Origin: Selenomonas ruminantium subsp. ruminantium ATCC 12561
GTDB taxonomy: Bacteria > Bacillota > Negativicutes > Selenomonadales > Selenomonadaceae
Direction: 5' to 3'
Assembly: GCF_000424065.1 (NCBI RefSeq)
Contig: NZ_AUJE01000026.1
Span: forward strand, 1 to 58,802
Length of the DNA: 58,802 nt
Shown: positions 1 through 58,802 of the stretch, piece after piece
Numbering within the stretch: position 1 is the first letter of the stretch
How the letters are laid out: the number at the start of each line of letters is the position of its first letter
The notes under the pieces: model-generated
Told to the model about the DNA's origin: nothing
Seen by the model: only the letters and a program-made list of their open reading frames with translations
The model's database searches: none
Position numbers and translations under genes: made by a program

Positions 1-431
1 CGGCTCTGCTTGATTTTCACAGCTCCGATTTTTGGCAGTTTAATTCGATTCCCTACGATACGGACGCCTTTGCTCTGATTCCTGGTGCGGTAGGACTGGC
101 TATGGTTATGCTTGGATTTGAAGCGTGGGTATTTTGCTTGGTGTTTGAAGAAATTCTGGTATGCTGTGTCGAGATTCTTCAAAGACTCCTGTAATGCCAT
201 GCTGTCTACCTCTTTCAGCCAGCTATACTCTTCATACCTTTTCAAGTCCGTCAGCATGGCACTGGTCTGATTGTAGGTTACAGACTTATGGTTTGCAGTC
301 CATTCATCTCTACGGATGGCGAGAAAATGATTGAACACAAATCGGCAACAGCCCAGAGTATGGTTAATGAGTTCTTGCTGGGCATGGTTCGGATATATTC
401 TGAATTTGAAGCCCATTGTGTACTTGTCCAT
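1..431 (-). CDS. tnpB: IS605-family TnpB (OrfB), truncated by window edge
   Basis: The minus strand opens at 431 with MDKYTMGFKFRIYP and runs off the window after about 143 codons. The start 'KFRIYPN...Q', the 'CCRFVFN' segment and the 'YPRFKSK' segment are the conserved N-terminal features of TnpB, the RNA-guided nuclease of IS200/IS605 elements. The catalytic RuvC residues and zinc finger lie outside the window, so activity cannot be judged. The gene begins 4 nt after the tnpA stop codon and its Shine-Dalgarno (AGGAAGTGA) lies inside the end of tnpA, so the two are probably translationally coupled. Confidence 0.9.
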   Translation of the reverse strand, partial: MDKYTMGFKFRIYPNHAQQELINHTLGCCRFVFNHFLAIRRDEWTANHKSVTYNQTSAMLTDLKRYEEYSWLKEVDSMALQESLKNLDTAYQNFFKHQAKYPRFKSKHNHSQSYRTRNQSKGVRIVGNRIKLPKIGAVKIKQS

Positions 432-435
432 TTTC

Positions 436-846
436 TCACTTCCTTTGCGATGTTTTTTGGCTCTCGATATACTGCTTCACGATGTTAAGCGGAGCACCAC
501 CGACAGTGGAGCAAAAATAGCTGTTTGTCCATAGGCTAGGCAGTTTAGTTGTCAGCCATGGAAATTCCTGCCTCAAGATACGAGAGGTCTTGCCCTTGAT
601 AGTCTTTACGGCTTTGTGAACACCGAACTGCGGGTGAACCTCCAGTAGAAGATGCACATGGTCTGGCATGATTTCCATTTCGATTACATCGACTTGGATT
701 TCTTCACAGATTGACTTGACCAGCTCCTTTAGTCTGGTGTCAACGCCATTGACCAACACTTTTCTGCGGTACTTGGGACAGAACACGATATGGTACTTAC
801 ATGAATATACGATATTGTGGCTTGAATGATATTTTATTTCTCCCAT
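436..846 (-). CDS. tnpA: IS200/IS605 Y1 transposase TnpA
   Basis: Single-strand DNA transposase of the HUH/Y1 class that excises and inserts the IS as a single-stranded circle. The protein (136 aa from the start chosen at 846, MGEIKYHS) carries the HUH motif H63-V-H65 in 'MPDHVHLLL' and the candidate catalytic tyrosine Y126 in 'VKQYIESQ'. The open frame continues to 912, but the extra 22 residues are hydrophobic and unlike the family, and family members begin close to 'HNIVYSCKYHIVFCPKYRR'. Length is normal, with no frameshift visible. It lies upstream of tnpB in the same orientation. Confidence 0.92.
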   Translation of the reverse strand: MGEIKYHSSHNIVYSCKYHIVFCPKYRRKVLVNGVDTRLKELVKSICEEIQVDVIEMEIMPDHVHLLLEVHPQFGVHKAVKTIKGKTSRILRQEFPWLTTKLPSLWTNSYFCSTVGGAPLNIVKQYIESQKTSQRK

Positions 847-892
847 ATTTGTATTATACAACTTTAAGAAAGATAATACAACACAAGTTAAA

Positions 893-985
893 AAGTAATT
901 GTCCACCTTCAATTACTTACGTAAATTCGGTGGACACGCCTTATATCCCCATAACTAAAGTTAGGGGGTTACGGCGTTTTGGATA
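893..985 (-). repeat. IS200/IS605 left-end hairpins
   Basis: Upstream of tnpA are two hairpins. The first has an 8-bp perfect stem TGTCCACC (900-907) / GGTGGACA (929-936) around a 21-nt AT-rich loop. The second (947-967) is CCCC-TAACT / AGTTA-GGGG, of the 'CCCC..GGGG' type found at IS605 ends. The outer boundary of the element should lie close to 985, just before the priA promoter. The loop of the first hairpin recurs exactly at the other IS end in this window (58400-58419). Confidence 0.7.
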
Positions 986-990
986 ATTTG

Positions 991-1019
991 TTGCGCATTC
1001 ACAGGGGGAATGTTAGAAT
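991..1019 (+). promoter_or_regulatory. promoter of priA operon
   Basis: TTGCGC (991-996), 17-nt spacer, TGT-TAGAAT (-10 at 1014-1019). It lies directly after the IS end and about 40 nt before priA. Confidence 0.6.
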
Positions 1020-1059
1020 TTAAAGATACAAACGATTTATGAATGGTGGTTAAAAATAC

Positions 1060-3486
1060 ATGCTGACAGCCAGCGTCTTTGTCAATATTCCCGTAAAAAG
1101 CATAGCTAAAGCCTATACCTACAGCGTGCCAGCCGAGCTTTCCTATTTGGAAACAGGCTGGCGTGTTTTTGTGCCCTTCGGCGGGCGCAAGGTGGAAGGT
1201 TTTATTCTGTCCGTGGCGGAGCAGTCTGCTGCAGAACTTGGTGATATGCAGGGCAAGCTAAAGCCCATTGAAGCTGCGGTGGACGAAGAAGCCTGGTTTA
1301 CGCCGCCGGTTTTACGGGCAGCGAAATGGCTGGCGGATTTTTACTTGTGCTCACTGGCGGAGATGATGCGGCTCTTTATGCCGGGGAAAAGCGGCCTGAA
1401 AATTACGGTGCTCTATGAAAGCGACCCCATGCAGCATGAACATATCCTCCTGCATATGCCCACCTATCGGCAGGTTTATGAGGCTTTGGCTGCAGAACCG
1501 GCAAGCCGTCTGGCCTTAGGGAAAAAACTGCCGGAGTTAAAGGCGGAATTGCCGGCCATGCTGGACAAGATGGTACAGTATGGCATTATCCGCAGGGAGT
1601 ATGCGGCGGACAAGCGGGAAAAAGCCCGCTATGAGCAGGACGCCGTTTTGCAGGTGGAAGTTAACGAAGAACTGCTTAACGACTATAAGCGGAAAAAAGC
1701 ACAGGCGCATGCATTAGAGGTCCTCGCGGCGGCGGGCGGCAAAATGGCGGTCAAGGAGCTCAAAGCCCAAAAGATATCGGCGCAGGTCTTAAAGGCGCTG
1801 GCGGCGGATGGCATTATCCGCATGGAAAATCGCCGGATTATGCGGGACAGTTATAGTAATGCAGAAGCAGTGCACGCAGAGGTGGAACTGACTACTGACC
1901 AAAAAGCGGCTATAGCGGCGATGGAACCGGCTGTAAACAAGCGGGAATATCAGGGCTTTTTGCTGAAAGGCGTAACCGGCAGCGGCAAGACGCAGGTCTA
2001 TATCGAAATGGCGGGGAAAGTCCGGCAGGCCGGGCGACAGGTTATTGTGCTGGTGCCGGAAATCGCCCTGACCGGTCAGGTGGTTATGGCCTTTAAGGCG
2101 TATTTTGCGCAGGATATTGTCGTTATGCACAGCCGCTTGTCTTTGGCGGAACGCAATGATGCCGTGCTTCGGGTGCGGCGCGGTCAGGCAGGTATTATTA
2201 TCGGTGCGCGCTCGGCGCTTTTCACGCCGGCTAGTGATGTGGGCCTAATCATCATGGACGAGGAGCAGGATATGTCCTACAAGCAGGACGAATCGCCCCG
2301 CTATCATGCCAAGGTTGTGGCCGAGGAACTGGCAAAAATCCATCAGGCGGTACTATTGCTAGGGAGTGCGACCCCTTCACTCGAAAGTTATTATCGGGCA
2401 AAGGCCGGGGAACTGACCTTGCTCAATATGCCCAAACGTATCGGCAATCTGCCCCTGCCTGTTGTGCAATGCATTGATATGCGGCAGGAACTGCGCATGG
2501 GCAATCGACATATCATGTCAGCGGCCTTGCAGCAGCTGATTGAAACGACTATGGCACAGAACCAGCAGATTATCATCATGCTGAATCGGCGGGGCTTTTC
2601 CACCTTTGTCATGTGTCGTTCCTGCGGCGAGGTCATTAAATGCAAGCTCTGCGGCCTGCCGCTGGTCTATCATAAGAACGGCAAACTGTCCTGTCATCAC
2701 TGCGATGTGACGGAGCCGGTGCCCGATGTATGTCCGAAATGCAGCAGCCGCTACATTAAATATTTCGGTTCCGGTACAGAGAAGCTGGAGCAGGAACTTC
2801 ACCAACTGGTGCCGTCTGCCCGCGTTATCCGCATGGACAGGGATACGACCAATACCAAATTTGCCCATCAGGAAATCCTGCAGAAGTTCCGTGAGAAACA
2901 ATACGATATCCTCCTGGGCACGCAGATGGTAGCCAAAGGGCATGATATTCCCGATGTGACGGCGGTGGGCATCATCAGCGCCGATTCCAGTTTGCACATG
3001 CCGGACTTTCGCGCGGCAGAGCGCTGCTTTATGCTGATTACCCAGACGGCCGGCCGGGCAGGGCGCCATGAACATCAAGGCAGAGTGGTGATTCAGACCT
3101 ATAATCCGGAGCACTATGCCGTGACCTGTGGTATTGCCCAGGATTACGAAGGCTTTTACGAGCAGGAAATGAAAATGCGGCAGGGCTTGTTCTATCCGCC
3201 CTTTAGCCGGCTGGTCAAACTGTTGTTCCAACATGAAGATGAAAACACTGCCAAGGGCAATGCCAAAAATTTGGTGACGGCCTTTAACGAATACTTCGAC
3301 GGCGTAAAGGGGCAGCAGATTATCGGTCCGTCGCCTGCGGTAATTGCCCGCTTCCGTGGTATCTACCGCTTTGTCGTGCTGATTAAGACCGCCGATTTGC
3401 CTGCGGTGCAGGCCTTTTTGCGGGAGCAGAAGCTGCATCTGCGCACGGATGTGGCCATTGATATTGACCCGATTACCATGTTGTAG
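1060..3486 (+). CDS. priA: primosomal protein N' / replication-restart helicase PriA
   Basis: Superfamily 2 3'-5' DNA helicase that reloads the replisome at stalled forks. The 808-aa protein shows the family order: an N-terminal 3'-DNA-binding domain ('VNIPVKSIAKAYTYSVP'), Walker A GVTGSGKT near residue 304, DEEQ box near 399 with the PriA motif 'DEEQDMSYKQDESPRYHA', then about eight zinc-binding cysteines between residues 520 and 560 (CRSC, CKLC, CHHC, CPKC), followed by helicase motifs V and VI ('GTQMVAKGHDIPDV', 'QTAGRAGR'). It is full length. It is followed after 11 nt by the TOTE-type primase-helicase, which implies co-transcription. The Shine-Dalgarno is weak (GGTGG). Confidence 0.96.
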   Translation: MLTASVFVNIPVKSIAKAYTYSVPAELSYLETGWRVFVPFGGRKVEGFILSVAEQSAAELGDMQGKLKPIEAAVDEEAWFTPPVLRAAKWLADFYLCSLAEMMRLFMPGKSGLKITVLYESDPMQHEHILLHMPTYRQVYEALAAEPASRLALGKKLPELKAELPAMLDKMVQYGIIRREYAADKREKARYEQDAVLQVEVNEELLNDYKRKKAQAHALEVLAAAGGKMAVKELKAQKISAQVLKALAADGIIRMENRRIMRDSYSNAEAVHAEVELTTDQKAAIAAMEPAVNKREYQGFLLKGVTGSGKTQVYIEMAGKVRQAGRQVIVLVPEIALTGQVVMAFKAYFAQDIVVMHSRLSLAERNDAVLRVRRGQAGIIIGARSALFTPASDVGLIIMDEEQDMSYKQDESPRYHAKVVAEELAKIHQAVLLLGSATPSLESYYRAKAGELTLLNMPKRIGNLPLPVVQCIDMRQELRMGNRHIMSAALQQLIETTMAQNQQIIIMLNRRGFSTFVMCRSCGEVIKCKLCGLPLVYHKNGKLSCHHCDVTEPVPDVCPKCSSRYIKYFGSGTEKLEQELHQLVPSARVIRMDRDTTNTKFAHQEILQKFREKQYDILLGTQMVAKGHDIPDVTAVGIISADSSLHMPDFRAAERCFMLITQTAGRAGRHEHQGRVVIQTYNPEHYAVTCGIAQDYEGFYEQEMKMRQGLFYPPFSRLVKLLFQHEDENTAKGNAKNLVTAFNEYFDGVKGQQIIGPSPAVIARFRGIYRFVVLIKTADLPAVQAFLREQKLHLRTDVAIDIDPITML

Positions 3487-3497
3487 GAGGGAGAAAT

Positions 3498-6380
3498 GTG
3501 ACAGAACTGGAGTGGCTGCGACAGGAAAATCGCAGATTGGCCAAAGAAAATCTGCATCTGCGAACTATGCTAAATGAACATGGTATCGCTTGGCAGGAAA
3601 AAATGGAAGTACGACCTGCCGCTGTGATGGATAAACAGGCTGAGGAACAACGGCGGATAAATTTATTTATGAAGCTCTTTGTTGCTCGCAGGGATGTCTA
3701 TGCCAAGCGATGGGAAACAACCGAGGGGCGCAAAGGGTATTCTCCGGTTTGTGTTAACTTTTGGCAGGATGTGTGTCCTAAGCGCTTACGTAAGCCGGTA
3801 AAGTGTAATGCGTGCAATGCGCATAAATGGCAGCCGTTCACCGAACAGGTAGCTCGTCAGCATTTGCTCGGAACGGATGAAAAGGGAAAATCCTTTGTGG
3901 CGGGAACATATGCTCTATTGGAAGATTCAACCTGTAAATTTTTGGTGTTCGATTTTGATGACCATGATGGTTCGGCTTGCTATTGGCAGGATGAGGCTCT
4001 AGGGTTAAGAAAAATATGTCATGCTTATGGTATAGATTCAGCTTTGGAACGTTCACGGTCAGGAAATGGAGCGCATGTCTGGTTATTTTTTGCCCAACCG
4101 ATAGCCGCTAAGACGGCGAGACTTTTTGGCCGCTTATTGCTGGAAAAAGGGGCAGAGGTCATGCAGCAGACGGATTTTAACACCTTCGACAGGATGCTGC
4201 CCAATCAGGATGAGATGCCGGCGGGCGGCTTGGGAAATCTGATTGCTCTGCCATTGCAAGGATTGCCACGCAAGCAGCATAATTCTGTATTCGTTGATGA
4301 AAATTGGCAGGCAGTGGCTGACCAGTGGGGGTATTTGGCCAATATAAAACCACTTACTGCGGATTTTGTAGCGGAGAAGATAAGGGCTTGGAGCGAAAGC
4401 AAAGCTATAGTTGTCCAAGAGGAATGTGCAGATTATACAGAGCAGTCAAGGCCCTGGGAAGGAAAGCGTGTTTTGTCGCTGGAAGCAAAAGACTTCACGA
4501 GCAAATTGCAAATATCATTGGCCAATTGCATATATATTCCCAAAGCCGCGGTTAAGCCGCGCTCGCTTAATCGTATAAGACAACTGGCAACATTTAGCAA
4601 TCCGCAGTTTTACAAAATGCAGGCCATGCATTATTCGACCAAGCAAATACCGCGGCGGATTCAGTGCTTTCGTGAAGTCGATGATTATGTTACCTTGCCC
4701 AGAGGATTACTGACTGATTTAATATCGTTACTGTCGGAGGCTAAAGTACCCTTTGTTTTTGAGGACTGTCGAAAGCAAGGTAAGGCGATAAAGGTTTCCT
4801 TTAAAGGAAAATTGCAACCAGGTCAGCAGGAGGCAGCTGATGTTATGCTGGCACATGATGGGGGAATTTTGGGGGCAGCTACTGGTTTTGGAAAAACAGT
4901 TCTGGGAACTTATTTGATTGCCAGTCGTAAGGTAAATACCTTGATTTTGGTTCATAATCGCGAGTTGATGCGGCAATGGCAACAGGATATTGAAAAGTTC
5001 CTGCAGATTGATGAAGCGTTACCTATGATTAAGGGAAAACGTAAAACCAGCATAGTAGGTACGTTGTATAGTGGGCGGGATTCTTTGCATGGCATCGTGG
5101 ACATAGCAATGATTTCTTCTTTGGGCCGGGATGATGAAGTGGATAAACGCTTGCAGGATTATGGTATGGTCATCATGGATGAATGCCACCATGCTGGTGC
5201 AGCTACTTTTGAAAATGTATTGTGGAATGTCAAAGCCAAATATGTTTACGGCCTTACGGCTACGCCTGTACGTGATGATGGTCATGAAAAAATTATGTTC
5301 ATGCAGTTGGGGCCGCTGCGCTATCGGCTTACGGAAAAAGAACGTGGCAAGATGCAGGATTTTCGTCATGAGATCTATCCGCGGTTTACCGCATTTGCCC
5401 CGGTGACTACAGATAGGGCGACCATCAATGATTTTTACAAGTTGCTCATTGGTGATAAAGAGCGCAATGACTTACTGTTAGCGGATATACTCAACAGTCT
5501 GGCTGAAGGACGCACGCCGTTAGTACTGACCAAATTTAAGGAACATGCTGAATATATTTACGAACAGTTACAAGCGCATGATGTTTATGCAGTGCTTTTA
5601 TTAGGCGGTGGCTCAGCTAAAGAACGACGGGAGCGTCAAAATCGGCTGCAGGAAGCGGAAAAACAGAAGCGGATAGCAATTATTGCTACGGGAAAATATA
5701 TTGGCGAAGGCTTTAATTTTCCTCGGCTGGACACGCTTTTTCTGACCGTGCCGATATCGTGGAAGGGAAATTTGGCTCAGTATGCAGGCCGTTTGCATCG
5801 GGACTTTTCAGGCAAGGAAAACGTAATTATTTATGATTATGTGGATGTGCATGTGAAAATGTTGGAACGCATGTATCAAAAACGGTTAAAGGCTTATGCC
5901 GCTATGGGGTATAAGTTGTTTGCGCCGACAGGCGAAGGGAACAATGTCATTTATACGGTAAACGATTATCAGGAAGTTTTTTGGCAGGATTTTTCTAAGG
6001 CTGCTGAACGTATTTGTATCTCAAGTCCCTGGTTGAGCCGCAGACGGGTAGTGGAATTTATCAAACGGATAAATGACTTGGGTGAGCCCAAACCGAAGAT
6101 AACGGTGATAACATTACCCGATGAGGTGTATAGCGATAAACAACAAAATTTGGCAAAACTTAGCAAAAAAGCAATGACAGCTGCGGGAGTTATCGTCGAA
6201 GCGCAGAATGATCTCAATTGTCATTATGCGGTTTTTGATGATGATTTGGTTTGGTATGGCAGTATGAATTTTTTGTCTAAAGAACACGATGATGATTTAC
6301 TTCTGCGGATAAGAAGTGAGCTTGTGGCTAAAGAATTGTTGGGGAGGCGTGCAGATGAACATTCAAAAAAAATTGTTTAG
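3498..6380 (+). CDS. TOTE-type conflict protein: AEP primase + SF2 helicase + PLD-like domain
   Basis: A 960-aa multidomain protein. In order: short coiled coil (residues 3-30, heptad leucines); a cysteine-bearing linker (CVNFW...C...CNAC); an archaeo-eukaryotic primase domain of the kind named after TOTE conflict systems, with 'FLVFDFDDHD' (about 148-157), 'ERSRSGNGAHVW' and 'DRMLPNQDEMPAGGLGN'; an SF2 helicase with Walker A 'GATGFGKT' near 460 and DECHH near 560; and a C-terminal phospholipase-D-like domain with 'HYAVFDDD' near 907 and GSMN. In that last domain the HxK lysine is replaced by alanine, although the histidine, the Asp at +7 and GSxN remain. It starts at GTG 3498 behind GGAGGGAG. 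Known family members are proposed anti-invader NTP-dependent systems. Position between priA and an AlkD-like repair gene would also fit a repair role. Confidence 0.8.
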   Translation: MTELEWLRQENRRLAKENLHLRTMLNEHGIAWQEKMEVRPAAVMDKQAEEQRRINLFMKLFVARRDVYAKRWETTEGRKGYSPVCVNFWQDVCPKRLRKPVKCNACNAHKWQPFTEQVARQHLLGTDEKGKSFVAGTYALLEDSTCKFLVFDFDDHDGSACYWQDEALGLRKICHAYGIDSALERSRSGNGAHVWLFFAQPIAAKTARLFGRLLLEKGAEVMQQTDFNTFDRMLPNQDEMPAGGLGNLIALPLQGLPRKQHNSVFVDENWQAVADQWGYLANIKPLTADFVAEKIRAWSESKAIVVQEECADYTEQSRPWEGKRVLSLEAKDFTSKLQISLANCIYIPKAAVKPRSLNRIRQLATFSNPQFYKMQAMHYSTKQIPRRIQCFREVDDYVTLPRGLLTDLISLLSEAKVPFVFEDCRKQGKAIKVSFKGKLQPGQQEAADVMLAHDGGILGAATGFGKTVLGTYLIASRKVNTLILVHNRELMRQWQQDIEKFLQIDEALPMIKGKRKTSIVGTLYSGRDSLHGIVDIAMISSLGRDDEVDKRLQDYGMVIMDECHHAGAATFENVLWNVKAKYVYGLTATPVRDDGHEKIMFMQLGPLRYRLTEKERGKMQDFRHEIYPRFTAFAPVTTDRATINDFYKLLIGDKERNDLLLADILNSLAEGRTPLVLTKFKEHAEYIYEQLQAHDVYAVLLLGGGSAKERRERQNRLQEAEKQKRIAIIATGKYIGEGFNFPRLDTLFLTVPISWKGNLAQYAGRLHRDFSGKENVIIYDYVDVHVKMLERMYQKRLKAYAAMGYKLFAPTGEGNNVIYTVNDYQEVFWQDFSKAAERICISSPWLSRRRVVEFIKRINDLGEPKPKITVITLPDEVYSDKQQNLAKLSKKAMTAAGVIVEAQNDLNCHYAVFDDDLVWYGSMNFLSKEHDDDLLLRIRSELVAKELLGRRADEHSKKIV

Positions 6381-7038
6381 CATGCAGGATAAAAACTATC
6401 AGGAATTCAGCAGTAAACTGATACCCAATATAGCACCGGAAAAGATAATCGGCGTGCGCACACCGGCCCTGCGGCAGTTGGCCAAAGAAGTCCTGGCGGC
6501 AGGGAAGGCGGAGGCATTTCTTCAGGACTTGCCGCATGCGTATCATGAGGAAAATCAGCTCCATGCCTTTATTCTTTCGGCAATGAAGGATTATGAACCG
6601 TGCATGGCGTACTTGGAAAAATTTCTGCCCTATGTGGATAACTGGGCGACCTGCGACCAGATGTCGCCGAAGGTGTTTAAGAAGCATAGGCCGGAACTTT
6701 TACAGCAGATTAAGACATGGCTGAACGCTGAAGGTACTTACACTGTGCGCTATGCCATCGGTATGCTGATGGTGCATTTCCTCGATGAGGATTTTGACCG
6801 TTCCTATTTTGAAATGGTCGCGCAAATCCGCTCAGAGGAATATTATATCAATATGATGATTGCCTGGTATTTTGCAACGGCTCTGGCTAAGCAGTATGAG
6901 GCATCATTGCCCTATATTGAGGAGCGACGTTTGGCGCCATGGACACATAACAAGGCGATTCAGAAGGCGATTGAGAGCAGACGGGTCAGTCCGGAGCACA
7001 AAGCGTATTTACGGAATTTGAAGATGAAAAACTTTTAG
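6355..7038 (+). CDS. DNA alkylation repair protein, AlkD-like HEAT-repeat family
   Basis: A 227-aa all-helical protein. 'GVRTPALRQLAKE', 'FLPYVDNWATCDQMSPKVFKKH' and 'YYINMMIAWYFATAL' are hallmarks of the AlkD/DNA-alkylation-repair family (DNA glycosylases that cradle DNA with HEAT-like repeats). The start is ATG 6355, six nt after GGGGAGG, overlapping the last 26 nt of the upstream helicase gene. A longer frame from 6316 would lie wholly inside that gene without a ribosome site. Catalytic function is inferred from the family; many members have no proven glycosylase activity. Confidence 0.8.
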   Translation: MNIQKKLFSMQDKNYQEFSSKLIPNIAPEKIIGVRTPALRQLAKEVLAAGKAEAFLQDLPHAYHEENQLHAFILSAMKDYEPCMAYLEKFLPYVDNWATCDQMSPKVFKKHRPELLQQIKTWLNAEGTYTVRYAIGMLMVHFLDEDFDRSYFEMVAQIRSEEYYINMMIAWYFATALAKQYEASLPYIEERRLAPWTHNKAIQKAIESRRVSPEHKAYLRNLKMKNF

Positions 7039-7052
7039 AGCGGCCGTATTTG

Positions 7053-7061
7053 TGCTATACT
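7053..7061 (+). promoter_or_regulatory. extended -10 promoter of gatCAB
   Basis: TGC-TATACT, an extended -10 element, sits 53 nt before gatC. No good -35 is visible (TTTTAG at 7033 is the best candidate), as expected for extended -10 promoters. Confidence 0.5.
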
Positions 7062-7113
7062 ATTGAAGTATGTTTCCTAGCGATAACAATAAACATCTAT
7101 GGATGGTGAGAAA

Positions 7114-7404
7114 ATGAAAGTTACCAAAGAAGATTTGCAAAATGTAGCGGTTCTTTCTCGTTTGGCAATTCCTGCCGACCAGGAGGACAAGTACATTGAC
7201 CAGATGGATAAAATCCTGACCTATATGGACAATCTGTCCGAGCTGGATACGGAAAATGTTAAGCCGACCACTTACGCCCTGCCCATGCAGAACGTGTTCC
7301 GCAAGGACGAAGTGAAAGCATCCCTTGACCGTGAGGCAGCGCTCGCGAATGCTCCGCTCAAGGAAGACGGCTACTTCAAAGTACCGAAGGTTCTGGAAGA
7401 CTAA
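7114..7404 (+). CDS. gatC: Asp-tRNA(Asn)/Glu-tRNA(Gln) amidotransferase subunit C
   Basis: Small stabilising subunit (96 aa) of the GatCAB complex, which converts misacylated Glu-tRNA(Gln) and Asp-tRNA(Asn) to the correct amidated forms. '[17 protein letters not shown]', '[14 protein letters not shown]' and 'VFRKDEV' are the standard GatC signatures. The start is ATG 7114 with GGTGAG 4 nt upstream; an in-frame ATG at 7099 has no ribosome site. It is the first gene of a tight gatC-gatA-gatB operon. Confidence 0.96.
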
Positions 7405-7420
7405 GGCAGGAGGATTGAAC

Positions 7421-8893
7421 GTGAGATTATATGAAAAACCGGCTCATGTACTCCATGATATGCTGGTGAATAAAGAGATTACAAGTGTAGAGCTCACCGA
7501 AGATGTGCTGGCGCGCATCGACGAGGTGGAAGGCGACGTTAAAGCATATTTGACCATTACCCGTGACGAAGCTCTGGCTCAGGCTAAGGCCGTGGACGAA
7601 AAGATTGCCCGCGGTGAGGAGATTTCCTTCCTCGAAGGTATCCCGGGCGCCATCAAGGACAATATCTGCACCAAGGGCGTAAAGACGACTTGTGCCTCCA
7701 AGATTCTGGAAAACTTCGTGCCGCCTTATGATGCTACGGTTATGACCAAGCTCAAAGCCGAAAATCCCGTTATCCTGGGCAAGCTCAACATGGATGAGTT
7801 CGCCATGGGCGGTTCCACGGAAAATTCTGCGTACCATCCGACCTGCAATCCCTGGAATACGGAATGTGTACCGGGCGGTTCTTCGGGCGGCAGTGCCGCA
7901 TCCGTAGCTGCTGGTACGGCGATTTGGTCGCTTGGCTCCGATACGGGCGGCTCCATTCGTCAGCCGGCATCCTTCTGCGGCGTGGTAGGCTTAAAGCCGA
8001 CCTACGGCCGTGTTTCCCGCTATGGCCTCGTGGCTTATGGTTCTTCTTTGGACCAGATTGGCCCTGTGACCCGTGATGTGACGGACTGCGCGAACATCCT
8101 CAACATCATCGCCGGCCATGATGACATGGATTCCACTTCCAGCGCTGCGGAAGTGCCGGATTTCACCAAGGCGTTGGTGGAAGATGTGAAAGGCCTTAAA
8201 ATTGGTCTGCCGAAAGAATACTTCGTCAAGGGCATGGACCCCGAAGTGGAAAAGGCTATTCGCACGGCTATCGAAAAGTACAAGGAAATGGGCGCCGAAA
8301 TCGTTGAGATTTCCCTGCCGCATACGGATTATGCAATTTCTGCCTATTACCTTATTGCTCCGGCTGAAGCAGCCACCAACCTGCAGCGTTATGACGGCGT
8401 AAGCTATGGTGAACGCGTGGAAGGTGAAGACCTCGTCGCCATGATGACCAACACCCGTACGGAAAAATTCGGTGAGGAAGTAAAACGCCGTATCGTTATC
8501 GGTAACTACGCCTTGTCTGCCGGCTACTATGATGCTTACTACCTCAAAGCCATGAAAGTGCGTACGCTCGTAGCGGAAGACTATGCCAAGGCTTTTGAAC
8601 AGGTAGATGTAATTTTGGCCCCTGTTGCGCCGACGACAGCCTTCAAGATTGGCGAAATGGCTGGCGACCCGCTGCAGATGTACTTGCAGGATGCCTGCAC
8701 CGTACCTTTGAATCTGGCTGGTCTGCCGGGCATCTCCATTCCCTGCGGCATGAGCAGCAAGGGAATGCCTATCGGCATGCAGCTTATCGGCAAGGCGCTG
8801 GATGAAGAAACCATTATCCGTGCGGCTTACACCTATGAACAGAGCCAGGAGTATCACACGAAAATGCCGCAGCTGGGAGGTAACAACGAATGA
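7421..8893 (+). CDS. gatA: Asp/Glu-tRNA amidotransferase subunit A (amidase)
   Basis: Amidase-signature subunit (490 aa) that releases ammonia from glutamine or asparagine. The Ser-cisSer-Lys triad is intact at K79 ('GAIKD'), S154 ('PGGSSGGS') and S178 ('[10 protein letters not shown]'), numbering that agrees with the Gram-positive enzymes. It starts at GTG 7421 behind AGGAGG; the frame is open further upstream, but only across gatC. Its stop overlaps the gatB start as ATGA, so the subunits are likely made in step. Confidence 0.97.
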
Positions 8894-10329
8894 AGTACGA
8901 AGCCGTCATTGGCCTGGAAATACATTGCGAATTAAAGACGAAAACCAAGATTTTCTGCGGTTGTGCCACGGAATTTGGTGCTGACCAGAACACCCATGTG
9001 TGCCCGGTTTGCCTGGGTATGCCCGGTGTACTGCCCACGGTAAATCAGCGTGTGGTGGAGTTCGGTATCAAGGCTGGCCTTGCCACGAACTGCGAAATCA
9101 ACAAGTACAGCAAGTTTGACCGCAAGAACTATTACTATCCTGACCTGCCGAAGAACTGGCAGACGTCCCAGTACGACCTGCCGATTGCTGAACATGGCTG
9201 GGTGGATATTGACGTGGAAGGCGAAAAGAAACGCATTCGCCTGACGCGTATCCATATGGAAGAAGATGCCGGCAAGCTCGTGCATTCCGGCACGACCATC
9301 AAGGATTCCGCGTCCAGTAACGTTGACTACAACCGTACCGGCGTGCCCCTCCTTGAAATCGTATCCGAACCGGATATGAGCTCGGCTGAAGAAGCCCGCG
9401 CTTATATGGAAAAAATCAAGGCCATCATGGAATACATCGATGTGTCCAATTGCCGCATGGAAGAAGGCAACCTGCGCGCCGACATCAACGTATCCCTGCG
9501 CCCGGTTGGCACGAAAGAACTCGGCACCCGTACCGAGATGAAGAACATCAACTCCTTCAAGAACCTCGAGGATGCCATCAATTACGAAATTGAGCGTCAG
9601 ACGGAAGTTCTCGAAGACGGCGGCCATATCGTGCAGGAAACCCGTACCTATGACCCGGCCCGCGGCATTACGCTGTCCATGCGCAGCAAGGAAAATGCCC
9701 ATGACTATCGCTACATGCCGGAACCGGACCTGCCGCCTATCGTGACCAGCGAGGAAACCATCGAAAAGTACCGCAGTGAGCTGCCGGAACTGCCCGATGC
9801 CCGCCGCGCACGTCTGGAAAAGGACTTCGGCCTGTCCGATTACGATGCTGGTATCATCACGAGCTCCCGCGCTATGGCAGAATACTTCGATGCTGTAGTG
9901 GCTACGGGCGCTGATGCCAAGCTGGCAGCCAACTGGATGATGGGCGATTTGGCCAAGAACCTCAACGAGGAAGGTCTCGACATCAGCAAATCACCGGTGG
10001 ACGCTCAGCGCCTCGGCGAAATGATTCAGCTTATCATGAAGGACACCATTTCCGGCAAGATTGCCAAGAAGGTCTTCAAGGAAATGTGGACGAATACCGA
10101 CAGCCCGGAAAAAATCGTCAAGGACAAGGGCCTTGTACAGATTACCGATACCAAAGCCATCGAAGGCATTGTGGACGAAGTTATCGCCAACAATCAGAAG
10201 GCTGTTGACGACTATAAGGGCGGCAACAAGAAAGCCATCGGCGCTCTCGTAGGTCAGGTTATGAAGGCCTCCAAAGGTAAAGCCAACCCGCAGATGGTCA
10301 ACAAACTGCTGGCGGAAAAGCTAAACTGA
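8890..10329 (+). CDS. gatB: Asp/Glu-tRNA amidotransferase subunit B
   Basis: The 479-aa subunit that binds and phosphorylates the misacylated tRNA. It begins with the GatB signature '[21 protein letters not shown]', contains the '[12 protein letters not shown]' zinc segment, '[17 protein letters not shown]' and '[12 protein letters not shown]', and ends with the helical YqeY-like tail ('[18 protein letters not shown]') that contacts tRNA. It is full length and overlaps gatA by 4 nt. It is the last gene of the operon, followed by a terminator. Confidence 0.97.
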
Positions 10330-10375
10330 CAAATTTGATATAATAGGGGCTGTGAAATATCCCTTTTATAAACAG

Positions 10376-10411
10376 AAAGTGCGTTGACGTAAAATTTGTC
10401 AACGCACTTTT
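10376..10411 (+). terminator. Rho-independent terminator after gatB
   Basis: 13-bp perfect stem AAAGTGCGTTGAC (10376-10388) / GTCAACGCACTTT (10398-10410), then TT. A TGA-TATAAT extended -10 lies just upstream at 10336-10344, so a very short RNA could also be made here. Confidence 0.8.
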
Positions 10412-10540
10412 GGCAAATTGCAGTTTGTAGTTGCGTGCTTGAACGCAATTGGTTACAGATTTGTGGGGCGGAGGTGGGGATACTTCTTCGCCACTTCACT
10501 AAATGACCCGCCAGCAGTAGTGCGTACTATTTTAGTTACC

Positions 10541-10890
10541 TGCGCCGGGCAGGCCGGCGGCGCGTATATTCAGCTCAGTTTCCAGTAACAACGGTTTGCG
10601 GGCCAGCCTTCACTTCGTTCAGGCAGTCGTTCCGTCGGCGAATAAGCATCCCCGCCTCCACCCAAAGCTTCGTTTGTGTCTGCAGATATGTTCTGGCTGG
10701 AAGCTGCAATTACATCGATGTTCTTGTTACGGGAGCAACGGTTCGTGCTGATTGTCAATACCGTTTCTTGGGTTCACGGGGGAGTGCTTTTGCTGTGGGA
10801 GCGACAGTCTGAGCGTAAGCGAAGACCGGCCCGACGCAGGTAGTAACTAGAAAGCACGCTGAAAGACGCGCCGCTGGCCTGCCCGGCGCA
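10541..10890. repeat. inverted repeat A (arms 10541-10565 and 10866-10890)
   Basis: The 25-nt arms are reverse complements at 24 of 25 positions, core GCCGGGCAGGCC. Weaker pairing continues outside the arms (TTTAG on the left, TCAGC on the right). The arms are 300 bp apart. Confidence 0.85.
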
Positions 10891-10963
10891 TCCCGCTAAA
10901 TAGCTCTAACTTGACAGGGAGGGACGTTTAGCGGAAACAGCAAAAGTACTCCCCCGTGAACCC
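10770..10963. repeat. inverted repeat B (arms 10770-10796 and 10937-10963)
   Basis: The 27-nt arms are reverse complements at 26 of 27 positions, core TTCACGGGGGAGT. One arm lies inside inverted repeat A and the other outside it, so the pairings cross. Confidence 0.85.
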
Positions 10964-11049
10964 CTGACAACGTATGAACTGGATACCTTTATCACGAACT
11001 TGCCGACAAAACGCAATTTTACAGTCCCTATTTTTGAAAGGAGATTCCT

Positions 11050-11709
11050 ATGCAATATAAAGCCGCTATTTTTGACCTGGATGGCACATTGATTGACTCG
11101 TTGGCCGATTTGGCCGACAGTGCCAATGAGATGCTGGAAAGCTACGGCTATCCCACCCATGGTATCGACAAATATCGTTACTTTGTGGGCAATGGCTCCC
11201 GTAAGCTCATTGAACGCTGCCTGCCTGCTGACAAAGCCGCAGATTCGGCTTTTGTGGATGAGGCTTTGGCAAAATACAAAGAATGCTATGACCGCAATCT
11301 TACCCATAAGACCGATTGCTATGACGGTATTATGGATATGCTGCAGACCTTGCAGGCCAAGAATATCCCCTTGGGCATCTGCACCAATAAGCATCAGTCG
11401 GCAGCCGATATCATCGTGGCAAAATTATTTCCAAAAGATATGTTTGTGTCCGTTATCGGTGACTGCAAGGATTTGCCGCGCAAGCCTGACCCGCAAAAGG
11501 TTTTGTTGATTGCCGAAAAGATGGGCGTAAAGCCGGAAGAAGTTGCCTATTTTGGGGATACCAGCGTAGATATGGATACGGCAAAGAATGCCGGCATGTT
11601 GTCTGTCGGAGTAACCTGGGGATTCCGTCCCAAAGAAGAACTGGTAGAACATGGAGCTAAGGTGCTTTTGGATAAGCCAATGGATTTATTCAGCAAGGTA
11701 GAGTTCTGA
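11050..11709 (+). CDS. HAD-family phosphatase, phosphoglycolate phosphatase-like
   Basis: A 219-aa haloacid dehalogenase hydrolase with motif I DLDGT at residues 9-13 (nucleophile D9, acid D11), a helical cap ('DSLADLADSANEML'), motif II 'GICTNK', motif III lysine in 'LPRKPDPQKVL', and motif IV 'YFGDTSVDMDTAKNAG'. This is the Gph/PpaX pattern, which hydrolyses small phosphorylated metabolites such as 2-phosphoglycolate or pyrophosphate. The exact substrate is not readable from sequence. Ribosome site AAAGGAG, 6 nt before ATG. It stands alone between the repeat region and a strong terminator. Confidence 0.85.
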   Translation: MQYKAAIFDLDGTLIDSLADLADSANEMLESYGYPTHGIDKYRYFVGNGSRKLIERCLPADKAADSAFVDEALAKYKECYDRNLTHKTDCYDGIMDMLQTLQAKNIPLGICTNKHQSAADIIVAKLFPKDMFVSVIGDCKDLPRKPDPQKVLLIAEKMGVKPEEVAYFGDTSVDMDTAKNAGMLSVGVTWGFRPKEELVEHGAKVLLDKPMDLFSKVEF

Positions 11710-11724
11710 AAAAGAATATAGATT

Positions 11725-11780
11725 AAAGACCTCTTTGATACTGAAAAATGATATGATTTTTAGTATCAAAGAGGTCTTTT
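11725..11780 (+). terminator. Rho-independent terminator after HAD phosphatase
   Basis: An 18-bp stem (AAAGACCTCTTTGATACT at 11725-11742, paired with 11762-11779) around a 19-nt loop, ending in TTTT. The stem is long and nearly symmetrical, so it may work in both directions. Confidence 0.85.
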
Positions 11781-11814
11781 GCGTATAAAAATAAATTATA
11801 CAATCAAATAGATG

Positions 11815-11851
11815 TTGACAGATTATTATTCTCAATATATAATGATTATCG
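11815..11851 (+). promoter_or_regulatory. sigma-70 promoter with overlapping Fur box
   Basis: Consensus promoter TTGACA (11815-11820), 17-nt spacer, TATAAT (11838-11843). A Fur-type 7-1-7 palindrome, ATATAAT-G-ATTATCG (11837-11851), matches the consensus TGATAAT-N-ATTATCA at about 11 of 14 positions and covers the -10. Iron-bound Fur would block the uptake operon that follows. Confidence 0.8.
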
Positions 11852-11878
11852 CTACTAATCAATCATAAAAGAAAGGAA

Positions 11879-12910
11879 ATGAGTGTATTGCCTTTGGTTT
11901 ACTTGACTGCGGGGCTGGTCAGTATATTTTTTACGATTTTGTTTGCCATATCTGTGGGCGTGGTGGATATTCCTTTAGCGGAAGTGCTGGCGCTGCTGGG
12001 GGAACGCAGCGGGCTGATGAAAGGCATAACCATATCCTCAGCCCATCATGATATTCTGTGGGAATTGCGTTTGCCTCGGGTACTGCTGGCCGGTTTTGCC
12101 GGAGCGGGTTTGTCGCTATGTGGCATGGTCATGCAGGCCTTAGTACAAAATCCATTAGCTGAACCATATATTTTAGGTGTTGCCTCAGGGGCTTCACTAG
12201 GAGCAGTAGCCGTTATTTTGCTTGGCGGAACTGCGTTCCTGGCGGGGATAGGTGTTCCGTTGGGAGCCTTTTTGGGTGCTGTGGCCGCCACGGGCTTTGT
12301 TTTGGCATTAGCCGGCAAGGAGCGCAGTGCTTCGGCTGTACGATTGATTTTGGCGGGTGCGGTGGTCAGCGCGCTATTTTCTGCACTGGCGAATCTGGTC
12401 GTTTATCTGGCCAATGATGCAGAAGGGATGCGCAGTGCTGCGTTTTGGACGATGGGCTCACTGGCTGGTGCGCGTTGGGATAGCCTATGGCTGCCGGGAA
12501 TAGCTGTGCTTGTGGGAGCTGTTTTCTTTGCCTTGCGTCTGCGGGAGCTCAATGCCATGCTGCTCGGCGAGGAAACGGCAGTGACTTTGGGGGTGGACCT
12601 CATTGGGGCACGGCGCAGATATTTGGCCCTTACAGCCTTGCTTACGGGAATTATCGTTTCGGTTTGTGGGATATTTGGTTTTGTCGGCTTGATTATTCCC
12701 CATGCCGTGCGGGCAGTAGTGGGCTCTGACCATCGCCGGGTACTGCCGGGTGTGCTGATTGTGGGGGCGATATTTTTGATTTTGGCGGATGTGCTTTGCC
12801 GGGTACTGTTGCCCAGCGGTGATTTACCCATCGGAATTTTGACCGCGCTGGTTGGAGCACCGCTCTTTATGCGGCTGCTTTTTCGAACAGAGAATGGTCT
12901 GGGACGATGA
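11879..12910 (+). CDS. FecCD/BtuC-family ABC permease for iron chelate
   Basis: Inner-membrane permease (343 aa, about ten hydrophobic segments) of the siderophore/heme/cobalamin class. Signatures include 'LRLPRVLLAGFAGAGLSLCGMVMQ', 'NPLAEPYILGVASGASLG' and 'GIFGFVGLIIPHAVR', the last forming the coupling helix to the ATPase. The start is ATG 11879, but AGGA is only 2 nt upstream; an in-frame TTG at 11888 is better spaced and may be the true start. It is the first gene of the Fur-box operon and overlaps the ATPase start. Confidence 0.93.
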   Translation: MSVLPLVYLTAGLVSIFFTILFAISVGVVDIPLAEVLALLGERSGLMKGITISSAHHDILWELRLPRVLLAGFAGAGLSLCGMVMQALVQNPLAEPYILGVASGASLGAVAVILLGGTAFLAGIGVPLGAFLGAVAATGFVLALAGKERSASAVRLILAGAVVSALFSALANLVVYLANDAEGMRSAAFWTMGSLAGARWDSLWLPGIAVLVGAVFFALRLRELNAMLLGEETAVTLGVDLIGARRRYLALTALLTGIIVSVCGIFGFVGLIIPHAVRAVVGSDHRRVLPGVLIVGAIFLILADVLCRVLLPSGDLPIGILTALVGAPLFMRLLFRTENGLGR

Positions 12911-13698
12911 AAGGGGCGTTTATGCAGGATTTAGAAGTGAAGAACCTTTCCTTTTCCTTGGGGAAAAGGGCGATATTGCAGGATATATCCCTGTCTGTAA
13001 AACGGGGAGAATTTGTGGGCATTATTGGCCCAAACGGCAGTGGCAAGTCAACGCTGCTAAAAAATGTCTATCGTGTTTTACAGCCGCAAAAGGGAGATAT
13101 AGTTGTCTTGGGCAGGTACTTACAGGATATATCCTTGTCTGAATCAGCGCGTTTGCTGGCTGTGATGGGACAGTTTCATAAGGTTAATTTTGACTTTACC
13201 GTTGAGGATATGGTGATGATGGGGCGGATTCCCCATCAAGGCTCTAACGGCAGGATTTCTGCACAAGACAGGCAAGCGGTGGAACGCGCCTTGTCGCAGG
13301 CAGGTATAGAAAAATTGGCAAAGCGGCGATTTGCCGCATTGTCCGGTGGTGAGCAGCAGCGCGTAGTGCTCGCCAGAGCCTTGGCGCAGGAGCCGCGCCT
13401 GTTGCTTTTGGACGAGCCAACCAATCACCTGGATATACGTTACCAAATGCAGATTATGGAGATTGCGGCAGGTCTTGGTGTCGGTGTGCTGGCGGTATTG
13501 CATGATTTGAATTTGGCAGCGATGTACTGTCAGCGGCTCTATGTGCTCAAGGGCGGACGCTTGGCAGCTGCGGGCCGTCCTGTTGAAATATTGACTCCAA
13601 CGCTCATTCAGGATGTTTACGGCGTACAATGCGAGGTACTCAAAGGTCCTGAGGGACGTCCCGTTATCGTCTATGGACGGGGGAAGATGGCTGTATGA
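12907..13698 (+). CDS. ABC transporter ATPase for iron chelate (FecE/BtuD type)
   Basis: The 263-aa ATPase has Walker A GPNGSGKST, Q-loop 'VMGQFHKVNFDF', signature LSGGEQQR, Walker B LLLLDEPTNHLD, and the H-loop 'LHDLNLA'. It energises the adjacent permease. ATG 12907 overlaps the permease stop (ATGA); a second in-frame ATG at 12922 has AAGGGG upstream and may be the real start, giving 258 aa. Confidence 0.95.
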   Translation: MKGAFMQDLEVKNLSFSLGKRAILQDISLSVKRGEFVGIIGPNGSGKSTLLKNVYRVLQPQKGDIVVLGRYLQDISLSESARLLAVMGQFHKVNFDFTVEDMVMMGRIPHQGSNGRISAQDRQAVERALSQAGIEKLAKRRFAALSGGEQQRVVLARALAQEPRLLLLDEPTNHLDIRYQMQIMEIAAGLGVGVLAVLHDLNLAAMYCQRLYVLKGGRLAAAGRPVEILTPTLIQDVYGVQCEVLKGPEGRPVIVYGRGKMAV

Positions 13699-14669
13699 AG
13701 CTCGTACTTTTGATTATGGCCCTGACTTGTTCTACGTTGCTGTTCGGCTGTAGTAGAGATTCAGAAAATATAACCGATAAGCAATTTATACAAAATTATG
13801 ACGAGAATGGACATAGCCGGCGTACATTAATAAAGGGGATTCCTCAGCGTGTGCTTATTCTCTATCCCGGAGCCGCAGAGGCAATGTTGGAACTGGGATT
13901 GGATGCGCATATTGAGCAGACGATTGCCGCCTATGGCAGTGAACCGGAGCATCTGGTTACGCGCTTTGCGGCTTTGCCTAAGGTGCAGGCGGCATTTATA
14001 CCCGCGCAGGAAGAAGTATTTGCCTTGCAGCCTGACCTCATCATCGGCTGGGCACATAATTTTTCGCCTATGGAATTGGGAGCACCTCAAGGATGGCAGG
14101 AACATGGCATAGGCGCGTATATCGTTCCCGCGACAATTCCCCATGAACGGCCGACACTAGAAAATTCTGTTTATCCGTTTATCGAAGATTTGGGGACAAT
14201 CTTTGCTGTGGAGGAGCGGGCAGCTGATTATATTGCGGCTTGCCGTAAGCGTGAAGCTACAATAGCTGAATGCCTAAAAGAACGGGAGCGGGAAACAGCG
14301 ATTGTCTTGCAGGAGCATGGCAGAAGTTCCTATTCCCTTTATGATGCGGGTTATCTGATAAACGATGTGCTGGATAAGGCCGGGCTGGATAATCTGGTCA
14401 GCATGAAAACGGTCTTTGTGGGGCCCGAGAGAATACTCGCCTATGACCCGGATTATCTGGTGTATGTTTCGCTGCCGGGACCGGATGGGCAGGACCTTTC
14501 CGATGAGGAGGTTTGGGAGCAGGTAAAGAAAAATCGTGACCTGCAGCCGTTGCGGGCGGTACAGCAGGGACGTATCATCAACATTCCCTTTGCTGAGGTC
14601 AACAGTGGCAATGGACGCGCGTTGGATGCGCTATCCCGCCTGGCTGAGGGCAGGCTTAAACATAGATAA
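13695..14669 (+). CDS. iron-chelate ABC substrate-binding lipoprotein
   Basis: Periplasmic helical-backbone binding protein (324 aa, TroA/FecB fold). A lipoprotein signal peptide ends in lipobox LFGC, giving an acylated Cys at about residue 19. Later come 'RVLILYPGAAEAMLELGLDAHI' and 'ALQPDLIIGW', the usual first-lobe signatures, and a second lobe ending 'RIINIPFAEVNSGNGRALDALSRLAE'. It overlaps the ATPase gene by 4 nt. It should hand the chelate from the outer-membrane receptor to the permease. The ligand (siderophore, heme or corrinoid) cannot be told from sequence. Confidence 0.88.
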   Translation: MKLVLLIMALTCSTLLFGCSRDSENITDKQFIQNYDENGHSRRTLIKGIPQRVLILYPGAAEAMLELGLDAHIEQTIAAYGSEPEHLVTRFAALPKVQAAFIPAQEEVFALQPDLIIGWAHNFSPMELGAPQGWQEHGIGAYIVPATIPHERPTLENSVYPFIEDLGTIFAVEERAADYIAACRKREATIAECLKERERETAIVLQEHGRSSYSLYDAGYLINDVLDKAGLDNLVSMKTVFVGPERILAYDPDYLVYVSLPGPDGQDLSDEEVWEQVKKNRDLQPLRAVQQGRIINIPFAEVNSGNGRALDALSRLAEGRLKHR

Positions 14670-14696
14670 TAAATACAAGAGAGGATTTAGGACTTA

Positions 14697-16625
14697 ATGA
14701 AACAGTACAAGGAGCAAAAGATTTTGGCAGCTATGCTTTGTGGAGCACTGACTTTGAGTGGGGCAGAGTATGTTGCCGCTGCGGAAAATGCAGCAGAGGA
14801 TTTAGCCGTGGAGGAGTTCTCCCTGGATGATTATGTGGTAACGGCCAATCGCATGAAGGTGCGTTCGCAGGAAGTGGCAGCAGAGGTTACCGTGGTGACT
14901 GCTGAAGATTTGGCCAAGGGGAATTACACAACCGTAACCGATGCTTTGCGCGATAAGGGCATTAACGTCAAAACCAATACCACCGGCAGTTATGTGGAGC
15001 TTAATGGCGATAACCGCGTGCTGCTCATGGTGAATGGCCGGCGCACCAACTGGAACCACGGGCCGCTTATCAGCGGTGTCGATACCGGACTTATGGATTT
15101 GGATACCTTTCAGGTGGAAAATATCGAGCGTATCGAAGTGGTGCACGGCCCCAATTCCTCCCTGTATGGCAATGCGGCTATGGGAGGCGTAGTCAACATC
15201 ATCACCAAGCGGCCAGAGGCGGGCATGCATGTAAAGGTGCGCGGGGAAGTGGGCACACAGCAACAGCGGCGCGGTGCTCTGCGTGTGGAAGGCGGCGATG
15301 ACAGCGTAACCTATGCGCTTACGGTAAGCCGGGAAACGCGGGGAGATATCGAATACCGCTCACCGTCGAATGGCAATTTGTCTATTGCGGATACGGGCAT
15401 GCACAGAACGAGTAAAGCCCTGACGCTGGATAAAAAATTCACCAATGGCGATTTACTCAGCTTTGATTTTACCAATACAGAAGCCAATAAAAGCATGGCG
15501 GCTAATGTAAAGGACGCCAATACAGCTCAGCCAACCTATCCGAATGCCCGTGGACGGGAAACTGTACGCACTTATGCGTTGACCTATACTTGGGCAGCCA
15601 AAGTAGAAAACGGGCCGCAGGATTATTTTCGGATTTATCACAATCAGGAAACTTTAGACGGCAATTATGATGCATCCTTCAAAGATGATATGAAAGCCAT
15701 GGGGGCTGAGTATCAGAAAAACTGGCTGCTCAGCGATAAGCATACGCTAATCAGCGGCGTGTCCTTCCATCACGAGAATATACAGGAAGAAAATAACGGT
15801 AGCCTTGACCGCTCGGCCAATACGACTTCTCTTTATCTGGAGGATAACTGGCGTATGGGACGTGGCTGGTCACTGAATTTAGGCACCAGATGGGAAGACC
15901 ATAGCGACTTTGGCGCAGACTTTACTTCGCATATTGGTTTGAACAAAGAACTTTCGGCTGCCACGAGTGCCTTCGTTTCCTGGGGACAGGCGGTAAACAA
16001 TCCTACCTTGAAAATGCGTTATGCCAATACGCAGTGGTGGGCAGGCAATGAGAATTTGCAGCAGGAGAAGTCCCAAACGGTAACGACGGGCATAAAATCA
16101 AAACTATCCGCGAATACAGATGTGGATGCGACCTTCTATTACAGCAAAGTTAAAAATGCGCTGGATTGGATATATACGGATAAAACCCGTTACTACAATG
16201 TAGCGCAGGAGACACGGCGAGGGTTGGACCTCAACCTGCGCCATCATTTCTCACCGCAGTGGGCCGTACGGTTAGGCTATTCTTATGCACAGGTAAAGGA
16301 AAGCGACAATACCTGGCATTATCTGTACCGCAAAAACAATCAGCCCAATCGCTATATTTTTGGCGTAAGTTATAAGCAGGATAAATGGGAGGGCGATTTG
16401 ACCTTGCAGCATGTGGCTGGCAGGGTAGTAGGTGATAATGCCTTCCTGAAAAGCCGCTATACCACCTTGGATATGGTATTGAACTACCATTGCAATGATA
16501 AGACCAAGTTCTATATAAAAGGCTATAATCTGACCAATGAAAGTTACGAATCCATTGCAACCTGGTCTGGTTACTATATGGCACCGGGACGCAGCGTAAT
16601 CTTTGGCGTACAGCATGAATTTTAA
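14697..16625 (+). CDS. TonB-dependent outer-membrane receptor
   Basis: A 642-aa protein: signal peptide cleaved near 'AAAENA', a TonB box-like 'EEFSLDDYVVTANRM' at about residues 40-54, a plug domain ('VTVVTAEDLAKGNYTTVTDALRD', 'RIEVVHGPNSSLYGNAAMGGVVNIITKRP'), and a beta-barrel ending in the aromatic terminus 'VIFGVQHEF'. This is proof of an outer membrane in this lineage. The size is that of a colicin/heme/siderophore receptor. Ribosome site GAGG, 27 nt after the lipoprotein gene; it shares that operon. Confidence 0.95.
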   Translation: MKQYKEQKILAAMLCGALTLSGAEYVAAAENAAEDLAVEEFSLDDYVVTANRMKVRSQEVAAEVTVVTAEDLAKGNYTTVTDALRDKGINVKTNTTGSYVELNGDNRVLLMVNGRRTNWNHGPLISGVDTGLMDLDTFQVENIERIEVVHGPNSSLYGNAAMGGVVNIITKRPEAGMHVKVRGEVGTQQQRRGALRVEGGDDSVTYALTVSRETRGDIEYRSPSNGNLSIADTGMHRTSKALTLDKKFTNGDLLSFDFTNTEANKSMAANVKDANTAQPTYPNARGRETVRTYALTYTWAAKVENGPQDYFRIYHNQETLDGNYDASFKDDMKAMGAEYQKNWLLSDKHTLISGVSFHHENIQEENNGSLDRSANTTSLYLEDNWRMGRGWSLNLGTRWEDHSDFGADFTSHIGLNKELSAATSAFVSWGQAVNNPTLKMRYANTQWWAGNENLQQEKSQTVTTGIKSKLSANTDVDATFYYSKVKNALDWIYTDKTRYYNVAQETRRGLDLNLRHHFSPQWAVRLGYSYAQVKESDNTWHYLYRKNNQPNRYIFGVSYKQDKWEGDLTLQHVAGRVVGDNAFLKSRYTTLDMVLNYHCNDKTKFYIKGYNLTNESYESIATWSGYYMAPGRSVIFGVQHEF

Positions 16626-16641
16626 GGAAGAAATGTGAGGA

Positions 16642-17313
16642 ATGAATATGGATTATATGGTTACGGGCGTAGAATTTTTTCAAAAGGGCGGCGCAGTTAT
16701 GTATGTACTGCTGCTTTGCTCCATGTTTGTAGTGGCCATTGGCATTGAGCGCGCCCTGCATTTTAACCGCATGGATTCCGGGCGGGATTTTGCGCGAGTT
16801 TTTTATGAGCAGGTTACTGCCGGCCAGTATGGGGAAGCTGCAGCTTTACTGCAAAATGCCCCTGGCGTTCTGGCGAAAATCATCATCGCCGCAGTGCAGA
16901 AGGAAAATCGGGAGCAAGCCGCCCATTATATGGAACTGCAATCCGGCATCGCTCTGTCCAGAATGCGTCAGCGGTTGTATTATCTTAGCGTGATTGTCAC
17001 TATGGCACCGCTTTTAGGGCTGCTGGGCACCATCAGCGGCATGATTTCGTCCTTTAGCGTGTTCAATGTCGCATCCGGGCAGGCAACGGCCATCACAGGA
17101 GGTGTGGGGGAAGCCCTTATCGCTACGGCGATGGGGCTTTGCGTGGCGATTGCAGCGCTCACGGTACATGCATATTTCTCGCAGCGTCTGGAAAGTATCA
17201 TTACGGATATGGAACAGTGTTTCTCGCTGGTTGAAGAGCATCTTGTTCGTCTGCATGAAGGTGCTGAGCATGCAGCTGCGGGACAGCTGGTCATGGAAGG
17301 CGGTACGCTATGA
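16642..17313 (+). CDS. exbB: ExbB/TolQ-family proton-channel protein
   Basis: Inner-membrane motor subunit (223 aa) with three membrane helices: near the N-terminus ('AVMYVLLLCSMFVVAIGIER'), then 'MAPLLGLLGTISGMISSF' and 'ITGGVGEALIATAMGLCVAI' in the second half. These are the MotA/TolQ/ExbB signatures. Two starts are possible (ATG 16642 or 16648) behind TGAGG. It forms the proton-driven energiser with ExbD and TonB, encoded next. Confidence 0.93.
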   Translation: MNMDYMVTGVEFFQKGGAVMYVLLLCSMFVVAIGIERALHFNRMDSGRDFARVFYEQVTAGQYGEAAALLQNAPGVLAKIIIAAVQKENREQAAHYMELQSGIALSRMRQRLYYLSVIVTMAPLLGLLGTISGMISSFSVFNVASGQATAITGGVGEALIATAMGLCVAIAALTVHAYFSQRLESIITDMEQCFSLVEEHLVRLHEGAEHAAAGQLVMEGGTL

Positions 17314-17729
17314 GACTGCGGGACAGAAAGGCCTTTGCCCGGCCGGAAGTCATGATTATCCCCATGATTGATATTATGTTTTTTCTGTTGGTGTTCTTTA
17401 TGATGAGTACGCTTTATATGGTGAATATCAAAACGGTGGATGTGAATATGCCCAAAGCGCAGACTGCTGAAACGCAGATGAATGTAAATTATCTGGTTAC
17501 CTTAAAGGCAGATGGTTCTTTGTGGCTGGAAGACCAGCCCATTGCTGAAGATGACCTCTTGGCGCGGGCCAAGCAGGAATATAAGCGCAATCCGCGCTTT
17601 GCTGTGGTCGTGAGAGCTGACCAGGGGATGGACTATGGTATGGTGATTGGCCTGTTGGATAAACTGCGCGGTGCGGGGATTGCCCGCTTTGGCCTGGCTG
17701 CCGAGACAGGTGCTGCTCATGATGAATGA
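17310..17729 (+). CDS. exbD: ExbD/TolR-family biopolymer transport protein
   Basis: A 139-aa protein with one N-terminal membrane helix, 'MIIPMIDIMFFLLVFFMM', including the conserved membrane Asp (D in 'PMIDIMF') that carries protons, and a periplasmic domain ending 'RFGLAAETGA'. It overlaps exbB (ATGA) and its stop is overlapped by the tonB start, so the trio is translationally coupled. Confidence 0.94.
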   Translation: MRLRDRKAFARPEVMIIPMIDIMFFLLVFFMMSTLYMVNIKTVDVNMPKAQTAETQMNVNYLVTLKADGSLWLEDQPIAEDDLLARAKQEYKRNPRFAVVVRADQGMDYGMVIGLLDKLRGAGIARFGLAAETGAAHDE

Positions 17730-18498
17730 AAATAAGGATAAACTCTATGCCTGGGGCATTTCGGCGGCTGTGCATATTTTTCTGTTTGTGGTCGTGGCAT
17801 TGACCGGTCTGTTTGCACAGGTATCTGCTGAACCGGAAAAGGTGCTGGATGTAGCGCTATATGATGTCGAACAGGCAGAAGCGGGCGGAGCAAGCGCAGG
17901 TGATACCAGCGATGCCGGGGCAGAAGCTGCGGTCGAAGAGGTGTCTTATTCAGCCAGTACTGCGGCACCGGAGATTTCGGAAAACTATACGCGTCAGCCC
18001 GAAACGCAGCAAATTTACAAGGAGTCAAAACAGCGGGATAACGCAGAGAAAGGCGAAAATGCTGCGGTTCGTACTACAACTGGCGGCAACGGTCAGGGCA
18101 GTTCAGCGACTGGAGAAGGTGTCGCTAATAGCGGTAACGGCGGAGAAAAAGGCAATGGCCAAGGCGGAGAAGGAGGTTCGGGTCAAGGCAGCGGCGCTAG
18201 GGATAGTACTGCTGCCCAGCGCCCCAAGACGCCGCCCCGTCTGCTCGCAGGAGCAAATCCGGCCTATCCGGAGGATTTGCGTCGTCAGGGCATAGAGGGT
18301 GCCGTGCGGGTTCGTGTCGTTGTGGGCAAAGACGGCAGCGTGGAAACCGCAAATGTGGCGGCGTCCTCCGGTTATCCTTCGATGGATGATGCGGCAGTAG
18401 CGGCCGCTTATCGCTATCGTTTTTCTCCAGCGCTCAATGTGTATGAAGAACCGGTAAGATGCGCAGTGAGTCAGACTGTGCAATTTCGGCTGCAATAA
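17719..18498 (+). CDS. tonB: TonB-family energy transducer
   Basis: About 259 aa: a membrane anchor ('GISAAVHIFLFVVVALTGLFA'), a periplasmic linker that is unusually Gly/Ser/Glu-rich rather than the usual Pro-Lys repeats, and a C-terminal TonB domain ('NPAYPEDLRRQGIEGAVRVRVVVGKDGSV...', 'ASSGYPSMDDAA'). The start is ATG 17719 or 17722, inside the last codons of exbD; the longer open frame from 17647 is read within exbD and lacks a membrane-compatible N-terminus. It is the last gene of the operon. Confidence 0.92.
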   Translation: MMNENKDKLYAWGISAAVHIFLFVVVALTGLFAQVSAEPEKVLDVALYDVEQAEAGGASAGDTSDAGAEAAVEEVSYSASTAAPEISENYTRQPETQQIYKESKQRDNAEKGENAAVRTTTGGNGQGSSATGEGVANSGNGGEKGNGQGGEGGSGQGSGARDSTAAQRPKTPPRLLAGANPAYPEDLRRQGIEGAVRVRVVVGKDGSVETANVAASSGYPSMDDAAVAAAYRYRFSPALNVYEEPVRCAVSQTVQFRLQ

Positions 18499-18513
18499 AA
18501 TATTGGCCAAGTT

Positions 18514-18550
18514 GAACAGCATGGAGTCATTTCCATGCTGTTCTTGTATT
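18514..18550 (+). terminator. terminator after tonB
   Basis: Perfect 12-bp stem GAACAGCATGGA (18514-18525) / TCCATGCTGTTC (18532-18543), followed by TTGTATT, a weak U-tract. Confidence 0.65.
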
Positions 18551-18577
18551 TGCAGGGGAACATATTTATGGTAGAAT
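18550..18577 (+). promoter_or_regulatory. promoter of 23S rRNA methyltransferase gene
   Basis: TTGCAG (18550-18555), 16-nt spacer ending TATGG, -10 TAGAAT (18572-18577). The extended -10 form TGG-TAnAAT recurs before prfC, rimO and rbgA in this window. Confidence 0.55.
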
Positions 18578-18622
18578 AGTAAATATTTGTTCTGTGTTTT
18601 ATAGGTAAGGAAGGAAATAAAA

Positions 18623-19996
18623 GTGAGCAAAAAAGTTCCCGTCGAAAAAGGAAAAGCTTATGAAATCGTAATCAACACGCTGGGTACCAGCGGTGAAGGC
18701 GTAGGCCGCTATGAAGAGTTTACGGTTTTCGTGCCCTACGCCCTGCCGGGGGAAACGGTGGAAGCTGTTATTGATGAGGTCAAAAAGACCTATGCCAAGG
18801 GGCATGTCAAAAAAATCATCAAGCAAAGTGCGGACCGAGTGGAGCCGATTTGCGGCATTTATGATAAATGCGGCGGCTGTCAGCTGCAGCACCTTGACTA
18901 TATGGCTCAGCTGAACGCCAAGCGTCAGCAGGTTATCGACGCGGTGACTCGTATCGGCAAACAGCCGGATTTGCATGTTGAACCCACCATCGGAGCGGCT
19001 ACGCCGTGGAACTACCGCAATAAGATGCAGTTCCCCATCGGCCGTGACAAGGGCAAGACCATTATCGGCTGCTTTGCGCAAGGGAGCCATGCCATCATTG
19101 ACACAACGGACTGCCATATTCAAAAAGAGGGCAACAACGAAGTCGTCAATGCTGTGCGGGAAATCGTCACCAAGCTGAATATTCCCGTCTATAATGAGGA
19201 CAAACATACCGGCGTACTGCGTCATGTGGTAGGACGTGTGGGCAAGAATGGTGACATCATGGTGGTTATCGTCACGGCCACCAAGACCATGCCCAAGGAA
19301 AAAGAATTTGTCAAAATGTTGCGGGCAAGACTGCCCAAGGTGGTCAGCGTCCATCAGAATATCCAGACCTACCATAACAACGTCATTATGGGCCGCGATA
19401 CGAAACTCCTTTGGGGCCGCCCGACCATTCAGGACAGCATTGGCCGCCTGAACTTCCATATCTCGCCGCGCTCTTTCTTCCAGGTCAACACAAGTCAGGC
19501 AGAAGTTCTTTACAACAAGGCGCTGGAATATGCGAACCTGAGCGGTCAGGAAACGGTTATTGATGCTTATTGCGGTACGGGTACGATTACCCTGTTCCTC
19601 GCGCAGAAAGCGCATAGCGTTATCGGCATCGAAATCGTGAAGCCGGCGATTCTTGACGCGCAGAAAAATGCCCGCGATAACAACGTGCGCAATGCTGAAT
19701 TTATCGTGGGTGATGCTACCAAGGTTATGCCGCGTCTCTACAAGCAGGGCGTCCGGGCAGATGTAGTGGTCGTAGACCCACCGCGTGCAGGCTGTACGCC
19801 GACGGTTCTCGAAACCTTTGCCAATATGCAGCCGGAACGCATTGTCTACGTTTCCTGCAACCCCGCTAGTCTCGCCCGCGATATCGCCATCCTTGACGAA
19901 CTGGGATATAAAGCGGTGAAAGTACAGCCTGTGGATATGTTCCCGTGTACTTCGCATGTGGAGAGCGTGGCGTTGCTACAACGGAAAGAATCCTGA
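18623..19996 (+). CDS. 23S rRNA (uracil-5)-methyltransferase, RlmD/RlmCD family
   Basis: SAM-dependent RNA methyltransferase (457 aa) with an N-terminal TRAM RNA-binding domain ('NTLGTSGEGVGRYEEFTVFVPYALPGE'), four cysteines for a 4Fe-4S cluster ('CGIYDKCGGCQLQHL', plus C in 'TTDCHIQ'), SAM motif 'DAYCGTGTITLFLA', and the catalytic region 'VVDPPRAGC' with 'VYVSCNPASLARD'. It starts at GTG 18623 behind AAGGAAGGA. Which uridine (U747, U1939 or both) is methylated cannot be decided here. Confidence 0.93.
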   Translation: MSKKVPVEKGKAYEIVINTLGTSGEGVGRYEEFTVFVPYALPGETVEAVIDEVKKTYAKGHVKKIIKQSADRVEPICGIYDKCGGCQLQHLDYMAQLNAKRQQVIDAVTRIGKQPDLHVEPTIGAATPWNYRNKMQFPIGRDKGKTIIGCFAQGSHAIIDTTDCHIQKEGNNEVVNAVREIVTKLNIPVYNEDKHTGVLRHVVGRVGKNGDIMVVIVTATKTMPKEKEFVKMLRARLPKVVSVHQNIQTYHNNVIMGRDTKLLWGRPTIQDSIGRLNFHISPRSFFQVNTSQAEVLYNKALEYANLSGQETVIDAYCGTGTITLFLAQKAHSVIGIEIVKPAILDAQKNARDNNVRNAEFIVGDATKVMPRLYKQGVRADVVVVDPPRAGCTPTVLETFANMQPERIVYVSCNPASLARDIAILDELGYKAVKVQPVDMFPCTSHVESVALLQRKES

Positions 19997-20140
19997 AACG
20001 CTTTGATTTTGCTTGCTTCTGGCCATGTTGTAACGACTGAGAAGGAAAATGCCAGAAATAGGTAATATGTATCTTTGTTTAATGTAAACGTACATATGAT
20101 ACTAAAAACAGGGGATAAGACTGCTTTTTTGCAATAAATG

Positions 20141-20169
20141 TTGACACACCTTCTAGAATGTATTATATT
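20141..20169 (+). promoter_or_regulatory. promoter of cyclase gene
   Basis: Near-consensus TTGACA (20141-20146), 17-nt spacer, TATATT (20164-20169). Confidence 0.8.
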
Positions 20170-20210
20170 ACCTATTGTATAGATATGTAATAGTTGTGGG
20201 GGTGCATTCT

Positions 20211-20978
20211 ATGAGTCATCAGTTATGGAATCTTATCAATGAGCTGCAGTCGGAGAAATATGAATGGGTAGATTTAAGCCATTCCGTAAACAATGACAGC
20301 CCTTACTGGGCGGGTATACCTGAGGGGGCGGTGGAGCTATCCAAGACTGTATTTGACTGGGGCAATCCTATGCTTGAATGCCTGATTCAAACATTCAAGT
20401 TTCCTGGGCAGTTTGGCACGCATATTGATTTTCCTGGTCATTTTGTCAAAGATGCGCCTCTGTCGGAAAAATTTGGTGTCAGGCATATGCTTTACCCATT
20501 GGTCGTAATAGATATTCGCGATAAGGTGCGTGAGGACGTGCATTACGCTGTTACGGTGGAGGATATCAAGGCTTTTGAAGCAAAATATGGAGATATCCCG
20601 GATGGAGCTTTTGTTGCGCTTAATGCTGGTTGGGCAAAGAATTGGCCGGACATGGATAAATTGTCGGGGATAGATGAAGATGGCAATGAAAATGCTCCCG
20701 GCTGGTCACTGGAAGCATTGAAGTATATCTACGAGGTGCGCAATGCGGCAGCTAATGGCCATGAAACCTTGGATACGGATGCCAGTGCTGTAGCTGCTGC
20801 TTCCGGTGATCTGGCTTGCGAACGCTATGTGCTCAGCAAGGGAAAGCTGCAGATTGAAGTATTGAATAATCTGGATAGAGTAGCACCGGTGGGAGCATTG
20901 CTGTTCGCTGCCTGGCCTAATATTGAACAGGCTACGGGATTGCCGGTTCGTGTGTTGGCAATTACGCAAAAAAAATAA
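20211..20978 (+). CDS. cyclase family protein (kynurenine formamidase-like metal hydrolase)
   Basis: A 255-aa protein of the family that includes kynurenine formamidase and polyketide 'cyclases'. The metal-binding motif is intact: 'QFGTHIDFPGHF' gives H71, D73 and H77, with 'WVDLSHSVNNDSPYW' upstream, 'FVALNAGWAKNW' and 'LPVRVLAI' downstream. The start at ATG 20211 follows GGGGGTG; an upstream in-frame ATG at 20175 lies within the promoter's predicted start region and has no ribosome site. It is a single-gene unit between its own promoter and terminator. The substrate is unknown. Confidence 0.85.
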   Translation: MSHQLWNLINELQSEKYEWVDLSHSVNNDSPYWAGIPEGAVELSKTVFDWGNPMLECLIQTFKFPGQFGTHIDFPGHFVKDAPLSEKFGVRHMLYPLVVIDIRDKVREDVHYAVTVEDIKAFEAKYGDIPDGAFVALNAGWAKNWPDMDKLSGIDEDGNENAPGWSLEALKYIYEVRNAAANGHETLDTDASAVAAASGDLACERYVLSKGKLQIEVLNNLDRVAPVGALLFAAWPNIEQATGLPVRVLAITQKK

Positions 20979-21002
20979 TTGGATGAAAGAGAAAAGGCTG
21001 TG

Positions 21003-21052
21003 AAAAAGACAAGAGTGAGCTGCACATAAATGCAGCTACCTTGTCTTTTTTT
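21003..21052 (+). terminator. Rho-independent terminator after cyclase gene
   Basis: AAAAAGACAAG (21003-21013) pairs with CTTGTCTTTTT, enclosing a second hairpin CTGCA/TGCAG, with a T-rich tail to 21052. Confidence 0.85.
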
Positions 21053-21318
21053 GCAGCAAATAGTGATACTCTTTTGTTCATCCTCGGAGAGATTGTCAAG
21101 GAGCATGAAGAATGCGGTTTAATAACATTGTTTCGAGGAATTATAGAAAAATATGTAAGGTAGCGGTATAATTGTCAGTAACGAATAACGGCAGTGCAAA
21201 GGCGGATGGCTGTGGTTGATTTGCCTGCGATTACTAAAGGTCGCAAGCGGTACAGGCATAAATCGGTAAAACAAGCAGCTTTGCTGCATAAAGGTTGACA
21301 ATAATCAAGGAGACGGAT
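21053..21318 (+). other. gene-free leader of the UvrD-type helicase gene
   Basis: No coding frame is supported. A TATAAT at 21167-21172 could be a -10 but has no convincing -35. A small hairpin AGCAGC-TTT-GCTGC lies near 21280, about 35 nt before the helicase start. Confidence 0.4.
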
Positions 21319-23490
21319 ATGGAGGAGAATGAGTTTGAGCTTTTAGCAGGGCTTAATAAGGCGCAGCTGGAGGCTGTTACAGAGACGGAAGGTTATGTGC
21401 GGGTACTGGCCGGGGCTGGTTCCGGCAAGACAAGAGCACTGAGCCATAGATTTGCCTATTTGGTAAATGAAATCGGCATTATGCCGGGAAATATCCTGTG
21501 CGTAACCTTTACCAATAAATCGGCTACAGAGATGCGGAAACGGATTCATCTGCTTACAGGGGATAATGACACAGGCTATATCAATACGTTTCATGGATTC
21601 TGCGTGTCCGTACTGCAGGAAGACAGTTATGCCGTACAATACCCCAAGAGTTTCCTGGTGCTGGATAACAGCGATATTGATGCCATGCTGAAGATTATCT
21701 ACGAGGAGAGAAAGCTTTCCCTGCGGGATATGACCTTTGCTAAGGCGAGGGATATGATTGAGATACGAAAGATTTTCACCGAGCCGGAATACTATCAGGA
21801 TATGATTGCCATGTCGCAGGAGGCCATCAAGGAAAAGTATGAAAGGGCTGTGGAGCCGAAGGACATTATCTTCTATGGTTATTTGTATCAGGAGAAGAAG
21901 TGCTTTGGCCTTGATTACAATGACCTCATCAAGTTTACCTTATATATCTTTGAGCAGAAGGAAGAATTGCGGCTGAAATGGCAGCAGCGTCTGGAATACA
22001 TCATGATTGATGAATTTCAGGATATTGATGAGCTGCAGTACCGTTTGATGAAGATTTTGTGCGGCTATCATAAGAATCTCTTTGTCGTAGGTGACCCCGA
22101 CCAGACCATTTATACGTGGCGTGGGGCTAATATCCGTTATTTACAGAACTTTGACCAGGAATTCAAGCCATGCAAGACCATTTACATGATGGAAAACTAT
22201 CGCTCTACGCCGGAAATTCTGGCTGTGGCCAATGACCTGATTGCTCATAACCGATATCGGATAGAGAAAAAATTGGTGCCAACATTGCCAAATGGTGAAT
22301 CTGTCCTGTGTTCCAGCAATGAATCGCCGGAAAAAGAAGCCCAATGGATTGCGCAGGAGATTGAAAAGCTGCATGAAAAGGATGTGCCTTACCGAAATAT
22401 CGCAGTTTTATATCGGGCGCATTATTTGACCCGTTCTATCGAAGAAGTATTCATGAAGGAGGAACTTCCGTATACGCTTTACAGCGGGATACATTTCTTT
22501 GACCGGAAGGAAATCAAGGATGCCCTGTCCTACTTGCGCATGATTGCCTATCGGGATGACCTGTCTTTCCAGCGGATAGTCAATGTCCCCAAGCGTAACC
22601 TTGGGGAGCGTAGAATGGCATTTCTGCAGGAATATGCCGAGCAGAATAAGTGCAGCCTTTATGATGCCTTAAAAAGCACCCTTGACCATGAATTGATTAA
22701 GGGAACCAAAGCCAATCGGTTTGTGGAGCTTGTAGAGGAATTTTCGGCAACATATAGTGGCAGGCCGGTATCGGAGGTGCTGTCGGCACTATTAGATGCC
22801 AGCGGCTATGAAGAAATGCTGCGCACGGAAGGTAGTCAGGAACGTCTGGATAATCTGGCAGAGCTGAAACAGGCCATCTATGAGTATGAAACTTCCTGCG
22901 GGGAAGAAGCCATGCTGGAGCATTATCTGGCAAGAGTGGCACTTTTAACCAACAGTGATACGGCTGAGCAGGGGGATAAAATAAAGCTGATGACTGTTCA
23001 CGCGGCCAAAGGTTTGGAGTTTCCTTATGTGTTCCTCTGTGGATTGAATGAGGGCATATTCCCCTCCAGAAAAACCAGAACAGAGCAGGCGATGGAAGAA
23101 GAACGGCGGCTGGCCTTTGTGGCTGTTACACGAGCACAGAAAAGGCTCTATTTGTCTGCAGCCTCTGGCCTGAATTTTGATGCGTCTCTAAGATACCCCT
23201 CAAGATTCTTGCTGGAGATTGATGATAAGCTGCTGGAATACGCAAAGCCTGTGGCAGAAAGTGTTCAGAAAGATGCCTGGGATTATATCCGAGGGATGGA
23301 TAAACGAATGGAGCAGGGGCAGACTGCAAAAAAAGCAGTATTTACTAAAGGTGATAAGGTATTGCACCGCATTATGGGTGAAGGTGAAATACTGGATATC
23401 AACACGGATAAAGGTGCTTATGTCATAAAGTTTGAGGATATTGAAACGCCAAGGGAAATTTCGTTTAAGGCGAAGTTGGAAAAGGCGTAG
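21319..23490 (+). CDS. UvrD/PcrA-type SF1A DNA helicase
   Basis: A 723-aa 3'-5' helicase: Walker A 'GAGSGKTRAL' near residue 30, motif Ia 'ILCVTFTNKSATEMRKRI', motif II 'IMIDEFQDIDELQYRL', motif III 'VVGDPDQTIYTWRGA', motif IV 'ENYRSTPEI', motif V 'LMTVHAAKGLEFPYVFL', motif VI 'EERRLAFVAVTRAQKRLYL', and a C-terminal tudor-like tail ('GDKVLHRIMGEGEILDINTDKGAYVIKFE') as in PcrA. ATG 21319 follows AAGGAGACGG; eight further residues upstream lack a ribosome site. Whether this is the main PcrA or a paralogue cannot be told. Confidence 0.93.
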   Translation: MEENEFELLAGLNKAQLEAVTETEGYVRVLAGAGSGKTRALSHRFAYLVNEIGIMPGNILCVTFTNKSATEMRKRIHLLTGDNDTGYINTFHGFCVSVLQEDSYAVQYPKSFLVLDNSDIDAMLKIIYEERKLSLRDMTFAKARDMIEIRKIFTEPEYYQDMIAMSQEAIKEKYERAVEPKDIIFYGYLYQEKKCFGLDYNDLIKFTLYIFEQKEELRLKWQQRLEYIMIDEFQDIDELQYRLMKILCGYHKNLFVVGDPDQTIYTWRGANIRYLQNFDQEFKPCKTIYMMENYRSTPEILAVANDLIAHNRYRIEKKLVPTLPNGESVLCSSNESPEKEAQWIAQEIEKLHEKDVPYRNIAVLYRAHYLTRSIEEVFMKEELPYTLYSGIHFFDRKEIKDALSYLRMIAYRDDLSFQRIVNVPKRNLGERRMAFLQEYAEQNKCSLYDALKSTLDHELIKGTKANRFVELVEEFSATYSGRPVSEVLSALLDASGYEEMLRTEGSQERLDNLAELKQAIYEYETSCGEEAMLEHYLARVALLTNSDTAEQGDKIKLMTVHAAKGLEFPYVFLCGLNEGIFPSRKTRTEQAMEEERRLAFVAVTRAQKRLYLSAASGLNFDASLRYPSRFLLEIDDKLLEYAKPVAESVQKDAWDYIRGMDKRMEQGQTAKKAVFTKGDKVLHRIMGEGEILDINTDKGAYVIKFEDIETPREISFKAKLEKA

Positions 23491-23508
23491 TTTTGGGAGG
23501 AAATGTAA

Positions 23509-24036
23509 ATGAAGAAAATAGCTTTGATGATTTGTGCATTGATGATTATGGGCATAAGCAGTGTATTTGCCAATGGGATGACGGATGGTGTGGATATCAC
23601 AGGCAAAAGATATGATATGAAGGTGGAATATAAGAAGGTGCCGAGGCAGCCTCAACCGGATATGCCTGAGCGAGAAAACTATCTTTACTTGAACCATAAT
23701 ATTCCAATCTGTGGGGTGGATGAAGCAACGGTTTATTATCTGGACTTGACCAGTTGTAATTATTATGTGGAAGATGGTGTTGCCTACGTAAGCTGCATTG
23801 TATATGCGGGTAATGGTGGTGCAGATGCCTATGGAAATCCTGCTAAGATTGCAAAATCGACGTATCGGTTCAGTACGTTTAAAAATGTTGGCCAGAGAAA
23901 TATCCGCTTGTTGAGTTGCGTGAATAAAAATGGCGAAAATGTGACGGCATATGAGTATAAGTGGGATAATGGTTTCCTGTATTCAATATTCTGGAAGGCT
24001 GCGGATAAAGTAGGAATCAGCCAATATTTAGACTGA
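23509..24036 (+). CDS. secreted protein of unknown function
   Basis: 175 aa with a clear Sec signal peptide ('KKIALMICALMIMGISSVFANG', cleavage near residue 21). The mature part contains 'ATVYYLDLTSCNYYVEDGVAYVSCIVYAGNGGADAYGNPA', a small beta-rich pattern that resembles exported Negativicutes proteins of unknown role. No known motif recognised. Ribosome site GGGAGG is good. It follows the helicase gene after 18 nt and may be read with it. Confidence 0.7.
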   Translation: MKKIALMICALMIMGISSVFANGMTDGVDITGKRYDMKVEYKKVPRQPQPDMPERENYLYLNHNIPICGVDEATVYYLDLTSCNYYVEDGVAYVSCIVYAGNGGADAYGNPAKIAKSTYRFSTFKNVGQRNIRLLSCVNKNGENVTAYEYKWDNGFLYSIFWKAADKVGISQYLD

Positions 24037-24054
24037 TGCTAGAGGTGAACGAAA

Positions 24055-24315
24055 ATGGACTTGGCTGGAATTTTCGGAGAAGCGGAAAAATATGTAAAAG
24101 AGTTCCATGCCTGGAGTGCCACTGTTATGGATATCACCATTCAAATCTCAGCGGTAAATGGCAGATTTACACTGGACTTCATGCAGAAGTTTCAAAGCCC
24201 TGTTTATCTAAATGCATTTTTGCAGGAACTGGCAGATAACGGCATAGTTTATGAACTGCAGGATAAACAGATAAGGTCATTGCCTGCAATCAGAGCGCCG
24301 TGGCAGGGCTTATAG
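24055..24315 (+). CDS. small protein of unknown function
   Basis: 86 aa, starting at ATG 24055 behind GAGGTGAACG, 18 nt after the secreted protein gene. The sequence alternates helix and strand ('FGEAEKYVKEFHAW', 'VNGRFTLDFMQKFQSPVYLNAFLQELADNGIVYEL') without signal peptide or cysteines. No family recognised. Good ribosome site and spacing make it a likely real gene. Confidence 0.55.
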   Translation: MDLAGIFGEAEKYVKEFHAWSATVMDITIQISAVNGRFTLDFMQKFQSPVYLNAFLQELADNGIVYELQDKQIRSLPAIRAPWQGL

Positions 24316-24728
24316 GAATTCTGATGCAGCTATATATGAGATGGAATTCGTATGCCCGTAAGCTGAAGATGTCCGTGATTAAGTGCTAGGTCGGTAGAGA
24401 AAAATGGGTAAAAGCGATATAAATGAAATAAAGATATTTTTTCCGCAGCACTGTTGTTCGTGCCAATTTTCTTGTCTTCCGTTCTTATTTTATGGTAAAA
24501 TGGGTGTTATGCGAGTGCGTAGAGGCTGCCAATAGATATAAGTACGCTCTGTGGCATTGCCCCAGAGGGAAACCGCAAGATGCTTCGCAGCTAGTCGTAG
24601 CAAGGCTTTACGTTGCTCGTACACGAAACAACCATCTTTTTCGTATTTTGAACCTTTTAGGAATTTCAAAAGGGAAAAGTGGGATTGCGTCAATATTAAA
24701 CGAATTATACGACATTGGAGGATTTATT
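24316..24728 (+). other. gene-free leader region of prfC
   Basis: About 150 nt with no supported feature are followed by the prfC promoter (24459-24522) and a 220-nt untranslated leader. An open frame fused to prfC runs through the leader, but it begins inside the promoter -10 region and has no ribosome site. Confidence 0.5.
24459..24522 (+). promoter_or_regulatory. prfC promoter, copy of the rimO promoter
   Basis: TTGTCT (24472-24477), 18-nt spacer, extended -10 TGG-TAAAAT (24496-24501). The 64-nt block matches 47738-47801 upstream of rimO at 56 of 64 positions, without gaps. Confidence 0.7.
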
Positions 24729-26354
24729 TTGTCAGCTTTAAGCGCAGAACTTGATAAAGAAATTGAAAAGCGTCGTACCTTTGCCATCATCTCGCACCCG
24801 GATGCAGGTAAGACGACGTTGACGGAAAAACTTTTGCTCTACGGTGGTGCCATTCATCTGGCTGGTTCCATCAAATCCCGCAAGACGCAGCGTCATGCGG
24901 TGTCCGACTGGATGGAAATTGAAAAACAGCGTGGTATCTCGGTAACGTCTTCGGTATTGCAGTTTGACTATGATGGCTGCCGTATCAACATTCTCGACAC
25001 GCCGGGCCATCAGGACTTCAGTGAAGATACCTATCGCACCTTGATGGCTGTGGACAGCGCTGTCATGGTTATCGACGTAGCCAAGGGTGTCGAGGCGCAG
25101 ACGAAAAAGCTCTTTAAGGTCTGCAAACAGCGTGGTATTCCTATCTTTACCTTTGTCAACAAGCTTGACCATTTCGGCAAGGCGCCGATTGACCTGATGG
25201 ACGAAATCGAAAACGTGCTGGGCATTCGCTCCTATCCCATGAACTGGCCAATTGGTCAGGACGGGCAGTATATGGGCGTGTATGACCGCCGCAACGACAA
25301 GGTGCTGCTCTTTGCCGCCGACACCACCCACGGTCAGGAAGCCCGCGTAGCCGATGTGTTTGAGCCGGATGACCCGCAGGTTATCGAACGCGTGGGCGAA
25401 GACGTTTGGGAAGCTTTGCAGGAGGACTTGGAACTCTTGAACGAAGCCGGTGAAGAATTTGACATGGCTAAGGTCAATGAAGGGGAATTGACGCCGATGT
25501 TCTTTGGTTCGGCTATGACCAACTTCGGTGTGCAGGACTTCCTGGAAGGCTATATTGAAATGGCCCCTACGCCACAGCCGCGCAAGTCCTCGGATGGTCT
25601 GATTGCCGCTAACGATGAAAAGTTCTCTGGCTTTGTCTTCAAGATTCAGGCGAACATGAATCCGGCACATCGTGACCGTCTGGCCTTTATCCGCATTTGC
25701 TCCGGCAAATTCGAGCGCAATATGGAAGTTTGGCATGAACGCACGGGCAAGATGCTCAAACTGGCCCAGCCCCAGCAGTTCCTGGCGCAGGACAGACAGA
25801 TTATCGACACGGCATATCCCGGCGATATCGTCGGCCTTTTTGACCCGGGCGTGTTCGGTATCGGCGATACGGTCTGCGATGCCAGCCATAAGTTCAAATA
25901 TGCCGATTTCCCGGTATTCCCGCCAGAAAAATTTGCCCGCGTACAGGCCAAGGATACCATGAAACGCAAGCAGTTCGTCAAGGGCATTGAACAGCTGACG
26001 CAGGAAGGTGCGATTCAGCTGTTCCAGCAGGCCGGCGCTGGTACGGAATCCTACATTGTAGGCACTGTCGGCACCCTGCAGTTTGAAGTGCTCGAATACC
26101 GCCTCAAGAACGAGTATAACGTAGATATCGAGATGAATATGCAGCCCTATGAAGTTGCACGCTGGATGGCCTTTGAAGACGGCCATGAAGTAACGCCGGC
26201 AGAGCTTAAAGGCGCTGACCGCGGTATGTTCGTCTACGACCGCCACAATAACCCGGTGCTGCTGGTCAACAACGAATGGGCTTTGGGCTGGATTACCGAC
26301 AACAATCCGGAACTTATTCTCAATCACGTACCTTTTGACAAAAAAGAAGCATAA
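24729..26354 (+). CDS. prfC: peptide chain release factor 3
   Basis: Translational GTPase (541 aa) that recycles RF1/RF2 after termination. G1 is 'ISHPDAGKTTLTEKLL', switch II 'DTPGHQDFSEDTYR', G4 'FVNKLDH', and the RF3 signatures 'KSRKTQRHAVSDWMEIEKQRGISVTSSVLQF' (in part) and 'GTLQFEVLEYRL' are present. It starts at TTG 24729 behind TTGGAGGA. The longer frame from 24492 covers the promoter and leader and is not used. Confidence 0.96.
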   Translation: MSALSAELDKEIEKRRTFAIISHPDAGKTTLTEKLLLYGGAIHLAGSIKSRKTQRHAVSDWMEIEKQRGISVTSSVLQFDYDGCRINILDTPGHQDFSEDTYRTLMAVDSAVMVIDVAKGVEAQTKKLFKVCKQRGIPIFTFVNKLDHFGKAPIDLMDEIENVLGIRSYPMNWPIGQDGQYMGVYDRRNDKVLLFAADTTHGQEARVADVFEPDDPQVIERVGEDVWEALQEDLELLNEAGEEFDMAKVNEGELTPMFFGSAMTNFGVQDFLEGYIEMAPTPQPRKSSDGLIAANDEKFSGFVFKIQANMNPAHRDRLAFIRICSGKFERNMEVWHERTGKMLKLAQPQQFLAQDRQIIDTAYPGDIVGLFDPGVFGIGDTVCDASHKFKYADFPVFPPEKFARVQAKDTMKRKQFVKGIEQLTQEGAIQLFQQAGAGTESYIVGTVGTLQFEVLEYRLKNEYNVDIEMNMQPYEVARWMAFEDGHEVTPAELKGADRGMFVYDRHNNPVLLVNNEWALGWITDNNPELILNHVPFDKKEA

Positions 26355-26355
26355 G

Positions 26356-26402
26356 AAAATGTCATCTGACTGGTTAATTTGACCGGTCAGATGACATTTT
26401 TT
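26356..26402 (+). terminator. terminator after prfC
   Basis: 18-bp imperfect stem AAATGTCATCTGACTGG / CCGGTCAGATGACATTT with T-tail. It faces the convergent DUF4931 gene, whose stop is at 26405, and probably serves both strands. Confidence 0.85.
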
Positions 26403-26404
26403 GC

Positions 26405-27187
26405 TTATGTGGAAAAATAAAGCTGCTTGATTTCAGCTACAGCTTCCGGAATATTGGTAGGACATACATGAATGCCATAACCGACATAGAGCGGCGGTGT
26501 GGCAAAACGGGGCATGATTTTGGCATAAACTTGTCCCTTTAGCTGGTAGAAGAAGATATTGTAGCTTTGTATCCGTCCTTGATGAAAATGACGGGTGAAA
26601 TAGTCGGTGCCAATTTGCAGGAATTTGGCCAAAGCCGAGATGGCAGCAGGGCTTTCGATTTCTGCAGGGATAATATTGAGTTCCCAGAATCCGATTCGGG
26701 GAGTGGTGGAGATATTGAATTCCACGCCGTTTTGACAGGTGATGATTTCCCCAGCAAACTCCTCCGGCAGAGCGCTCAAAGGCTGTTCCAGGTGAGGAAA
26801 GGCTACAATCTGCATATGTGGATGACGGATAGTCCCGCCGGATAGCGGCCCATAGTTCTTGAAGAACACCACATCATCATATTTGCCGGATTGCAGGAGC
26901 CGCTGCCAATGGTGCAGGCCAAAGCGCAGCAGGCGTTCCATATGGGGGGCAGAGTAGTCTGGCATATCGCTGTGACAGATATCCGTTTCAATCAGGACGA
27001 ATTGTTCCGTGCCGGAAAGGACGTTATATTTATTGCGCAGCAGGATAATTGGCCCATCTTTATCGATGATATCCGTCAGTTCCTCTGGATGGCAGAAGGG
27101 GCAGTAGTTGTCCGGATGACGGATGGTTTCCGGTTTATTCTTTCCTATCTGCATATCAAAGTCTATGATATTGTATGGTATGGCCAT
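26405..27187 (-). CDS. DUF4931 family, GalT/HIT-like nucleotidyltransferase fold
   Basis: A 260-aa protein with a zinc-type 'NYCPFCHPEE' near the N-terminus and the HIT/GalT active-site segment 'GGTIRHPHMQIVAFP' (H-P-H-x-Q). The layout resembles galactose-1-phosphate uridylyltransferase, shortened, and corresponds to the DUF4931 family. The enzyme activity and substrate are unproven. Minus strand; ribosome site AAGGTGG. A candidate promoter, TTGTTT 17 nt TAGACT, lies around 27235-27265 on the minus strand. Confidence 0.75.
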   Translation of the reverse strand: MAIPYNIIDFDMQIGKNKPETIRHPDNYCPFCHPEELTDIIDKDGPIILLRNKYNVLSGTEQFVLIETDICHSDMPDYSAPHMERLLRFGLHHWQRLLQSGKYDDVVFFKNYGPLSGGTIRHPHMQIVAFPHLEQPLSALPEEFAGEIITCQNGVEFNISTTPRIGFWELNIIPAEIESPAAISALAKFLQIGTDYFTRHFHQGRIQSYNIFFYQLKGQVYAKIMPRFATPPLYVGYGIHVCPTNIPEAVAEIKQLYFST

Positions 27188-27280
27188 AGAATGTTCACCA
27201 CCTTAAAAAGTTTCGCACTGTATGTATTTATAGTTAAGTCTAGCACAAGGCATTTTGAAAAACAATGTGTCAGTGCATAT

Positions 27281-27320
27281 AAAATAACCCTACCGCAACA
27301 ACTGCGATAGGGTTATTTTA
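27281..27320 (-). terminator. terminator after rpmB
   Basis: Near-perfect 17-bp stem AAAATAACCCTA.CGCA / TGCG.TAGGGTTATTTT, U-tracts on both sides, so potentially bidirectional. Confidence 0.85.
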
Positions 27321-27355
27321 TGATATATCAGCTTTTGGTGATATTTATGCGCAAA

Positions 27356-27547
27356 TTAAAGGGCACGCTGAACCTTACCAGAACGCAGGCAACGCGTGCA
27401 GACGTTGACACGTTTCACTTCGCCTTCAACAACAGCGCGTACACGCTGGATGTTCGGCTTCCAAGTGCGTCTCGTCTTCAAGTGGGAATGGCTGACATTG
27501 TTGCCAGACAGTTCGCCTTTAGCGCAGATTTCGCAAACACTTGCCAT
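27356..27547 (-). CDS. rpmB: 50S ribosomal protein L28
   Basis: 63-aa L28 of the zinc-ribbon type: C5-x2-C8 ('CEICAK') and C50-x2-C53 ('CTRCLRS'), with 'SHSHLKTRRTWKPNIQRVRA' as the rRNA-binding core. Very strong ribosome site AGAAGGAGGTG, 8 nt before ATG. Minus strand, monocistronic; the structured RNA candidate lies upstream of it on the same strand and might form part of its leader. Confidence 0.96.
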   Translation of the reverse strand: MASVCEICAKGELSGNNVSHSHLKTRRTWKPNIQRVRAVVEGEVKRVNVCTRCLRSGKVQRAL

Positions 27548-27634
27548 GTGTTACACCTCCTTCTAAAAATATGGTCTAATATACTCGAATATACATATCT
27601 AAGCACATTTGAACCCTATAAACATAAATTTAAG

Positions 27635-28031
27635 GAATGTTTGCCCTTCATACAACAAAAGGGCAAACGTCCTCTTTTGTGGCATCTCTGCCATCTCCGT
27701 GCAAGCACGGGAAATTTCCTTCTTGCCCATGTCATCATGAAGCTCATGTGTTTCCCTGTTATCCCCGCAGGACATTAGCGGTGTTTCTTGGTTGGCACTC
27801 TCAGAGCAGCGGACTGATGGTTTACATCCGCAGGTGAGTCTTTAACTTATCCCGACAACTTAGTTCATCCCGCAAACAGCTTTCGCTGAACACGGTCACT
27901 TGGGCTTGAAACGGCCCGTTAAGCATATGTATATAAGATTTTGTCCACTTATATACATATTTATCGATATTTTCAACTACTTAACGGTTCGTCCTTAACC
28001 TGTGGGAGCCAACTCGCTCCTAACACACAAT
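27635..28031 (-). ncRNA. unassigned structured RNA candidate (about 400 nt)
   Basis: Downstream of a strong minus-strand promoter lies a coding-free stretch full of stable stems, read on the minus strand: GGAGC/GCTCC; a two-part long hairpin CCGTTAAG/CTTAACGG enclosing CTTATATACATA/TATGTATATAAG (27916-27987); CAGCGAAAGCTG with a GNRA tetraloop; CATGAGCTTCATG; CCGTGCTTGCACGG; GGCAGAGATGCC; and a final stem GTTTGCCCTT/AAGGGCAAAC (27639-27668). It does not show RNase P (GAGGAAAGTCC), tmRNA, SRP, 6S, T-box or lysine-riboswitch signatures that I can find. The last stem lacks a strong U-tract, so read-through into rpmB, 90 nt further, is possible. Confidence 0.55.
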
Positions 28032-28037
28032 AATGGT

Positions 28038-28066
28038 ATTTTAGCACAAAAAGTGGGGGGGTGCAA
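28038..28066 (-). promoter_or_regulatory. promoter of the structured RNA candidate
   Basis: On the minus strand: TTGCAC (28066-28061), 17-nt spacer, TGC-TAAAAT (extended -10, 28043-28038). Predicted start near 28031. Confidence 0.7.
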
Positions 28067-28165
28067 GTACTTTTACTTGACAGGGTGAAAAATTTGGCCA
28101 AAAATTTTGCTTATCGCAAATCCTGTGGTGTTTTTTGTAAAAGAAGTTTTTATTTCGATTTTATA

Positions 28166-28194
28166 TTGTTAATTTGTATCATTTATATTACAAT
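28166..28194 (+). promoter_or_regulatory. ldc promoter
   Basis: TTGTTA (28166-28171), 17-nt spacer, TACAAT (28189-28194), about 60 nt before the ldc start; divergent from the RNA promoter 100 bp away. Confidence 0.6.
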
Positions 28195-28255
28195 GTAGCT
28201 TATGAGATGAACATTTGTCAATTCATCTTAAATTTACTATGGAACGGGTTGTGTT

Positions 28256-29437
28256 ATGCAAAATTTCAGACTTACCGAAAAAGAAGTAAAAACGCTTGCC
28301 AAGCGTTACCCGACGCCCTTTTTGGTGGCATCGCTGGACAAGGTTGAGGAAAACTACCAGTTTATGCGCCGTCATTTACCGCGGGCGGGGGTATTTTATG
28401 CGATGAAGGCGAATCCTACGCCGGAAATTTTGTCCCGGTTGGCAGGTTTGGGCGCTCATTTTGATGTGGCCTCTGCCGGGGAGATGGAGATTCTACATGA
28501 ATTGGGTGTAGATGGTTCGCAGATGATATATGCTAATCCGGTAAAGGATAGGCGGGGTTTGGAGGCGGCTCAGAAGTTTAACGTGCGCCGCTTTACCTTT
28601 GATGACCACACCGAGATTCCCAAGATGGCTGAGGCTGTGCCAGGGGCCGATGTATTGGTGCGCATTGCTGTGCGCAATAACAAGGCGCTGGTGGATCTCA
28701 ATACGAAGTTCGGTGCACCTGTTGAAGAAGCCCTTGACCTCCTTTTGGCCGCCCAAAAAGCGGGCCTGCATGCTATGGGCATCTGCTTCCATGTGGGCAG
28801 TCAGTCCCTCTCCACAGCAGCTTATGAAGAAGCCTTGCTGGTGGCGAGAAAACTCTTTGATGAAGCAGAAGAAATGGGCATGCACCTGACGGATTTGGAT
28901 ATCGGCGGCGGTTTCCCCGTGCCGGATGCCAATGGCCTGAATGTGGATTTGGCGGCGATGATGGAAGCCATCAACAAACAGATTGACCGACTGTTCCCGG
29001 ATACGGCGGTTTGGACGGAGCCAGGACGTTATATGTGCGGTACGGCAGTAAATCTCATCACTTCCGTTATCGGTACCAAGAATCGTGGTGAGCAGCCCTG
29101 GTATATTCTCGATGAGGGCATTTATGGCTGTTTCTCCGGGATTATGTATGACCATTGGACGTATCCATTGCACTGCTTCGGCAAGAGCGCCAAGAAACTT
29201 TCAACCTTCGGTGGCCCCAGCTGTGATGGCATTGATGTGCTGTATCGCGACTTTATGGCGCCGGAACTGAAAATCGGAGATAACGTATTGGTGACGGAGA
29301 TGGGCGCGTATACCAGCGTCAGTGCGACCCGTTTCAATGGCTTTTACCTGGCGCCGACCATTATCTTTGAGCAGCAGCCAGAGTATGAGGCGCGTATTAC
29401 GGACGATGACGAAATCAAGGATAAGGCGGCAGTATAA
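28256..29437 (+). CDS. ldc: lysine/ornithine decarboxylase, PLP-dependent, alanine-racemase fold
   Basis: 393 aa, the same length as the Selenomonas ruminantium enzyme that decarboxylates lysine to cadaverine and ornithine to putrescine. The PLP lysine is K51 ('FYAMKANP'); also 'ICFHVGSQSLS', 'DIGGGFPVPD', 'TEPGRYMCGTAV' and 'GPSCDGID' (S322, catalytic Cys next to it). A44, G45, V46, P54 and S322, the positions reported to set dual Lys/Orn specificity in S. ruminantium, are all as in that enzyme. In Selenomonas, cadaverine is attached to peptidoglycan and holds the outer membrane. The stop shares its last base with the next ATG. Confidence 0.93.
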   Translation: MQNFRLTEKEVKTLAKRYPTPFLVASLDKVEENYQFMRRHLPRAGVFYAMKANPTPEILSRLAGLGAHFDVASAGEMEILHELGVDGSQMIYANPVKDRRGLEAAQKFNVRRFTFDDHTEIPKMAEAVPGADVLVRIAVRNNKALVDLNTKFGAPVEEALDLLLAAQKAGLHAMGICFHVGSQSLSTAAYEEALLVARKLFDEAEEMGMHLTDLDIGGGFPVPDANGLNVDLAAMMEAINKQIDRLFPDTAVWTEPGRYMCGTAVNLITSVIGTKNRGEQPWYILDEGIYGCFSGIMYDHWTYPLHCFGKSAKKLSTFGGPSCDGIDVLYRDFMAPELKIGDNVLVTEMGAYTSVSATRFNGFYLAPTIIFEQQPEYEARITDDDEIKDKAAV

Positions 29438-29622
29438 TGGACATTGCAGAAATCAAGCACATGCTGTTGCATGCGCTGACGGAAGATGAATTGGTGGAGC
29501 GTCTGGACAAGGCAAAATCCCAGCAGGAAGTGTATGGCATTTTGCAGGAGTTGTCATACTTCACCCTGACCATGGAAGAATTCAAACAGGGAATAGAAGC
29601 CCTGCAAAACGAAGAAGCATAA
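29437..29622 (+). CDS. Nif11-like small protein coupled to ldc
   Basis: 61 aa starting in TAATG, so its A is the last base of the ldc stop: translation is almost certainly coupled. 'LTEDELVERLDKAKSQQEVYGILQELSY' followed by 'LTMEEFKQGIEALQ' matches the Nif11 leader-like helical pattern (D-x-x-L-x-x-x-L then an 'LT-x-EEF/L' turn). There is no double-Gly cleavage site and no core peptide, so it is not an obvious RiPP precursor. A regulatory or stabilising partner of the decarboxylase is a guess. Confidence 0.65.
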   Translation: MDIAEIKHMLLHALTEDELVERLDKAKSQQEVYGILQELSYFTLTMEEFKQGIEALQNEEA

Positions 29623-29625
29623 ACG

Positions 29626-29663
29626 AAAAGCTGACAAGTCCTAATTGACCTGTCAGCTTTTCT
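29626..29663 (+). terminator. terminator of ldc operon
   Basis: AAAAGCTGACAAG (29626-29638) / CTGTCAGCTTTT (29650-29661) stem with TCTT tail. Confidence 0.8.
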
Positions 29664-29707
29664 TGCACAAGTATTTTTCAGATAAATCAGATTTTGAGGT
29701 GGCGAAC

Positions 29708-30541
29708 ATGAATAAGCAAGCATGTAATCTTTGTCCGCATCATTGTGCTTTGGCAGAAGGACAAGTTGGTTTTTGCCGTACACGCCGCAACGAGGGAGGG
29801 CAGATAAAAAGTCTGAATTACGGCAGAGTTACTTCGCTGGCCATTGACCCCATCGAAAAAAAGCCTTTGTATCATTTTTATCCGGGCAGCGTGATTCTGT
29901 CCCTGGGCAGTTTCGGTTGCAATATGGCCTGTCCCTTTTGCCAGAATCATACGATTTCCCAAGGGGGAGAGCGGGAAGTACGCTGGCAAATCAGTCCGAT
30001 GCAGTTGGCAGAGCTGGCGCAGGAGACAAGTCAGCAATATGGCAGTATCGGCGTGGCCTTTACCTATAACGAGCCATTACTGAGCTATGAATACCTGCGG
30101 GATACGCTGCCCTTATTGCATCAGGCGGGACAAAAAAACGTGCTCGTTACGAACGGACAGATTGAAGAAGAACCATTGACGGAATTGCTGCCTTATGTGG
30201 ATGCCATGAATATCGACCTCAAGGCCTTTGCGGACAAAACGTATGCCAAACTGGGCGGCAGCCTGCAGGCTGCACAGCGGACAATCCAAATGGCGGCAGA
30301 AGCGGGCGTGTATGTGGAAGTGACCACATTGGTTGTTCCGGGCATAAGCGATGATATCAACGAATTTTGTGCGGAGGTAGATTGGCTGGCAGGTGTCAAT
30401 AGAGAAATCCCCCTGCATTTGTCACGCTATTTTCCACGCTATCAATATAAAGCATCTGCCACGCAATTGGATAAGCTCTATGAATTGCAAAAAATAGCCC
30501 AAAAGAGAATGAAATATGTGTACTTGGGCAATGTCGGTTGA
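29708..30541 (+). CDS. AmrS-like radical SAM protein (AmmeMemoRadiSam family)
   Basis: 277 aa with the radical-SAM cysteines C71-x3-C75-x2-C78 ('CNMACPFC') and an N-terminal 'CNLCPHHC...GFCRTR' cysteine cluster, both typical of the AmrS-type enzymes related to pyruvate-formate-lyase activase; also 'GVAFTYNEPLLSYEYL' and 'NIDLKAF'. The usual AmmeMemo partners (AMMECR1, Memo) are not in this window. The start is ATG 29708, 6 nt after GAGGTGG; the frame extends to 29645 but that part lies in the upstream terminator. Confidence 0.85.
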   Translation: MNKQACNLCPHHCALAEGQVGFCRTRRNEGGQIKSLNYGRVTSLAIDPIEKKPLYHFYPGSVILSLGSFGCNMACPFCQNHTISQGGEREVRWQISPMQLAELAQETSQQYGSIGVAFTYNEPLLSYEYLRDTLPLLHQAGQKNVLVTNGQIEEEPLTELLPYVDAMNIDLKAFADKTYAKLGGSLQAAQRTIQMAAEAGVYVEVTTLVVPGISDDINEFCAEVDWLAGVNREIPLHLSRYFPRYQYKASATQLDKLYELQKIAQKRMKYVYLGNVG

Positions 30542-30550
30542 CCAGTCAAT

Positions 30551-30580
30551 TTGACCGGTTAGCGGCGGGCGGTGTATAAT
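30551..30580 (+). promoter_or_regulatory. promoter of uma2-like gene
   Basis: TTGACC (30551-30556), 18-nt spacer, TG-TATAAT (30575-30580). The -35 lies in a palindromic motif (GACCAGTCAATTTGACCGGT) also seen near other transcript ends. Confidence 0.65.
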
Positions 30581-30633
30581 ATGGGAGAACAGGAAAAGAT
30601 ATAGGCGTTCATAGTGAAAGAGAGGGATTTCGG

Positions 30634-31188
30634 ATGGAGGCGCTGAAGGACTACCGAAAAAACGAATTGCTGAATGGCGTTGTGTATAATATGAGTCCGG
30701 CAAATATTCGTCATATTCGAATACAGGGGCATTTGCACCGGATTATCGGCAATTTCCTGCAAGGGAAGAAATGTATGGTGTTCTCCGAAGCAGAAGTCGT
30801 ATTTAGCGAACAAAACCATTTGATACCGGACATTAACATCACTTGTGAACGCTCTAAGGTTAAAGATACCTATATTGACGGAGCACCGGACTTTGTTGCT
30901 GAAATTCTTTCGCCCAGTACCCGCAAACGGGATATGACCGTCAAGAAGGATATTTACGAAAAATTTGGGGTAAAAGAATATTGGATAATCAGCCCTAAAG
31001 ACGAAGCTATTGAAGTATACAGACTTAATGAGCATGGTGTGTACTATCTTGACAATATCTATACAAACTTCAGTGAAAATGAGTGGGCACGTTTAACAGC
31101 AGAAGAAAGAGCTGAACAAAAACTGTCCTTGAAAGTGAGTTTGTATGATGATTTGGAGATTCAGTTAAAGGATATTTTTGCTGATTGA
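30634..31188 (+). CDS. Uma2-family (DUF820) PD-(D/E)xK nuclease-like protein
   Basis: 184 aa, full length for the family. Core: 'NHLIPDINI' (D66), 'PDFVAEILSPSTRKRDMTVKKDIYEKFGVKEYWII' in part, with E90 and K104/K105 as putative metal-site residues. The family is abundant in cyanobacteria and filamentous bacteria and its biological role is not settled; restriction-like or transposon-linked roles are proposed. Ribosome site GAGAGGG. It marks the left edge of the defence-type gene cluster. Confidence 0.85.
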   Translation: MEALKDYRKNELLNGVVYNMSPANIRHIRIQGHLHRIIGNFLQGKKCMVFSEAEVVFSEQNHLIPDINITCERSKVKDTYIDGAPDFVAEILSPSTRKRDMTVKKDIYEKFGVKEYWIISPKDEAIEVYRLNEHGVYYLDNIYTNFSENEWARLTAEERAEQKLSLKVSLYDDLEIQLKDIFAD

Positions 31189-31189
31189 A

Positions 31190-31323
31190 CCATCAGAAAC
31201 ATTTTCAGCCGTGAGGCGTATGCCAAAAGTTTGCAAGATGCTCGTGATGTTTTTGAAGCACGTATTCTTGATAAGCAGGGAAGTACTACTTTTGAATTTT
31301 TGGCAGCTAATTACGGGAAATGA
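31190..31323 (+). pseudogene. open remnant in frame with the uma2-like gene, no start
   Basis: After the TGA of the uma2-like gene the same frame stays open for 44 codons to a TGA at 31321, encoding a protein-like sequence ('NIFSREAYAKSLQDARDVFEARI', 'TTFEFLAANYGK' in short pieces). There is no ATG and no ribosome site. It is probably the tail of a lost gene or of a longer ancestral Uma2 fusion; it could also be chance. Confidence 0.3.
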
Positions 31324-31333
31324 GGTGTTGACT

Positions 31334-31549
31334 ATGAATCAGGACAGCATGGAATTTGTAGTTTACATGATTCACGCTTGTGCCAATAAATGGAATCTTT
31401 CTCCCAAACAGGTATATGGTAAATTGCAGGAGACTGGCTGTATTGACAAATATCTCGTGCCTAATTATGATATTCTCCATACGCAGGGCAGCGGCTATTT
31501 GGTAGATGACATTAAAGAATACTTGCGGATAAGAGGTGTGGAGGTATGA
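31334..31549 (+). CDS. DUF3791 family protein (antitoxin-like partner)
   Basis: 71 aa: 'FVVYMIHACANKWNLSPKQVYGKLQETGCIDKYLVPNYDILHTQG' shows the DUF3791 pattern, ending in 'YLVDDIKEYLRIRGVEV'. Start ATG 31334 with GAGGTG 6 nt upstream; an upstream extension to 31178 is unsupported. The stop overlaps the following DUF3990 start (ATGA), so the pair is coupled. Confidence 0.75.
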   Translation: MNQDSMEFVVYMIHACANKWNLSPKQVYGKLQETGCIDKYLVPNYDILHTQGSGYLVDDIKEYLRIRGVEV

Positions 31550-32025
31550 TAGTTTATCACGGCTCGACAGAGATAATCAAAAAGCCGGATGTGTTGCATT
31601 CTTATCGGTTGCTTGATTTTGGTCAGGGATTTTATGTAACTACGGTCAAGGAACAGGCTATGCGCTGGGCACGGCGTAAGGCTGGTTTGCAAAAGGGGAA
31701 ATCAGCTGTGGTGAATTGCTATCAGATGGCTGATGATATTGACGGTTTGAAGCATAAGACGTTTTCGGAAGATTTGATGGAATGGATAGACTTTGTTTGC
31801 AAGTGCCGGGATGGAAATACAGATTATAAAGAGTATGACCTAATTTCTGGTAAGGTTGCAAATGATAAAGTGTTTCGGGTGGTGGACTTATACCGTACTG
31901 GCATTTGGGAGAAGGATAGAGCATTAAAGGAAATCAAAGCTTATCCCAATTATGACCAGATAGCGTTCATAACACAGAAAGCCATTGATAAATTACTGAG
32001 TTACGATTCTTACTTTGAGGTGTAA
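31546..32025 (+). CDS. DUF3990 family protein, ADP-ribosyltransferase-like toxin candidate
   Basis: 159 aa. 'MIVYHGSTEII' (H5-G), 'LLDFGQGFYVTTVKEQAMRWA' and 'VFRVVDLYRTG' follow the arrangement of the DUF3990 family, which has been related to ADP-ribosyltransferases (first-strand H-G, aromatic 'GFYVT' turn). Coupled to DUF3791 upstream and a short acidic protein downstream. The toxin role is inferred from this arrangement; the target is unknown. Confidence 0.75.
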   Translation: MIVYHGSTEIIKKPDVLHSYRLLDFGQGFYVTTVKEQAMRWARRKAGLQKGKSAVVNCYQMADDIDGLKHKTFSEDLMEWIDFVCKCRDGNTDYKEYDLISGKVANDKVFRVVDLYRTGIWEKDRALKEIKAYPNYDQIAFITQKAIDKLLSYDSYFEV

Positions 32026-32028
32026 GTC

Positions 32029-32259
32029 ATGGACGAAAATGTTTTGGAACAGGTCTATCAGGAAAAACTGGAAGAACGTATTATCGCGCAGCTGGCCCAG
32101 GAGAAAGCGATATCGCTGGAAAAGGCCATGCACATATATTATGGCAGTGATTTAGCTGATAAAATCCATAGCGGCATGGAGGGGATTCAGTATTTGGACT
32201 ATCGAGTTTTGACACAGATACTGGAAGAAACGGAACTTGAAAGATTTTTGGATAATTGA
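32029..32259 (+). CDS. small acidic third member of DUF3791/DUF3990 cassette
   Basis: 76 aa, predicted mostly helical ('LEQVYQEKLEERIIAQLAQE' then 'MHIYYGSDLADKIHSGMEGIQYLDYRVL'). It starts 3 nt after the DUF3990 gene. The 'YYGSDLADKI..G..GIQYLD' core is familiar from similar three-gene cassettes in Firmicutes. It may be the antitoxin or a third component. Confidence 0.65.
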   Translation: MDENVLEQVYQEKLEERIIAQLAQEKAISLEKAMHIYYGSDLADKIHSGMEGIQYLDYRVLTQILEETELERFLDN

Positions 32260-32290
32260 TCGCTCAGTTGCCCTTTTATTATCCAATGAT

Positions 32291-32312
32291 GCAGCCTTCG
32301 GGCTGCTTTTTT
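32291..32312 (+). terminator. terminator after toxin-antitoxin-like cassette
   Basis: GCAGCC-TTCG-GGCTGC (32291-32306) followed by six T. The UUCG tetraloop makes it a very stable terminator. Confidence 0.9.
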
Positions 32313-32438
32313 CATGCCTGTTGTACCATAGATCTCTTCAAATAACATTAACATACTACATTTAACGTGAAATTTTATCTATATAACGGCAAAAGAGAGT
32401 TTGTACCTGGCAATTCCCGCTAAAATGAAACTGGGGGG

Positions 32439-33041
32439 ATGAAAATGGATGATGTGCAAGAAATAACGATGCAATACTATAACGATAATGCAACAGAATT
32501 TGTCAGCCAAACCCAACAGGTGGACTTTACGGAAATCCAGCAAGCTTTTCTAAGGCGTATACCCGTTGGTGGTCATATATTGGATTTTGGCTGTGGCTCT
32601 GGGCGGGACAGCTATTATTTCCTCTCACAGGGATTTCGCGTAACCGCATTAGATGGAGCCGAAAACCTGGCCTCACTGGCAGAAGATTATATCCATCAGC
32701 AGGTGGTCAGACAGTCCTTTGCTGACTTTGCGGAAACCGATGCTTATGATGGGATATGGGCCTGTGCTTCCCTGTTGCATTTGCCTTGGAAAACATTAAG
32801 GCAGGTTGTGCAGAATTTGGCGGCTGGTTTGCATAGCGAGGGGATATTCTATGCTTCGTTCAAATATGGTGACTTTTCCGGTATGCGGCATGGCCGTTAT
32901 TTTACCGATTTGACAGAAGAACGCTGGCGATTACTGACGGAAGGTATTACATGGGAGACGTTGAACCTTTGGGTGACGGGCGATGTAAGGGAAGGGCGGT
33001 CAGATGAGCAATGGCTGAACATACTGTGCAAAAAACGCTAG
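32439..33041 (+). CDS. class I SAM-dependent methyltransferase (TehB/UbiE-like)
   Basis: 200 aa with motif I 'HILDFGCGSGRDS' near residue 46, 'VTALDGAENLASLA', and 'YDGIWACASLLHLPW' as in small-molecule methyltransferases. No DNA-methyltransferase (D/N)PP(Y/F) motif is visible, so a restriction-modification role is unlikely. Ribosome site GGGGGG. Its last 31 nt overlap the next gene. Confidence 0.85.
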   Translation: MKMDDVQEITMQYYNDNATEFVSQTQQVDFTEIQQAFLRRIPVGGHILDFGCGSGRDSYYFLSQGFRVTALDGAENLASLAEDYIHQQVVRQSFADFAETDAYDGIWACASLLHLPWKTLRQVVQNLAAGLHSEGIFYASFKYGDFSGMRHGRYFTDLTEERWRLLTEGITWETLNLWVTGDVREGRSDEQWLNILCKKR

Positions 33042-35440
33042 GGAAAACGGCGAATAAGAATTCGGCGGTATTTACTGGTGATGCTGGAAAACAGCTGTTT
33101 CCCGCTTTGCGAAAACTGGCAATAAAGGCAGCCCGTATTGAGATTATGGTCGCTTATACAAGAGAATCTGGTGTGCGCCTGATTTTGCCTGTGCTGCTGG
33201 AAGCCGTGAAAAATGGTGCGGCTGTCACGTTGCTGACGGGTACGAATTTTAATCTGACTGAGCCGCAGGCCTTGTATTTATTGCGCTACTATCTAGGTGA
33301 TAAGGTGGAATTGCGCTTTTATAAGGATGAATCGCGTAACTTTCATCCGAAAGCGTACTTCCTGCATTTTGATATGCATAGTTATTTGTTCGTTGGTTCG
33401 TCCAATCTATCTGCCAGTGCATTAGGCGGGGCAGTGGAGTGGAATTATCGCTTGGACAGTCGGGATAATCCTCAGGAATATCAGGAGTTCTATCAGACCT
33501 TTCAACATATCTATGACAATCATTCTATATTGGTTGATGAGGATAAATTATGCCAGTATGCCAGACATTGGCAAAAATCGCCGTTATTATCAGCAGAAAC
33601 AAAAGTTGCTGACCATGCAGAAATTCAGCCACGCGGTGCGCAGATTGAAGCGCTTTACTACTTGGACAAAACGCGGTCAGAGGGAGCTGATAAGGCAATT
33701 ATTCATGCGGCCACAGGCACTGGCAAGACTTATCTGGCGGCTTTTGATTCTGTGCCTTATGCCAAAGTGCTCTTTATTGCCCATCGTGAAGAAATTTTGC
33801 GGCAGGCCGCTGTAGCTTTTCAACATGTACGCGGCTCGGCTGATTATGGCTTTTTTACCGGCAAAATAAAGCAAACAGATAAAAAAATGCTGTTTGCTTC
33901 CGTGGAAACATTAGGGCAGGAAAAATATTTGCACCCGGATTATTTTGCGACGGATTGCTTTGATTACATTGTCATAGATGAATTTCATCATGCGGTGAGC
34001 AGCCAGTACCAAAATATCCTGCGGTATTTCCAGCCTAAATTCCTGTTGGGGCTGACCGCAACGACTGAACGCTTGGATGGGCGGAATATCTACGCGTTAT
34101 GTGATTACAATGTACCCTTTGAATTATCCTTGTTTGAGGCGATTAACCGCGGTATGTTGGTGCCTTTTCGCTACTATGGTATATACGATGATACGGATTA
34201 TAAATCCCTGCGTCCGGTGGCAGGAACCTATGCTGCCGGCGATTTGAATTGTATTTATCTGGATAATATCCGGCGGATGAAAAATATCCTAAGTCATTAT
34301 CGAAAATATCGTTCGCAACGTGCACTAGGGTTCTGTGCAACGCGTGAACATGCAGAAAGCATGGCGGATTTTTTTGTAAAACAGGGAATAAAAGCAGCGG
34401 CAGTATACAGCAATGCGCAGGGAAAATATGCAGAGGAAAGAAGCAAGGCTGTAGAACGATTAAATGCAGGCGATTTGCAGGTAATTTTTGCGGTGGATAT
34501 GTTTAATGAGGGCATAGATATTCCTGCCTTGGATATGGTCATGTTTCTGCGGCCAACGGAATCGCCTACCGTATTTATGCAGCAGTTTGGCCGTGGCTTG
34601 CGCTTATATCCGGGCAAGGAATATTTGGTGGTGCTGGACTTCATTGGCAATTATCATAATGCCGGGCTGGTAAAGGGATTGCTTTGCGGCGAGGAAAGAG
34701 CCTCTTATGGAGAACATGATGCGCTAGCGGCGCCGGCTAACTGCTATGTTGATTTCGACTTGCGGCTGCTCGATCTCTTTGCACAAATGGAAAAAGGACG
34801 GCAGCCTTTGCGGGCAGCCATCCGGGAGGAATACTATCGCATCAAACAACTGTTGGGCAAGCGCCCTTCCAGAATGGAACTCTTTGCCAATATGACGGTA
34901 TCTGTATACGAACAATGCCTGAAACACCCCAAGGAGAGTCCGTTCAAACATTATCTGATGCTTTTGGCAGAACTCAATGAACTTACGCCTGCAGAGCAAG
35001 CAATCCAAGGTACTGTAGCAGAGGAATTCCTGCAGGAAATGATGAATACGGCAATGACCAAGGTATATAAGATGCCCGTGTTACTGGCGTTGCAGGAGAA
35101 GCGCCGTCTGAAAGCCGGGATTACCTATGCCGATATATTACCGGTGTGGAAGCAGTTCTTCGCACATGGCCGAAACTGGCAGGATTTGCCGCATGTAGGA
35201 AGCTTTCAAGATTATCAAAAGCTTACGGATTCATGGCATTTGACGAAAATCAAAAAAATGCCGGTGCAATTCCTGCAAAGTGCTTTTTTACAAAGCCGGG
35301 GTGAGTGGGCTTTGGTATTTTGTGAAGCGATGGAACCATACTTAGACAATGAAGTGGTAGTAACTCATTTTCAGGACATTGTGGAATACCGAGCCAAGGA
35401 TTACTACAGGCGGCGATATCTTATACAAGCAGAAAAATAA
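33011..35440 (+). CDS. PLD nuclease-like plus SF2 helicase protein
   Basis: 809 aa. An N-terminal phospholipase-D domain carries an intact H112-x-K114 ('FHPKAYF') and 'GSSNLSASAL'. A DEAD/DEAH helicase follows: Walker A 'ATGTGKTYLA' near 235, 'DEFHH' near 323, 'GLTATTERLDG', motif VI 'QQFGRGLRLYPGK'. The helical C-terminal third resembles the tail of DUF3427-type helicases. Such proteins are common in defence islands and are likely nucleases coupled to translocation. ATG 33011 lies inside the methyltransferase gene, implying coupling. Confidence 0.82.
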   Translation: MAEHTVQKTLGKTANKNSAVFTGDAGKQLFPALRKLAIKAARIEIMVAYTRESGVRLILPVLLEAVKNGAAVTLLTGTNFNLTEPQALYLLRYYLGDKVELRFYKDESRNFHPKAYFLHFDMHSYLFVGSSNLSASALGGAVEWNYRLDSRDNPQEYQEFYQTFQHIYDNHSILVDEDKLCQYARHWQKSPLLSAETKVADHAEIQPRGAQIEALYYLDKTRSEGADKAIIHAATGTGKTYLAAFDSVPYAKVLFIAHREEILRQAAVAFQHVRGSADYGFFTGKIKQTDKKMLFASVETLGQEKYLHPDYFATDCFDYIVIDEFHHAVSSQYQNILRYFQPKFLLGLTATTERLDGRNIYALCDYNVPFELSLFEAINRGMLVPFRYYGIYDDTDYKSLRPVAGTYAAGDLNCIYLDNIRRMKNILSHYRKYRSQRALGFCATREHAESMADFFVKQGIKAAAVYSNAQGKYAEERSKAVERLNAGDLQVIFAVDMFNEGIDIPALDMVMFLRPTESPTVFMQQFGRGLRLYPGKEYLVVLDFIGNYHNAGLVKGLLCGEERASYGEHDALAAPANCYVDFDLRLLDLFAQMEKGRQPLRAAIREEYYRIKQLLGKRPSRMELFANMTVSVYEQCLKHPKESPFKHYLMLLAELNELTPAEQAIQGTVAEEFLQEMMNTAMTKVYKMPVLLALQEKRRLKAGITYADILPVWKQFFAHGRNWQDLPHVGSFQDYQKLTDSWHLTKIKKMPVQFLQSAFLQSRGEWALVFCEAMEPYLDNEVVVTHFQDIVEYRAKDYYRRRYLIQAEK

Positions 35441-35489
35441 CGGCAGCGTGCCCGTTGACGATTGCGTCACAGGCACGCTGCCGTTTTTA
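35439..35489. terminator. bidirectional terminator between PLD-helicase and XRE genes
   Basis: Perfect 14-bp stem AACGGCAGCGTGCC / GGCACGCTGCCGTT with T-tract; the convergent XRE gene ends inside the right arm. Confidence 0.85.
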
Positions 35490-35852
35490 TTCTTTTTTGG
35501 ACAAGGCTACGATGGCATCAATAATGTCCTTTGATTTTTCATCTAAGTGTGGGTATTCAGCGATTAAAGAAGATAACCGGCTGTCTATGGGGGTATCCCG
35601 TATCTGGAAGGTTTTTAGTGCGTCAGGTTCAAGAGCCTCCGAGGTGGCAGTATAGGCATTGGGGACGAAAAACGCAATGTCCGTGGCAAGAGCCTGGGCT
35701 AATAGCTGTAAATCCTCAGCGGATATGCCCGTAGTGTAGCCACGTTCCCAGTTGGAGACTACCTGTGAAGATTTATGAATACGCTGACCAAGCTCAATCT
35801 GGGTCAGGCCAAGATATTTACGTCGTTCTTTGATTCTGTCACCGATGGACAT
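35487..35852 (-). CDS. XRE-family helix-turn-helix regulator
   Basis: 121 aa. The N-terminal Cro/C1-type HTH ('RIKERRKYLGLTQIELGQRIHKSSQVVSNWERG') is followed by 'ISAEDLQLLAQALATDIAFF' and a short C-terminal helical part. Start ATG 35852 follows AGAGGTG; a GTG at 35864 is a possible alternative. It is divergent from the ssp operon and separated from it by two palindromes, so it most likely represses sspDBCAE and perhaps itself. Its own -10 is TATAAT at 35880-35875 (minus strand) with no good -35. Confidence 0.9.
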   Translation of the reverse strand: MSIGDRIKERRKYLGLTQIELGQRIHKSSQVVSNWERGYTTGISAEDLQLLAQALATDIAFFVPNAYTATSEALEPDALKTFQIRDTPIDSRLSSLIAEYPHLDEKSKDIIDAIVALSKKE

Positions 35853-35939
35853 GATTCGTATCACCTCTGAAAGTATTATAGCGGAAAAATGTACAAAGTT
35901 GATACAATTAACCGTATTTGAGAAAAACTAACCGATTGG

Positions 35940-35968
35940 TTGAATGGTAACGAAATTCGTTATATAAT
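35940..35968 (+). promoter_or_regulatory. ssp promoter with operator 1 in the spacer
   Basis: TTGAAT (35940-35945), 17-nt spacer, TATAAT (35963-35968). The spacer holds a perfect 7-1-7 palindrome TAACGAA-A-TTCGTTA (35948-35962), the classic placement for a repressor that blocks RNA polymerase. Confidence 0.75.
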
Positions 35969-36014
35969 ATTAATGTACATTTATAATCGTGGTAACTCTA
36001 AAAATAAATGAAAA

Positions 36015-36046
36015 AGCCGTCATTCATAGGGATAGACGGCTAATTT
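36015..36046 (+). terminator. hairpin/attenuator in ssp leader
   Basis: AGCCGTC (36015-36021) / GACGGCT (36035-36041) then AATTTTA. It lies between promoter and sspD, so full-length transcription requires read-through, or a second promoter near 36053 (TATAAA). Confidence 0.5.
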
Positions 36047-36059
36047 TATAGGTATAAAA

Positions 36060-36074
36060 TAACGGAATCCGTTA
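36060..36074. promoter_or_regulatory. ssp operator 2
   Basis: Perfect palindrome TAACGGA-A-TCCGTTA, the same 7-1-7 design as operator 1 with one transition per arm, 112 bp away centre to centre and 18 nt before the sspD start. Confidence 0.7.
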
Positions 36075-36092
36075 TATGTAAGGAATTAATTT

Positions 36093-37808
36093 ATGTGGTG
36101 TAAAGATTGTAAGATAGAAACTTTAGATAAAACATGTCCTGTGTGTGGCAGCGAAACAATAGAGGATATCCCTACGGAAGTATACTACTGTACGCATTGT
36201 CATACGCCGATTATCAAGCGTATCAATGATGCGCAGAAAGATATATGCCCGCTATGTCAGGAAAAAATGAAGTATTTGACGGCAGATTTAAGACCAGTGT
36301 TCCCCGAAGAACGCCGCTTGCTGGAGCTGTTGTTGAACAAAGAGCCATATAGTCTGCGAAAAGCATCTGTATGGGCTAACAAAAACCGTTACTATATAGA
36401 TGGTAAGGGAAAAACCGTAACGAACAGTATATACACTGCGGCAGATGTAGAAAAACTGCGGCAAGCACTGGCGGAAAGCCGTATGGATGAGTATGATGAA
36501 GCTTTTCAACGACAAGTGGAATTATTTGTGCAAGCCAATCGGGAGCATTTAGCGGCGATTATCGAAGAAGCACATGACTTTATTCGTCATGAAGCTGAGA
36601 AGTATCCGCAGGAGAATATCGTCCTGTCTTTTTCTGGCGGTAAGGATTCTACCGTGGTGGCCGATATCGTAACCAAAGCGTTGAGCAATCCGAGCTTGGT
36701 GCATATCTTTGGCAATACAACCTTAGAATTTCCGATGACGATGGAATATGCCAAGCGTTTTCGCATAGACCATCCCCAGGCGATATTTCAAGTAGCCGAG
36801 AACAAAGAGCAGAACTTCATGGATATGTGCGCGGAAATTGGGCCGCCAGCCCGCATGATGCGGTGGTGTTGCTCCATGTTTAAGACTGGCCCCATCACGC
36901 GGATTATCAGTAATTTTTATCGCAATCAGCAGATTTTAACCTTTTACGGTATTCGCAAGTTTGAATCGGTCAGCCGCAGTAAATATAACCGGGTAGAGAA
37001 GAATACGGAATCGGTAAAGATTCAGCAACAGACCGTAGCAGCGCCGATTTTCAACTGGAAGGATATTGATGTTTGGCTTTATATTTTATCCGAAAAAATA
37101 GATTTCAATGATGCCTATCGTTTGGGGTATGACCGGGTGGGCTGTTATTGCTGTCCAAACAATAATAGTCGCGCACAGTTCTTGTCTAGCATCTATATGC
37201 CGGATAAGTCTACGGCATGGCGAAATTTCTTGATTGATTTTGCCAAGAAGATTGGCAAGGCTGATGCGGAAGTCTATGTTGATTCCGGCAAGTGGAAAGC
37301 AAGACAGGGCGGTAATGGCTTAGCGGCAGCCAAAACAGTCAAGCTGCAATTCACGAATTGTACTTCGGAAGAACATTCCAAGATATATAAGCTGTTCAAG
37401 CCTTATGATGATGAACTGATTAATATGTTTACACCATTTGGAAAAGTAGCAAAAGACTTAGGACAAAAACTATTGCAAGAAACCATTATTTTGGATGCGA
37501 AAAGCAATGTGCCTATTCTATCGTTACAACCCTTTATGCAGGATGGTTATGAGCATGCTGTAAAGGTAAAGACCTTAAACGTAGAAAATCATGATGAATT
37601 ACAGCGCCTGGCAGGTTATCAAATCCGGAAATTCAATGCCTGCCGCAGGTGCTTGAAGTGTGAATCACTATGCAGGACGGGGGCAATTTCCATAATCGGT
37701 GATTCCTACTATATCGACCCGGAAAAGTGCGTTCACTGCTATAAGTGCATGAACGCCAAATATTTGGCGGGCGGCTGCATGATGGACAAGTATTTGCGAA
37801 CGAAATAA
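36093..37808 (+). CDS. sspD: SspD, PAPS-reductase-like PP-loop protein of DNA phosphorothioation
   Basis: 571 aa. Two N-terminal zinc ribbons (CKDC..CPVC and CTHC..CPLC, residues 2-60), PP-loop 'SFSGGKDST' near 180, 'MRWCCSMFKTGPI', 'FYGIRKFES' and 'GCYCCPNNN' cysteines for an Fe-S centre as in DndC, then a C-terminal bacterial ferredoxin-like domain (CRRCLKCESLC and CVHCYKCM, residues 516-560). It activates the DNA backbone with ATP for sulfur insertion, working with cysteine desulfurase SspA. First gene of the operon; ribosome site AAGGA. The neighbouring DUF4007, ATPase and desulfurase genes support SspD rather than an assimilatory reductase. Confidence 0.9.
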   Translation: MWCKDCKIETLDKTCPVCGSETIEDIPTEVYYCTHCHTPIIKRINDAQKDICPLCQEKMKYLTADLRPVFPEERRLLELLLNKEPYSLRKASVWANKNRYYIDGKGKTVTNSIYTAADVEKLRQALAESRMDEYDEAFQRQVELFVQANREHLAAIIEEAHDFIRHEAEKYPQENIVLSFSGGKDSTVVADIVTKALSNPSLVHIFGNTTLEFPMTMEYAKRFRIDHPQAIFQVAENKEQNFMDMCAEIGPPARMMRWCCSMFKTGPITRIISNFYRNQQILTFYGIRKFESVSRSKYNRVEKNTESVKIQQQTVAAPIFNWKDIDVWLYILSEKIDFNDAYRLGYDRVGCYCCPNNNSRAQFLSSIYMPDKSTAWRNFLIDFAKKIGKADAEVYVDSGKWKARQGGNGLAAAKTVKLQFTNCTSEEHSKIYKLFKPYDDELINMFTPFGKVAKDLGQKLLQETIILDAKSNVPILSLQPFMQDGYEHAVKVKTLNVENHDELQRLAGYQIRKFNACRRCLKCESLCRTGAISIIGDSYYIDPEKCVHCYKCMNAKYLAGGCMMDKYLRTK

Positions 37809-37835
37809 TAACGAATGATAAGGGAGAAATAGATA

Positions 37836-38732
37836 ATGAAATTTAGGGGCCACGAGACATTCTTTATTCGTAAGGGCTGGCTCAGCAAAGGCATGAAGTA
37901 TGTAAAACAAAATGGTGCCGTGTTTGTAAGCAAGGACGAAAAGCCCATGGATGTGCTGGGCATTGGTTCAAATATGGTGAAGTCTCTGCGCTATTGGCTA
38001 CAGGTCGCAGGGATAACGCAGGAAAAGAAGTCTGGTAAACGCATCCAAACATTTACTCCATTGGGGGAGTTGATTTACCAATATGACCGTTACATAGAAG
38101 AACAGGGAACGCTGGCGCTTTTGCAATATCATTTAGCCAACAATGAGGAGGAAGCTACTTCGTGGTACTATTTCTTCAATTTCTTTAAAATGCAGGAGTT
38201 TACCAAGGAAGACTTTATGAACAGTTTAAGAAACTGGGTTACGATGCAGGACGAGAGTGCCAACGTGGCAGAACGTTCTTTGCAGGATGATTTTAACTGT
38301 ATAATCAATACGTATTTGCCGCGCTATAAAAGCAGCGCGAAATACGTATCACCAGAAAATAACATTGCTTGTCCGTTAGGGGAATTAGGTCTTGTAGACT
38401 ATGTCAGCCGGGAAAATAAGATTTATCGCAAAAATATTATGACGGCAGAACAAATTCCAGCGCGGATTGCCTGGGCAATGATTCTAAGTAAGCATCCGAA
38501 TCAAACAGAGATAACTTTGGATAGCCTGCAGAATGATGCGGGGAGTATTGGCCGCGTATTTAATCTCGATGTAATTACCTTACTCAGGGTGCTACGAAAT
38601 ATCGAGAATATGGGCGTATTGAAGATTGTACGTACTGCGGGGCTCGATGTAGTAAAGGTGCTAAAAATGGAAACAGCATTAGAAAATATCGAGGCATATT
38701 ATAAAGAAATTTGGGAAGAACAAGGTGAATGA
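37836..38732 (+). CDS. sspB: SspB, DUF4007 nicking protein
   Basis: 298 aa. 'GHETFFIRKGWLSKGMKYV' and 'DVLGIGSNMVKSLRYWLQVAG' at the N-terminus are the DUF4007 signature. In the SspABCD system this subunit nicks DNA so that sulfur can be placed on one strand. Ribosome site AAGGGAG. 27 nt after sspD; its end overlaps or abuts the sspC start. Confidence 0.9.
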   Translation: MKFRGHETFFIRKGWLSKGMKYVKQNGAVFVSKDEKPMDVLGIGSNMVKSLRYWLQVAGITQEKKSGKRIQTFTPLGELIYQYDRYIEEQGTLALLQYHLANNEEEATSWYYFFNFFKMQEFTKEDFMNSLRNWVTMQDESANVAERSLQDDFNCIINTYLPRYKSSAKYVSPENNIACPLGELGLVDYVSRENKIYRKNIMTAEQIPARIAWAMILSKHPNQTEITLDSLQNDAGSIGRVFNLDVITLLRVLRNIENMGVLKIVRTAGLDVVKVLKMETALENIEAYYKEIWEEQGE

Positions 38733-41700
38733 GCAAATGATAAAAGTGGCAGATGGTTTTCAGTATTCCGTAAATCTTAGCTACGATTTATACCACGATG
38801 AAAAAATAGAGAATTTTATCCCCACAAATTCAGCACTGGATTTCATGGAGGATGTGCTAAAGTCTACGGCAGAAAACTCTACGGATAGAGCACGCGTTTT
38901 GATTGGTGCTTATGGGCGGGGAAAATCACATATGGTACTCACGACGCTTTCTTTGCTGCTGAAAAAGGACAGGGCAAAGTTTCGTCATTTACAGCCTAAA
39001 TTAGCTGAACGAGAAGACTTAGCACGAGAAATCAAGCGCTATTATAATTCCACTGATAAAATCCTGCCGGTGATTATTTCCGGCAGTAGCACGAGTATAC
39101 CACAGGCGTTCTTGATGGCGTTAGAACACACCTTGCGGGATGAGAATCTTCTCGATATTATGCCGGATACCAATTACAAGGCGGCCATCCGTTGTGTGAA
39201 CAAGTGGAAAAATGATTTTCCAGAAACGTATAAAGAACTTAATGCTAAAATTAATGGCACGATGCAGGATTTTCTTGCCCGGCTAACCGCTTATGATATT
39301 GCAGCGTATCAAGAGTTTGAGAAAATCTATCCGCAACTGACTGCGGGAAGTGTGTTTAACCCCTTTATTGGCTTCGATGTGGTGGAGTTGTATGAAAGTG
39401 TACTGGAAAGCTTAAAAGAAAAAGGGTACACAGGTATTTATGTCGTATACGACGAATTTAGCAAATTCCTTGAAGCAAATATTCAAGGGGCGTCTGTCAG
39501 TGATACGAAGCTTTTGCAGGACTTTGCCGAAAAATGCAATCGCAGTGGGAAAAATCAGTTGCACTTGCTGCTGATTTCCCATAAAGAAATTGCCAATTAC
39601 ATTGATAAGCTGCCAAAACAAAAAACGGACGGCTGGCGTGGCGTGTCTGAACGATTTAAGCATATTCATTTAAGTGATGACTATGAGCAGACTTACGGCA
39701 TTATCGGTACAGCGATTCAGAAGGATGAAGATAAATGGCAGAAATTTCAGCAGGAATATGCACAGAATTTTAACGGTTTAGAAAAACTTTATGATAAACA
39801 TGATATCCTTAAAGGTTTTTCAGAACAGGAAAAGAGACAATATCTATATTCCTGTTATCCATTGCATCCGATAACAACATTTATTTTGCCACGCTTATCA
39901 GAAAAAATCGCTCAGAATGAAAGAACGCTATTTACATTTCTGTCAGCAGATACGCGCTATACCTTAGTAGACTTTTTACGGCAAGAAACTAACGGATTCC
40001 GTTTATTGACTCCTGATTATGTATTCGATTATTTCCTGCCACTGCTGGAAAAAGAAGTATATGCAGGTGAAATACACAAAACGTATATATTGGCCAAGAA
40101 TATTTTAGGCAGGGTTACTGGTAATACTTTACAAGGCAAAATCATAAAAATTCTAGCCCTTATTTACATGGTGGAACAATTTGAACTGTTACCGCCTACA
40201 CAAATAGAGTTAGAAAGAATTTTACAGCAGGAATATTCGATAGATGAAATTGATAAAGCCTTAGCAGAGTTGATTGACAAGAAATACGTACTCTATTTGA
40301 AACGCAGCAACGGCTATTTATGCTTAAAACAGTCTTCGGGGGTAAATATCTATCAAAAAATTGGTGATTTTGTAGCGGCCAATGCTAATTATGATGTGAA
40401 GAAGCTTCTTAATCAAATGAATTTTGACCGTTATATGTATCCTGCTAAATACAATGATGAACGTGAAATAACGCGCTTCTTCGCTTTTGAATTCATCCAT
40501 GCCAGTGAAGTAGGTGCTGACGTTGATTGGGATATCAAGAGTGAAAATATTGAAGCAGACGGTATTATTTATGCTATTTTGCCGGATTCTGAAGAAGAAT
40601 TAATAGCAGCAACGGAAAAACTGCCACAAGTAGACGCTAAATATAAACGTTTTCTCTTTGTGGTGCCGCAGGAATACATGGATATCCGGGATAAACTCTT
40701 GGAATTCCATGCAGTAACAGAGTTAAGAGAAAATGCCATTGGCGATAGTGTTCTTTATGGCGAGTATGATTTGGTATATAGCGACTTATATGATGTTGTA
40801 CGGGAGTTTATTCAACGATATACCAGACCAGAACGCGGTAAGGCAGCTTATTATCATATGGGTAATAAACAGAATATTCATCGCCGTTCGCAGTTATCAA
40901 GACTGCTTTCCGACATATGTAATGATGTTTATCGCAATACCCCGGTTATTAATAATGAGGTAATCAACAAAAATGAACTGACGACTACGGCCATCAATAG
41001 CAGTCATAAGGTGTTATCGGCTATATTGCGTACGGAAGTAGAACCGGAATTAGGTCTTACGGGAACGGGGCAGGATGTTTCGATTATGCGCAGTACGCTT
41101 ATGCGGACAAAAATATTAACTGTAGATGAAGATGGTTGGACCTTTAATCGTAATACCGGTGATAAAAACATGGATTTGGTTTTAGAAACCATATATCACT
41201 TTATGGAGGAACCCTCTAAAAGTGGCAAAAGACGTAATTTTGCAGACTTGTATAAATTACTGATGGCGCCAGAATGCATGTTCGGCCTTAGAAAAGGCGT
41301 TATCCCCATATACTTAGCCGTGGCGATGCATAGTCATAAGAAAACCGTTATCATCTACGATAAGGGTGAGCCCGTCAATATTACTGCTGATGTATTGCAA
41401 CAAATAAATGCCAGTCCGGGAAACTATACCTTAGAAAAAATTGACTGGTCAAACGATAAAGAAATCTATATTCATGATTTAGAGAAGGTCTTTGCTGATT
41501 TTATTACATTAGATGAAAGCAAAGCAGATAATTTTGAACATGTAGCCAAAGGCATGTTCAAATGGTATCTTTCGTTGCCCAAGTATGCGCGTGATATGCA
41601 TTGCTTGCCTAATGGTGAGAAAATAAATTCAGATTATGTTCCTTTCCGTAAGGCGGTAAAAGATAGCCGAAATGCCAGCGAATTGCTATTTGAAAAGCTG

Positions 41701-42336
41701 CCACGGATTTTTAAGCGGCAATTAACAGAGCCGTCTGAATTATGTCTAGCGATTCAACATGCAAAATCATTTTTTGACCATGCTGTAATTGCATTGCAGG
41801 CGGATGCGACGCAGTGTTTGCGGGATGTTTTTCAGCATGGTCAGCCTAAAAGGGCATCATTAAAGTCAATCATGCTGGACTTTTGTGATAGTCTACCTTT
41901 GGCCGTGTTTGAAGAAATATTTGCCGATGGAACAAGCAAATTTTTGGAGTTGTGCCGCACGGATGGAATTAATGATAATGAGCTTTTGCATAGTATTGTG
42001 CGATATGCAACAGGGCTTCGCCTGACGGATTGGAGCGACCAAACCTTTGTCGATTTTCAAAATAAGATAAAACAGTATAAGGAAACGGCCTGTGGTTTTG
42101 AAGTGGAAGACTCTCAGGAAAGTGTCGCAACTGAAGAACCGCATAGTGACTATGAATTTACCTTCTTAAATGCACAGGGAAAAGCAGCTAAAAAAAGATT
42201 TGCTAAGATTGACTATTCGCCGCGGGCAAAACTCCTGCGCAATAGTTTGCTGGCTAATATTGAAGCAATAGGACAGTCTATTAGCGAACAGGAAAAAAGG
42301 CAGGTTGTAGCTGAAATCCTGCAAGAGTTCTGTTAA
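38725..42336 (+). CDS. sspC: SspC, large P-loop ATPase of phosphorothioation system
   Basis: About 1,200 aa. Walker A 'GAYGRGKSHMVLT' near residue 60; a likely Walker B/sensor stretch 'GIYVVYDEFSKFLEA', then 'LHLLLISHKEIANYI'. The AAA-like N-terminal third is followed by a long divergent part. Position between sspB and sspA and the Walker A form identify it as the ATPase of the four-gene modification module. Two starts: GTG 38725 overlapping the sspB stop, or ATG 38737 behind AAGGTG; the second has the better ribosome site. It looks like BREX BrxC/PglY ATPases but no other BREX gene is present. Confidence 0.87.
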   Translation: MNEQMIKVADGFQYSVNLSYDLYHDEKIENFIPTNSALDFMEDVLKSTAENSTDRARVLIGAYGRGKSHMVLTTLSLLLKKDRAKFRHLQPKLAEREDLAREIKRYYNSTDKILPVIISGSSTSIPQAFLMALEHTLRDENLLDIMPDTNYKAAIRCVNKWKNDFPETYKELNAKINGTMQDFLARLTAYDIAAYQEFEKIYPQLTAGSVFNPFIGFDVVELYESVLESLKEKGYTGIYVVYDEFSKFLEANIQGASVSDTKLLQDFAEKCNRSGKNQLHLLLISHKEIANYIDKLPKQKTDGWRGVSERFKHIHLSDDYEQTYGIIGTAIQKDEDKWQKFQQEYAQNFNGLEKLYDKHDILKGFSEQEKRQYLYSCYPLHPITTFILPRLSEKIAQNERTLFTFLSADTRYTLVDFLRQETNGFRLLTPDYVFDYFLPLLEKEVYAGEIHKTYILAKNILGRVTGNTLQGKIIKILALIYMVEQFELLPPTQIELERILQQEYSIDEIDKALAELIDKKYVLYLKRSNGYLCLKQSSGVNIYQKIGDFVAANANYDVKKLLNQMNFDRYMYPAKYNDEREITRFFAFEFIHASEVGADVDWDIKSENIEADGIIYAILPDSEEELIAATEKLPQVDAKYKRFLFVVPQEYMDIRDKLLEFHAVTELRENAIGDSVLYGEYDLVYSDLYDVVREFIQRYTRPERGKAAYYHMGNKQNIHRRSQLSRLLSDICNDVYRNTPVINNEVINKNELTTTAINSSHKVLSAILRTEVEPELGLTGTGQDVSIMRSTLMRTKILTVDEDGWTFNRNTGDKNMDLVLETIYHFMEEPSKSGKRRNFADLYKLLMAPECMFGLRKGVIPIYLAVAMHSHKKTVIIYDKGEPVNITADVLQQINASPGNYTLEKIDWSNDKEIYIHDLEKVFADFITLDESKADNFEHVAKGMFKWYLSLPKYARDMHCLPNGEKINSDYVPFRKAVKDSRNASELLFEKLPRIFKRQLTEPSELCLAIQHAKSFFDHAVIALQADATQCLRDVFQHGQPKRASLKSIMLDFCDSLPLAVFEEIFADGTSKFLELCRTDGINDNELLHSIVRYATGLRLTDWSDQTFVDFQNKIKQYKETACGFEVEDSQESVATEEPHSDYEFTFLNAQGKAAKKRFAKIDYSPRAKLLRNSLLANIEAIGQSISEQEKRQVVAEILQEFC

Positions 42337-42347
42337 GGGAGATAAAT

Positions 42348-43484
42348 ATGGCATATTTTAATAACGCTGCTACGACATACCCTAAGCCGGCGGCAGTGTA
42401 TGAAGCAATGGATACGTTTTACCGGCAGAATGCCGGTAGCATGGGGCGTGGTGGTAAAGGCGAAAAAACTGGCGCTGAAATTGTGGCAGAAACAAGAATG
42501 ATGTTAAAGGAATTGTTGCATGCTCCTAGTCATGAAGTGATTTTCACACCGACTGCGACATTGGCGTTGAATATGATTATTCAAGGCATGTTAAAGACAA
42601 ATATCAAAAATGTTTATATCACGCCTTTTGAACATAACGCCGTAACGAGAGTACTCCATGCTTATAAAGACCAGATAAATGTGCAAGTGCTGGCAGTGAA
42701 TAGCGATTGCTCCTTTGACCTGGAGCGTATCGGTTATCAATTCGCAGATTGTCAGCCGGATATGGTTATTATGTCCCATGCGAGTAATGTAATTGGGCTG
42801 ATAACACCAGTAGCGGAGGTGTTTTCCTTAGCTAAAAATTATAATGCGGTGACTGTAGTAGATATGGCACAAACCGCAGGACTTGTGGATTTAGATATCA
42901 CCCAAGCTAAATGTGATTTTGCAGTTTTTGCCGGGCATAAAACATTATATGGACCTACGGGGGTGTCAGGATTTTTGCTGAATCCAGCTGTTGATTTGCC
43001 AACCGTTTTATATGGAGGAACGGGAGTAGATTCAGCAAATCAAGATATGCCAGAAAATTTACCAGCCAGATATGAGATGGGAACACCGAATATGATGGCG
43101 ATTGCTGGATTGTATGCAGCGTTGAAATGGTTAATTTCTAATGGGGTAGAATATTATAGTAATAATGATTTGAATAATCGACAGAGAATTTTAGCATTAT
43201 TAGACAATTATGATTTTATCAATATTATAGGGGTTAATGAAAAAAATAAATATATAGGGATTGTTTCTTTTGTTATTGATGGCATAAGCAGTGATAGTAT
43301 TAATCCTTTTTTTAGTCGTATGGATATTGACGTGCGTACGGGATTACAATGTGCACCTTTAGCACATAAATATTTGAATACTTATCCGGCTGGAACAATA
43401 AGAATAAGTCTAGGGTGTTTTAATAATGATGATGATTTCAATAAAATGAAGATAGCTTTTGACTATATAAGGGATAATATTTAA
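42348..43484 (+). CDS. sspA: SspA, cysteine desulfurase
   Basis: 378 aa, aminotransferase class V fold: 'YFNNAATTYPKPAAVYEAM' start, 'PFEHNAVTRVL', PLP lysine K198 ('FAGHKTLYGPTG') and catalytic Cys C335 ('GLQCAPLAHK'). It delivers persulfide sulfur to SspD. The local sequence is visibly more AT-rich than the housekeeping genes, and more so toward the 3' end. Ribosome site GGGAG. An IscS role is less likely, since it is embedded in the ssp operon and lacks iscU nearby. Confidence 0.9.
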   Translation: MAYFNNAATTYPKPAAVYEAMDTFYRQNAGSMGRGGKGEKTGAEIVAETRMMLKELLHAPSHEVIFTPTATLALNMIIQGMLKTNIKNVYITPFEHNAVTRVLHAYKDQINVQVLAVNSDCSFDLERIGYQFADCQPDMVIMSHASNVIGLITPVAEVFSLAKNYNAVTVVDMAQTAGLVDLDITQAKCDFAVFAGHKTLYGPTGVSGFLLNPAVDLPTVLYGGTGVDSANQDMPENLPARYEMGTPNMMAIAGLYAALKWLISNGVEYYSNNDLNNRQRILALLDNYDFINIIGVNEKNKYIGIVSFVIDGISSDSINPFFSRMDIDVRTGLQCAPLAHKYLNTYPAGTIRISLGCFNNDDDFNKMKIAFDYIRDNI

Positions 43485-43501
43485 GGTTTGGAGGAATGAT
43501 T

Positions 43502-45676
43502 ATGATGTCCAACTTAGCAGAGATAATGGAAAAAATTGAAAAAAATGAAATTCTGTTACCCGATTTTCAACGAGACTTTGTATGGCGAGATGAAGAACAG
43601 CAGAAGCAGTTAATAGCATCTGTTTTATGTAAAATGCCGGTTGGAAGTATATTGTTGCTTGAGGCAAAACCTGATGATTATGCAGCAAATGTTATAGGTT
43701 GTGCTAAGAAAAAAGTGGAAACAAATGCCATGAATGCAGAGGTAGAGTTTCTATTGGATGGGCAGCAACGTATAACCGTTTTAGCTAATGTGTTTTCAAA
43801 TGTAATACATGAAAATTGTAAAAAGGTTAGTGAATTGATTGCTCCAATGGCCTTAAAACGCAGATTCTTCTTAGCATTACCTAAATGGAAGAATAGACCT
43901 GATCGTGCAGAAGATTGGTTCGGGGTAAACAATCTTTGTTTTCCAATGAGTAATCCAGACAAAGACTTGCCGGAGTTTTTAACATCGCAAATATACAGCT
44001 ATATTCATGTGGAAACTTTTACAGCTAATGATAAAAAGCCCTATAATCCTAGCCAAGAGTTGACACCGGCGTTAGATACGTATTGCTTAAATTCAGAAGA
44101 TAAGTATTTAATACCACTGTTTTTACTTTGCCCTACGGAAAAGAAACAGACAAAAATTATTTTGCGGTTCAAAGAAATTATAGAATCGATTGCGGACAAT
44201 ATAAAAAAAGAAATTGTAAATCAATATATGTCATACGATAGCGATGTGGACAAGGAAAATTTTATAAAATATATATTTGAAGATGCAGAGGATATTGTTG
44301 GAAAAAGTGGCGATGAAAGAGATAAATATTTTGAAAATAATATAAATGAAAGACAACAGGTTTGGCAAGAAAAGATTAAGGAATATTTGAAAGCATGTGT
44401 ATCCAAATTGGAACTTAATCAGATTAGGGTGAAGGCATCGCAGAGGGCTAGAGCTATTGATATATATGAAAATCTTAATCGTGGTGGGGTGTGTCTGAAT
44501 ACATTTGATTTACTTATGGCACGAGTGGCTAAAGTGAATAATAAGGAAAACTTTAATCAGCGAATAAAGCGGTTAATGCAGGAGAATAAAAAATATCCTG
44601 ATAATGTTTTGCCTGATAACATAAAGTATATTTTATCACCAAAATTAAAAGATAATAGTTATAATGCTACTATGAGCATGGGTTGCTATAATAAAAATAA
44701 AAATGAAATAAGTTCTAAGTATGTTGATGTTTTTTTAGATGTTTTAGGTATTTGTTGCAGAGTGCCTGACTTGAAACCAGATGAAATAAAACTGGAATAT
44801 ATTAAAAAGAATTATATATTGGATTTAATGCCGGAACAAATAGATAAAAATTGCGATAAAGTTATAGTTGCAATAGATAGAGCGATGTATTTTTTGCAAA
44901 CAAGATGTGGTGTAAGGACGATACAAGAAGTAAATTATTCGTTGATGATAGTATTGATAGCTATTGTTTTTTTTGAAGATACAAAATTCTTTTCGCGAGA
45001 AGTACATGAGTTGCTGGAAGGATGGTATTGGTCTATTTTATTTTCTGGAGAATATGATAAGGATCAAAATACTAATTTTATAAGTAACTTAAAAAATATA
45101 TTAAAAACCATACGGAAAGATAAAGACTGTTCATGGATGGAGACTATAATAGAAAATGTATTCAAGTTAACTAATTTTTCTGATGAAAAATTATTGTTGA
45201 TGGATAAGGCTGAAGATGATAGGTTGCCTAAAAATGTTCTAAAAATATTTATATGTCAGTATATGTTGTCTAAAACATATTGCGATATGTTTGACACAAA
45301 TAAGAAGATTAGTGTGTTTGCTCAAGAGGCTAAGGATTTAGAAGCTCATCATATTGTCCCCTTGGGAGCAGCAAAAAATATAAAAGAATCCTCAGACGAA
45401 TTGAGGGATAATCCCAAACATATTTGCAATTCACCTGTGAATTTTGTATTAATAACCAAACAATCTAATAAAATGATTTCGGATAAACCATTGGAGATTT
45501 ATGCAAAAGAAATTAATGATCAAGTAAAGTCAGTGTTACATATAAATGATTATTTATCGAATGATGATGCTAATACAAACGAGAAAATCCATAAAATTCT
45601 AGAAAAAAGATTAAGTGGCTTACGTGGTGACGTCTTGAATACAATTCAGCATAATCTAGGAAACTGGAAATATTGA
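43502..45676 (+). CDS. sspE: SspE, DUF262/DUF1524 effector restricting unmodified phage DNA
   Basis: 724 aa. N-terminal DUF262 with 'LLPDFQRDFVWRDEEQQKQL' and 'FLLDGQQRIT' (nucleotide-binding DGQQR near residue 85), and a C-terminal DUF1524 HNH-type domain 'LEAHHIVPLG' (H616) with 'NSPVNFVLITKQSNKMI'. In characterised systems SspE senses phosphorothioate DNA, hydrolyses nucleotide and nicks invading DNA. The start is ATG 43502 (7 nt after GGAGG); the first ATG of the frame, 43496, is too close to it. Strongly AT-rich codon use. It is separated from sspA by 17 nt. Confidence 0.9.
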   Translation: MMSNLAEIMEKIEKNEILLPDFQRDFVWRDEEQQKQLIASVLCKMPVGSILLLEAKPDDYAANVIGCAKKKVETNAMNAEVEFLLDGQQRITVLANVFSNVIHENCKKVSELIAPMALKRRFFLALPKWKNRPDRAEDWFGVNNLCFPMSNPDKDLPEFLTSQIYSYIHVETFTANDKKPYNPSQELTPALDTYCLNSEDKYLIPLFLLCPTEKKQTKIILRFKEIIESIADNIKKEIVNQYMSYDSDVDKENFIKYIFEDAEDIVGKSGDERDKYFENNINERQQVWQEKIKEYLKACVSKLELNQIRVKASQRARAIDIYENLNRGGVCLNTFDLLMARVAKVNNKENFNQRIKRLMQENKKYPDNVLPDNIKYILSPKLKDNSYNATMSMGCYNKNKNEISSKYVDVFLDVLGICCRVPDLKPDEIKLEYIKKNYILDLMPEQIDKNCDKVIVAIDRAMYFLQTRCGVRTIQEVNYSLMIVLIAIVFFEDTKFFSREVHELLEGWYWSILFSGEYDKDQNTNFISNLKNILKTIRKDKDCSWMETIIENVFKLTNFSDEKLLLMDKAEDDRLPKNVLKIFICQYMLSKTYCDMFDTNKKISVFAQEAKDLEAHHIVPLGAAKNIKESSDELRDNPKHICNSPVNFVLITKQSNKMISDKPLEIYAKEINDQVKSVLHINDYLSNDDANTNEKIHKILEKRLSGLRGDVLNTIQHNLGNWKY

Positions 45677-45769
45677 TGCTTTTTAGTATTATTGCTAAAT
45701 GATTGAGGGGGATGTTTATTTATAAATAACTCAAACTTCGCACATCCGAAACAAGCCTTCTATTTAGAG

Positions 45770-46300
45770 TTGCATGACGAAAATAAAGTTCAAAATATTG
45801 ATGGGACTCAATATTACGATTACGTTTGGGACTATTTTTATGGAGGTGAAGGTTCATATTGTAAAGCAGCATCTCTAATGTGTGAGGGAATTGAAAATTT
45901 CTTGCGTGAAGGAACCTGGCATATTGGCATGCTCAAGGGAAATTTTGAGGATGGGAATGTAGAATTTCAGGAAAATGTATATGATGAGAAAGATGCCGAT
46001 GCCCGTCCGGCTATGTACTTTGGATTTGATGAACCGTTAGAGTTATGGACAATAGACCCTAATATAGACAAAGAGGACGAAGAATTTGAAGATGGAATAT
46101 CTTCATGGGATAATGCGCTAGAAGTTGATGAAATACTTGGTGATGATCCCTCATGGTGTATATCTACTTGGGCAGTAGAATGCGGTATATATTATCCGAA
46201 AAGAAGTGAAAGCTTTGAAAAATGTCCGATAGCTATAAATGAAAAAATGTCATATGAAGAAATACGTGCTGCTATAGTGAAATACTTATCTACGCTTTGA
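45770..46300 (+). CDS. acidic protein of unknown function after sspE
   Basis: 176 aa from a TTG at 45770 without ribosome site; the same frame is open back to about 45711 and stays protein-like ('NNSNFAHPKQAFYLEL'), so the true start may be further upstream. The strong site GAGGGGG (45703-45712 region) leads instead to ATG 45714, which reads MFIYK and stops. The protein is rich in Trp, Tyr, Asp and Glu ('WDYFYGGEGSYCKAA', 'DEKDADARPAMYFGFDEPLELW', 'WDNALEVDEILGDDPSWCISTWAVE'). No family recognised. It follows sspE in the same direction and may be an accessory factor. Confidence 0.6.
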   Translation: MHDENKVQNIDGTQYYDYVWDYFYGGEGSYCKAASLMCEGIENFLREGTWHIGMLKGNFEDGNVEFQENVYDEKDADARPAMYFGFDEPLELWTIDPNIDKEDEEFEDGISSWDNALEVDEILGDDPSWCISTWAVECGIYYPKRSESFEKCPIAINEKMSYEEIRAAIVKYLSTL

Positions 46301-46324
46301 CGAATTCACTGTTGGACTGTCGAT

Positions 46325-46424
46325 TAGGGCGTGTTGAAAAACTCCCTATGTCGTTTTTTCCTTGTGAAAATGAATCAAAAATCACAACATATAGTGCAGT
46401 TGAAGAGCTTTTCAACACGCCCTA
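46325..46424. mobile_element. MITE-like hairpin element
   Basis: Two 16-bp perfect inverted arms, TAGGGCGTGTTGAAAA (46325-46340) and its complement (46409-46424), bound a 100-bp non-coding element. Each end carries TA, as expected for Tc1/IS630-type insertion at TA. It has no room for a transposase. Confidence 0.65.
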
Positions 46425-46545
46425 GTCAAATTTGACTGGTCAGCCCTTTGCTTTTCATGATATGCTATATTTTAATGATATCATAAAGTCGTGGGCAGTA
46501 GCGGCTGAGCGGTCACAAATGGCCGTGGTAATGCGAACGAATGTA

Positions 46546-46574
46546 TTGCGGCAGGATTGTTCTTATGATAAAAT
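46546..46574 (+). promoter_or_regulatory. promoter of solute-binding protein gene
   Basis: TTGCGG (46546-46551), 17-nt spacer ending TATGA, -10 TAAAAT (46569-46574). Confidence 0.6.
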
Positions 46575-46610
46575 AAGGAATGATTGGAGTTGTGAGCGAG
46601 GTATCGTTTG

Positions 46611-47654
46611 ATGAGAAGGTATACATCCCTGCTGCTGACGGCTTTTTTGTTGTTTATTTTGGTTGTAGCAGGATCGGCGTATTTTGCTGGGACTGGACAT
46701 GATGAAACAAACCGGCCTTTGCGGGAGATTGTGGTTTATACTACACTGCCGGCTGAACATGCAGCAATTTTAACTAGAGCCTATGAACAGTCGCATAATG
46801 TGCGCACAAACTTCGTGCCATTGTCCGCTGATGAGTTGTTGAAGCGTTTGCAGAAACAGGCAGAAGGGGCTGAGGATGGAACGGCAGCTATGGTTTTGGC
46901 CGATAAGGATACGCTGACAAAAGCTGCTGTTGCAGGTTATCTTATACCCTATATTTCCGAGGCAGGCGATCAGGTTCCGGAAAGTTTAAGACAGCAGGAC
47001 GGCTATTGGATTGGCGTATGGTATGATCCGATTGTATTCTGTGTGAACAAAGATTATCTGCTGACCTTGTCTTTGGTACCAGATACTTGGAAGGAATTGG
47101 CGGCTCAGCAGAAAGTCCGCATTGGTATTACGGATTTTTTGGCAGCAGATGCATCGGCAAATCTTTTTATGAGTATGTTGGCCCAGTTTGGTGATGTGGC
47201 TACCTATGATATATGGAGGCAGATTCATCCAAAGGTGGTGCAGTATGCCCGCTATCTATCTAACCCGGTACGTCAGGCAGGCATGGGGGAAGTAGATGTG
47301 GCTATTGCTGTGGAGAGTGAGGTTATCCGCTATATGCAGGGGGGCTATCCTTTAAAGATTGTCTATCCTGCTGACGGTACAGCCGCTATGGTCACGGGGA
47401 CTGGTATAGTCTATAAGGCGAAGACTGCCGATACAGTGGCGGCAAAGGAATTTGCGGACTGGCTGCTTTCGGATGAAGCACAACAGGCTTTGCAGAAACA
47501 AGATTTTTACTTTGTTCCTGCTAATCCGGGCACGTTGGCCTATAAGTCCTTTGCGGGGAAGAATATGATTCTCTTTGACCAGCCAGTAAATTTTACGGCA
47601 CAGCAAAGGCATGATTTTTTGGATAAGTGGGTAAAAGAAATCCGATTTAAGTAA
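46611..47654 (+). CDS. extracellular solute-binding protein (family 1, iron-type)
   Basis: 347 aa, N-terminal signal/anchor ('LLLTAFLLFILVVAGSAYF'), then 'REIVVYTTLPAEHAAILTRAYEQ', 'YWIGVWYDPIVFCVNKDYL' and 'YKAKTADTVAAKEFADWLLSDEAQQAL', the pattern of FbpA/AfuA-like periplasmic binding proteins. No permease or ATPase gene accompanies it here, so it is an orphan and could serve a transporter elsewhere or act as a sensor. The start is ATG 46611, with a TTG just before it. Confidence 0.82.
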   Translation: MRRYTSLLLTAFLLFILVVAGSAYFAGTGHDETNRPLREIVVYTTLPAEHAAILTRAYEQSHNVRTNFVPLSADELLKRLQKQAEGAEDGTAAMVLADKDTLTKAAVAGYLIPYISEAGDQVPESLRQQDGYWIGVWYDPIVFCVNKDYLLTLSLVPDTWKELAAQQKVRIGITDFLAADASANLFMSMLAQFGDVATYDIWRQIHPKVVQYARYLSNPVRQAGMGEVDVAIAVESEVIRYMQGGYPLKIVYPADGTAAMVTGTGIVYKAKTADTVAAKEFADWLLSDEAQQALQKQDFYFVPANPGTLAYKSFAGKNMILFDQPVNFTAQQRHDFLDKWVKEIRFK

Positions 47655-47678
47655 TTATTTTTGTGTATTGTGATGTGC

Positions 47679-47717
47679 AGAGGATATTGTCTGCTTTGCA
47701 GACGGTATCCTCTTTTG
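47679..47717 (+). terminator. terminator after solute-binding protein gene
   Basis: AGAGGATA..GTCTGC / GCAGAC..TATCCTCT stem with TTTT tail. Confidence 0.85.
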
Positions 47718-47737
47718 TAATTCATGACGCAAAGTCC

Positions 47738-47801
47738 CGTGTCAATTTTCTTGTATTCCTTTCTTATTTTATGGTAAAATGATTGTTACGTGAGTTCGTA
47801 G
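47738..47801 (+). promoter_or_regulatory. rimO promoter, copy of the prfC promoter
   Basis: TTGTAT (47751-47756), 18-nt spacer, extended -10 TGG-TAAAAT (47775-47780). Near-duplicate of 24459-24522. Confidence 0.7.
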
Positions 47802-47866
47802 GGGGAACCCCTCAAACGATAAAACATGTGTTTGTGTTAGTTTTATAGGACATTGGAGGTCTTTTT

Positions 47867-49201
47867 GTGAAAGCAGGTTTTATCAGTCTTGGCTGCTCCA
47901 AGAATCTGGTGGATACGGAAATTATGCTTGGTGAACTGAAGAACCATGGCATTGATTTGACGAATAATCCGGCGGAAGCCGATATTTTGATTGTCAACAC
48001 TTGTGCCTTTATCCAGTCGGCGAAGGAAGAGTCCATCACCACGGTGCTCAACATGGCCGATTACAAGGAGTCGGGCCGCTGTCGCAGCCTGATTGTAACG
48101 GGCTGCCTGGGTCAGCGATATAAACAGGAACTCTTGGACGAGCTGCCGGAAGCTGATGCGATTTTGGGGACGGGTGCATGGGGCCGCATTATGGAGGCTG
48201 TGGAGGAAACGTTAAAGGGTCATCGCGTGGTCATCGCGGGTGAAGACGATACCCTTTATGATGCCAAGACGCCGCGTATCCGTACGACTCCGGATTATAC
48301 GGCTTATGTCAAGATTGCCGAAGGCTGTGATAACCGTTGTGCTTTCTGTGCGATTCCACAGATTCGCGGCAAGTTCCGCAGCCGCAAGATTGAAGATATT
48401 TGCGCAGAAGTGGAGCAGCTTACCGAAAACGGTGTGCGGGAAGTTGTCTTTATTGCACAGGACAGCACCAACTATGGCCGGGATATCTACAAACGTCCGG
48501 CGCTTGCTGAACTGCTGCGTGAAGTGGTCAAGGTGCCAAAGCTTAAATGGGTGCGTACGCTCTATTGCTATCCGAAATTCTTTACGGATGAACTCATTGA
48601 TGTGTATGCGACGGAACCCAAGGTCTGCAAGTATGTTGACCTGCCCTTGCAGCACGCGCATAACTCTGTGCTCAAGTCCATGCACCGTCCGGATACGCAG
48701 GAGCAGATGATTGCGCTGATTAAGAAACTGCGTGAGCGCATTCCGGGGGTAACGATCCGTTCGACATTTATCGTTGGTTTCCCCGGGGAAACGGATGCGC
48801 AGTATCAGACTTTGCGTAACTTCCTGATTGAGCAGCGCCTCGATAAGGTGGGTGTGTTCACCTATTCCCGCGAGGAAGATACTCCTGCTTATAATATGGA
48901 AAATCAGATTTCCGAGGAGGTTATGCAGGAGCGTTATCATGACCTGATGAGCGTGCAGAGCAAGATTTCTGAGGAAGTCAATCAGAGCTTTGAGGGGAAA
49001 GTCATCGAAGTTCTGGTGGAAGGCCGTGATGAAGGCCAGCCCAATATTGCGGTGGGGCGTTCTTACCGTGAAGCTCCGGAGGAGGTTGACGGGCAGGTTT
49101 ATATCGAGGGCGATACGACCAGCAAACCTGGTGATATTATCAAGGTTCGCGTGTTGCAGGGCTTTACCTATGATGTTGTAGGTGAGCCGGTAGAAGAATA
49201 A
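47867..49201 (+). CDS. rimO: ribosomal protein S12 methylthiotransferase
   Basis: 444 aa: MTTase N-terminal domain ('GFISLGCSKNLVDTEIMLG', 'NTCAFIQSAKEES', 'VTGCLGQRY' cysteines), radical-SAM cluster CxxxCxxC in 'GCDNRCAFCAIPQIRG', and a C-terminal TRAM domain. It methylthiolates an Asp of ribosomal protein S12. It starts at GTG 47867 behind TTGGAGG. 'DLPLQHAHNSVLKSMHRP' and the N-terminus favour RimO over MiaB. The DEAD-box helicase gene follows after 17 nt. Confidence 0.95.
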   Translation: MKAGFISLGCSKNLVDTEIMLGELKNHGIDLTNNPAEADILIVNTCAFIQSAKEESITTVLNMADYKESGRCRSLIVTGCLGQRYKQELLDELPEADAILGTGAWGRIMEAVEETLKGHRVVIAGEDDTLYDAKTPRIRTTPDYTAYVKIAEGCDNRCAFCAIPQIRGKFRSRKIEDICAEVEQLTENGVREVVFIAQDSTNYGRDIYKRPALAELLREVVKVPKLKWVRTLYCYPKFFTDELIDVYATEPKVCKYVDLPLQHAHNSVLKSMHRPDTQEQMIALIKKLRERIPGVTIRSTFIVGFPGETDAQYQTLRNFLIEQRLDKVGVFTYSREEDTPAYNMENQISEEVMQERYHDLMSVQSKISEEVNQSFEGKVIEVLVEGRDEGQPNIAVGRSYREAPEEVDGQVYIEGDTTSKPGDIIKVRVLQGFTYDVVGEPVEE

Positions 49202-49218
49202 ATTTTTGGAGGAACTTT

Positions 49219-50796
49219 TTGAAACAGGAACTGAAAAACTTTGGTGAGATTGAACTGAGCCGCAAGGTGCTGCAGGCACTGCGGGAGATGGGATTTGAGG
49301 AGCCTTCACCGATTCAGGCGCAGACCATTCCGCTTACTTTGGAAGGGCATGATGTAATCGGTCAGGCGCAGACGGGTACGGGAAAGACGGCGGCCTTTGG
49401 CATTCCGACGGTGGAAAAGGTTACGGAAAAAATCCACAAGGTACAGGCGCTTATCCTGACACCGACGCGGGAACTGGCCATTCAGACGGCTGAAGAACTC
49501 AATAAAATCGGCAAGTTCAAGCGGGTGCGTACGCTGCCCATCTACGGCGGGCAGGCCATTGACCGGCAGATTCGCGCGTTGAAGCGCGGTGTGCATATTG
49601 TCGTCGGTACGCCGGGACGTCTGCTGGATCATTTGAATCGTGGTACATTGGAACTGGAAACGGTTCATACGCTGGTGCTCGATGAGGCCGATGAAATGCT
49701 CGATATGGGCTTTATCGATGATATCGAAAATATCATCCGCCAGATTCCGGACGGCCGGCAGACACTGCTTTTCTCGGCCACCATGCCGGCACCGATTGAA
49801 AAGCTGTCCCGCCGCTATATGCAGCATCCGCAGCGCATTACGATTACGAAGGAAAATCTCACTGTTCCTCTGATTGACCAGCTCTATTACGAGACGCGTG
49901 AAAAGTTTGAGGGGCTGTGCCGTGTGCTGGATGTGGAAGAGACAGGCAAGCTCATCATTTTCTGCCGCACGAAGCGGGCGGTGGACGATTTGACGGCATC
50001 TTTGGAGGCACGCGGTTACTCTGCGGGCGGCCTGCATGGTGATTTGTCGCAGATTCAGCGTGACCGGGTCATGAAGCGTTTCCGCGAGGGCCGTATTGAT
50101 ATTCTGATTGCGACAGATGTAGCGGCACGCGGCATTGATATTGACGATATCACGCATGTCATCAACTACGATATTCCGCAGGACCATGAATCCTATGTGC
50201 ATCGCATTGGCCGTACGGGCCGTGCCGGGCGTAAAGGCGTGGCCATGACCTTTATCGAGCCGAAGGAATACCGTCAGCTGCGTTTGATTATGAAACTGGC
50301 GCATACGAAGATTCAACGCAAGGAACTGCCGACGGCCTCGGACCTCTTGGAACGGCAGAAGGATTTGGTGCAGGAACGCCTGATCAAGACCCTGCAGCAG
50401 AATCATTATGACGATTACCATGAGATTATCTCGGATGTGGCGGCTGAAGGCTTTGACTTGGTGGATATTGCAGCTGCTGCTCTGAAGCTTTCCCTGGAAG
50501 GCTTTAAGGACGAAAAGAACGATAACAACGGTTTCGGCGATACAGGCGGGGCACCGGGTATGGTGCGTCTGTTCCTGAACATCGGCCGCAGCCAGAAAAT
50601 CCGTCCGGCAGATATCGTCCGCGCCATTGCCGACGAGGCCGACATTCCAGGCGCAACCATCGGTGTAATCAATATCTATGACAAGTTCACCTTCGTGGAA
50701 GTGCCGGAAGATGTAGCCGAACGCGTTATGAGCATTATGCACCGCAATACGGTGAAGGGCTGGAAGGTAAATGTGGAACCTGCCCGCAAGCGTTGA
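49219..50796 (+). CDS. DEAD-box RNA helicase (CshA/DeaD type)
   Basis: 525 aa: Q motif 'EPSPIQAQTIPL', Walker A 'AQTGTGKTAAF', 'PTRELAIQ', DEAD in 'VLDEADEMLDMGF', SAT in 'LLFSATMPA', 'IATDVAARGIDI', 'HRIGRTGRAGRKG', plus a C-terminal DbpA/CsdA RNA-binding domain ('MVRLFLNIGRSQKIRPADIVRAIADEADIPG'). Expected roles are ribosome assembly and cold adaptation. It begins at TTG 49219 behind GGAGGAA. Downstream of rimO, likely co-transcribed. Confidence 0.94.
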   Translation: MKQELKNFGEIELSRKVLQALREMGFEEPSPIQAQTIPLTLEGHDVIGQAQTGTGKTAAFGIPTVEKVTEKIHKVQALILTPTRELAIQTAEELNKIGKFKRVRTLPIYGGQAIDRQIRALKRGVHIVVGTPGRLLDHLNRGTLELETVHTLVLDEADEMLDMGFIDDIENIIRQIPDGRQTLLFSATMPAPIEKLSRRYMQHPQRITITKENLTVPLIDQLYYETREKFEGLCRVLDVEETGKLIIFCRTKRAVDDLTASLEARGYSAGGLHGDLSQIQRDRVMKRFREGRIDILIATDVAARGIDIDDITHVINYDIPQDHESYVHRIGRTGRAGRKGVAMTFIEPKEYRQLRLIMKLAHTKIQRKELPTASDLLERQKDLVQERLIKTLQQNHYDDYHEIISDVAAEGFDLVDIAAAALKLSLEGFKDEKNDNNGFGDTGGAPGMVRLFLNIGRSQKIRPADIVRAIADEADIPGATIGVINIYDKFTFVEVPEDVAERVMSIMHRNTVKGWKVNVEPARKR

Positions 50797-50802
50797 CAGA
50801 TA

Positions 50803-50811
50803 TGATATAAT
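50803..50811 (+). promoter_or_regulatory. extended -10 promoter of secreted protein gene
   Basis: TGA-TATAAT. The TTGACA at 50793 is too close to act as its -35. The same TGACA..TGATATAAT arrangement directly follows the gatB stop. Confidence 0.4.
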
Positions 50812-50871
50812 CTTATCGTTAGAGAATAAATTCAGGAATCTCATTACTACTATAGAAAGAGGTAATGCACG

Positions 50872-51522
50872 ATGAATAAGAAAGCAAAGATTATCGCAGC
50901 TTTGGGGCTTATGGGCGTTCTGTTTATGGGAACGGGCATGAATCAGGCTGATGCCAAAAAGAAAGCTCCGGCACAGACGGAACAGCAGGTGAAAGATGCA
51001 CAGGCAGCGCTCAGTTATGTATATACCAGCAAGAAATATGGTTATACGATTAACTGTCCGAAGAAACCCAATGTCATTCCTGCTAGTGAGTTGTATAAAG
51101 ACAAGGAAGGGGAAGTCCTGATTTTTGATAATGAGGGCTATGACATTAAAAATGCCTGGGTAGTAATCAAAGATGCTTTTGATACCCATAGAATGCCGGA
51201 CTTGAATACGCTTAATGAGGAAGATGGCAGAAAGTATTTGTCTATCCTGATGCGTGCCAATGGTTATGAGGCTATGGAACTGATCAACCGTACGGAAAAG
51301 GATCGGGCAATCTATGCCATCACGGCCAAAGAAGTCGAGATTGATACAGATAATGATGGTGAGCCAGATATGACGGCAAAGGCTGATACGCAGATGGCGG
51401 TGACATTCTTCCGCGGTAATAAGGGCGGCTGCTACTCGATACAGCTTATCGACAATCCGGAATTGCGCGATGAAGCGGTAGATCTTTTCCAAAAGGGCGT
51501 TGTCAGCTTCAAGGAAAAATAA
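50872..51522 (+). CDS. exported protein of unknown function
   Basis: 216 aa with a Sec signal peptide ('KAKIIAALGLMGVLFMGTGMNQADA', cut near residue 28). The mature part is a compact mixed fold ('YTSKKYGYTINCPKKPNVIPASELY', 'VEIDTDNDGEPDMTAKADTQMAVTFFRGNKGGCYSIQLID' in parts). The 'SKKYGYTINCP' segment resembles domains annotated as PsbP-like or DUF1795 in exported bacterial proteins, but no firm family is claimed. Ribosome site AGAGGT. Single gene with terminator. Confidence 0.75.
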   Translation: MNKKAKIIAALGLMGVLFMGTGMNQADAKKKAPAQTEQQVKDAQAALSYVYTSKKYGYTINCPKKPNVIPASELYKDKEGEVLIFDNEGYDIKNAWVVIKDAFDTHRMPDLNTLNEEDGRKYLSILMRANGYEAMELINRTEKDRAIYAITAKEVEIDTDNDGEPDMTAKADTQMAVTFFRGNKGGCYSIQLIDNPELRDEAVDLFQKGVVSFKEK

Positions 51523-51537
51523 GCACAGTTAAAAAAG

Positions 51538-51570
51538 CGGCAGGACTTTTATACGGTCCTGCCGAATTTT
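51538..51570 (+). terminator. terminator after exported protein gene
   Basis: CGGCAGGAC (51538-51546) / GTCCTGCCG (51555-51563) stem, then AATTTTATTT. Confidence 0.85.
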
Positions 51571-51620
51571 ATTTATGTTTAGAGAAAATTTTAAGCGCAG
51601 ACTATTGGGGGATATGGTGC

Positions 51621-52334
51621 ATGGAGTATGGCAGTAAAGCGGCCGGTATGGCCGTATTTATAGGTATGGTAATGGCAGGGAGTTTTGCTCAGGCTGCGGC
51701 AGGGACGGTTTCTACGGTGGATTCGCAGGAGCTTTTTCGTTCGCGGATGGTAGTGGATAACAAGGCGCCAAAAGGGCCTGATACAGCTCAGGCTGTGGAT
51801 AATGCCGTGGCCAATTTACCTGAGTTGAATTCCCGCCTGCGTTGGGCGGCTGTAAAAACTTCGGTAGAACTGGCTGAGGAGAAAAAAGCTGCCCAGCGGC
51901 AGAATAAGGCGATTCCCATAATCATTACGGCAGCGGATATCGATAAAGAGCGGAAAGCGCAAAAACGTGGGGAAAAACCATCACTTATTACACCGCGGCC
52001 TGTTCAGCCGCCAAAAATAACATCAACTCCGGCTCCGGCAACTGTTGCCAAGCCTGCAGCGGTACAGCCTGTCCAACCGTTGCCCCGCCCGGTTGTATCG
52101 GCTGACGTAGTAGAATTGCCGCCGATTCAGCCGATAAGCAGTGTAGTACGAACGATTAAGCCTGAGGAAACGGTAGAATTGCCGCCGATAATGCCAGCAG
52201 TGCAGCCGCAGAAGACTGTACCGGTAGAAACGATTATGGAGGCTGTTGTGGAATCGACCAGTATTGAACTGGTGATTCATGATGTGGCAGACGAGAATCA
52301 TGTGGAGTTGCCTGCGGTGCAGCCGGTAAGGTAA
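51621..52334 (+). CDS. proline-rich exported repeat protein, unknown function
   Basis: 237 aa. N-terminal signal peptide ('AAGMAVFIGMVMAGSFAQAAAG'), a helical middle, and a Pro/Val/Gln-rich C-terminal half with the repeat VELPPI-x-P (three variants: 'VELPPIQPI', 'VELPPIMPA', 'VELPAVQPV') separated by basic or Thr-rich spacers. It looks like an extended periplasmic or cell-wall spacer rather than an enzyme. No family recognised. Ribosome site GGGGGATATGG is only moderate. Confidence 0.65.
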   Translation: MEYGSKAAGMAVFIGMVMAGSFAQAAAGTVSTVDSQELFRSRMVVDNKAPKGPDTAQAVDNAVANLPELNSRLRWAAVKTSVELAEEKKAAQRQNKAIPIIITAADIDKERKAQKRGEKPSLITPRPVQPPKITSTPAPATVAKPAAVQPVQPLPRPVVSADVVELPPIQPISSVVRTIKPEETVELPPIMPAVQPQKTVPVETIMEAVVESTSIELVIHDVADENHVELPAVQPVR

Positions 52335-52391
52335 CATGACCAGCCACCACGGGCTTACTGCGATATAATTGCTCTGCTTAGATAGGGCTTG

Positions 52392-53654
52392 TTATTGGTG
52401 GGGGAGTTCAGTGGTTTCTACGAGTTCGCCGGCTATGGTATAGCAGGTGATGGTCAGTTTTTCTGCACTGGCAGAAAGCAGCAGGTAATTTTCTGGCGTG
52501 GGCTGGTAGATGGCGGATTGGTCGAAGGTTTTGTCGGCAGGGACGTTGTACTGCTGGTTGCCGCAGGGACCGCTCATGATGTAGACAGGGCCTTTATCGG
52601 CTGGTTTCAGGTGGTAGATATGTCCCCGGTTGCGGTAGGTGTGCATATGGCCGGTCAACACTAAATCGATGTTTAATTCATCAAAGAGGGGCATAAAGGC
52701 ATAGCCTGCATCGCTGATGCCCATCATGGTTTTTGTTCCTTCCTGATATTCGTCATAGGCCAGCACATCTTTGTGCATCAGGACCACCCGCCATTTGGCT
52801 GGGTGGTTTTTTACGTCCTGTTGCAGCCAGGTTTTTTGTTTCTCCAGCAGGTCGGGGTGAATATCTTTCAGCTCCAGCATTTGCGTGTTGAGGACGATGA
52901 AATGTACGGGGCCGTAGTCGTAGGAATAGTAGTAATTCTGCAGTTCCGGGTCGCCGTTGGCGGGCAGGTTGTAGCTTAGTTCATAGCGGCGCGGGCGGCA
53001 GAATTTCCATAGCAGGCTGTAACATTCGTGATTGCCCATTACCGGAGTGAATAATTTTTGTGGCAGGATATCGGCAATCGCGGCGAAGAAATGCTGCCAC
53101 TGCCATTCCTGCTGTCCGTTATCCACGATATCACCGACAATGGCAAAGAATTGCGCATCGGGGTGACGCCGCCAGGCAGTGCGGAAATTCTGGCCCCAGC
53201 CAGCATAGGTCTGGCCGCATTGGGAGTCGCAGAAGATAAGCGCAGAAAAATCCGTGATTTCAGCGGGGGCGGTGGTAAACTCCTGCCACTCGGTGGCGCT
53301 ATTGCCCTGCCAAATGCGGTATTGGTAAGTTGTGGCGGGCGTAAGATCTTTTAGATACGCAGTATAATAGTAGTTCGTAATCCGGTCTTCGTTTAAACTT
53401 TCCATTTTGACCGGCAGGCTTTGCGGAGGATTGTCTGCTGTTTGATATTGCAGACGGCAGCCATCCAATGGTGTTTTGCTCTGCCACATAATGGTACGGG
53501 AATTGCGTGGGTCAGCGGTGATGAGCTGACGCAGAGCCTCAATGGGTTGTGTCCCGCTGGCAGCAGCCGCCAGTTTGGGGAAGGTGTTTTCCAAGCCCAA
53601 AAACAGAGCGATTTTTCCGGTTAAAGCAATGAATTCACGGCGTGAAATTCGCAA
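52392..53654 (-). CDS. Tat-exported metallophosphatase (purple acid phosphatase-like)
   Basis: 420 aa. Tat-type signal 'SRREFIAL' followed by a hydrophobic run; a fibronectin-III-like domain ('QYQTADNPPQSLPVKME', 'TTYQYRIWQG'); then the calcineurin-like core with 'DSQCG', 'AIVGDIVDNG', 'GNHECYSLL', 'LMHKDVL' and 'TGHMHTYRNRG'. These supply the metal-binding Asp, Asn and His residues of phosphoesterases. It probably removes phosphate from organic substrates in the periplasm. Minus strand, next to a TVP38-like gene 6 nt upstream, so probably an operon. Confidence 0.88.
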   Translation of the reverse strand: MRISRREFIALTGKIALFLGLENTFPKLAAAASGTQPIEALRQLITADPRNSRTIMWQSKTPLDGCRLQYQTADNPPQSLPVKMESLNEDRITNYYYTAYLKDLTPATTYQYRIWQGNSATEWQEFTTAPAEITDFSALIFCDSQCGQTYAGWGQNFRTAWRRHPDAQFFAIVGDIVDNGQQEWQWQHFFAAIADILPQKLFTPVMGNHECYSLLWKFCRPRRYELSYNLPANGDPELQNYYYSYDYGPVHFIVLNTQMLELKDIHPDLLEKQKTWLQQDVKNHPAKWRVVLMHKDVLAYDEYQEGTKTMMGISDAGYAFMPLFDELNIDLVLTGHMHTYRNRGHIYHLKPADKGPVYIMSGPCGNQQYNVPADKTFDQSAIYQPTPENYLLLSASAEKLTITCYTIAGELVETTELPHQ

Positions 53655-53660
53655 GGCAAC

Positions 53661-54356
53661 TCACTTCTTTCTTTGCTCATGGCGTTCATACAGCCATGCG
53701 CCAACAATAAGCACGATGGCGAAAATAATGACCACAATCATGCGGGTCGGGTCTTCCTGCTGGGTGATGGCATCGTGGCCGATAATGGCTTCAATGCCGG
53801 TAGAGGGAAACTTGCCGACAAAAGAGGCGATAACGTAATCGCGGAAACGCATGGCTGAGAGGGCGCCGATGGCGTTCAGCATCACGGACGGCAGATAGGG
53901 CACCATGCGGGCAATCAGCATGACCACAAAGCCACGGCTGCCGCTGTACTTGTCCAGATTCGCCAAGGTCTTGTTGCGGCTGATGATTTTTTCCGCAGCC
54001 TCCCGGAAGAAAAAGCGCAGCAGGATAAAGCTGATGGCAACGCCGACGGTTTCGGCAACTACGGAGAGGAAAATGCCCCAGCCAATGCCGAAGATCAGCG
54101 TATTGGCGGTAGAAAAGATGATGGCGGGCGGAAAGCCCAGCGCGTTGACAAAGAGGGTCAGCAGGAAACTGAATACTACCGCTCCGGAACCAAAGGAGGC
54201 AATGTAATCCGCTGTTTCCTGAATATCTCCGCGGGCCAGCAGACCGCACATATGGGGCAGGAAGGCTGGATTGAGCAGATGGATGACGACAAACAGCAAA
54301 ACAATGGCGGCCAGTGCCCCCAGTTTTACGACTTTTAACGATTTCGTGAATTGCAA
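53661..54356 (-). CDS. TVP38/TMEM64 (VTT/DedA-like) membrane protein
   Basis: 231 aa with about five membrane helices: 'GALAAIVLLFVVIHLL', 'GSGAVVFSFLLTLFVNALGFPPAIIFSTANTLIFG', 'GIFLSVVAETVGVAISFILLR' and 'MIARMVPYLPSVMLNAIGALSAMRF' mark the VTT domain, implicated in lipid or polyprenyl-phosphate scrambling. The start is TTG 54356, 6 nt after AGGAGG; an ATG at 54383 lies before the ribosome site and is not used. Confidence 0.87.
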   Translation of the reverse strand: MQFTKSLKVVKLGALAAIVLLFVVIHLLNPAFLPHMCGLLARGDIQETADYIASFGSGAVVFSFLLTLFVNALGFPPAIIFSTANTLIFGIGWGIFLSVVAETVGVAISFILLRFFFREAAEKIISRNKTLANLDKYSGSRGFVVMLIARMVPYLPSVMLNAIGALSAMRFRDYVIASFVGKFPSTGIEAIIGHDAITQQEDPTRMIVVIIFAIVLIVGAWLYERHEQRKK

Positions 54357-54433
54357 AGCGATTCCTCCTAAATGGTGTTGCATTTATGTTTTTAGTATAA
54401 CACGAATGCGCGAAAGATTACCATTAAATTAGA

Positions 54434-54472
54434 AAAAAGCCCTGCCGGCATGAAGGTTGCCGGCAGGGCTTT
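54434..54472 (-). terminator. terminator of guaB
   Basis: Perfect 15-bp stem AAAGCCCTGCCGGCA / TGCCGGCAGGGCTTT; on the minus strand it ends in TTTTTTCT. Confidence 0.9.
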
Positions 54473-54493
54473 GGGTTATTTTTTTGTCAAAGA

Positions 54494-56002
54494 TTAATCT
54501 CTGCCCAGACGGTCGCGCAGGATTACGTCATGGGAACCGCCTTCCACGATACTGGTTGCCGATACCAACGTGAGTTTTGCCTTATCACGGAATTCCGGCA
54601 GGGACAGCGAGCCGCAGTTGCACATGGTGCTGCGAATCTTGGCCAGTGTCGTGCCAACATTGTCTTTCAGGGGGCCGGCGTAAGGAACATAGGAGTCAAC
54701 GCCTTCTTCGAAGGAGAGTTTCTTGGAACCGCCCAAATCGTAGCGCTGCCAGTTGCGGGCACGATTGGAACCTTCGCCCCAGTATTCCTTGTAGTAAGTG
54801 CCGTTGACTTTGACCTTGTCCGTCGGGCTTTCGTCAAAGCGGGAGAAGTAGCGGCCGAGCATCAGGAAATCTGCGCCCATAGCCAGAGCTAAAGTCATGT
54901 GGTAGTCGTGAACGATACCGCCATCGGAGCATACGGGAATGTAGATGCCCGTTTCTGCATAGTACTTGTCACGTTCGCGGCAGACATCGATAAGGGCTGT
55001 TGCCTGACCGCGGCCAATACCCTTGGTTTCGCGGGTGATGCAGATGGAGCCGCCGCCGATACCGACTTTGATGAAGTCAGCGCCAGCTTCAGCCAGGAAG
55101 CGGAAGCCTTCACCATCAACAACGTTGCCGGCACCGACTTTGACATCTTCGCCGAAGTTCTCATGGATGTATTTGAGGGTGATGCGCTGCCATTCGGAGA
55201 ATCCTTCCGAAGAGTCAATGCAGAGGACGTCTGCACCAGCTTTTAAGAGGGCAGGAACGCGTTCTGCGTAGTCGCGGGTGTTGATACCAGCACCTACGAT
55301 ATAGCGCTTGTTATCATCAATGAGTTCGAGCTCATTGTCTTTGTTGGCATTGTAATCTTTACGGAAGACCATGTAGCGCAGGCGCTGGTTCTGGTCGATA
55401 ATCGGGAGCATGTTGAGTTTGTTTTCCCAGATGATATCGTTGGCCTGAGCGATGGTGGTTACTTCTTCGGCTTTGGCATAAACGAGATTTTCAAACGCCG
55501 TCATGAATTCGCTGGCCGGCGTGTCCATGGACATACGGGAAACACGGTAATCACGGCTGGTCACGATACCCAGGAGTTTGCCGTTAGCTGTGCCGTCTTC
55601 CGTAACAGCCATCGTGGAGTGCCCAGTATCCTGCAGCAGGTCGAGAATTTCGCCCAGAGTAGTGGAGGGCTTGATGTTGGAGTCACTGCTGACAAAACCG
55701 GATTTATAATGTTTTACCCGGGAAACCATAGCGGCTTCATCTTCGATACTCTGCGAGCCATAAATGAAGGACACACCGCCTTCTTTGGCCAGTGCGATAG
55801 CCATGTTGTCATCGGAAACCGCCTGCATGATGGCAGAGGTCATGGGGATGTTCATGGTAATCTTCGGTTCCTCTCCCTTGCGGAACTTGACCAGCGGTGT
55901 CTTCAAGGAGACGTTTGCCGGAATGCATTTGTCCGAGGAATAGCCGGGAACGAGGAGATACTCGCCAAAAGTGTGTGATGGTTCTTCAAAATAGAATGCC
56001 AA
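54494..56002 (-). CDS. guaB: IMP dehydrogenase
   Basis: 502 aa; converts IMP to XMP, the committed step of GTP synthesis. The catalytic loop '[17 protein letters not shown]' contains the Cys nucleophile; a CBS (Bateman) insertion ('[11 protein letters not shown]', '[12 protein letters not shown]') sits after residue 110; '[12 protein letters not shown]' and the '[23 protein letters not shown]' phosphate loop follow. It starts at TTG 56002 behind AAGGGG. This is the longer, less common IMPDH subtype ('[16 protein letters not shown]' N-terminus). Confidence 0.93.
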
Positions 56003-56081
56003 CTTAACCCCTTCTTTCTGTAGATGTTCATATTGTGGAAAGCTTTACAGGCGGTCATTGCCGTCATGTATATTGTTTTAT

Positions 56082-56111
56082 ATCTTAATATATAGGGCAG
56101 GGCGCTGTCAA
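56082..56111 (-). promoter_or_regulatory. guaB promoter
   Basis: Minus strand: TTGACA (56111-56106), 18-nt spacer, TAAGAT (56087-56082). It lies downstream of the small-RNA terminator, so guaB does not need read-through. Confidence 0.65.
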
Positions 56112-56144
56112 TCGGAAAATAAAATTTATGTTACAACTTTACAC

Positions 56145-56346
56145 TCAAACAGAAAACTAGCAGCTTACCGTTCATGGTTATGCTGCTAGTTGTTTGTCAT
56201 ATATTCTGTTTTCATCTTGTTTATGGGTACCAATCTTACGGGCCCATTGGACTCCCCTCCTTCACGAGCCAAAGATGCTGCCAAGCTTGAACATTCCTAC
56301 GGCTAGCTATTACCTTTTTCGGTCAGTTCAACCTTTAGCTTGGATT
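56145..56346 (-). ncRNA. unassigned small RNA (about 200 nt) between tRNA-Ala and guaB
   Basis: Promoter on the minus strand: TTGACT (56376-56371), 17-nt spacer, TATTAT (56353-56348). The RNA opens with a long stem CCAAGC..TTGAAC / GTTCAA-GCTTGG, then a small hairpin CCAAT/ATTGG, and ends in a terminator AACTAGCAGC / GCTGCTAGTT (56155-56191) followed by TTTTCTGTTT. Between them a strong ribosome site AAGGAGG (56262-56256) precedes ATG-GGC-CCG-TAA (56247-56236), a three-codon minigene. It matches no riboswitch or housekeeping RNA that I recognise. Confidence 0.65.
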
Positions 56347-56403
56347 CATAATATCACAGAATAAACATAAAGTCAATAATTTTCTGACACAGGCTATGCA
56401 AAT

Positions 56404-56430
56404 AAAACGGTCACAAATCGTGACCGTTAA
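56404..56430 (-). terminator. terminator of tRNA-Ala
   Basis: 9-bp perfect stem AACGGTCAC / GTGACCGTT followed by TTATT on the minus strand. Confidence 0.75.
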
Positions 56431-56438
56431 AAATCAAA

Positions 56439-56514
<76 letters not shown>

Positions 56515-56623
56515 GTGATGTTCGCTTGTTTCGCGTCATCAACGAGTATTAGTATACGGGATAATATCTATCTTGTCAATAACTTTTTTATTTTTTTACA
56601 GAATTTTTTTCAAGGGCGAAATA

Positions 56624-56632
56624 TGGTACAAT
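56624..56632 (+). promoter_or_regulatory. extended -10 promoter of rbgA
   Basis: TGG-TACAAT (-10 at 56627-56632), about 38 nt before rbgA, with a T-rich stretch in place of a clear -35. Confidence 0.45.
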
Positions 56633-56669
56633 GATAAGCACAGATGATAATGTAAGAGGAGAATAATTA

Positions 56670-57563
56670 ATGGAAAAACAGGATATTCCCAATCTGCAGT
56701 GGTTCCCCGGGCATATGAAAAAAGCCCAGCGGCTGATTGAGGAAAATTTGAAACTGGTGGATGTGGTCATTGAACTATTGGATGCGCGTATTCCCTTGAG
56801 CAGTGCCAACCCCATGCTCGCAGAAATCATCAAAGGCAAGCCGCGTATGATTGCCCTGAATAAAGCTGACCTCGCTGACAGTGCCAGCACGAAAAAATGG
56901 CTGGATTACTTCAAGAGTCAGAATGTGCCGGCGGTTGCCATTGACTCCATGAAGGGCAAGGGCATGAAACAGCTCGTAAAGGTGGCAGAAGATTTAGCTC
57001 GTCCCAAGACGGAAAAATTTGTCAGCAAGGGGGCAAAGCCGCGGGTGGCCCGTTGCATGATTCTGGGCATTCCTAATGTGGGAAAATCCTCTCTGATCAA
57101 CCGGCTGGCTGGTGCGGTAAAGGCTAAGGCTGCCGATAAGCCGGGTGTCACCCGTGCCAAGCAGTGGATCAAGATTGGTACGAATTTGGATTTATTGGAT
57201 ACGCCGGGTATCCTCTGGCCGAAGTTCGAAGACCAGACTGTAGGGTTGAAACTGGCCTTTACCGGCGCAATCAACGATGATATTTATGATCGGGAAAAGG
57301 TAACAGCCCTGCTGCTGGGCATTATGCGCCGCGATTATCCGGAACGGCTGGCCGAGAGGTTCAAGCTCACGGGCGATGTGCCGGAAGACGGGCTGGAAAT
57401 ATTGGAACTTATCGGCCGCAAACGGGGCTGTCTCGTCAAGGGCGGTATCGTGGATTTGGAAAAAGCACAGAATATCGTCTTAAATGAATTCCGTGCCGGA
57501 AAACTCGGATTGGTAACATTAGATGAAGTTCCTGCAGAAAATGGTGAAAAAAGTAGTGAATGA
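56670..57563 (+). CDS. rbgA: ribosome biogenesis GTPase RbgA (YlqF)
   Basis: 297 aa circularly permuted GTPase that matures the 50S subunit. The permuted motif order is visible: G4 'LNKADL' (about residue 70) before G1 'GIPNVGKSSLINRL' (about 132), then G2/G3 'PGVTRAKQW' and 'DTPGILWP'. The N-terminal 'IPNLQWFPGHMKKA' is diagnostic. Ribosome site AGAGGAG. It precedes and overlaps rnhB. Confidence 0.95.
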   Translation: MEKQDIPNLQWFPGHMKKAQRLIEENLKLVDVVIELLDARIPLSSANPMLAEIIKGKPRMIALNKADLADSASTKKWLDYFKSQNVPAVAIDSMKGKGMKQLVKVAEDLARPKTEKFVSKGAKPRVARCMILGIPNVGKSSLINRLAGAVKAKAADKPGVTRAKQWIKIGTNLDLLDTPGILWPKFEDQTVGLKLAFTGAINDDIYDREKVTALLLGIMRRDYPERLAERFKLTGDVPEDGLEILELIGRKRGCLVKGGIVDLEKAQNIVLNEFRAGKLGLVTLDEVPAENGEKSSE

Positions 57564-58344
57564 TTTAAGCAAATATACGATAAAACAAGTAGAGGAGTTT
57601 TTTGCGCAGGGGCAGGTAACAGAAGAATTTTTGGAGGCCTGCGCGCAGGACAGCCGTAAGGCGGTAGGGACGATCCTGCGCCGCTATCAGCGGGAGCAGC
57701 AGGACAGGGAGCGCGTCAGCGCTTTATACAGCTATGAACGGGAGTTTTGGGCCAAGGGCTGTGAATGGGTTGCTGGTGTCGATGAAGCCGGACGAGGCCC
57801 CTTGGCGGGGCCAGTGTCTGTGGCGGCGGTTATCCTGCCGCATGAGCTGTATTTGCCCAAGATCAACGACTCCAAGAAAATTTCGGCTAAAGTGCGGGAA
57901 GAACTCTACGATGAGATTATGGACAAAGCCGTTGCGGTCAAAGCGGCTTTTGTCGATGCCAGGACTATTGACCGGGTAAATATCTATCAGGCGACCATTA
58001 ATGGAATGTATGAATCGATTTTTGGGTTGAAACAGGAGCCGCAGGCAGTGTTGATTGATGCGGTGAAGCTGGAAAATTTGAATGTACCTTCTCTTTCCAT
58101 TATCAAAGGTGATGCAAAATCGGTCTCTATTGCAGCGGCTTCCATCATTGCTAAGGTTAATCGTGACCGGCTGATGGATAAGTACGACAAAGAATATCCG
58201 GAGTACGGTTTTGCACATCATAAGGGATATGGTACGGCAGAACATATAGCTGCTTTGCGGCAGTATGGTCCATGCCCTATACACCGCCATTCCTTTGAGC
58301 CGATTCGGTCTATGGTCGATGTCACAATGCAGGTTCCGTTTTAA
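57556..58344 (+). CDS. rnhB: ribonuclease HII
   Basis: About 262 aa. It removes RNA from RNA-DNA hybrids and misincorporated ribonucleotides. 'GVDEAGRGPLAGPV' gives the catalytic Asp-Glu; also 'NDSKKISAKVREELY', 'IDAVKL' and 'SIAAASIIAKVNRDR'. The N-terminal helical extension ('LSKYTIKQVEEFF') is shared with Bacillus RnhB. I chose GTG 57556, which follows GGTGA; ATG 57523 and 57541 are in frame but less well placed. It overlaps the rbgA stop by 8 nt. Confidence 0.94.
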   Translation: MNDLSKYTIKQVEEFFAQGQVTEEFLEACAQDSRKAVGTILRRYQREQQDRERVSALYSYEREFWAKGCEWVAGVDEAGRGPLAGPVSVAAVILPHELYLPKINDSKKISAKVREELYDEIMDKAVAVKAAFVDARTIDRVNIYQATINGMYESIFGLKQEPQAVLIDAVKLENLNVPSLSIIKGDAKSVSIAAASIIAKVNRDRLMDKYDKEYPEYGFAHHKGYGTAEHIAALRQYGPCPIHRHSFEPIRSMVDVTMQVPF

Positions 58345-58350
58345 CCTAAT

Positions 58351-58426
58351 CCGCCAGAAGTCCTCAACCTCTTAGGTGGGGGATGAAGGCGGGTATGGCG
58401 AATTTACGTAAGTAATTGAGCCATAC
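58351..58426 (+). repeat. left-end hairpins of second IS605-type element
   Basis: An outer stem CCGCC (58351-58355) / GGCGG (58388-58392) encloses a smaller hairpin (ACCT/AGGT). A second hairpin follows, GTATGGC (58393-58399) / GCCATAC (58420-58426), around a 20-nt loop identical to the reverse complement of the loop at 908-928. Confidence 0.65.
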
Positions 58427-58479
58427 GATACTTTGTGACTTTTTTGTGATAAAATATTGGTAGGAAGGCGGTGATTATA

Positions 58480-58802
58480 GTGAATAAGGCATACCGATAT
58501 AGGTTATATCCAACACCTGAACAAAAGCATATGTTTGCTAAGACTTTCGGCTGTGTTCGATTCATCTATAACAAGATGCTTGGCGACCGCCTTGACTACT
58601 ACAAAGAGACAGGTAAGAAACTGAACAATACCCCGGCACAATATAAGGAAGAATTTCCTTGGCTGAAGGAAATTGACAGTCTTGCTCTTGCAAATGCACA
58701 GATGAACCTGAACAAGGCATACAACAATTTTTTTAGCAACCGAAAACATTTCGGCAAACCGCACTTCAAGTCTAAGAAGACAGGACACTGCTCATACTCT
58801 AC
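58480..58802 (+). CDS. tnpB: TnpB (OrfB) of second IS605-type element, truncated by window edge
   Basis: GTG 58480 (or the in-frame GTG 58471, only 2 nt from AGGAAGG) opens MNKAYRYRLYPTPEQ, with 'FGCVRFIYNKML', 'FPWLKEIDSLAL' and 'GKPHFKSKK', all TnpB N-terminal features. 107 codons are inside the window with no stop. No tnpA lies upstream, so this is probably a tnpB-only (IS1341-like) element. The protein differs clearly from the TnpB at 1-431. Confidence 0.88.
   Translation, partial: MNKAYRYRLYPTPEQKHMFAKTFGCVRFIYNKMLGDRLDYYKETGKKLNNTPAQYKEEFPWLKEIDSLALANAQMNLNKAYNNFFSNRKHFGKPHFKSKKTGHCSYS

Follow-up and report, generated by a model that had tools for sequence, protein, structure and literature searches.

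A putative ORF-less IscB/omegaRNA element inserted in the Shine-Dalgarno box of rpmB in Selenomonas ruminantium

The structured region upstream of rpmB in Selenomonas ruminantium subsp. ruminantium ATCC 12561 was best explained as a non-autonomous IscB/omegaRNA mobile element that has lost iscB by deletion, targets the Shine-Dalgarno box and carries an omegaRNA that IscB, an enzyme ancestral to Cas9, could use in trans, a reading in which we place good confidence. Sequence comparison showed an insertion, empty sites at related loci, kinship with IscB elements, a kept RNA structure and a family-wide position in Shine-Dalgarno boxes. The window, that is, the whole stretch of DNA analysed, comprised 58,802 nucleotides of contig NZ_AUJE01000026.1. 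The element falls within the reported region, 27548-28066. The features of the locus were as follows, a slash marking the element junction.

27356..27547, minus strand: rpmB, encoding ribosomal protein L28 (PF00830, TIGR00009)
27554..27564, minus strand: rebuilt Shine-Dalgarno box of rpmB, AGAAGG/AGGTG, with the AAGG half from the right end of the element
27559..27615, minus strand: right end of the element, ending TTTTTAGAAGG, homologous to the right ends of full-length copies
27559..27992, minus strand: putative ORF-less IscB-type mobile element, 434 bp; the junctions may slide by 1 nt (shared A)
27993..28012, minus strand: rpmB 5'UTR, 20 nt TTGGCTCCCACAGGTTAAGG, abutting the 5' side of the element; predicted omegaRNA guide
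28038..28066, minus strand: native rpmB promoter, with a weak -35 TTGCAC and an extended -10 TGCTAAAAT

In a DNA search of 60 related genomes, the first ~54 nt of the region matched rpmB leaders of the genus and the rest matched elsewhere in the same genome and in siblings. The 434-bp insertion was not found at any of the 11 same-genus rpmB loci read. At these loci the leader passed into the ribosome-binding site without interruption (AAGGAGGTGTAACACATG). AAGG and AGGTG are 434 bp apart in the window, and the original Shine-Dalgarno box had as its left half the final AAGG of the 20-nt 5'UTR. Since the feature is missing from all 11 loci and near-identical sequence stands before unrelated genes, it is an insertion and not a native L28-regulatory leader. 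The extended -10 was identical in nine of the 11 insertion-free leaders and one to two bases off in the other two (TGTTAGAAT in L010, TGCTAGAAT in L013). The promoter reported in the preliminary description is real and is the native promoter of rpmB; its rating as near-consensus was too generous, with TTGCAC matching TTGACA at 3/6 positions and the promoter unlisted by a consensus scanner. Transcription is expected to start near 28031 (-), and the structured RNA probably lies in the rpmB leader transcript. Directly downstream of rpmB, a DUF4931 gene with N- and C-terminal domains occupied window positions 26405-27187 (-).

A full-length relative was present in the same genome (G000:C2). It was 93.7% identical to the window copy over 316 nt, followed by a 417-aa ORF and then by the common right end (89.8% identity over 49 nt). 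The ORF passed the NCBIfam model guided_IscB (NF040563) with 265.9 bits at a cut-off of 175 and contained the Pfam domains RRXRR and HNH. Its closest PDB sequence was HfmIscB (9k2z; 561.9 bits). RuvC and HNH motifs look intact as read from the sequence. The gene iscB was the only one between the ends of this copy. Seven panE-gene loci without the element were found as empty-site siblings of G000:C2 (7/9 panE-type sibling loci read, L136 and L140 left out). A sister ORF-less copy at G020:C63, located before secG, was 94.8% identical to the window copy over 440 columns. A plasmid DNA search gave no match. In the plasmid protein search (60 records), every best place had an identity below 60%, with 25-32% among the 20 matches listed. 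The internal parts of the window copy were assigned by comparison with these relatives.

27599..27694, minus strand: iscB remnant, a frame of 31 codons that begins with the first codons and closes at the original ...KCA stop, with most of the gene deleted
27677..27925, minus strand: omegaRNA scaffold, covered by alignment A1 and model R1
27681..27692, minus strand: terminal omegaRNA hairpin GGCA-GAGA-TGCC, overlapping the iscB start region in full-length copies
27916..27987, minus strand: left-end two-part hairpin, with an 8-bp outer stem, a small 4-bp hairpin and a 13-bp inner stem

The window copy holds a short frame in place of an IscB-encoding gene, and it is the full-length sister copy that passes NF040563. 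The 31-codon frame is unlikely to matter, since its 3' part is shifted in the sister copy G020:C63. The scaffold is homologous to the RNA that lies directly 5' of iscB and overlaps its start. Judged by these sequence relations, the window feature is akin to an IscB element but ORF-less, and is made up of the left-end hairpin, the omegaRNA scaffold, the terminal hairpin over the old iscB start and the right end.

The view of the region as highly structured was borne out. The fold of 27560-28035 (-) had a minimum free energy of -148.5 kcal/mol versus a shuffle mean of -118.45 kcal/mol (z -5.36), and 0/100 shuffles were as good. Both hairpins singled out at the outset were present, the GNRA-capped stem at 27877-27888 (-) as CAGC-GAAA-GCTG and the two-part hairpin at 27916-27987 (-), and the suggested check for covariation was positive for the left-end hairpin as well as the omegaRNA scaffold. 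The left-end hairpin was analysed over 25 pairs in eight distinct relatives (alignment A2, with 9 of 12 left ends; L049, L052 and L085 left out). In these, 96.0% of cells were paired versus 27-53% in slid controls, which preserve relatedness, although they are biased towards a structure that was itself obtained from these sequences. Both-sided changes occurred at 9/25 pairs, a count reached by 17/500 shuffles, and the covariation score was reached by 0/500, in a comparison that is inflated by relatedness. The number of further pair types was not above that of the shuffles (422/500 reached it).

For the scaffold, 21 of 24 extracted omegaRNAs from Selenomonas, Mitsuokella, Clostridia, Bacillus and staphylococcal phages were aligned (A1). 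L050, L101 and L102 were left out for large insertions, and the extraction had excluded L048, which had lost its 5' end, as well as L100, L114 and L121. The consensus comprised 42 pairs, 26 of them with double-sided changes, and 95.4% of cells were paired versus 34-41% with slid partners, a control with the same bias towards the derived structure. The window copy formed 41 and the G020 copy 40 of the 42 pairs. Against the R1 model, the window scaffold, itself part of the training set, scored 244 bits. The terminal hairpin (helix 10) showed double-sided changes at 2/5 pairs. Three ORF-less copies in G552, read by eye, had lost the ATG and kept the terminal stem with other bases and one wobble variant, though the three may descend from one ancestor. 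Taken together, the omegaRNA looks selected.

At gathering score, the Rfam scan returned no family in the region, in agreement with the earlier statement that no signature of a housekeeping RNA or riboswitch was present; the single gathering hit of the window was a tRNA far away. Riboswitch, tmRNA and RNase P were ruled out on this basis. Matches to mir-722, mir-297 and SNORD101 were discarded as eukaryotic families far below their cut-offs. An ncr952 match in L031 (24.3 bits versus 100) was discarded too. At relaxed thresholds, HEARO (RF02033) matched with an E value of 0.0069 and 24.8 bits versus a gathering score of 83, with all 211 model positions aligned. Six sister copies tested scored 21.1-28.2 bits and likewise did not reach the gathering cut-off, presumably because the model was built from other IscB clades. 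HEARO RNAs are the omegaRNAs of IscB elements, and the sub-threshold match was therefore a lead toward IscB/omegaRNA.

ORF-less copies were sought in 380 genomes of the class and 398 of the phylum with strict filters, and in 13 of the order of G552, a search in which weak copies may be missed. Five ORF-less copies had an omegaRNA traceable all the way from left end to terminal hairpin, and were located before rpmB (window), secG (G020) and hup, pfkA and rplK (G552), the rplK copy showing a local loss. The names hup, pfkA, rplK, rpmH, secG and panE rest on Pfam. The omegaRNA model also weakly matched other IscB clades (L170, L177, L178), which were left out of the counts. With respect to iscB of the clade, G000 held one intact gene, G552 three and G020 one cut by a contig end. 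A decayed remnant in G290:C131 (L169, 1623-1704 (-)) comprised the left end and part of the omegaRNA, fused to the rpmH Shine-Dalgarno box; in G290, no clade iscB was found at E <= 1e-20.

These copies bear on the possibility that the window feature is an IscB element with an internal deletion, stranded in the rpmB leader, devoid of present function and still structured because it is recent. Most of iscB is gone and the mini-frame is not conserved, the two Selenomonas copies, the only ones of the ORF-less form known there, are 95% identical, and the decayed copy before rpmH sits in a genome without a matching iscB, all of which would fit such a remnant. Against it, the Selenomonas copies occupy two different loci, which suggests that the ORF-less form itself moved, and the window copy keeps nearly all of its consensus pairs. 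The G552 copies, possibly of common ancestry, preserve the terminal stem in changed bases despite the loss of the start codon, and all three genomes with ORF-less copies (G000, G020, G552) hold a clade iscB. We consider this explanation unlikely, while granting it a real share of the probability.

The preferred reading, an element that targets the Shine-Dalgarno box, rests on the junctions. The junction table comprised 29 elements from genomes and phages, 28 of them with a readable right end, and the ends were placed by eye from conserved end sequences. Phage VL10 (L125, both ends degenerate) and the duplicates L083 (of L045) and L084 (of L048) were left out, and the ORF-less G552 copies L176, L182 and L187 were not included in the junction counts. 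In the right junctions printed first, the element ended directly before a ribosome-binding site and ATG in 6/6 readable cases. Over the whole table, an ATG followed the right end at 6-16 nt in 27/28 elements, and the ORF it opened had 60 codons or more in 25/28. The exceptions were frames of 59 codons in a phage and of 11 codons in a Lachnospiraceae element, and a Neobacillus copy without a nearby ATG. As background, an ATG with an ORF likewise followed 196 of the 1577 AGG sites of the window (12.4%).

The left flank ended in RGG in 22/23 elements; GAG (G020:C63) and AAG (L187) broke this rule. L176, L182 and L187 had right ends reading AAGG/AGG before ATG and left flanks AGG, AGG and AAG, respectively. 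Of 18 elements of the Selenomonas, Clostridia and phage types, 17 had a right flank starting with AG, which in 14 was AGG. This flank and the element end ...RGG together recreate an AGGAG-like box, and the window junction forms a perfect AAGGAGG. The 10 Bacillus-type elements mostly ended in CCAGG or similar, and their right flank started with AG in one case. The TAM of IscB lies on the far side of the insertion; with AG in 17/18 flanks of the former types versus 1/10 of the Bacillus type, AGG is only a candidate TAM. Comparison with the insertion-free phages BS1 and BS2 placed the opening of the sites after AAGG, and phage JDF86 carried one extra AGG at the right junction versus its empty relative BS1. 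From these junction sequences, the element family appears to target the Shine-Dalgarno box and to rebuild it with its own end.

Further phage loci were recorded alongside. In Staphylococcus phage RSM-J51Sa (L126, PV020493), a shortened IscB element belonging to this family interrupted a Shine-Dalgarno box; the related phage phiSA_BS2 had none. Two staphylococcal Herelleviridae (L123, L124) contained full clade IscB elements, annotated as HNH endonuclease or hypothetical protein. The genes immediately following them were a PhoH-related one and a hypothetical one close to the tail sheath gene. In the more distant IscBs L103 and L104 (36% identity), AGG and ATG also followed soon after the stop, and the Shine-Dalgarno habit may extend past the clade. 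No description of Shine-Dalgarno-targeting IscB elements or ORF-less omegaRNA elements was found in the titles and abstract openings of the literature matches listed, which is no proof of absence.

Because the ends had been placed by eye, the position was compared with that of other IscBs under two criteria applied blind. The first called for AGGA, GGAG or GAGG and an ATG, GTG or TTG within 150 nt of the iscB stop. It did not separate the groups significantly (15/25 clade members versus 10/27 other IscBs, p = 0.08), the sample being 27 of 29 controls (without L086 and L087) and all but one of the 26 clade loci (L059, for lack of an ORF). The second criterion, chosen after the junctions had been seen, required within 120 nt an AGG and, 4-16 nt further on, an ATG opening an ORF of 59 codons or more; it picked out 23/26 clade members versus 5/25 other IscBs (p = 7e-7). 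Here, 25 of the 29 control loci were used, without L086 (short flank), L087 (no ORF) and L099 and L112 (truncated ORFs), and VL10 (L125) was counted as a miss. Applied unchanged to 21 fresh loci from viral contigs, the only out-of-sample set and one of partly interrelated loci, it picked out 16/21 versus 1120/12600 random stretches of the same loci (8.9%), or 15/20 without L198, a duplicate of L194. Among the misses, L196, L199 and L205 had a box and ATG without the required frame, L190 had a box and GTG, and L206 had nothing.

Survival alone could in principle produce such a bias, if insertion were loose and copies inside genes were lost. Selection against insertions in coding sequence is expected, and AGG is widespread. 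Survival would, however, favour intergenic sites in general and not a position 6-16 nt before an ATG, and the other IscB clades, under the same selection, were picked out by the second criterion in the mentioned 5/25 cases, with uncertain right ends. This explanation is regarded as rather improbable. A regulatory role, in which L28 synthesis has come under the control of the inserted RNA, by itself or with IscB bound to it, received still less credence and is judged very unlikely. The element does lie in the 5'UTR directly before the Shine-Dalgarno box, and the ORF-less copies precede housekeeping genes; yet the same RNA stands before unrelated genes, the box is rebuilt, and conservation in the leader of the same gene, as expected for a native riboswitch or r-protein leader, was lacking in all 11 same-genus rpmB leaders, by which the earlier proposal of a very long leader controlling L28 was overturned. 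The suggestion of a new non-coding RNA held for the structured non-coding RNA region itself, but a separate class unrelated to known systems, for which the missing Rfam family at gathering score would speak, is refuted by the linkage to iscB, with near-identical RNA directly upstream of the gene and overlapping its start codon in full-length copies and a weak HEARO match across the whole model, and can practically be dismissed.

Among known systems, the closest resemblance of the inserted IscB-type element was to IscB/omegaRNA (OMEGA). Shared traits were a large omegaRNA upstream of iscB and overlapping its start, a protein with RRXRR and HNH domains, and a full-length sister in the same genome. 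The window copy differs in the absence of iscB, and its family in sitting inside Shine-Dalgarno boxes and rebuilding them. The RNA aligned to HEARO over the full length of the model, yet far below the gathering score. With IS200/IS605, the element shares insertion 3' of a fixed short sequence (RGG) at the left end and a hairpin near that end. Insertion without target duplication was observed insofar as the AGG at the right end is taken to be element-borne, JDF86 having its extra AGG. IS608 follows a tetranucleotide rule. The window element differs from IS200/IS605 in having no tnpA and in its target, the core of the ribosome-binding site, and the full copy contains no Y1 transposase gene. MITE-like IS derivatives likewise keep their ends, have an internally deleted protein gene and are presumably moved in trans; the window element differs from these in keeping a guide-RNA scaffold with 41/42 consensus pairs.

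The genome has 10 Y1 matches, one of them in the window (457-810), and no transposase acting at AGG was identified. The Y1 match in the window belongs to an IS605-like element at window positions 1 to ~990, which consists of the Y1 transposase gene (457-810 (-)) and then an apparent tnpB start and runs off the contig end. The stretch had 20 matches listed in the genome, several of them at contig ends. It was inspected as a transposase donor, and nothing observed ties it to AGG.

On this reading the element inserted where AAGG met AGGTG in the rpmB leader, and the AAGG at its own end restored the full AAGGAGG before rpmB. L28 should still be translatable because the box is rebuilt by the element end. 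For transcription, guide use, the action of IscB in trans and the TAM, we infer the following course, in which the element would also be mobilised in trans by a transposase. The rpmB promoter would transcribe leader, omegaRNA and rpmB as a single RNA, with the guide coming from the final ~16-20 nt of the rpmB 5'UTR and the scaffold from the element. According to PMC9640706, IscB takes a 5' guide in the omegaRNA, of which ~17 nt pair with the target. IscB supplied by the full-length copy G000:C2 may then bind the window omegaRNA in trans, a function that is a reasoned guess. The complex would cut rpmB alleles without the insertion, where the guide match is followed by AGG, and repair would restore the element. 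If AGG is the TAM, the occupied allele would be spared, since the guide match there precedes the ACGAAC of the element. Four of the 11 empty rpmB sites matched the last 16 nt of the guide exactly (L006: 20/20) and all four continued with AGGTGTAA; an indel shifted the match in the remaining seven, with an additional substitution in three. A site between promoter and Shine-Dalgarno box would supply transcription and guide and leave the gene translatable.

In extension of this course, we tentatively propose a two-tier form of RNA-guided homing in ribosome-binding sites, an idea that could well prove wrong. Elements consisting of a guide RNA only, in the Shine-Dalgarno boxes of the housekeeping genes rpmB, secG, hup, pfkA and rplK, would borrow promoter and 5'UTR guide, rebuild the box and rely on IscB acting in trans from full-length relatives, by which empty alleles would be eliminated or converted. 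The window feature represents, on our reading, a guide-RNA-only form of an IscB-family element that has specialised in ribosome-binding sites, and its Shine-Dalgarno position is the surprising part. Insertion at this position would explain how promoter and guide are gained without breaking the host gene. It would also explain a possible penalty for loss from an essential gene and the persistence of guide-only derivatives. As a warning for annotation, a structured '5'UTR RNA' upstream of a housekeeping gene can turn out to be a mobile guide RNA missed by the Rfam HEARO model.
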